NCBI GenBank assembly: GCA_031270685.1
Contig: JAISXA010000250.1
Coordinates: 1 to 35,345, forward strand
Direction: 5' to 3'
Origin: Planctomycetota bacterium
Lineage (GTDB): Bacteria; Planctomycetota; SZUA-567
DNA: 35,345 nucleotides
The notes under the pieces are model-generated. The model was not told the origin of the DNA, did not search any database, and saw only the letters and a list, made by a program, of their open reading frames with translations. The translations under genes were made by a program, and so were the position numbers. Below are positions 1-35,345 of this stretch, in pieces; position 1 is the first letter of the stretch; each line of letters begins with the position of its first letter.

Positions 1-1349
1 CCGCTCGGCGTCGGTTCGACGCAGCCGACGACGCTGTAATCCATGGCGTCGCCGTGTTCGACGCCGTCCTTTTCGAGCGCGGGGATGATGGCGTCGTCGT
101 TGAAGATGGGATACTTGCCGCCCTCGCGCGCGGCGAGATTGTCCAGCGCCATTTCGATCATCGCGTCGGGCGTGTCGGCGCTCACGCGCAAACCGATGTT
201 CGGCTCGCTGTTGAAGACGTTCCGGTCGGCTTCGAGAACCATGCGGCTGAGTTCGTTGGTGGCGTCGTTGCCGTCCCGGTCGACGCCGGAAAGCGAGAGA
301 TGGATCGTCGTCGCGAAGCCGCCGTTGTTGCGCGCGGTCTCGTACGTCCCCGCCTTGATGATGTCGAGATGCTGGACCAGGAGCGCCTCGAGCAATTCCA
401 GCGCCTCCTCCCGCGCGATGCGGCCGGCCTTCAGGTCGGCGGCGTAGAACGGGAAAATGTATTGATCGAAGCGCCCCGCCGAAATGGCGGAGCCGTTTTG
501 GCCGATATAGTCGATCAGAATCGTGAACCAGTATGATTGCAGCGCCTCGTGATAGGTGCGGGCCGGGCGGTACGGCACCCGCGCGCAGACGGCGGCGATA
601 AGCTCGAGCTCCCTCCGGCGGCGCGGATCGCGTTCCTTCCCCGCCGCCTCCCGCGCGCAAGCGGCGTAGCGGTCGCCGAAGATCCTCACGCCTTCGGCGA
701 TGACGACGACGCTCTGGTAAAACAGCATTTTGTCGGCGTAATCCGGATCGTAGTCGTTCAGCGCCGCGAGCGCCTCCTCCGCCCGGCGCCGCACGCCCTC
801 GAACCCGGTTTCGAGAATGGCGGGAAAATCGGGAGTATAGTGGCCGTAGCCGCTGCGGGTCCGGCTCAGCGGATTGAAGATCCGGTTTTCGAATCCCAGC
901 TCGCGCTTGACGGCGTCGGGGAAATAATGCACCGTCAGGTCGCTCTGGCTTTTTCCCTTCCAGTAGGGATAAATCTCGTCAAGAAGGAAGCGCTTGTCCG
1001 CACCGGTTATTTGCAGCGTGTCCACTTTGCGGGTGGGACAGCGGTCCAGCTCCGCCTCGGAAAACGAACAGACCTCCGGGAACATCGGAGCATGCCGCAA
1101 CCGCGCCGCGTGGTGGCCGACGATCAGTTCGTCGTCGAGGATATAGACGCGCATGTTTTCCAGGATATGCCGCAACGCCTTGGCGCGCTTGACGACAACC
1201 GGCTCGCCCGCCGTCGCGCGGTCGGATTCGGTGACGAGGCGGGCGCGCTCGGTGCAAATGCCGGGGCGTTGCGCCCGGATGCGGGCGTTGAGTTCGCGGG
1301 TCCGTTCTTCCCGGCTTATTCCGCAAGGCAGATAGCGTTTCTCGTCCAT
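1..1349 (-). CDS. Glycyl radical enzyme (pyruvate formate-lyase / diol-dehydratase-like family), C-terminus beyond window
   Basis: Open minus-strand frame from ATG at 1349 to the window edge, not in the ORF track because it is truncated. Translation includes IKAGTYETARNNGGFATTIH and ends ...AMDYSVVGCVEPTPSG, containing the GCVEP catalytic-cysteine motif (Cys codon at 21-23). The C-terminal glycyl-radical motif is outside the window. Confidence 0.88.
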   Translation of the reverse strand, partial: MDEKRYLPCGISREERTRELNARIRAQRPGICTERARLVTESDRATAGEPVVVKRAKALRHILENMRVYILDDELIVGHHAARLRHAPMFPEVCSFSEAELDRCPTRKVDTLQITGADKRFLLDEIYPYWKGKSQSDLTVHYFPDAVKRELGFENRIFNPLSRTRSGYGHYTPDFPAILETGFEGVRRRAEEALAALNDYDPDYADKMLFYQSVVVIAEGVRIFGDRYAACAREAAGKERDPRRRRELELIAAVCARVPYRPARTYHEALQSYWFTILIDYIGQNGSAISAGRFDQYIFPFYAADLKAGRIAREEALELLEALLVQHLDIIKAGTYETARNNGGFATTIHLSLSGVDRDGNDATNELSRMVLEADRNVFNSEPNIGLRVSADTPDAMIEMALDNLAAREGGKYPIFNDDAIIPALEKDGVEHGDAMDYSVVGCVEPTPS

Positions 1350-1363
1350 GGATCGCCCGACTT

Positions 1364-1819
1364 TCAAGGCCGAACCGCGCGATTGATGCGCGCCATGTAA
1401 TTGGCGAACGATCCGAGGCCGGCGCGATCGTTCGTCCGGCGCGGGAAAGCGAAACGTTCCAGCGCGCGCTCCAGGCTCCGCATCAGCCCGCCGTCGTTCC
1501 GGGGCGCGTAAATCGTCAGGCGCGCGCCGCCGAAGGTGGCGAACAGGTTGTTGAACCGGGCCAGCAGGTACCGCTCCCGCAGATCGAGCGCTTCGGAGTC
1601 GCAGTCGTCCGAACACGGAACCTGGAAGCGGCTCTGCGCATAGTCGCCCCGGCGGTTGACGACGTCAAGGAAAACGACTTGACGCGCGCGGGGAAGCGCC
1701 CCGTACGCCTCCTCCACCCGGTTCAGATACAGGGGCTGGTCGGCGGTTGAACAGGCGGAAGCCGCTGTCGACATCTTTTTCTCCATGGCGGCGATGCCGT
1801 CGACGCGCCTGGCCGCCAT
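1364..1819 (-). CDS. Hypothetical protein between epimerase and glycyl radical enzyme genes
   Basis: 151-aa ORF filling the gap in a co-directional cluster. True start may be the ATG near 1774 (MSTAASACS...), preceded by GGAGAAAAAG. Confidence 0.6.
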   Translation of the reverse strand: MAARRVDGIAAMEKKMSTAASACSTADQPLYLNRVEEAYGALPRARQVVFLDVVNRRGDYAQSRFQVPCSDDCDSEALDLRERYLLARFNNLFATFGGARLTIYAPRNDGGLMRSLERALERFAFPRRTNDRAGLGSFANYMARINRAVRP

Positions 1820-1840
1820 GCCCGGGCAGCCCCCGCCGGG

Positions 1841-2533
1841 TCATGCGCCGGCGGCGCGGGCGAGCATGGCGCGGGCGTTGGCGGCGATATCGCCGCCCCT
1901 GAACAGTCCCGAAGTGCCGCCGGTGAGGATGTCGGCCCCCGCCGCGACTATGGCCGGTATGGTGTCGAGGTTGACGTTCCCGTCGGCCTGCAGGCCGACG
2001 CCCGGCGCGTGCCGACGCAACAATCCCGCTATATGCCCGAGCGAATCGATCGACCCCGCGCCCAGTTTCTGGCCGGCATGACCCGGCTGCACCAGAAGTT
2101 TCAGCACCCATTCCACCGACCCGAGCACGGGGATATATGAATCGTCGAGGTTGGTTTCCGCCCTCAGGGCGAGAATCGGCGCCGCGCCGAGATCGCGCAC
2201 CCGGCCGCACAGACGAAGCGTTTCAGCGGCGTTCTGCGTCTCGGCGTGAAAGGCGACGTAATCCGCGCCGGCGTCGACGTATTGCCGCAGAAACAATTCC
2301 GGCCGCATCACCGCGAGATGCGCCTCGATGGGCAGTTCCGTGCCTTTCCGCAGCGCCGCGAGGGTGGGGCCGCCGAGAATGAAGCAGCTATTGAACTCCC
2401 CGTCCACGACATCAAAATGTAGAAACGAGACCGGACTGGCCTTGACCTTGTCAAGGTCGTCGGCAAGATGCATGAGATCCATGCAGCTCACCGATGCCGA
2501 CAAGGTGACGGGATTGCGGACCACCCTTCGCAT
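1841..2533 (-). CDS. Ribulose-phosphate 3-epimerase family protein (RPE/AlsE-like)
   Basis: HFDVVDGEF, EAHLAVMRPE, VQPGHAGQKL, LQADGNVNLDTI and GADILTGGTSGLF match the RPE fold motifs, with deviations from canonical HxDxMDG. Confidence 0.85.
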   Translation of the reverse strand: MRRVVRNPVTLSASVSCMDLMHLADDLDKVKASPVSFLHFDVVDGEFNSCFILGGPTLAALRKGTELPIEAHLAVMRPELFLRQYVDAGADYVAFHAETQNAAETLRLCGRVRDLGAAPILALRAETNLDDSYIPVLGSVEWVLKLLVQPGHAGQKLGAGSIDSLGHIAGLLRRHAPGVGLQADGNVNLDTIPAIVAAGADILTGGTSGLFRGGDIAANARAMLARAAGA

Positions 2534-2570
2534 CGGTACGTCTCCCTAAGGTCATGAATGCAAATGCGCA

Positions 2571-2593
2571 AGGCCCGGCATGATGCCGGGCCT
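2571..2593 (-). terminator. Probable terminator hairpin downstream of hppA
   Basis: Perfect 10-bp inverted repeat AGGCCCGGCA-TGA-TGCCGGGCCT just past the hppA stop. The following T tract is weak. Confidence 0.5.
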
Positions 2594-2622
2594 CGCGCCT
2601 GGTCCGGATTCCTCGCGGCGCG

Positions 2623-5130
<2,508 letters not shown>

Positions 5131-5223
5131 GTCGACTCCTCTCAAAAAACCCTTCCGGGCTCCGTCGGTAAACTCTCCGCAAGCCTCGCACAAGGCGCGG
5201 TTGTCATATGCCGCTGTCGATGC

Positions 5224-5263
5224 TTACGGAAAACCGGGCCGGCCGCCGCCCGATTCCCCGTAA
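5224..5263. repeat. Hairpin-family unit: TTACGGAAAACCGGGC-[CGGCCGCC]-GCCCGATTCCCCGTAA
   Basis: 16-nt arms pairing at 13/16 positions. Loop related to CAACCGCC. Intergenic between hppA and mnmG. Confidence 0.65.
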
Positions 5264-5271
5264 ATTTACAA

Positions 5272-5300
5272 ATTGGGCATTCGGCGGTTGAATGCCCAAT
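5272..5300. repeat. Hairpin-family unit: ATTGGGCATTC-[GGCGGTT]-GAATGCCCAAT
   Basis: Perfect 11-bp arms around loop GGCGGTT. Confidence 0.8.
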
Positions 5301-5416
5301 CGGCGAAACTCCGGTTTCCATACATGATAATTCCGCGTTCCTTGCGGTCAAGGGGGATTTGGCGGATTGCGCGGTCCGGCGTCCGCATGACGCCGCCTCC
5401 CCGGCCGGGAACGACC

Positions 5417-7210
5417 TCACCGCCGCAGCTTCACCAGCAGCAGCGCCGCGTCCGCCGGACTCACGCCCGGGATGGACAGCGCCTGGTCGAGCGTTTCCGG
5501 GCGGATCAGCGACAATTTCTCCTTCGCCTCCCGCGACAGGCCGGAGATCGCGCCGTAGTCGAAATCGGCGGGGACGGCCAACCGCCGATTTCTTTCCAGG
5601 CGCGCGATCTGCCGCCGCTGGCGCTCGACATAGCCGGCGTATTTGATTTCGATTTCGATTTGTTCGGCGGCGCGCGGCGGCGCCGCCGCCAGTTCGGGGA
5701 ACCGCGCCGCGACCGTGCCCCAATTCTCCTCCGGGCGGAGCAGAAGCTGGCCGGGCCGGTCGCCGTCGGCGGCGTGAAGCGCCTCCATCACGCCCCGCAC
5801 CGCCGTGATCGCTCCCTCGAGCCGCAGCACCCGCTCCATGCGGTCCTGCCCGACCAGCCCTATTTCGCGAGCCTTCCCGGTGAGCCGGAGGTCGGCGTTG
5901 TCCTGGCGCAGCAGGAGCCGGAATTCGGCGCGGCTGGTGAAAAGCCGGTACGGTTCGTCCGTGCCCCGCGCGGTGAGATCGTCGATAAGCACGCCGAGGT
6001 ACGCCTCGCCGCGGGAAAGGCGGAACGGCGGCCGTCCCGACGCGAGCAGCGCGGCATTGGCTCCGGCCATGAGGCCCTGCGCGGCGGCCTCCTCGTAGCC
6101 GGACGTCCCGTTCACCTGTCCGGCGGTGAACAATCCGCCCACCCGCTTGCTCTCGAGCGTGTCCCGGAGCTGGGTCGGCCGCACCGCGTCGTACTCTACG
6201 GCGTAGCCGTAGCGCACGATCCGGGCCTTTTCAAGGCCGGAAACGCTATGGACCATCTCCTCCTGGGCGTCCGGCGGGATGGAGGTGGAAAAGCCGTTGA
6301 GATACATCTCGCACGAGTCCCTGCCTTCGGGTTCGATGAAGAGATGGTGCGTCCGCTTCTCCGGGAAGCGGGCGACCTTGGTCTCGATGTTGGGGCAGTA
6401 GCGCGGCGGCTGGCCCTCGATTTTACCGATGATGGCGGGGGAACGGTCGAGCGCGTTTTTTACCGCCTCGAAGGTGCGGTCGTTGGTCCAGGCCGAGTAG
6501 CAGGGAACCTGCTCCGTCCGCGCCCGATCGTTGAGAAAACTGAAGGGCTGCGGCTTTTCATCGCCCGGTTCGACGACGAGTTTGGAAAAATCCACCGTCC
6601 GGCCGTCGATCCGCGGACAGGTATCGGTGCGGAGCCGGAACAATTCAAGGCCAAGAGCGGAAAGGGATTCGGACAATTGCCGCGCGGGCGGCTCGCCGTT
6701 TCTGCCGCCGGGCCATTCGCGCCCACCCAGATGCAGCTTGGCGCGGGCGAAAGTGCCGGAGCAAACGACGGCCGCGCGGCAACGGATATGCCGGCCGAAA
6801 AAGGTGCGCACCCCGGCGACGACGCCGTCCCGGAGTTCGACGGCAACGGCCAGGTCCTGGCAGCAGCGCAGGCGTTCCTCGCGTTCGAGCCGCGCCTTGA
6901 CCCAGTTCTGGTAGGCCCAACGGTCGATCTGCGCCCGGGGACTTCGCACCGCCGCGCCCTTGCTGGAGTTGAGCATTCGATACTGCATCGCGTTGGCGTC
7001 GGCCGCCTGGCCCATCATGCCGCCGAGCGCGTCGATCTCGCGGACCAGCTGTCCCTTGCCGACGCCGCCGACGGCCGGATTGCAGGAGACGTGCCCGATC
7101 TGGTCGGGGTTCATGGTGAGGAGAAGCGTATCCGCCCCCAGCCGCGCCGAGGCAAGGGCGGCTTCGCAGCCGGCGTGGCCGCCGCCGATGACGACCACCT
7201 GGGCGCGCAC
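5417..7210 (-). CDS. mnmG: tRNA uridine-5-carboxymethylaminomethyl(34) synthesis enzyme MnmG (GidA)
   Basis: VVVIGGGHAGCEAALASARLGADTLLLT, SCNPAVGGVGKGQLVREIDALGG and GQVNGTSGYEEAAAQGLMAGANAA. Start GTG at 7210 is preferred (GGAGG then 9 nt) over the ORF-track start at 7234. Confidence 0.96.
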   Translation of the reverse strand: MRAQVVVIGGGHAGCEAALASARLGADTLLLTMNPDQIGHVSCNPAVGGVGKGQLVREIDALGGMMGQAADANAMQYRMLNSSKGAAVRSPRAQIDRWAYQNWVKARLEREERLRCCQDLAVAVELRDGVVAGVRTFFGRHIRCRAAVVCSGTFARAKLHLGGREWPGGRNGEPPARQLSESLSALGLELFRLRTDTCPRIDGRTVDFSKLVVEPGDEKPQPFSFLNDRARTEQVPCYSAWTNDRTFEAVKNALDRSPAIIGKIEGQPPRYCPNIETKVARFPEKRTHHLFIEPEGRDSCEMYLNGFSTSIPPDAQEEMVHSVSGLEKARIVRYGYAVEYDAVRPTQLRDTLESKRVGGLFTAGQVNGTSGYEEAAAQGLMAGANAALLASGRPPFRLSRGEAYLGVLIDDLTARGTDEPYRLFTSRAEFRLLLRQDNADLRLTGKAREIGLVGQDRMERVLRLEGAITAVRGVMEALHAADGDRPGQLLLRPEENWGTVAARFPELAAAPPRAAEQIEIEIKYAGYVERQRRQIARLERNRRLAVPADFDYGAISGLSREAKEKLSLIRPETLDQALSIPGVSPADAALLLVKLRR

Positions 7211-7275
7211 GTTCGATTTCCTCCAAAAGTCCACTTATTAAAGGAAACCGCATTTCCCTTCAAAAGTCCACTCTT
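7211..7275 (-). repeat. Two tandem GTGGACTTTTG(G/A)AGG boxes upstream of mnmG
   Basis: Minus strand reads GAGTGGACTTTTGAAGGGAAATGCGGTTTCCTTTAATAAGTGGACTTTTGGAGGAAATCGAAC-GTG. AAAGGAAA/TTTCCCTT forms a small hairpin between the boxes. Confidence 0.65.
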
Positions 7276-7338
7276 TTCGTCCCCGCGACACGGCTTGATC
7301 CGGTCGCGCTCCAGTCATGTCCCCGGATATCCGCGCGG

Positions 7339-8628
7339 TCAGGCTATCGCCTCGAAGGCCTGTTTCAAATCGCCGACGATGTCGTCGATATGCTCGGTCC
7401 CGACGGAAAGGCGGATGGTGTTGGGCTTGATGCCGGATTCCAGCAGTTCGCTTTCACTCATCTGGGAATGGGTGGTGGAAGCCGGATGGATGACCAGCGA
7501 CTTGACGTCGGCGACGTTGGCCAAGAGGGAAAACAGTTCGAGGTTGTCTATGAAGCGGCGGGCCTTGGCGGCATCCCCCTTTATCTCGAAGGTAAAGATG
7601 GATCCGGCCCCCCGGGGGAAGTATTTTTTGTATAGCTTATGGTCGCGATGCTTGGGGAGGGAGGGGTGGTTGACCTTCTCCACCTGCTTGTGACCGGCGA
7701 GGAACTTCACCGTTTTCAGGGCGTTTTCCACATGCCGCTCGACCCGGAGCGACAAGGTTTCCAGCCCTTGGAGAAAGAGAAAGGAGTGGAAGGGGCTGAG
7801 CACGGCGCCGGTGTCGCGCATCAGGGTGGTGCGTATCTTTATGATGTAGGCCAGGTTCCCCGCCGCCTTGGTGAAGACGGCGCCGTGATAGCTGGGGTTC
7901 GGTTGGGAAAGCCCGGGAAACTTGTCGTTCTGATCCCAGTCGAAGCGGCCGCTGTCCACGATGACGCCGCCGATGGAGGTGCCGTGGCCGCCTATGAATT
8001 TGGTGGCCGAATGGACCACCACGTCGGCCCCGAAGTCTATGGGGCGAAGAAGGTAGGGGGTGGCGAAGGTATTGTCGGCGATGAGGGGAATGCCGCGCTG
8101 GTGGGCGATGTCCGCCACCGCCCCGATATCGATGATGGTGGAATTGGGATTGCCCAGCGTTTCGATGAAAATGGCCCGGGTGTTGTCGCGGATGGCCTTT
8201 TTGAAATTCTTGGGATCGCCGCCGTCAACGAAGGTGGTGGCGATGCCGTAATCGGACAGGGTGTTGGCGAAATAGTTGTAGGTGCCGCCGTAGATGGCGT
8301 TGTCCGACACCAGGTGATCGCCGGTCCGGGCGATGTTTTGGACGGCGTAGGCGGTGGCGGCGGCGCCGGATGCGGTGGCGAGGGCGGCGGCGCCGCCTTC
8401 CAGGGCGGCGATGCGCTTCTCGAAGACGTCGGAGGTCGGGTTCATCAGCCGGGTGTAGATGTTGCCGGGTTCGCTGAGGGCGAAGCGGCCGGACGCCTGG
8501 GCCGAATCCTTGAACACGTAGGAAGTGGTTTGGTAAATGGGCACCGCCCGCGCGTCGGTGGTCGGATCCGGCTTTTCCTGCCCCGCATGGACCTGCAGGG
8601 TCTCGAACTTATACGCCTTGTCGCTCAT
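7339..8628 (-). CDS. metY: O-acetylhomoserine sulfhydrylase / aminocarboxypropyltransferase (PLP-dependent)
   Basis: MSDKAYKFETLQVHAGQEKPDPTTDARAVPIYQTTSYVFKD..., PLP-lysine motif SATKFIGGHGTSIGG. Internal start with strong SD AGAAGGAGGTTCACC-ATG at 8628. Confidence 0.93.
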   Translation of the reverse strand: MSDKAYKFETLQVHAGQEKPDPTTDARAVPIYQTTSYVFKDSAQASGRFALSEPGNIYTRLMNPTSDVFEKRIAALEGGAAALATASGAAATAYAVQNIARTGDHLVSDNAIYGGTYNYFANTLSDYGIATTFVDGGDPKNFKKAIRDNTRAIFIETLGNPNSTIIDIGAVADIAHQRGIPLIADNTFATPYLLRPIDFGADVVVHSATKFIGGHGTSIGGVIVDSGRFDWDQNDKFPGLSQPNPSYHGAVFTKAAGNLAYIIKIRTTLMRDTGAVLSPFHSFLFLQGLETLSLRVERHVENALKTVKFLAGHKQVEKVNHPSLPKHRDHKLYKKYFPRGAGSIFTFEIKGDAAKARRFIDNLELFSLLANVADVKSLVIHPASTTHSQMSESELLESGIKPNTIRLSVGTEHIDDIVGDLKQAFEAIA

Positions 8629-9438
8629 GGTGAACCTCCTTCTTTCCTGTAGGAATTTTTCCCGGCTCCAGGAGCCGTAGCTCTGGCAATGCCTGACCCC
8701 TATTTCCGACACCGAGGCCGACCCGTAAAGCCCGCGATCCTCGCCCACTGGGCACACCAGGGTGCAGATCCCGCAGGGATAGCGCAGTTCGTTCCTCAAC
8801 AGGCTGTGATAACGGGCGCATTTGCGCCTGTCCATGTCGGCAATGAGCGAGTCCGGCCGGGGAGTGAAGGCTTTGGCCGGACAACTCCGGAGGCACCGGC
8901 CGCAGCCGGTGCAAAGATTCCGGGCGGCCGGAGGATCGGGCGGCAGGCCGGCGTCGGTTATGACCGAGACCAGCCGCACCCGGGGGCCGAAGCGGGTAGT
9001 GAGCAGGGTGTGGCTGGCCCCGATGGTCCCCAATCCGGCGTAATGGCCGGCGATGACGTGGGAAAAGGCGGCGGCGGGCTCCCGCACCAGGGCCTCGATG
9101 TGGCCATAACCGTCCCGGGGAAAGAAAAAGGCCCGGTGGCCCCGGTCGTTCAAAAACACGGAAAGGCGGTGGGATGCTTCATCGAGCAGGCGGTTGACCA
9201 CATTATAATGCTCCGAATAAACAATGGAGGGGGTGGTCTCCAAGGCCGGCAGCGACACCCGGCCGCCCAAGGCGATGACGCTCCTGGCCCAGGGCCAGAT
9301 GACGGATGGGTAGAAGGACCGCTCGTAGTCGGAGGCGCCCGGAGTCTCCCAGCGTCCGACGTCGGCGAAGCCGATCAAGTCGAATCCCAGGCGCGCGGCC
9401 TCGCGCCGGATGGCGGTTTTCAGGATCGGGGCTCTCAT
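8629..9438 (-). CDS. QueG-like (epoxyqueuosine reductase-like) 4Fe-4S protein; ORF continues in frame into metY (whole ORF 7339..9438)
   Basis: ARLGFDLIGFADVGRW, NLCTGCGRCLRSCPAKAF and CGICTLVCPVGEDRGLYG. No stop codon before the metY ATG. Confidence 0.8.
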
Positions 9439-10631
9439 ATGCGGCTCAAGCCCTCCTCCAGGACGGCGAGGATGTCTGCGGCGTCCTCCAGTCCGGCCGA
9501 AAGGCGGATCTGGCTTGCGGTGATGCCGGCCTCCGCCAGTTCCTTTCGGGAGTAGAAGCGGTGCGATGTCTTGATCGAATAGGACAGGGTGGTGGCCGCG
9601 CCGGCCAGACTGGGGGCGAAAGGAATGCCGTCCAGGGCCCGGATAAGGCCAGTCGCCTCAGTTTCGCCACCCCGCAGGTTGAAGCTCAACATCCCCCCGA
9701 AGCGTCCGCCCGGGAATTGCCGGACGGCGGCGGAATGCGAAGGTGAGGATGCGAGGCCCGGGTAAAACACCTTTTCCACCTTTGGATGGCTTTCCAGAAA
9801 AAGCGCCGTCTTCAAGCCGTTCTCCGAATGACGGGCCATGCGGATATCCAAGGTGCGCAGGCTTCGGGCCAGCAGCCAGCTTTCCACCGCTCCCAACCCG
9901 TTTCCGTAAAGTTTGCCGAGCCGGCGGATACCATCAAGCCTTTCCCGGCTTCCGGGCACGGCGCCGGCCAAGATGTCGCTGTGGCCGCCCAGGTACTTGG
10001 TGGCGCTGTAAACGGCGAGATCCGCGCCCAGATCCAACACCTTCGCCACCGCCGGGGTGGCGAAGGTGTTGTCCACAACCAGGGGAATCCCCAGCCGCCC
10101 GGCCGCGTCGGCCAACCGGGCAATATCCGGTACCCGCATCAAGGGGTTGCTGATCATTTCCGTGTAGATCAGGCGGGTGGACGGTCGGGCCAAGTCGACG
10201 ACGCCCTCTCCGTCTGGTCCAGTGAAAGACACCTCCACCCCAAAGCGTTTCAGTTCGTTGGCGAAGAAGTCATGGACGCCGCCATAGATCGCCGGGGAGG
10301 AAATAATGTGATCCCCCGCGCGGACCAGGGAAAGGATGGCTGTGGTGATGGCGGCCATGCCGGAGGAGAAGACCAGAGCGTCCTCGCTTTCCTCCGCTGC
10401 CGCCATGATGGCGGCCGCCGCGTCGGCATTGGGGGATCCGAGCCGGGAATAAATATAGCCGTCGGCCCGTTTTTCGTAAATGTCGTCCACCGCTCCGGGG
10501 TCGGTGAAGGCGAAAACGGATGTAAGGTAGATTGGGAAGGTTTCCGGGAGGGAAGCCGAGGCGGCGAGCTTTAGCTGGAAGCGGCCGTCCCCATTGTGGA
10601 TGAGCCTGCTGGCGGGCCTATCCCAAGTCAT
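9435..10631 (-). CDS. PLP-dependent Cys/Met metabolism enzyme (cystathionine gamma-lyase/synthase, methionine gamma-lyase family)
   Basis: YIYSRLGSPNADAAAAIMAAAEESEDALVFSSGMAAI, LVVDNTFATP and YSATKYLGGHSD. Start MTWDRPASR at 10631. Confidence 0.9.
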   Translation of the reverse strand: MTWDRPASRLIHNGDGRFQLKLAASASLPETFPIYLTSVFAFTDPGAVDDIYEKRADGYIYSRLGSPNADAAAAIMAAAEESEDALVFSSGMAAITTAILSLVRAGDHIISSPAIYGGVHDFFANELKRFGVEVSFTGPDGEGVVDLARPSTRLIYTEMISNPLMRVPDIARLADAAGRLGIPLVVDNTFATPAVAKVLDLGADLAVYSATKYLGGHSDILAGAVPGSRERLDGIRRLGKLYGNGLGAVESWLLARSLRTLDIRMARHSENGLKTALFLESHPKVEKVFYPGLASSPSHSAAVRQFPGGRFGGMLSFNLRGGETEATGLIRALDGIPFAPSLAGAATTLSYSIKTSHRFYSRKELAEAGITASQIRLSAGLEDAADILAVLEEGLSRI

Positions 10632-10635
10632 GAAT

Positions 10636-11427
10636 TCATTCTCCCGTCCGGATGTCCCGCCGCCAAGAGGTGAAGCGGCTTTCGATGGCGTGGAGGACAA
10701 AGTTCAGTCCCAGCCCGAGCGCCGCCAAACTGACGATGCCGGCGTACATTTCCGCCACGCTGAAAGTCTCCTGGGAATACAGGACCAGATAGCCCAAACC
10801 GGAGGTGGCGCCGATCATCTCCGCCGCCACCACCGCCATGACGCAATAGGAGCCACCGAGGCGGATGCCGGTGAATATTTCCGGCGCCGCCGCCGGCAGG
10901 ATGATTTTCCGGAATATGAAGGAACGGGAAGCCCCCATGGACTTGGCCGAGCGAATCAGCACCGGATCCGCGTTTTTCACCCCGGAACAGGTGTTGAGGA
11001 GAATTGGCCAGAGGGAGGCCCAGAAAATGATGATGGTTTTCGAAAGCTCCCCCAGTCCGAAAAGGAGGATGAACACGGGGAAGAGGGCGAAGGCCGACAT
11101 CTGCCGGAACGACTGGAAAAGCAAATCCAGATACAGTTCCAGGCGGCGGAAATATCCGATGAAGATTCCGAAAAACACTCCCGCCAAGGTGGAAGCGAAG
11201 AGGCCCACGACCACTCGCTGGAGGCTGATCAGGAAGTGCGCCACCAATTCTCCGCGCAGGAAAAGCAGGTAAAGCGCCCGCGCCACCCCGGTGGGGGGGC
11301 TCATGTAGGTGGAATTAACCCACCCCAGCCGGGGCGCCGTCTCCCAGAGGGCAAGAAAAAGAATCAAGCCGATGCCGCGTACGCCCAGATTGGCCAGGCG
11401 CCTCCCCAATCTTCCTCGCCAATTCAT
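10636..11427 (-). CDS. ABC transporter permease, NitT/TauT (SsuC/TauC-like) family
   Basis: LILFLALWETAPRLGW and ASLWPILLNTCSGVKNADPVLIRSAKSMGASRSFIFRKIILPAAAPEIFTGIRLG. Confidence 0.92.
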   Translation of the reverse strand: MNWRGRLGRRLANLGVRGIGLILFLALWETAPRLGWVNSTYMSPPTGVARALYLLFLRGELVAHFLISLQRVVVGLFASTLAGVFFGIFIGYFRRLELYLDLLFQSFRQMSAFALFPVFILLFGLGELSKTIIIFWASLWPILLNTCSGVKNADPVLIRSAKSMGASRSFIFRKIILPAAAPEIFTGIRLGGSYCVMAVVAAEMIGATSGLGYLVLYSQETFSVAEMYAGIVSLAALGLGLNFVLHAIESRFTSWRRDIRTGE

Positions 11428-11428
11428 G

Positions 11429-12235
11429 TCAGGCCCGGATCCTCTGACTTTGCTCGGTTTTGCCGACCTCGTCCCGGATAAGGAGCCAGACCGCCTGGCG
11501 AATGCGGGCGAATTCCAGCGAGTTGCGGATATCCTCCGAACGCGGACGGGGGAGGTTGATATCGATTATCTTCTTGACCCGCCCGGGGCGGGCGGTCATG
11601 ATGGCCACGCGATCCGAAAGGATGATGGCCTCGTCGATACTATGGGTGACGAAGACGATAGTCTTCTTGTCGGCCTCCCAGATGCGGAGTAGTTCGATCT
11701 GGAGCGACTCCCTGGTTTGGGCGTCCAGAGCGGCGAAAGGCTCATCCATCAGAAGCAGGTTGGGCCGGTACGCCAACACCCGGGCGATGGCCACCCGTTG
11801 CCGCATGCCCCCGGAAAGCTGGTGGGGATACTGGTGGGCGAAGGCGGAAAGCCCGACCAGTTGCAGATAGCGCTGAGCCGTCTCCCGCCTTTCCCGCCTC
11901 GGCATGCGGCGTATCTCGAGGCCGATTTCCAGGTTTTGCAGCACGGTTCGCCAAGGCAGCAGGGCATAGCTCTGGAAGACCATCCCCCGGTCGAAATTAC
12001 GCTTCTTCAGCCTTTCCGAATCCACCAGGATGCTACCCTGATCAAAATCGTCAAGCCCGGCCAGAATATTCAAGAAAGTCGACTTGCCGCAACCGCTGGG
12101 GCCGAGGAGGGAAATGAACTCCCCCTCCCGGATGTCCAAATTGAAATCGTCCAAGACGCTCAGGACATCCCGCCCGCCCTGCCGGTTCCGGATTTGAAAA
12201 CAGCGACCCACCCGATCCGCCCGCACCTTTAACAT
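11429..12235 (-). CDS. ABC transporter ATP-binding protein, NitT/TauT (SsuB/TauB-like) family
   Basis: Walker A GPSGCGKST, signature LSGGMRQRVAIARVL, Walker B LLLMDEPFAALD. Confidence 0.95.
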   Translation of the reverse strand: MLKVRADRVGRCFQIRNRQGGRDVLSVLDDFNLDIREGEFISLLGPSGCGKSTFLNILAGLDDFDQGSILVDSERLKKRNFDRGMVFQSYALLPWRTVLQNLEIGLEIRRMPRRERRETAQRYLQLVGLSAFAHQYPHQLSGGMRQRVAIARVLAYRPNLLLMDEPFAALDAQTRESLQIELLRIWEADKKTIVFVTHSIDEAIILSDRVAIMTARPGRVKKIIDINLPRPRSEDIRNSLEFARIRQAVWLLIRDEVGKTEQSQRIRA

Positions 12236-12319
12236 GGCGATTGCCTCTCGGCCGGAGACGGGGAAAAACGCTTCCCGCGCGGTTCCGGCTGCCGCGCGGA
12301 AGGCCGACCGGATGCCGGG

Positions 12320-13303
12320 TCAATTCTTCCGGAACGCCGGATTGTATTCGTTGGTGTAAACCTGGTCCGGGGTTATCTGGCCTCGGGTCAGCTTCTTTTC
12401 CGCCACCAGGCGGTCAATCCAGTATTGGATATAAGGTTCGGGAGTGAGTTGATCCGGGAAGAACTCGAACCTTTCCGTCTCCTCCAGCTTGAAATTGAAG
12501 CGCTTGGCCATAAGCTGGCGGGCCTCCTCCGGGTGTTCGTTATTCCAGACCGCGGCCCGGGACAGTATATCGATCAACTCCCGAACCGCTTCGGGGTGTT
12601 CCCGGGCGAAGGCGCCGCGTATGCTGTAGGGGCACATGCCACTCACCCCGCCGTCAATGTCCCAGTCGCTGAAAAGGAGCCGGAAGTCGCGCTTGTTGGC
12701 GCTGGCCCGGCCCGAGGCCAAGGGATGGATGATGGCGATTTGGGTGTCTCCCCGGAGAAGGGGCGTCTCCTGCTGGCTGTCGGGAGCGGTGGTCATCTTG
12801 ATCGAAGCGGGATCCAGCCCGTTGTCCAGCAGGTATTTCTTGGTGACGTACTCCGAGCAGGCGCCGAAACTGTTGATGCCCAGGGTTTTCCCGGGGAAAT
12901 CCTTGATGCCCTTGATGTCGGAGTCGGCGCGCACGAAATATTTCATGTGCGGGAAATCCTTGGTGGATTCGCTTCCGGCGGCGAAAATCTTGATATCGGC
13001 CCCGCTGGCCACAGCGGCCACCACCAGTGGCGTATGCCGGTTGGCGACATCCAGATCCCCGCTGATGAGCGAAGGAATCATCTGCCCGGCCGGAATCTGT
13101 CCGGCGTAGTGCGGCCTGATGCCGGCGTCCTTGAAATAGCCAAGGTCCTCGGCCAGGTAAATGAGATCGTAATACACCCATTCCGGATAATTGAACTCAA
13201 CCACTTGCTTCCGGGCTGATGCGGCGACAGCAATCCCGTGAACCCCGGACCAGCCGAGCAACGCCGTCAACAGAATCGGCAAAACCGCTTTTCCCTCGCG
13301 CAT
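12320..13303 (-). CDS. ABC transporter substrate-binding protein, NitT/TauT (SsuA/TauA-like) family
   Basis: N-terminal signal peptide, EFNYPEWVYYDLIYLAEDLGYFKDAGIRPHY. ATG at 13303 (or 13309) after GGGAAAGGAG. Confidence 0.88.
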   Translation of the reverse strand: MREGKAVLPILLTALLGWSGVHGIAVAASARKQVVEFNYPEWVYYDLIYLAEDLGYFKDAGIRPHYAGQIPAGQMIPSLISGDLDVANRHTPLVVAAVASGADIKIFAAGSESTKDFPHMKYFVRADSDIKGIKDFPGKTLGINSFGACSEYVTKKYLLDNGLDPASIKMTTAPDSQQETPLLRGDTQIAIIHPLASGRASANKRDFRLLFSDWDIDGGVSGMCPYSIRGAFAREHPEAVRELIDILSRAAVWNNEHPEEARQLMAKRFNFKLEETERFEFFPDQLTPEPYIQYWIDRLVAEKKLTRGQITPDQVYTNEYNPAFRKN

Positions 13304-13354
13304 GTCCATCTCCTTTCCCGACTCAAAAACTTTATTATTATTCGGTTCTTCTCC

Positions 13355-13552
13355 GTCAACTTTTGGAGGAAATCGGGCCAACCGCCGCCCGATTTTCTCC
13401 AAAGATGTTACCGCTTACGGGCCAATGGGTTGGTTTTCCGTCAGGTCGGGCGATACCGCCGACTTTGCAATAATTCCCGACGGGAAATGGAACCACAGGA
13501 AACTTTGGAGAGAAGCAAACGGCGGTTTGTTTGATTTTCTCCAACCGTCCAC
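13355..13552. repeat. Composite element copy A: two inverted hairpin units flanking a conserved ~100-bp core
   Basis: Hairpin 1 TTTGGAGGAAATCGGGC-[CAACCGCC]-GCCCGATTTTCTCCAAA (13362-13403). Hairpin 2 TTGGAGAGAAGCAAAC-[GGCGGTTT]-GTTTGATTTTCTCCAA (13505-13544). Core shared with 34148-34358. Confidence 0.85.
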
Positions 13553-13619
13553 ACTTGTAACCCATTATTCTTTAGATATATAAGATAATATAAATGGCTT
13601 CCTTGTAATTCCGATAGAA

Positions 13620-13648
13620 ATAGTAGGATATTACTGTTTCCTTGTCAA
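13620..13648 (-). promoter_or_regulatory. Putative sigma70-type promoter for the sulfur/ABC operon
   Basis: Minus strand TTGACA-(17 nt)-TACTAT (-35 at 13643-13648, -10 at 13620-13625), in an AT-rich intergenic stretch. Confidence 0.6.
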
Positions 13649-13736
13649 GTCCTTTTTTCAATTTTTTTTGCCAAGTGCTCAGTCAGCGTTGAAATTGGGG
13701 TGTTTTTGAATGTCGCTTGGCGGGTCGACTTTTAGC

Positions 13737-13772
13737 GAAGGAAATTAATCGTGGGTTCGATTGATTTTCTTC
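13737..13772. repeat. Hairpin-family unit overlapping the znuB stop: GAAGGAAATTAATCG-[TGGGTT]-CGATTGATTTTCTTC
   Basis: 15-nt arms with 13/15 pairing. Minus strand preceded by GCGGACGTTTGAAGAAAATC, related to the GTGGACTTTTGGAGAAAATC box. Confidence 0.6.
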
Positions 13773-14584
13773 AAACGTCCGCTCACATATATCAATACGA
13801 TAAGATAGCACGCCACATTCGCCGCCACCACACTGGCGCCGACCGGCCAATCGAGCGCGAAGGATCCGGCCATTCCGGCCGCAAAGCAGACGACGGAGAT
13901 GATCGCGGCGAAAACCGCCATGCTCCTGAACCCGGTCGCCAAACGGCGGGCGGTGACGCCGGGGAAGATGATAAGGCTGGAAATGAGGAGCGTCCCCATC
14001 ATCCGCATGCCCACCACCACGGTCAACGCGGTGAGAAAGGAGATAAGGAACTGGTAGAAGGCGAGATTGACGCCGCCGGCCCGGGCGAAGGTTTCATCGT
14101 AGGCGACAAGAAACAGGCGGTTGTAAAAAAGTATGAACAGAAGCAGCACCGTCAGCGCGAGACCGATGGAGAGCCAGGCGTCCGCCCGGCTGGTGGCGAG
14201 GACGCTTCCGAACATATAGTCGTATACGTCGACGTTGAAGCCTTTGGTGCGGGCGGCGACGATCACCCCCAGCGCCAGCGCCCCGGTCGAGGACACGCCG
14301 ATCGCCACATCGCCGCTCGCGCCGTAGCGCTGGCTCACCAGCATGATGACGAAGGAGGCGGCGATCACCACGGGCGCGGAAAACAACAGCGGGGAAAAGC
14401 CCAGCGCCAGGCCGATGGTGAGCGAAGCGAAGCCGACATCCGCCAGCCCGTGGCCGATCAGGGCATAGCGCTTGAGGACGAGCACCATCCCCAGGAGCGA
14501 AGCGCACAGCGAAACCAGCGTTCCCACCAAAAAGGCGCGCTGCACGAACGGCAGGGCAAGGGCGTCGAGAAACCCGGCCATCAT
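13745..14584 (-). CDS. znuB: Metal (Zn/Mn) ABC transporter permease, ABC-3 family
   Basis: FVQRAFLVGTLVSLCASLLGMVLVLKRYALIGHGLADVGFASL and LLISSLIIFPGVTARRLA. Next to ATPase and SBP genes. Confidence 0.9.
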   Translation of the reverse strand: MMAGFLDALALPFVQRAFLVGTLVSLCASLLGMVLVLKRYALIGHGLADVGFASLTIGLALGFSPLLFSAPVVIAASFVIMLVSQRYGASGDVAIGVSSTGALALGVIVAARTKGFNVDVYDYMFGSVLATSRADAWLSIGLALTVLLLFILFYNRLFLVAYDETFARAGGVNLAFYQFLISFLTALTVVVGMRMMGTLLISSLIIFPGVTARRLATGFRSMAVFAAIISVVCFAAGMAGSFALDWPVGASVVAANVACYLIVLIYVSGRLKKINRTHD

Positions 14585-15264
14585 TCCCCTCCCGACGCCC
14601 GGTCGCGCCAGCCGGACGCCGGGCCGTCGTACAACAGCCTGCCGTCCAGCGCGACCACCCGGGAATCCCGCCGCGCCAGGCCGGGATGGTGGGTGGTCAT
14701 CATCACGGTCAAACCGGCCTCGCGGTTGAGCCGGTCCAAAAGCGCCAGCAGCCTCTCCTCCGAGTCGTGGTCAAGCCCCGAAAGCGGTTCGTCCAGGATC
14801 AGTAAATCCGGTTCCCGCGCCAGGGCGCGCGCGATAAGCGCCCGCCGGCGCTGCCCGCCGGAAAGCTCGCCGATGCGCCGTCCCGACAATTCCCCCATGC
14901 CGACGCTGTCGAGCGCCTTGAGCGTTTCCTCGCGGTCGCGCCTGGTGTAAAAAGGGATGATTTTTCCAAGATGCTGCCGGCCGGCCAGCGCAACCTCGAG
15001 GACGGTGGCGGGAAAGGACGGGTCCGGCCCGTCGCCCTGCGCGAGATAGCCGACGCGATCCCGCGGGACGTCGAGCGTAACCGTCCCCGACCACGGCGCG
15101 ATAAGCCCGAGAACCGCCTTGACCAGCGAGCTTTTCCCCGATCCGTTCCGCCCGGCGACCTGCACGAACTCGCCCTTCCCGATCGCCAGGGAAAGCTTGT
15201 CCACCGCCAGGTGGTCGTGGTATCCGAGGGTGAGATCGCGCACGCTCAGGATCGGCGGGATCAT
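14581..15264 (-). CDS. znuC: Metal ABC transporter ATP-binding protein
   Basis: Walker A GRNGSGKSS, signature LSGGQRRRALIARAL, Walker B LLILDEPLSGLD. Confidence 0.93.
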   Translation of the reverse strand: MIPPILSVRDLTLGYHDHLAVDKLSLAIGKGEFVQVAGRNGSGKSSLVKAVLGLIAPWSGTVTLDVPRDRVGYLAQGDGPDPSFPATVLEVALAGRQHLGKIIPFYTRRDREETLKALDSVGMGELSGRRIGELSGGQRRRALIARALAREPDLLILDEPLSGLDHDSEERLLALLDRLNREAGLTVMMTTHHPGLARRDSRVVALDGRLLYDGPASGWRDRASGGE

Positions 15265-16223
15265 TCCAAGCCCTTCGCGAGCGCCGCGATGTTCGCGCGC
15301 ATCAAATCCACGAAGGTGCGGCCGGCGGCGAACTCGTCCCGGGAAAGATTGTGCAGGCTGTGAAGCATGACCGTCGCGGCGCCGGTTTCCGCCGCGATGG
15401 CGCGGGCGATTCGCGGTTCGGCGAGTTCTTCGTGATAAACGGCGGGAATGGCATGGTCGTTCACATAGCGGACGACTTCGACGATGCGCCGGACGCTCGG
15501 TTCGACGCCGGGACCGCAGCCATCATATACCCCGACCTGTTCCAGGCCGTAACGGCGGAAAAAATGGGCGAACGCGAACCTTCCGCCGAACACCAGCGTT
15601 TTGCGCTTCGCGCGCTTCACCAGCGCTTCGCTTTCCCGGTGCAGGCGGCCGAGATCCTCGATCAGGCGCTGCGCATTCCGGTCGATCGCCGAAAAGGCGT
15701 CTTCGTCGGCAGCGAGTTTCCCAAGCGCCCGGGCGATGTTCCCCGCCATCAGCCCGGCGAGCGGCGGATCCAGCCAAAAATGCGGATCGAAGGCGTGAAA
15801 ACGGCCTTCCCCGCCATGGTCACCGTCCCCGCGGTCGCGATGCCCGCCGCGGTCTTCCGCGGCGATGGGCTTCACCCCGGCGGAAACGTCGAAAAACTTG
15901 CGCACCCCGTTCCGTTCGCCGTCGCCGACGGCTTCCCGCACCCGCGCGACCCAATGCTCATTGTCGTCGCCGGTGTACAGCGCCAGATCCGCGGCGGCAA
16001 GCCGCGCCAGATCGCTTGGACCAGGCTCATAGGAATGGCTGTCCGCGCCGGGCGGGAGCAGCAGGGAAACGTCGACCAGGTCGCCGCCGATGCTTCGCGC
16101 GAAATCGTACAGCGGAAACAGCGTGGCCACGACGCGCAGCTTCCGCCCCGCCTCCCCGGAACAAGCCGCGCCCCACCCCAGCGCGCCGATTCCCAGAACG
16201 CACAGCAACAGATTGCGCCGCAT
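15261..16223 (-). CDS. znuA: Metal ABC transporter substrate-binding lipoprotein (ZnuA family)
   Basis: MRRNLLLCVLGIGALGWGAACSG lipobox, VVATLFPLYDFARSIGGD, PPGADSHSYEPGPSD, His/Asp-rich loop GHRDRGDGDHGGEGRFHAFDPHFWLDP. Confidence 0.93.
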   Translation of the reverse strand: MRRNLLLCVLGIGALGWGAACSGEAGRKLRVVATLFPLYDFARSIGGDLVDVSLLLPPGADSHSYEPGPSDLARLAAADLALYTGDDNEHWVARVREAVGDGERNGVRKFFDVSAGVKPIAAEDRGGHRDRGDGDHGGEGRFHAFDPHFWLDPPLAGLMAGNIARALGKLAADEDAFSAIDRNAQRLIEDLGRLHRESEALVKRAKRKTLVFGGRFAFAHFFRRYGLEQVGVYDGCGPGVEPSVRRIVEVVRYVNDHAIPAVYHEELAEPRIARAIAAETGAATVMLHSLHNLSRDEFAAGRTFVDLMRANIAALAKGLE

Positions 16224-16248
16224 CCATCCCCCCGAGCCATGGCTGACG

Positions 16249-17157
16249 CTACAACGCCATATTCGCGGCGGACCGCGACACAAAACGCGCTTCCACCGTC
16301 CGCAATGCTAGCGAATTCCGCAGTTCCTGGAAAGCGCATTCGCGCTCCAGCCGTTCCAGCGCGGGACCGGCCGGCCCGACGCTCCACAGGGTGGAGCCGC
16401 TCCCGGTGAGCAGCACCCGCCGGGCCAGCGCTTTTTCGAGAAAGCGGTGCAGTCCGCCCAATGCGGGGATATCCGCCAGCACCGTTTTTTCAAAGCGGTT
16501 GAAGGAGACGGCGGAGACGGCGGCCGGATCGCCGGAACGGAGCGCGTCCAGAAAACCGTCGACGCGCGCCGTTTGACCGCGCCCGGGAAGCCGCAAACAT
16601 GAATAGGCGCGGGCGGTGCGGGAATGGATGTTGGTAAGAAAGAGGGTTATGGGAAAATCCGGCGGCGGCAGGTCCAGGGGGGTGAGGATTTCGCCCCGCC
16701 CCTCGGCCAGCGCCAACCCCCCCCTGACGAAAAAAGGCGCGTCCGATCCGATCCGGGCGGCAAGTTCGGAAAGCGCCGCGTCGGACAATCCGGCCTCCCA
16801 CAACCGGTCCGCCAGGCGCAGCGCGGCCGCCGCGTTGGAGCTGCCGCCGCCGAGGCCGCCGCCGACGGGGATGTTTTTCTCAAGGAGGAAATGCAAGCCG
16901 CGCCGCGCGCCGAGGCGCCGCGACAAGAGCCGGGCGGCGGCGAGGATATGGTTGTCCCCGCCGATGGGCAGCGTCGGATGCGCCGTTTCCAGGGTCAAGT
17001 CCGCATCGTCGCGCGGCCGGCAGGACAGGCGATCCGACAGGTCTATCTCGTGCATGACGCTGACGATGTCGTGGTAGCCGTCCGCGCGCCCGCCGACCAC
17101 TTCGAGAAACAGGTTTATTTTCGCGTTCGAGACGATCGACGTTGCCGGATGACGCAT
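16249..17157 (-). CDS. ispE: 4-diphosphocytidyl-2-C-methyl-D-erythritol kinase
   Basis: NAKINLFLEVVGGRADGYHDIVSVMHEIDLSD and IPVGGGLGGGSSNAAAALRLA GHMP-kinase motifs. Confidence 0.95.
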   Translation of the reverse strand: MRHPATSIVSNAKINLFLEVVGGRADGYHDIVSVMHEIDLSDRLSCRPRDDADLTLETAHPTLPIGGDNHILAAARLLSRRLGARRGLHFLLEKNIPVGGGLGGGSSNAAAALRLADRLWEAGLSDAALSELAARIGSDAPFFVRGGLALAEGRGEILTPLDLPPPDFPITLFLTNIHSRTARAYSCLRLPGRGQTARVDGFLDALRSGDPAAVSAVSFNRFEKTVLADIPALGGLHRFLEKALARRVLLTGSGSTLWSVGPAGPALERLERECAFQELRNSLALRTVEARFVSRSAANMAL

Positions 17158-17219
17158 GACCGGGGGCTCTCCGCGCGGGGCGCAAAACAATTGTTCATTT
17201 CCCAAAATTCCATGGCGCA

Positions 17220-17228
17220 TGATATAAT
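17220..17228 (+). promoter_or_regulatory. Putative extended -10 promoter (TGATATAAT) for the GH57 gene
   Basis: TGnTATAAT at 17220-17228 in the divergent ispE/GH57 intergenic region. No convincing -35. Confidence 0.45.
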
Positions 17229-17284
17229 GCGGCGGGCGGCGCGACCCGGCCAAGCGGGAACAGCGGCGCGTTCAGGAGTCGGCC

Positions 17285-19984
17285 ATGCCGAAAAACCGTT
17301 TTCTCCTCATGGTGCACGGACATTTTTACCAGCCGCCGCGGGAAAATCCGTGGACCGGGCGGATCGACCCGCAGCCCTCGGCGAGCCCCTGGGACGACTG
17401 GAACCGGCGCATCGCCGCCGAATGCTATCTGCCGATGGGCCGCAGCCGCGTCTACGGCGCGGGCGGCGGGATCGTCGACCTGCGCAACAACTATTCCCGC
17501 ATTTCGTTCAATTTCGGGCCAACCCTGCTGGCTTGGGCGGAGAAGGAGGCGCCCGACATCATCCGCGACGCCGGCGCGGCGGCGCGGGCCAATCCCGCCT
17601 CCGCGCTCGCGCAGTCCTACAGCCATTCCATCCTCCCCCTTTGCGACGCGCGCGACAAGCACACGCAGATCGCCTGGGGCCTGAAGGAATTCCACGCCCG
17701 CTTCGGCGCGTTTCCGGAGGGCATGTGGCTTCCGGAATGCGGCATCGACAATGAAACGGTCAGGGCGCTGATCGACCACCGCGTCAAGTTCGTCATTCTT
17801 TCCCCGCACCAGGCGAGTCGCGTCCGGCCGTTCGGCGAGGCGGACTGGCGCGACGCCGCGATGGGCGCGATCGACACCCGGAGAAGCTACCGCCTGTTCG
17901 AGATCGACGGCGGCGGACGCACCCATTTCGACCGCGGCCTGGACGTCATTTTCTACACTCCGGGGCTGAACCTCAAGATCAGCTTCGACCATCTCCTCGC
18001 CCGCCCGGACGATCTCGTCCGCGAGCTCCGCGCCTGCTACGACCCGGACCGCCCCGAAGTCCAAATCGCTTCCATCGTCACCGACGGCGAGATTTACGGC
18101 CACCACGAAAAAGACGGCCAGGAAGCGCTGACCCGCCTGATCGACGCCATCGCGCCCGCCCACGGCTTCACCGTCGTTTCGGCCGGCGAATGCCTCGGCC
18201 TCGCCCCCCCGTCCTGGGAGGTCAAGCTTTGGAGCGGCGAGGACAAAATGGGCACCTCCTGGAGCTGTCCGCACGGCGTCGGGCGCTGGTTCCGCGATTG
18301 CGGCTGCCGCCTCCAGGACCTCCCCGGCCGGGACCAGGCGTGGCGGCGTCCGCTGCGAAACGCTTTCGACGACCTCCGTTCCCGGGCGCGCGCCATCGTC
18401 CGCGGGGAAATAGGTCCGCTTTTCCGGGACGTCCTCGAAGCGCGGGACGATTATATCCGGGTCGTCCTCCGGCCGGACGCGAAAACGCGCGCCGCATTCC
18501 TCGACCGGCACGCGCGCCGCCGACTGACCGCCGAGGAAATCGGCCGCGTCTGGGCCCTGTTCGAGGCGGACCGGAACGCGATGCTCATGTACGCCTCGTG
18601 CGGATGGTTTTTCGACGAACTGTCCGGCATCGAGCCGGTGCAAAACATGCGCTACGCACTGCGCGCCGCCGAGCTTCTCCAGCCCTACGCGGACGAGGAT
18701 CTCATCGCGCTTTTGCGCAACCGACTCGCGTCGGCGAAGTCCAGCCTTCCCCGGTTCGGGGACGGCGGCGACGTCTTCGACCGCCTCGCCGCTGCGGACC
18801 GGCGGGGGGACGCGGCCATCCTCGCCGCCATCGCCGCTTGCCAGGCCGCCGAAATCCCGCCCGGCGGAACGGCGTGGAAAACGCTTCCCCAAAGCCTCGT
18901 CCGGCGCGACGGCCGCGGCCGCGCCTGGGGCCGCCTGGTCGCGAAGGATGAAATCCTCGATCGGACCCTTGCCTGCGCCTGGTTCGTTTCCCTCGCCGAC
19001 CACGACTCCTCCGGCGTGATTCTCCGGGAACTTGCGGTCCGTCAAAACACCCCCTACGACCAATCGCCGCCGCCGGAAACGGACGATATGCCCGCCTGGG
19101 CGGAAGGGCTGTCCGGCGTCCCCGAAAGCGAGTTGTCGGAAATCGTGCGCCGCGACGGAATCGCCGTTCACCAACTGCCCGCCCGGGAAGCGGGTGCGCT
19201 GCACCGGCTCGCTTCGGCGAAGCGGTTGCGCGACCATCTCGAGCGTTCGGCGGATCTCGGGACGAGCGCCATCGCCATCTGGCGCGCGGGCCGCCGCCAT
19301 GGAGACGAACCGCCTGATCCGATACCGGCCGAGGCGGTCTTCGCGGTCGAACACCGGGTGGAGGCCGTCATCCGCGACGCCATCGCCGACTTGCGCTTCG
19401 ACGACGCCGCGCTGCGGGCGGTGAATGAAGCGCGCCGGCCGGCGGAAGAACTGGATTTCCGGGCCGCGCCCGACCGGCCGGCGCGGCGCCTGGCCCTCGC
19501 GTTCGGCGAATTCCTGCATCTCCTCGGCAAATCGCCGGCGCCCGGATGGTTGCGGGACTTGCCGACGCGCACCCTCGACGGCGGCGCGGAGTGGAGTCTC
19601 CCCTCCGACCGCATGAACGCCATCCGGTCGCATCCCGACGCCAGCCCCTTCGCCCTCGCCCTGGGCAAGGGCCTGGCCTCGGCGCGGCGGCTGCTGCTCA
19701 AGGCGGATCCGCCCGGACCGGCCGCGCTCACCTTGCTGCCGTTGCCGGAGCTTCTCGCCTTCGCGAGGCGCGGCGGCTTCATGTTCCCTCCCGACGTCGG
19801 CGCCCACCGGGCGTTTTGGGATTTTCTCAACGGCCCGCTGGCGGATCTTGCCGCTTCGGATCCTTCCGGCATCGCGGCGGGAGAGCCCGGCGACCGTTTG
19901 CGCCGCATCGGCGCGGAACTGGGGTTCGCGGAAGAAACGCTCGACCGCCGGCTGGCGGCGGCGGTCGAGCGCGCGCTAAGCTGA
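17285..19984 (+). CDS. Glycoside hydrolase family 57 protein with DUF3536-type C-terminus
   Basis: MVHGHFYQPPRENPWTG, YSHSILPLCDARDKHTQIAWGLKEF, GMWLPECGIDNETV and IVTDGEIYGHHEKDGQEAL. Confidence 0.93.
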   Translation: MPKNRFLLMVHGHFYQPPRENPWTGRIDPQPSASPWDDWNRRIAAECYLPMGRSRVYGAGGGIVDLRNNYSRISFNFGPTLLAWAEKEAPDIIRDAGAAARANPASALAQSYSHSILPLCDARDKHTQIAWGLKEFHARFGAFPEGMWLPECGIDNETVRALIDHRVKFVILSPHQASRVRPFGEADWRDAAMGAIDTRRSYRLFEIDGGGRTHFDRGLDVIFYTPGLNLKISFDHLLARPDDLVRELRACYDPDRPEVQIASIVTDGEIYGHHEKDGQEALTRLIDAIAPAHGFTVVSAGECLGLAPPSWEVKLWSGEDKMGTSWSCPHGVGRWFRDCGCRLQDLPGRDQAWRRPLRNAFDDLRSRARAIVRGEIGPLFRDVLEARDDYIRVVLRPDAKTRAAFLDRHARRRLTAEEIGRVWALFEADRNAMLMYASCGWFFDELSGIEPVQNMRYALRAAELLQPYADEDLIALLRNRLASAKSSLPRFGDGGDVFDRLAAADRRGDAAILAAIAACQAAEIPPGGTAWKTLPQSLVRRDGRGRAWGRLVAKDEILDRTLACAWFVSLADHDSSGVILRELAVRQNTPYDQSPPPETDDMPAWAEGLSGVPESELSEIVRRDGIAVHQLPAREAGALHRLASAKRLRDHLERSADLGTSAIAIWRAGRRHGDEPPDPIPAEAVFAVEHRVEAVIRDAIADLRFDDAALRAVNEARRPAEELDFRAAPDRPARRLALAFGEFLHLLGKSPAPGWLRDLPTRTLDGGAEWSLPSDRMNAIRSHPDASPFALALGKGLASARRLLLKADPPGPAALTLLPLPELLAFARRGGFMFPPDVGAHRAFWDFLNGPLADLAASDPSGIAAGEPGDRLRRIGAELGFAEETLDRRLAAAVERALS

Positions 19985-20025
19985 ACGGGATCGGAAGGAC
20001 GGATCGGCAAACGGCTTCGGCGTAG

Positions 20026-22233
20026 TCATCCCGTTCCCTTGAACAGGTGGAATATGTCGTAGCCGGTCACCGTGAGCATCAGCGTCAGCAGACAGACCAA
20101 GCCCACCCATTGCGCCGCCTCGCGCACGATCCGCGGGGTGGGACGGCCGATGATCCACTCGACCAGCAGGAATGCGAGATGGCCGCCGTCCAGCACCGGG
20201 AAGGGCAGCAGGTTGCACACCCCGAGATTGACGCTGATGAGGGCGACTATGTAAAGGAAGTAGGCGAAACCGCGATCGTCGGCGATCTTGATGATGCGGA
20301 ACAATTGCACCGGGCCGCCGATCGCGTCCAGCGGAAGGGCGCGGACGACCAGTTTGTGGATGACGCGATAAACCATGAGCGAGAGGTCCACCCATTTCCG
20401 CCCGGCGGCCGCGACCGCGGGGAGGAACGGGAGGGGAACGACGGTTTCGGCGGTTTTCAGCGATACGGGAAGCCTGCTTCTGAGGCCGGCGGCGAGCGGC
20501 GCGTCCATAACGGATTCGGGGGTTTTCGCGGTCAGCCGCTTGACCGCGAATCCGCCCTTGCCGTCGGGAAACGCCAGGCCCAGGGTAACCGCGGCGAGAT
20601 CCGGGGAATAATGGAGCATCGACAATCTGCCGCCCCGCAGGCTCGCCAGGCCGCCGAGTTCGCGGTCCGCGAAGCTGTCCGGCTCGACGGCGACCACCGG
20701 CCCCTGGGCGAGATCGACGCCGAGCATCGGACGGCGGTATTCGTCCAGAATGCGCGGCGCGATTTCGATGACCAGGTTGGCGTCCCGCAGCTCCGGAATC
20801 GGGTCGCGGAACCCCCCGTCCTCCGCCGGCCGCTGCACATAATAGCGAACCTTTTCCGATGCCGCGTCCTCGACCAGCTCGCGGAGCGACATGCCGTCGG
20901 GAAGCGGGCGGTCGTTGATGCCGACCAGGCGGTCCCCGGGGCGGAGCACGCCGTCGGAGGGAGAGTCTGGCCGCACGCCGTCGACGCGGAAGCCGCCGTC
21001 GCCCTCCATGCCGCCGACGACGCCAAGGAGCGAATCCGTCTCCGGATCCGCCGCCGCCGATCCCGGCATGAATTCGGGCCTGACGATGGCGAATTTTTCC
21101 TTGTCGTCGTGGATGAAATTGAGCTTGACGCAGCGCAGGGCCGAACTGTTCACCACCTCCTGGAAATCCTTCACCCGGGAGAAGCGCAACGGCCCGGGAT
21201 CATCGGGGCGCCGATAGGCGACCACCAGGTCGCCCGGGCGGAACCCCGCCTGGTCCGCCGGACCGCCCGCCATTACGTTGAGGATGTTGATGCCGACCCG
21301 CAGTCCCATATCCCATTCGCCGTACGTTTCGAGCGGCACGCGGACGTCTCGGAGCGCCTGGTCGCGGCCGTCGCGGATGGTGAGGTCGACCATTTTCCCC
21401 GGCTGATTTTCGAGCATTCCGGGGAGCAGATGGCCCATGCTTTCCGGAATTTCGACGCCGTTCACGGCAAGGATTTCGTCGCCGACCGCGATCTTCCCCT
21501 TCAACGTTTCGGCGAAGGCGGGATCGTCGACGACCCCGGCGATGACGCGGGAGCGCGCCGGTTCCGCGCCGATGGTGTTGAGGTTGCCCCGGAGGGCGCT
21601 CGCCCTGCCCTTGACCCGGAAAACAAGCTCTTCCACTCCTCCTTCCGGAACCGCCCTGGCGACCCGGATGTCCACCTCGCCGCCGGCCCCGGAAAGGGCC
21701 ACCGCCTCGGCGGCCTCCTCGAAGGATTCGACCCCCTTCCCGTTCACCGCCAGGATCCGGTCGCCGGATTTAAGCCCGTGGACGGCGGCGGGGCCGGTAG
21801 GATCGAGCGCGCCCAGCGTGGCGGGAATGAAGGGAATGCCGTACCTATAGGCGGCGACGAGCACCAGGAACCCGAAGATGAAGTTCAAGATCACGCCGCC
21901 GGCGAAGACCAGCGCCCGCGCCCGGAGGGGCTTTGAATACAGCTCGTCCGGCGCGCCGGTTCGCTGTTCCTTGCGGGGATCGTCGTTCTGCCCGGCCAGC
22001 GCGCAATAACCGCCCAGCGGGAGAATGCCGATGCCGTACACGGCGCCCCGGTATTCCTTCTTGAGGGCGAGCCCGAAAATGTCGAACCCGATGAAAAACC
22101 GCTCGACCCTGACTCCGGTGAGGATCGCCGCCAGATAATGGCCCAGTTCGTGAACGAAGATCAGCACGGAAAACGCGACCACCACCACCGCGATCTGGGG
22201 GATGGCGCCAAGAATTGAGGCGAGGTAGCTCAT
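20026..22233 (-). CDS. rseP: Site-2 protease (RseP/M50 family), enlarged 735-aa form with apparently four PDZ-like modules
   Basis: FVHELGHYLAA zinc motif and NLLPFPVLDGGHL. Four GDxIlavNg-like segments between the catalytic halves. Confidence 0.92.
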   Translation of the reverse strand: MSYLASILGAIPQIAVVVVAFSVLIFVHELGHYLAAILTGVRVERFFIGFDIFGLALKKEYRGAVYGIGILPLGGYCALAGQNDDPRKEQRTGAPDELYSKPLRARALVFAGGVILNFIFGFLVLVAAYRYGIPFIPATLGALDPTGPAAVHGLKSGDRILAVNGKGVESFEEAAEAVALSGAGGEVDIRVARAVPEGGVEELVFRVKGRASALRGNLNTIGAEPARSRVIAGVVDDPAFAETLKGKIAVGDEILAVNGVEIPESMGHLLPGMLENQPGKMVDLTIRDGRDQALRDVRVPLETYGEWDMGLRVGINILNVMAGGPADQAGFRPGDLVVAYRRPDDPGPLRFSRVKDFQEVVNSSALRCVKLNFIHDDKEKFAIVRPEFMPGSAAADPETDSLLGVVGGMEGDGGFRVDGVRPDSPSDGVLRPGDRLVGINDRPLPDGMSLRELVEDAASEKVRYYVQRPAEDGGFRDPIPELRDANLVIEIAPRILDEYRRPMLGVDLAQGPVVAVEPDSFADRELGGLASLRGGRLSMLHYSPDLAAVTLGLAFPDGKGGFAVKRLTAKTPESVMDAPLAAGLRSRLPVSLKTAETVVPLPFLPAVAAAGRKWVDLSLMVYRVIHKLVVRALPLDAIGGPVQLFRIIKIADDRGFAYFLYIVALISVNLGVCNLLPFPVLDGGHLAFLLVEWIIGRPTPRIVREAAQWVGLVCLLTLMLTVTGYDIFHLFKGTG

Positions 22234-22372
22234 TATGCGACGTTTCCTTCAAAAGACCGCCAAAAGACCGCTTTTCGGCGAAGCCGGACCTGTGACCAGT
22301 TCAGTTGCCGGCGGCGGTCAAAGCGGCATATTGTACCCGAACGGCGGACACCGGAAAAGAAGATTCACGCTC

Positions 22373-23518
22373 TCATAAGCTGCCGCGCGCGAATTCGTCC
22401 ACGAACGCGGCGGCGCGCGCATGAAGATCGAGTATTTCGTCGAGGCTTGCCGGTTCGCCTCCCTGCTCGCGTTCCAAGGCGTGCGCCACCGCCGGCGCGA
22501 TCCCGGAAAAGCGCAACTTCCTTTTCAAAAAGAGACTTACGGCGCGCTCGTTGGCGGCGTTGAAGCACGCGGCGCCGCGATCGCCCGCTTTTCCGGCATC
22601 CACCCCCATGGAGAGGAGGGGAAACGCCTCGTTGCGCGGTTCCTCAAAAGTAAGCTGTCGGAATTCCAGGGGATTCAGTCGTGGAAGATCGTTTTCCCCG
22701 ACTTGAGGGTGGAAAAGCGCATAGTGGGCGGCCAGCCGCATGTCGGCGCGGCCAAGGTGCGCCAGCCATGATCCGTCCCTGAACTCGACCATCCCGTGAA
22801 TCGCGGACTGTGGATGCACCAGCACGAGAATGCGCTGGTAGGGCATGGAGAAAAGATGGTGCGCTTCCATGACCTCGAGCGCCTTGTTCGCCAGGGTGGC
22901 GGAGTCGACGCTGATCTTGGGCCCCATTTTCCATATCGGGTGGTTCAACGCGTCTTCCGGCGTCGCTTCCGCGATCCGCTCGACCGGCCAGGTCCGAAAC
23001 GGGCCGCCGCTGGCGGTGAGCGCCAGGCGCTCCACCGCGTCGGGATCGCGATCGCGGAGGCATTGATGCAATGCGGAGTGTTCGGAATCGAGGGGAATGA
23101 CCTCCGCCCCATTAGCGGCGGCGAGGGCGAGGAACAGCGAACCGGCCGACGCCAAAACCTCCTTGTTGGCGAGGAGAATCCGCAGTCCGCGACGCGCGGC
23201 GGCGAAGGCGACGGGCAGGCCGGCGGCGCCCGAAATGGCGAGGACCGCGACGTCGGCGGCGACCGCGTCGAGAAGGTCCTGGTTCGCCCCGGCGCCGTGA
23301 AAAAAACGCCGGTCCGGGAATTCGCGGCCGGCGGCGGCGCCGCCGTCCGCCAGCGCCAGGGCGGCGCCGGGGAACTCGGCGGCGAGAGCAAGGAATTTCG
23401 CGCCTCCCCCGCCCGCCGCGAGCCCGATTACCTCGAAGCGGTCCGGATTGGCGCGCAACACCGCGAGCACGCTGTCCGCCACCGAACCGGTCGCCCCGAA
23501 CACCGCCACCCGTTTCAT
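22373..23518 (-). CDS. dxr: 1-deoxy-D-xylulose 5-phosphate reductoisomerase
   Basis: GATGSVADSVLAVLRANPDRFEVIGLAAG, LANKEVLASAG, PLDSEHSALHQCL, LTASGGPFRT, NHPIWKMGPKISVDSATLANKALEVMEAHHLF. Confidence 0.96.
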   Translation of the reverse strand: MKRVAVFGATGSVADSVLAVLRANPDRFEVIGLAAGGGGAKFLALAAEFPGAALALADGGAAAGREFPDRRFFHGAGANQDLLDAVAADVAVLAISGAAGLPVAFAAARRGLRILLANKEVLASAGSLFLALAAANGAEVIPLDSEHSALHQCLRDRDPDAVERLALTASGGPFRTWPVERIAEATPEDALNHPIWKMGPKISVDSATLANKALEVMEAHHLFSMPYQRILVLVHPQSAIHGMVEFRDGSWLAHLGRADMRLAAHYALFHPQVGENDLPRLNPLEFRQLTFEEPRNEAFPLLSMGVDAGKAGDRGAACFNAANERAVSLFLKRKLRFSGIAPAVAHALEREQGGEPASLDEILDLHARAAAFVDEFARGSL

Positions 23519-24891
23519 GCGGACAGCCTCTTTTTCCACCTGGCGATCGCCCTGCCCACTTCGCGGACGCCGGACCCGCCGGCGGAAACGTAGCTCCCGG
23601 GCGTTTTCGCCGGATCGAGCCGGCGGAACACGTCCGCCTCGAACAGCGGCGAAACGGAGAGCATTTCGTCGAGGGTCAGGCCGCCCAGCCCGCGGCCGCT
23701 GTCCTCCGCCAGCCGCACCAGCCTGCCGGACGCCTCGTGCGCGGAACGGAACGCCAGGCCGCGCTCGACCAGGTATTCGGCGAGAACGGTGGCGTCGAGG
23801 AACCCGTCCCCGAGCATCGCCGCCGCGATCGCGCGGTCGAAGGCGAGCGTCGGCAGGAACAGGGCGAGGCTTTCAAGCACGAGGTCGACGGTCCCGACCG
23901 CGTCGAACAACGGTTCCTTGTCCTCCTGAAGATCCTTGTTGTAGGTCATGGGCAGGCCCTTGAGCAGCGTCAGCAGCGCGACCAGCGCCCCGAAGACCCG
24001 CGCGCTCTTGCCCCGGGCCAATTCAAGCAGGTCGGGATTGCGCTTCTGCGGCATGAGCGAGCTTCCGGTCGACCAGGCGTCGTCCAGCCTGGCCAGCCGC
24101 CATTCCGACGACGTCCACAGGATCGCGTCCTCGGCGAGGCGGCTCGCGTGCACCGCCGCGAGCGACAGGCAAGCCAGCGTCTCGACGACGAAATCGCGGT
24201 CGGAGACCGCGTCCATGGAGTTTTCGCACAAGCCGTCGAAGCCGAGTTCCCGGCGGACGAATTCGCGGTCGATGGGAAGGGTGGTCCCGGCCAGCGCCCC
24301 GGACCCGAGCGGAAGCCGGTTGGTGCGGACCCGGCAATCGCGAAGGCGCTCGCGATCGCGGGAAAACATCTCCACGTAGGCGAGCAGGTGATGGGCGAGC
24401 AGCACCGGCTGGGCGCGCTGGAGATGGGTGAACCCCGGCAGCACGACGTCCTTTTCGCGCTCGGCGACGGAAACCAGCGCCCGCATGACGTCCAGCAGGC
24501 GGCCGGAAATCGCGTCCTGCTTGTCGCGCGTCCACAACCGCAGATCGGTCGCCACCTGGTCGTTCCTGGAGCGGGCGGTATGGAGTTTTTTCGCCGGCTC
24601 GCCGACGCGGCGGGTAAGCTCCGCCTCCACCGCCATATGGATGTCCTCGTCGTCCTCCCCGAACGGATCCTTTCCCGCTTTCACGGCGGCGAGAATCGAC
24701 TTCAGACCCCCGGCGATCGCCCGGTGATCCCTTTTCGAAAGCAGGCCGACCTTCAGCAACATCGCCGCATGCGCCAAGCTGCCCCGGATATCCACCTCGG
24801 CCAGCTCCCGGTCGAACGGCAGGGACTGGTTGATCTTTTCCATGACCGGATGCGTGGCGGCATTGAACCGCCCCTTCCATAACTTTGCCAC
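23515..24891 (-). CDS. argH: Argininosuccinate lyase
   Basis: KLWKGRFNAATHPVMEKINQSLPFD, TARSRNDQVATDLRLW, GSSLMPQKRNPD. Probable GTG start at 24891 by family N-terminus. Stop overlaps dxr ATG. Confidence 0.95.
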   Translation of the reverse strand: MAKLWKGRFNAATHPVMEKINQSLPFDRELAEVDIRGSLAHAAMLLKVGLLSKRDHRAIAGGLKSILAAVKAGKDPFGEDDEDIHMAVEAELTRRVGEPAKKLHTARSRNDQVATDLRLWTRDKQDAISGRLLDVMRALVSVAEREKDVVLPGFTHLQRAQPVLLAHHLLAYVEMFSRDRERLRDCRVRTNRLPLGSGALAGTTLPIDREFVRRELGFDGLCENSMDAVSDRDFVVETLACLSLAAVHASRLAEDAILWTSSEWRLARLDDAWSTGSSLMPQKRNPDLLELARGKSARVFGALVALLTLLKGLPMTYNKDLQEDKEPLFDAVGTVDLVLESLALFLPTLAFDRAIAAAMLGDGFLDATVLAEYLVERGLAFRSAHEASGRLVRLAEDSGRGLGGLTLDEMLSVSPLFEADVFRRLDPAKTPGSYVSAGGSGVREVGRAIARWKKRLSA

Positions 24892-24974
24892 GGGATGGTC
24901 TCCAAACGGCCAAAGACTCAATTGGCAAAACTCGCAACCCTTGCGGACACGCGCGGTTTTGTTTTTGCAAAGCG

Positions 24975-24994
24975 GCGATCGGCGGTTAAATCGC
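24975..24994. repeat. Hairpin-family unit: GCGAT-[CGGCGGTTAA]-ATCGC upstream of argH
   Basis: Same GGCGGTT loop with a short (5-bp) stem. Confidence 0.45.
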
Positions 24995-25071
24995 TCTTTC
25001 GCGGAATTTCCGATCTTCACACATCCCCGCCCTCCGCGCAAGGACAATTCGCCGCCGGAAAAACGCGGCCA

Positions 25072-25100
25072 TTGTGCGGCGCGCCGCAAACGGCTATAAT
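25072..25100 (+). promoter_or_regulatory. Putative promoter TTGTGC-(17)-TATAAT
   Basis: Consensus -10 at 25095-25100 upstream of the 25219 gene. Confidence 0.45.
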
Positions 25101-25218
25101 GTCGAACCCGAACAATCGGTCGGCGACATGGCCGCCCCGCGCCCATGGACGTCCGGAGTTCGCCGCCGCGCCGGCTCCCCGCCATGACGGGAAGCCGTGA
25201 ATTTTGTATTGGAGACCA

Positions 25219-25680
25219 ATGCCGCAGGGTAACGGAAACGTCCCTCCCGGGGCGGAAGGCGAAAAAACGGCCGCCCCCGCCCATGCGTCATGGGGAATAA
25301 TCGCGCTGCTGACGGCCGCGAGTTTCGCGCTCGCGTTCGGGCTGGCCTGGCGCCTGTTCGGCGGGCGGCCGGACGCGCCCGCCGCGCCGCCCGCCCGGGC
25401 CATCCGCGCCGCCGATCTGCGGCCGTTCATGGCCGCGGTTCGCGCCGAGGATTATCCGCTCATGTCGAAGCTGGGCGGCGAGCTTTTCACCGCGGGGTCG
25501 AAAATCCTCGACCGGGAAACCGCGCTTTCGGAGTTCGCGGTCGACAGCTTCCCGCCGCATCAGGTGTACGCCTTTTACACCGCGCTGAAGGACGGGACCG
25601 TGTACCGGGTCCTGCTTACGCTCGACCGCGAGGACCGGGTGGCGTCGTTCCTCGCCGAGGACATGCCGGTGGTCCCGTGA
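25219..25680 (+). CDS. Hypothetical protein with N-terminal transmembrane segment
   Basis: MPQGNG...WGIIALLTAASFALAFGLAWRLFG. Codirectional with 25705. Confidence 0.65.
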   Translation: MPQGNGNVPPGAEGEKTAAPAHASWGIIALLTAASFALAFGLAWRLFGGRPDAPAAPPARAIRAADLRPFMAAVRAEDYPLMSKLGGELFTAGSKILDRETALSEFAVDSFPPHQVYAFYTALKDGTVYRVLLTLDREDRVASFLAEDMPVVP

Positions 25681-25704
25681 AGTGGACTTTTGAAGGAAAT
25701 CAAA

Positions 25705-27084
25705 ATGCCCTTTCTCGACGAAGCCGTCCGCCAAGCGCAAAACGCGGTGGAAACCAAGTTCCTGTTCCGCAAGCTCGGCCTCCCCTTCGACTTCGCGTCC
25801 GGCCCGGACGATTTCCCCTCCCGCAATTTCGCCGCCGCCAGGGAGACGCGCGTCGGCGAACCGAACCCGCATGGCCTGGGCGCCGGTTTTTCCCATTCCT
25901 GCCGCAATCACGCGCTTCTTTTCGACGGCTATCTGGCGCGGATTGAACTCGGCATCGAGACCCCCTCGGACGAAATGATCCTGGACCGGCTGATCGGCGG
26001 ACTGATCCGTCTGGCGACCATGGCCCCGAAATCCTTCCTGGTCGGCGGGCTCGCCGCCGACGGGCGCGGTTTCTACGGCGCCGCCGATTGGCGCAATCAC
26101 GCCGCCTGGAGCTTCGCCGCGCTGCGCGGCCACCAGACGGCGGCCATTTCCCCGGAAAGCCAGGAAAAATTCCGCTCCATCGCCGGCAAATGGCTCGAGC
26201 GGCTGAAGCGCGACCAATACCGGGTTCTTTCCGTGGACGGCAAGCCTTCCCCGGACGGGGATCTTTCCGCCGACAATCCCCTTATCGGCCCGGTCTATCT
26301 CGCGATCCTGCTCGCCGGCGCCCTGGCGGGCGGCGACCCGGAGGCGCTGGCGCTCTATGCGGCCGCCGCCTCGCCCGGGGGCTCCGCGCGCCTGTCCCCC
26401 GCGCCGGAGGACTGGTCCGGCGCCGACGACGCGATGCTCTGGCGCCAAGTCGGGTTGTCGGTCGTCGCCAAGCACGATCCGGACCCCGACCGGGCCGCGA
26501 CCGCCAAAAAGCGCATGGCGGAAAGCGCCCGTTCCGCGCTGCGCGGCATCGGGCGCTGGCGTGAATGGGACGACTCGCTGCTCGGCGTCGACGTCGACCT
26601 GAATTGGCGCGACCGCCCGCGCGCGCCCGAGGCGGAAACCGGCGGACTTGGCTTCCGGCCCCACCAATCGTGGGAGCGCATCGCCCGGGAGCGGGCGATT
26701 CACGACGCCCTCGCGTCGATGCTGATCGTCCTGCTCGCCGGGGACCGGGAGCTTGCCGAAGCCGCCGAACCGGAGATCGGGGCCTGCATCGGAGGCATCC
26801 CCTGGAACGGCATGGTCTGGCTCGACGCCGTCGCGCCGCTTATCGCGATACACGCCCGGGGCGCGGAGCTGGAGTTGTGGGACCGCGGTCTGTACGCCGC
26901 GCGCCGCGTCGAAGACCAGGCCGAAGTCTCGATCGCCGCGAAGTATCTCGAACCCGCTTACGACCGGGACCACCCCGACCAGGCCGGGCACCGCGCCCCG
27001 CCGCCCGGCAAGGCCGGAAGGAACGACCCCGCCAAACCGGAGCCCGGCGCCAGACGCAAAAAAAGAAAGCGGCGGAAAGCATGA
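25705..27084 (+). CDS. Hypothetical protein, helical, with Lys/Arg-rich tail
   Basis: [21 protein letters not shown]...[15 protein letters not shown] follows the AGTGGACTTTTGAAGGAAATCAAA box (SD GAAGGA). Stop overlaps the rfbB start. Confidence 0.8.
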
Positions 27085-28130
27085 ACATTCTCGTCACCGG
27101 CGGTTCGGGATTCATCGGTTCGGCGCTGTGCCGCCTTATCGCCCGGAACAGCCCGCACCGGGTGGTGAACTACGATCTCCTTACCTATGCGGCCAACCCG
27201 CTCTCCACCGCGGATTTGGCGGGCGCGGACAATTATGTTTTCGTGCGCGGGGACATTCGCGACGCGGACGCGCTGGCCCGGGTTTTCGCGCGGAGCCGGC
27301 CGGACGGGGTGATCCATCTCGCGGCCGAATCCCACGTCGACCGGTCGATAGACGGCCCGCGGGCGTTTCTCGACGCCAACGTGATCGGCTCTTATCGGCT
27401 CCTGCAGGCGGCGCGCGAATATCGGGATTCGGGAAGCGCTCCGGAAAATTTCAGGCTGGTGCACGTCTCCACCGACGAAGTTTTCGGGTCGCTCGGGCCG
27501 GAAGGGAAGTTCTCCGAAGCCACGCCCTATGACCCGAGTTCGCCCTATTCCGCGAGCAAGGCGGCGGCCGACCATCTGGCGCGGGCGTGGCGCCGCACCT
27601 ACGGCCTGCCGACCATCGTCACCAACTGCTCGAACAATTACGGACCGCGCCAGTTCCCGGAAAAGCTCGTGCCCCTCGTCATCCTCAACGCCGTCGAGGA
27701 GCGGCCGCTGCCGGTCTACGGCGACGGCATGAACGTGCGCGACTGGCTGTACGTCGAGGACCATGCGCGCGCGCTGCTGGCGGTACTGGAATCCGGGCGC
27801 GTCGGCGAAAGCTACAACATCGGGGGGGACGGGGAGATGACCAACCTCGAACTGGTGCGGGCGGTCTGCGCGGAGCTCGACCTTCGGCGGCCGCGCCGGG
27901 GCGGAAAACGCCACGCGGAGTTGATCGAGTTCGTCCGCGACCGGCCCGGGCACGACCGGCGCTACGCCATGGATTCGCGGAAGATCCGGCGCGAGCTCGG
28001 CTGGGCGCCGCGCGAAAGCTTCGCCGCCGGAATCGCGAAGACCGTCGACTGGTACCTGGAAAACGGGGCATGGCGCGCCGCGATCCCGGCGGCAAGCTAC
28101 CGCGCGCGCCTGGGGGGGGCGGAAACATGA
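27081..28130 (+). CDS. rfbB: dTDP-glucose 4,6-dehydratase
   Basis: [74 protein letters not shown]. Confidence 0.94.
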
Positions 28131-28909
28131 GCTTGAGCCTCGAGCAATGGGCGGCGCTGGCGTTCACCGCCTTCATGCACGGATTCAACAAGACCGGAAT
28201 CCTCGGCTGCGCCATCGTCACCACCCCGCTGTTATTGATGTTCTTCTCCGCCGGCGAAACGCTCGGAATCGTGCTGCCGCTCCTGGTGCTGGCGGACATC
28301 CTCACCCTGCTGCTGCTCGGCAGGTCGGCGTGCTGGCCGTGCGTGCTGCGGGCGTTGCCGTGGGCGATCCTCGGCATCGGCGCCGGCTGGCTGCTGGCGC
28401 GGGAAACGGTGCGCATGGGCGGCGCCGGCGACCTTCTGCTGCGGAGGACGATCGCCGTCGTCCTGGTCGGCGTGGTCGCCGCAAGCTTCATTCAGCGCCG
28501 GCGGCGGAACAACCGACCCGCATCCGACGCGGGCGGGGCGGCGCCCGCGACGCCCCCGAAAACCTGGTTCGCCGCCGGCATGGGCATTCTCGGCGGCGTC
28601 ACCACCATGCTCGCCAACAACGGCGGCCCCGCCTGGGTCGCGTACCTGATGGCGGTCGGGCTTGGGCCGCGGCAGTTCCTGGGCACCGCCGCCTGGCTGT
28701 TTTTCATCCAGAACGCGGTCAAAATCCCGTTCGCGGCCAGCCTCGGCTTCATCAACGCCGACACGCTCCGCGCCAACCTCCCCCTGGCGCCGTTCGTGTT
28801 TCTCGGCGTGTTCACCGGAGGGCTGGCGGTCAAACGCCTGAGCCAGCCGTTTTTCGAACTGTTGACCCAGCTCATGGCGCTCGGCGGCGCCCTGTACCTG
28901 CTGGCGTGA
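28127..28909 (+). CDS. Sulfite exporter TauE/SafE family membrane protein
   Basis: [25 protein letters not shown] and [21 protein letters not shown]. Multi-TM. Confidence 0.85.
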
Positions 28910-29026
28910 AAAATTCCCGGCCGCCCGCTTCCCGGGGCGGCAAAGGCGGCGGCCGGCCGCGCCTGGCGGCGCCCGCGGATTTTCCGGATCGCGCCCCGGG
29001 AAGCCGGGAACGGCGGGCGTCCGGAA

Positions 29027-30031
29027 TCATCCGCCGCCCGGCGGGGCGGCGCTTTCCCGCGCCACCAGTTCCGGGGGCAGGAGGATGTCGCCGCCGCCGG
29101 GGACGGTTTTTTGGGCGAGCAGCCGCAATGCCTCCCGGGCGATGTCGGCGTAGGGTTGGCGGACGGTCGTGAGCGGCGGATACATGTAGGAGCTTTGCGC
29201 CACATCGTCGGTGCCGACCAGCGAAATGTCCCCGGGGATGCGCAAACCCGCCTCGAAGACCGCCTGCATCGCGCCGAAGGCGAGCAGGTCGTTGGTGCAG
29301 TACACGGCGGTCGGCCGCGACGGCGAACGTTTGCGGATCAGGCGTTGCATGGCGTTCCTGCCGTCGGCGATGCGCGGCCCGCCCTCGACGATCGACGCCG
29401 GCCCGACCCCGACGCCGCGGCGCGCCGCCTCCGCGACAAATCCCCTGACCCGCCTCGCGAAGGGCAGGCTGCGCCGGTCTTCCATGACGCAGGCGAGGCG
29501 CCGGTGGCCAAGGGCCAGGAGGTGCCGGGCGGCGAGGACGCCCACGGCGGAATTGTCAACCATCACCGAACGGCGGTCGTCGCCCTCTTCCTGTTTTTCC
29601 AGAAAAACCAGGGGAATGGCCTTGCCGCCGGAAACGGTCAGGGAAGAGGCGCGCACCGCGCTGCGGCAGAGGAAGATGCCGTCCGCAAGCCTGCCGGACA
29701 GGAGCTTCAGGTAATGGTTCTCCGTTTCGATGCGGCCGTCGGTGTTGCAGAGGATGAGGCTGTAGCCGGCGCCGCTCGCCTCGCGCTCCATGTTCTTGGC
29801 CAGGGTCGCGTAGAAGGGGTTTTCGATGTCCGGAACCAGCAGGCCGAGCAACTTCGCGCTCCGCCGCTTGAGCGACCGCGCGGCGAGGTTGGGGCTGTAG
29901 CCGAGGCGGTCCACCGCCCACTGGATGCGGCGGCGGGTTTCGCCGGAGACCACGTCGAGATTGTTGACCGCCCGGCTGACCGTCGCGATGGACACTCCGG
30001 CCAGGCGCGCCACATCCTTGATGGAAGTCAT
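29027..30031 (-). CDS. LacI family transcriptional regulator
   Basis: MTSIKDVARLAGVSIATVSRAVNNLDVVSGETRRRIQWAVDRLGYSPNLAARSLK HTH, plus sugar-binding domain. Confidence 0.96.
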   Translation of the reverse strand: MTSIKDVARLAGVSIATVSRAVNNLDVVSGETRRRIQWAVDRLGYSPNLAARSLKRRSAKLLGLLVPDIENPFYATLAKNMEREASGAGYSLILCNTDGRIETENHYLKLLSGRLADGIFLCRSAVRASSLTVSGGKAIPLVFLEKQEEGDDRRSVMVDNSAVGVLAARHLLALGHRRLACVMEDRRSLPFARRVRGFVAEAARRGVGVGPASIVEGGPRIADGRNAMQRLIRKRSPSRPTAVYCTNDLLAFGAMQAVFEAGLRIPGDISLVGTDDVAQSSYMYPPLTTVRQPYADIAREALRLLAQKTVPGGGDILLPPELVARESAAPPGGG

Positions 30032-30089
30032 GATTGCCCGTTCAGCGCCGGGGGCGAAGCGCCGCTTCGACCTTTAGCGCCGAAGTTTC

Positions 30090-30118
30090 GCGAAACGGCG
30101 GTTAAACCGCCGCTTCGC
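30090..30118. repeat. Hairpin-family variant: near-perfect palindrome GCGAAACGGCGGTT/AAACCGCCGCTTCGC
   Basis: GGCGGTT joined to its inverse AACCGCC, flanked by GCGAA/TTCGC. Confidence 0.6.
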
Positions 30119-30167
30119 CGCCTCGCGAAAAGCGAAAACGCCCGCGCCGCTAAGGATCGTGATTGCC

Positions 30168-30205
30168 GCGAATTGGGCGTTCGGCGGTTTGAACGCCCAC
30201 TTCGC
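30168..30205. repeat. Hairpin-family unit: GCGAATTGGGCGTTC-[GGCGGTTT]-GAACGCCCACTTCGC
   Basis: 15-nt arms with one mismatch around loop GGCGGTTT, between rbsB-like and lacI genes. Confidence 0.8.
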
Positions 30206-30216
30206 GAATGTCCGGC

Positions 30217-31107
30217 TTAGAGGTTGTCCTTGGTCAGGAGCTTCACCGGAACGTAAACGGTCTCTTCCAGCTTTTCGCCGGCAAGCGCGCGGACCGCCAT
30301 GTCCACGCCCATCTTGCCGATCGCGTATGGCTGCTGCGCCACCGAGCCCGCGAGGCCGCCGGCCTTGATCGAAGCCACGGCGTCGTCGGTGCCGTCGAAG
30401 CCGATGACCAGGATGTCGCTTCCGCGCCCGGCGGCGTTCAGCGCCTCGAGGGCGCCAAGCGCCATCTCGTCGTTCTCGGAGAAGACGGCCTTGATGCCGG
30501 GGTTGGCCTGGAGGATGTTCTGCATGACGGTCATGCCCAGGCTGCGCTGCGAATCCGCGGGCTGGCGGGCGACGACCTTCATGCCGTTGGCCTCGACCAC
30601 GTCGGTGAAGCCCTGGCCGCGCAGGGCGGTGATGACGTAGCCGAGCTGGCACTGGATGTGCGCGACCTGGTGCGGGCCCTTGCCCAGCTTTTCGACCGCG
30701 AATTCGCCGGCCAGCCTGCCGCCGCCGAGGTTGTCGGAAATGATGAAGGTGTCGATCTTGCCCTGGGTGACGCCGACGTCCAGGACCGACACCGGGATGC
30801 CGGCGCGGTTGGCGACCTCGACCACGTTGGAGCCGGAATCCGGATCCCACGGCGAGAGCAGGATGTAGTCGACCTTCTTCTGGATCAGGTCCTCGGCGTT
30901 CGCGAGTTCGCGGGCCGCGTCGGTGCGCGCGTCGAGGACGGTGACCTCAATGCCCTTTTCGGCGCAGCCGGCCTTGACGCCCTCGGCGACCGTCACCCAG
31001 AACTGGTTGCCCAGGTCCTGCACCAGATACCCGAAGCGGTACTGCCCGGCCGAGGCGGACAGACCGGCCATGAACGCAACCGCAAACAATAGCGACAATC
31101 TACGCAT
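30217..31107 (-). CDS. Sugar ABC transporter substrate-binding protein (RbsB-like)
   Basis: Signal peptide, LGNQFWVTVAEGVKAGCAEKGIEVTVLDARTDAARELANAEDLIQKKVDYILLSPWD. Confidence 0.94.
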   Translation of the reverse strand: MRRLSLLFAVAFMAGLSASAGQYRFGYLVQDLGNQFWVTVAEGVKAGCAEKGIEVTVLDARTDAARELANAEDLIQKKVDYILLSPWDPDSGSNVVEVANRAGIPVSVLDVGVTQGKIDTFIISDNLGGGRLAGEFAVEKLGKGPHQVAHIQCQLGYVITALRGQGFTDVVEANGMKVVARQPADSQRSLGMTVMQNILQANPGIKAVFSENDEMALGALEALNAAGRGSDILVIGFDGTDDAVASIKAGGLAGSVAQQPYAIGKMGVDMAVRALAGEKLEETVYVPVKLLTKDNL

Positions 31108-31280
31108 GCGAAGCCCTCCCTATCGACACCATGAAAAACCCGGCGGCGGCCATCCGCCGCCGATACCAATCCACCGCGCTTCGCCCGCCGCGCGCCGCGC
31201 AACCGCGAAGCGACTCCCCGTCGCCGCCGCGCCCGCCTTGAAGCCGCGACCGCGCCTGCCGCGGCGCGCGCCGCAAAGCG

Positions 31281-32224
<944 letters not shown>

Positions 32225-32228
<4 letters not shown>

Positions 32229-33709
32229 TTGACCGCCCCTCCCGCCGCCGCGAGCATGACCTTTTCCGCCGTCGCCTCGGCCCGGGCGAACACCCCCGCC
32301 TCGGCCCCGCGGCAGATCACCATGATCCGGTCGCTTATCGCCAGCAGCTCCGGCAGTTCGGAGCTGACCATGACGATGGCCACGCCGTTCGCCGCCATTT
32401 CCCCCAGCAATTTGTATATTTCCGCCTTCGCGCCGACGTCGATGCCGCGCGTCGGCTCGTCCAGCAGCAGCACCCTCGGCTCGGCGCCGATCCATTTCGC
32501 CACCGCCGCCTTTTGCTGATTCCCGCCGGAAAGGTTCGCCGCCCTGACGTCCACGCCCGCCGCCTTGATGCCGAGGCGCTCGGACAGGCGGGCGCTCTCC
32601 CTCCGGAGCGCCTTGCGGTCAAGGCGGCCGCCCCTGAGAAATTTCCGGAGGCGGGGGAGCATGATGTTGTCCGCCAGGCTGGACTCCAGTATCAACCCCT
32701 CGCCCGCGCGGTCCTCGGGGATATAGGCCAGGCCCAGCTCCACCGCCCGCCTGGCGCTGGCGATGACCGTCGGGACGCCGTCCAGCCGGATCTCCCCCGC
32801 GCTTTTCGGAAGTTCCCCGAATATGGTTTTAAGAATTTCCGTGCGCCCGGCGCCGACCAGGCCGCCGATGCCGAGAATCTCCCCGGCGCGCACGCCGAAG
32901 CCGACCTTCGAGAATTTGCCCGGGGACGAAAGGCCGCGAACCTCCATGACCACCTCGCCAAGCGGCAGCGTTCTTTTTGGAAACAGGTCGACGACCGGCC
33001 GGCCGGCCATGGCCGACGCCAACTGCTCGCCGGTCATGGACGGCGTATCCCAATCGCCCACCAGCCCGCCGTCCCGGAGCACGGTGACGCGCTCGGTGAC
33101 GGAGAAGATCTCCTCGAGATGGTGGCTGATGAAGATCAGCGAGACGCCGCGCTCCTTGAGCGAACGGACGACGGCGAAAAACGCCTCGACCTCGCGCGGC
33201 GTAAGCGTCGAGGTCGGTTCGTCCAGGATCAGGATGCGCGTTTCCGGGGTGATGGCGCGGGCGATGGCGACCAGTTGCCGGTCGGCGATCGAGAGCGAAC
33301 CGAGCCTGGCGAAGGGATCGATGCCGGCGCCCAGGTCCCGCAAGCGCTCGCGCGCGGCATCGGCCATGCCTTTCTTGTCGAGGCGCCAGCCCCGGGTCCG
33401 GAATCCCGACAGGTGCAGATTTTCCGACACGTCGAGGTCGGGGATCATGTTGAGGTTCTGATAGACGATCCCGATGCCGAGATTGCGGGCGGCGAGGGCG
33501 TCGGGGATCTCCACCTCGCGCCCGTCGATGCGGATGGCCCCCGCATCCTTCCGCAGCGCTCCGGCGAGGATGTTCATCAGCGTGCTCTTCCCCGCCCCGT
33601 TCTCGCCCACCACGGCGTGGATTTCACCCTTTCCGACCCGCAACGTCACCGCGTCCAGCGCCTTGACGCCGGGAAAGGATTTCGAGATCGCTTCCATTTC
33701 CAGAAACAT
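32225..33709 (-). CDS. Sugar ABC transporter ATP-binding protein (RbsA-like, two ATPase domains)
   Basis: MFLEMEAISKSFPGVKALDAVTLRVGKGEIHAVVGENGAGKSTLMNILAG, ILILDEPTSTLTPREVEAFF, LSGGNQQKAAVAKWIGAEPRVLLLDEPTRGIDVGAK. Confidence 0.96.
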
Positions 33710-33800
33710 GCGCGGTCCAATCGCGGAACCGGGTGCGGCGTTCGCCGGGGACGGTGCGGGCGCGGCGGGCAAAGGCGAACGAAAACGACGCCGGAAAACG

Positions 33801-33816
33801 ATGTAAATGTTTACAT
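33801..33816. promoter_or_regulatory. Putative LacI-family operator ATGTAAATGTTTACAT
   Basis: Perfect 7-bp half-sites ATGTAAA/TTTACAT with 2-bp centre, just downstream of the putative -10. The operon encodes a LacI regulator. Confidence 0.75.
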
Positions 33817-33818
33817 TT

Positions 33819-33847
33819 TTCGTACAGGCTTTCCCCGGTTTTGTCAA
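33819..33847 (-). promoter_or_regulatory. Putative promoter of the sugar ABC operon: TTGACA-(17)-TACGAA
   Basis: Minus strand -35 TTGACA at 33842-33847, weak -10 at 33819-33824, adjacent to operator. Confidence 0.5.
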
Positions 33848-33972
33848 GGGGTTTTTGGGATGGATTTTGGCGACGGGCATCCGGGCGCAAAGCGGGACCG
33901 GCCATTCCCTGACGGGATGGCCGGCGAAGTTGGGAAGGAGGAAAGCCGCGTTGCGCAACGCCAATATCAAAC

Positions 33973-34070
33973 GCTGTTTTATCCCCTGGCGTAGTGTTGC
34001 CTGTGCGCGGATCGGGTGTTGACGCCAACCATGTCGTTTCCCCATATTACGCCGGCAAGGATAAAACAGC
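33973..34070. repeat. 98-bp inverted-repeat structure
   Basis: GCTGTTTTATCC-cct-GGCGTA (33973-33993) versus TACGCC-ggcaa-GGATAAAACAGC (34048-34070): 12 + 6 bp of perfect inverted complementarity. Confidence 0.7.
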
Positions 34071-34147
34071 ATGTTTATCGCATGAATTCATAGTATCCCG
34101 GGATTTCCCGCTTTGTCGGGAGAAAATAAAAAAAACTCTAAAACAGT

Positions 34148-34358
34148 GGACTTTTGGAGAAAATCGGGCCAACCGCCGCCCGATTTCCTCCAAAGATGTC
34201 ACTCCAAAGATGTCACTGCTTACGGACCAATGGGTTGATTTTTCGCCCTGTCGGGCGATAGCGCCGACCTTGCAATAATTCCCGACGCAAAATGTAAACC
34301 CAAGAAACTTTGGAGAGAATCAAACGGCGGTTCGTTTGATTCTCTCCAAAAGTCAACC
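34148..34358. repeat. Composite element copy B: two inverted hairpin units flanking conserved core
   Basis: Hairpin 1 TTTGGAGAAAATCGGGC-[CAACCGCC]-GCCCGATTTCCTCCAAA (34153-34194). Hairpin 2 TTTGGAGAGAATCAAAC-[GGCGGTTC]-GTTTGATTCTCTCCAAA (34309-34350), perfect 17-bp stem. Core includes GCTTACGG.CCAATGGGTTG and TTGCAATAATTCCCGACG, shared with copy A. Confidence 0.88.
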
Positions 34359-34389
34359 GGAAAGACATCCTCGAAAGCCCGGTCGCGGT

Positions 34390-35345
34390 ATTTCAATCGC
34401 CTTTCACCTGCAAGGGAGATTCTCGGGTTAACGGCAACATTACGCTTAATTTCCCTACCGTGGATCTCAATCGCCTTTCGGCTGTGGGGGAGATTCTCGG
34501 GGTGGAGAATTTCGCCGACGACCTGTTCCGGCAATACCGAGTCTCAATCGCCTTTCGGCTGTGGGGGAGATTCTCGGCGGCACCGGTTGTTCGAAACCAA
34601 CTTCCCGCTTGCGGGTCTCAATCGCCTTTCGGCTGTGGGGGAGATTCTCGGCTTGTCGGCACCGGTCTTGGATCGTTGCTCGGAGGACGTCTCAATCGCC
34701 TTTCGGCTGTGGGGGAGATTCTCGGATCCCGCGAAATATTTCTCTTCGGTGGACGACCTCCGCGTCTCAATCGCCTTTCGGCTGTGGGGGAGATTCTCGG
34801 GTCGTTTCGACGACGCCACCGACGCCTGGGAGCGCGTGTCTCAATCGCCTTTCGGCTGTGGGGGAGATTCTCGGAGCGATACTGGCTGGTATATCCGTTT
34901 TAACCGCTGCGAGTCTCAATCGCCTTTCGGCTGTGGGGGAGATTCTCGGCTCGAGGCGGCCGGACATCTCGCGCATCGCCTCGGGTCTCAATCGCCTTTC
35001 GGCTGTGGGGGAGATTCTCGGTTGGCACTATATCTTCTGCTGTTGGCAGGAGTGATTAGTCTCAATCGCCTTTCGGCTGTGGGGGAGATTCTCGGCGCCG
35101 CCGCGAACAAGAAAAGCCTTAACCTCGTGGAGTGGTCTCAATCGCCTTTCGGCTGTGGGGGAGATTCTCGGCCGCCAACAGCGTGCCAATGCCGACTGGG
35201 ACGAGTACGGTCTCAATCGCCTTTCGGCTGTGGGGGAGATTCTCGGTCTGTTTGCGTTACAGGGTGTGCAACTCCCCCCCGAGCGTCTCAATCGCCTTTC
35301 GGCTGTGGGGGAGATTCTCGGAAAACGATGGATGCAATCACCCGT
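34390..35345 (-). CRISPR. CRISPR array, 13 repeats (first degenerate) and 12 complete spacers, continuing beyond the window
   Basis: 37-bp repeat GTCTCAATCGCCTTTCGGCTGTGGGGGAGATTCTCGG starting at 34390 (degenerate), 34464 (1 mismatch), 34541, 34615, 34689, 34764, 34838, 34913, 34985, 35059, 35135, 35210, 35285. Spacers 35-40 nt and all different. Strand inferred from the 3' ATTGAGAC tag on the reverse complement and the degenerate repeat at the left end. Confidence 0.98.

Follow-up and report, generated by a model that had tools for sequence, protein, structure and literature searches.

The repeated hairpin elements of about 200 bp found in this DNA are very probably MITEs, most likely moved by a DDE-type, IS701-like transposase acting in trans. 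They make up a new MITE family (family I), unusual in the architecture of its ends, and this Planctomycetota genome carries well over a hundred copies of it. The window, i.e. the whole stretch of 35,345 nucleotides that we analysed, is the entire contig C256 of an assembly of 3.18 Mb in 283 contigs, 89% complete (hereafter the source genome). A sequence-only reading of the window had proposed that the elements were MITEs, REPIN/BIME elements or structured RNAs. The first option was the right one: we found terminal inverted repeats (TIRs), 5-bp target duplications, a high copy number and an intergenic bias.

That reading had described two composite elements, and both copies, their hairpins, loops, order and TIRs were borne out by the sequence. 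We place their limits at 13355-13552 (copy A) and 34146-34357 (copy B), one to two bases away from those first given. The family-I body is 198 bp long and has inverted ends, GTGGACTTTTGGAG..CTCCAAAAGTCCAC, each of which folds on itself in the order outer arm, loop AACCGCC, inner arm. The TIRs are 14 bp long (GTGGACTTTTGGAG / CTCCAAAAGTCCAC across 31 aligned copies) and the inverted arms span 50 nt with 78% complementarity. In copy B a tandem duplication of 14 bp inside the body brings the length to 212 bp. The features of the two window copies are the following.

34146..34357, + strand: full family-I MITE, copy B, 212 bp, with TIRs at both tips.
34146..34159, + strand: left TIR of copy B, GTGGACTTTTGGAG, an exact match to the family consensus.
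34152..34195, + strand: left end hairpin of copy B, loop CAACCGCC, from sequence, fold and pair counts over 104 copies.
34188..34215, + strand: 14-bp tandem duplication, CTCCAAAGATGTCA twice, in copy B only among the 31 aligned copies.
34308..34351, + strand: right end hairpin of copy B, loop GGCGGTT, from sequence, fold and pair counts over 104 copies.
34344..34357, - strand: right TIR of copy B, reading inward GTTGACTTTTGGAG, with 1 mismatch to the consensus.
13355..13552, + strand: full family-I MITE, copy A, 198 bp, with degenerate tips (2 mismatches each).
13361..13404, + strand: left end hairpin of copy A, loop CAACCGCC, from sequence.
13503..13546, + strand: right end hairpin of copy A, loop GGCGGTT, from sequence.

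We then searched the source genome for further copies. When up to one mismatch is allowed, the 14-nt tip has 461 matches (252 + 209), against 0 + 1 for the reversed-pattern control. Two copies were therefore a large undercount. A search with the element returned 479 candidates, and among the best 40 of these, which were scored, copy B is 87-91% identical to the next-best 39. The 1.61 Mb of the genome that we examined yielded 104 full copies, which are 190-216 bp long, along with 38 isolated palindromes (about 56 bp) and 77 members of a second family described below; this sample was chosen partly by matches, and its densities are not directly scalable to the whole genome. The distribution among relatives is narrow. 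A family-I 20-mer matches 310 times in the source genome, 9 times in a congener (G001) and 22 times in a genome of the same family (G012), and has zero matches in 58 other relatives, i.e. 3 of the 61 related genomes are positive. Exact family-I matches in the genome collection point to the Planctomycetota MAGs Ct408_bin81 and Nc350_bin29, which we take from their isolate names to be termite-gut MAGs. The nearest named relatives of the source genome appear to be termite-gut bacteria. Searches of plasmids, phages and viral contigs gave no similar DNA.

The insertion sites carry a clear signature of mobility. Analysis of the target sites, which the sequence-only reading had proposed along with a count of copies, revealed an exact 5-bp duplication in 26 of the 101 full copies with both flanks (mean of 0.55 and maximum of 5 for shuffled flanks). 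In 6 of these 101 copies the tips are bordered by a perfect 6-bp direct repeat, against a mean of 0.08 for shuffled flanks. Overall, the target duplication is retained in only about a third of the copies, and in neither of the two in the window. Duplications of 5 bp likewise flank 5 of the 38 single 56-bp palindromes (0.26 expected), and one end alone has therefore been inserted. Full copies rarely lie within genes: only 4 of 104 are inside ORFs of at least 200 aa, versus 3062 of 4000 random placements (77%). The outcome that the sequence-only reading had held against itself, two copies only and no mobility signature, is clearly not what we observed.

The second family (family II) came to light when 1.29 Mb was scanned without bias for hairpins with a stem of at least 13; of the 368 such strong hairpins, 271 have GGCGGT or ACCGCC at the loop. 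Family-II elements are about 134 bp long, have the tip CTGRASTTTTGCAAA, and contain the hairpins TTGGGCATTC-AAACCGCC-GAATGCCCAA and GGCGATT-GGCGGTTT-AATCGCC, almost always in that order. When the tip is set 1 base outward, 12 of 76 copies have 4-bp duplications and 7 of 76 have 5-bp duplications (1.1 and 0.5 expected, respectively). The family is found in the same three genomes as family I, with 166, 1 and 2 matches. The two families have related tips (TG-A-TTTTG) and the loops AACCGCC/GGCGGTT in common, with different stems, and common descent of the end module is the simplest reading. Family II also clarifies a shorter hairpin pair noted earlier at 5224-5300. The pair is real, but it is not a third copy of the element: a degenerate family-I hairpin abuts a family-II end.

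5224..5264, + strand: degenerate family-I-like hairpin, loop CGGCCGCC, from sequence and repeat comparison (60%).
5270..5314, + strand: truncated family-II MITE end, stem ATTGGGCATTC, loop GGCGGTT, matching the family-II alignment.

The loop heptamer AACCGCC recurs in different stems. It is conceivable, if rather improbable, that AACCGCC/GGCGGTT is a selected recognition site and that the 56-bp palindrome is the minimal transposing unit, of which the longer elements would be pairs. The heptamer could then act as a cruciform or as a single-stranded hairpin bound by the transposase or by a host factor. The common heptamer raises a testable question, that of how such ends are recognised.

The 198-, 134- and 56-bp forms are too small for a transposase ORF. 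The probable motor of the MITEs is an IS701-like insertion sequence (IS) of about 1.4 kb. An all-against-all ORF comparison revealed no high-copy transposase, which is explained by the collapse of IS interiors out of the assembly. Most of these interiors appear to be absent from the source assembly, presumably because repeats collapse and short contigs go unbinned, and contig ends were therefore clustered. This gave a left IS end, GTGGACTTTT[C/G]GAAATTTTGC, which closes four contigs of the source genome; three of the four sequences are identical and the other is at 99%. They read GTGGACTTTTCGAAATTTTGCAGTCGGA... and lead to ATGCC(A/G)GAA. The right IS end, GTGGACTTTTTGAAATTATGCGGCC..., encodes a C-terminus ending in ITIIQELLVNALAWAA, as read by translation. 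The interior is missing from the source assembly, and no intact IS copy was read in it. A pattern search with flanks retrieved five left and four right IS ends in the source genome, whose flanks include two exact 5-bp pairs, AAGTA/AAGTA and ACTCA/ACTCA; at least two common 5-mers were obtained in 54 of 100,000 random draws.

Pieces of the transposase were found in other genomes. An N-terminal fragment from G005 matches the NCBIfam model NF049999 (IS701 family transposase) with E=1.1e-5. In G001, a 744-bp piece (C35:1-744) corresponds to positions 161-408 of the model (E=1.9e-36), with the right tip at C35:789-821, and in G014 contig C158 corresponds to positions 9-240 (E=3.2e-40). All NF049999 matches are partial, and none of these pieces reaches the curated cut-off of the model, 170 bits. 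The IS is present in the source genome, G001, G011, G012 and G014, which include all three MITE-bearing genomes. The IS701 family is reported to have 4-bp duplications in almost all elements and the tip consensus ---YACT-Y (PMC2266710). We call the partner only IS701-like because its 5-bp duplication and its tip GTGGACTTTT differ from these. A search among open papers, a scope that misses most subscription journals, turned up nothing on a pairing of IS701 with MITEs.

A transposase supplied by this IS is the most likely mover of the family-I MITE. The ten outermost bases of IS and MITE are identical and both have a 5-bp target duplication. The identity is confined to about 10-13 terminal bases; the AACCGCC palindrome is missing from the ends of the IS. 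So short a common tip might be convergent or coincidental, in which case a transposase other than the IS701-like one would move the MITE; we consider this unlikely, given the exact match of the outermost ten bases, the same duplication length and the occurrence of the IS in all three MITE-carrying genomes. Searches for other transposases point the same way: rve transposases (PF00665) have no match in the source genome, and no PF01609 match is flanked by the MITE tip as an IS end. PF01609 has 7 matches, including IS1380-like copies (family assigned by eye), whose own ends lack the MITE tip. One is interrupted by a MITE; in L172, at 120-314, such a MITE lies within the remnant of an IS1380-like transposase (family again by eye). 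Wide TIR pairs of 2494 and 2091 bp have imperfect ends, and a tblastn search of plasmids with the transposase fragment gave weak matches only. In a third type of end, the interior next to the family-I hairpin differs and contains TATAAT. These ends may come from an autonomous element that has not been seen, and would then favour another transposase.

Contig ends C2, C39, C17 and C71 (L075 1-118, L082 13991-14108, and the 3' ends of L202 and L203): third end type, with a 76-bp interior identical at all four.

We first took this end type for an autonomous element and rejected it as such: its interior has no clear reading frame and may enter another hairpin. It may represent another MITE or some longer element.

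A structured RNA, transcribed and acting via its hairpins and a kissing loop, is a very unlikely alternative to a MITE. The predicted folds of the two window copies are very stable relative to shuffles (z of -6.6 and -5.8), some stem pairs change together, e.g. from G-C to A-T at 12/45, and the loop heptamer is common to the second MITE family. However, copy A is predicted to pair its two ends with each other rather than to make two separate hairpins, and a search with Rfam covariance models gave 0 matches at gathering score. As no Rfam family matches, the reading as a known RNA fails. The loops are perfectly complementary in 37 of the 104 family-I copies, while in 35 the left loop is AACCACC and the right loop GGCGGTT is unchanged; the compensating right loop GGTGGTT is found opposite AACCACC in none of the 104. 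Hence, the kissing-loop fold proposed from the sequence is not conserved, since about a third of the copies have lost the complementarity and show no compensating change, and a kissing-loop function was rejected on this table of loop variants. Across the 104 copies, the stems show uncompensated A.C mismatches, 37 at pair 15/42 (left) and 49 at pair 16/41 (right). Associated changes are found at pairs 11/46 and 12/45 and, on the right side, 23/34, and can be explained by subfamily descent and correction within palindromes. The sequence-only reading had itself cautioned that complementary loops follow from inverted duplication. This caveat was sound: the predicted loop-loop contact is a by-product of the inverted duplication, not a conserved feature.

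The RAYT/IS200-type transposase that the sequence-only reading had suggested looking for was not found: the RAYT/Y1 family (PF01797) has 0 matches in the 89%-complete source genome, and the same search was positive in 5 of 14 control genomes. Insertion by Y1 transposition of the IS200/IS605 type leaves no target duplication. In the REPIN/BIME reading, a RAYT, which is a Y1 tyrosine transposase, moves paired REP hairpins in single-stranded form. This reading is very unlikely and is largely refuted, since despite inverted hairpin doublets, high copy number, intergenic location, GGAG beside each stem and the precedent of REPINs as inverted REP doublets with compensatory changes (PMC3116915), no RAYT/Y1 transposase was found in the source genome, the copies have 5-bp target duplications, the hairpin does not include the outer TIR tip and the same tip is carried by a probable partner that is DDE-type and IS701-like.

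As a MITE, family I is a short non-coding DNA transposon, with a 198-bp body and 14-bp TIRs, presumably mobilised in trans. Each end is palindromic, running from the tip through the loop AACCGCC to the tip sequence in inverted form. Both tips would be cut by a DDE-type transposase, and insertion would take place mainly between genes by 5-bp staggered joining. The IS701-like transposase would recognise the tip common to IS and MITE and act there. The inner, inverted tip sequence may give the transposase a second contact, or else be a relic of two fused 56-bp units. The paired loops would have no role as a kissing contact.

The window also contains fragments of these repeats next to genes.

7221..7234, - strand: half MITE end (GTGGACTTTTGGAGGAAATC and similar), directly upstream of mnmG, with GGAGG in the Shine-Dalgarno position.
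7258-7271, - strand: second half end unit.
22247-22271, - strand: half MITE end, possibly upstream of the frame 20026-22233.
25682-25704, + strand: half MITE end, with its unit at 25682..25695, directly upstream of the ATG start of a 459-codon frame.
13724..13782, no strand assigned: degenerate lone palindrome of the 56-bp class, which runs into the 3' end of a gene for an ABC-3 transporter, 13745-14584(-).

The half ends upstream of start codons place GGAGG or AAGG in the Shine-Dalgarno position, and the palindrome at 13724-13782 apparently supplies the last codons and the stop of the transporter gene. About 30 bp from copy B begins a CRISPR array (34389-35345) with 13 repeats of 37 nt, GTCTCAATCGCCTTTCGGCTGTGGGGGAGATTCTCGG, spaced by 72-77 nt; its first repeat is degenerate and the array runs off the contig end. 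The repeat is absent from the other loci examined. Elsewhere, L073 11500-20000 and L166 1-9500 are two diverged copies, within a single genome, of one multigene cluster, in which one ORF resembles, by eye, a conjugation ATPase.

Full copies alone account for about 2% of the DNA sampled, and the repeats probably break the assembly at many contig ends. The fragments at ribosome-binding positions and at a gene end indicate that the intergenic regions of this lineage have been shaped by repeats. The case ties an IS701-like insertion sequence to MITEs, and it illustrates that transposons with hairpin ends are enough to produce a kissing-loop layout that looks like that of an RNA.

Several known systems resemble these elements in part. 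REPINs and BIMEs with their RAYTs (PMC3116915, PMC2817692) are also inverted hairpin pairs, extragenic, modular and at high copy number, but here a RAYT was not found, target duplications are present and the TIR tip is outside the hairpins. The GTAG/CGTC palindromic repeats, with double palindromic TIRs (PMC3733652), are likewise palindromic TIR repeats spread as families; unlike them, our elements lack a GTAG or CGTC tag, and a tyrosine transposase was not found. The partner resembles the IS701 family (De Palmenaer et al. 2008, PMC2266710) in that the transposase pieces have partial matches to NF049999, the inferred length is about 1.4 kb and the tip GTGGACTTTT fits most of the consensus ---YACT-Y, but position 4 of the tip is G instead of Y, the duplication is of 5 bp instead of 4 bp and the protein was seen in pieces only. 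A further parallel is with the bacterial MITEs such as Correia, Chunjie and QMITE (reviewed in PMC10969869), which are non-coding, 100-400 bp long, have TIRs and target duplications, depend on IS transposases, and occur in tens to hundreds of mostly intergenic copies, including truncated and composite ones. In contrast with bacterial MITEs in general, each family-I end is a complete palindrome with a common AACCGCC loop, the lone 56-bp end palindrome occurs with target duplications, and the probable partner is IS701-like.
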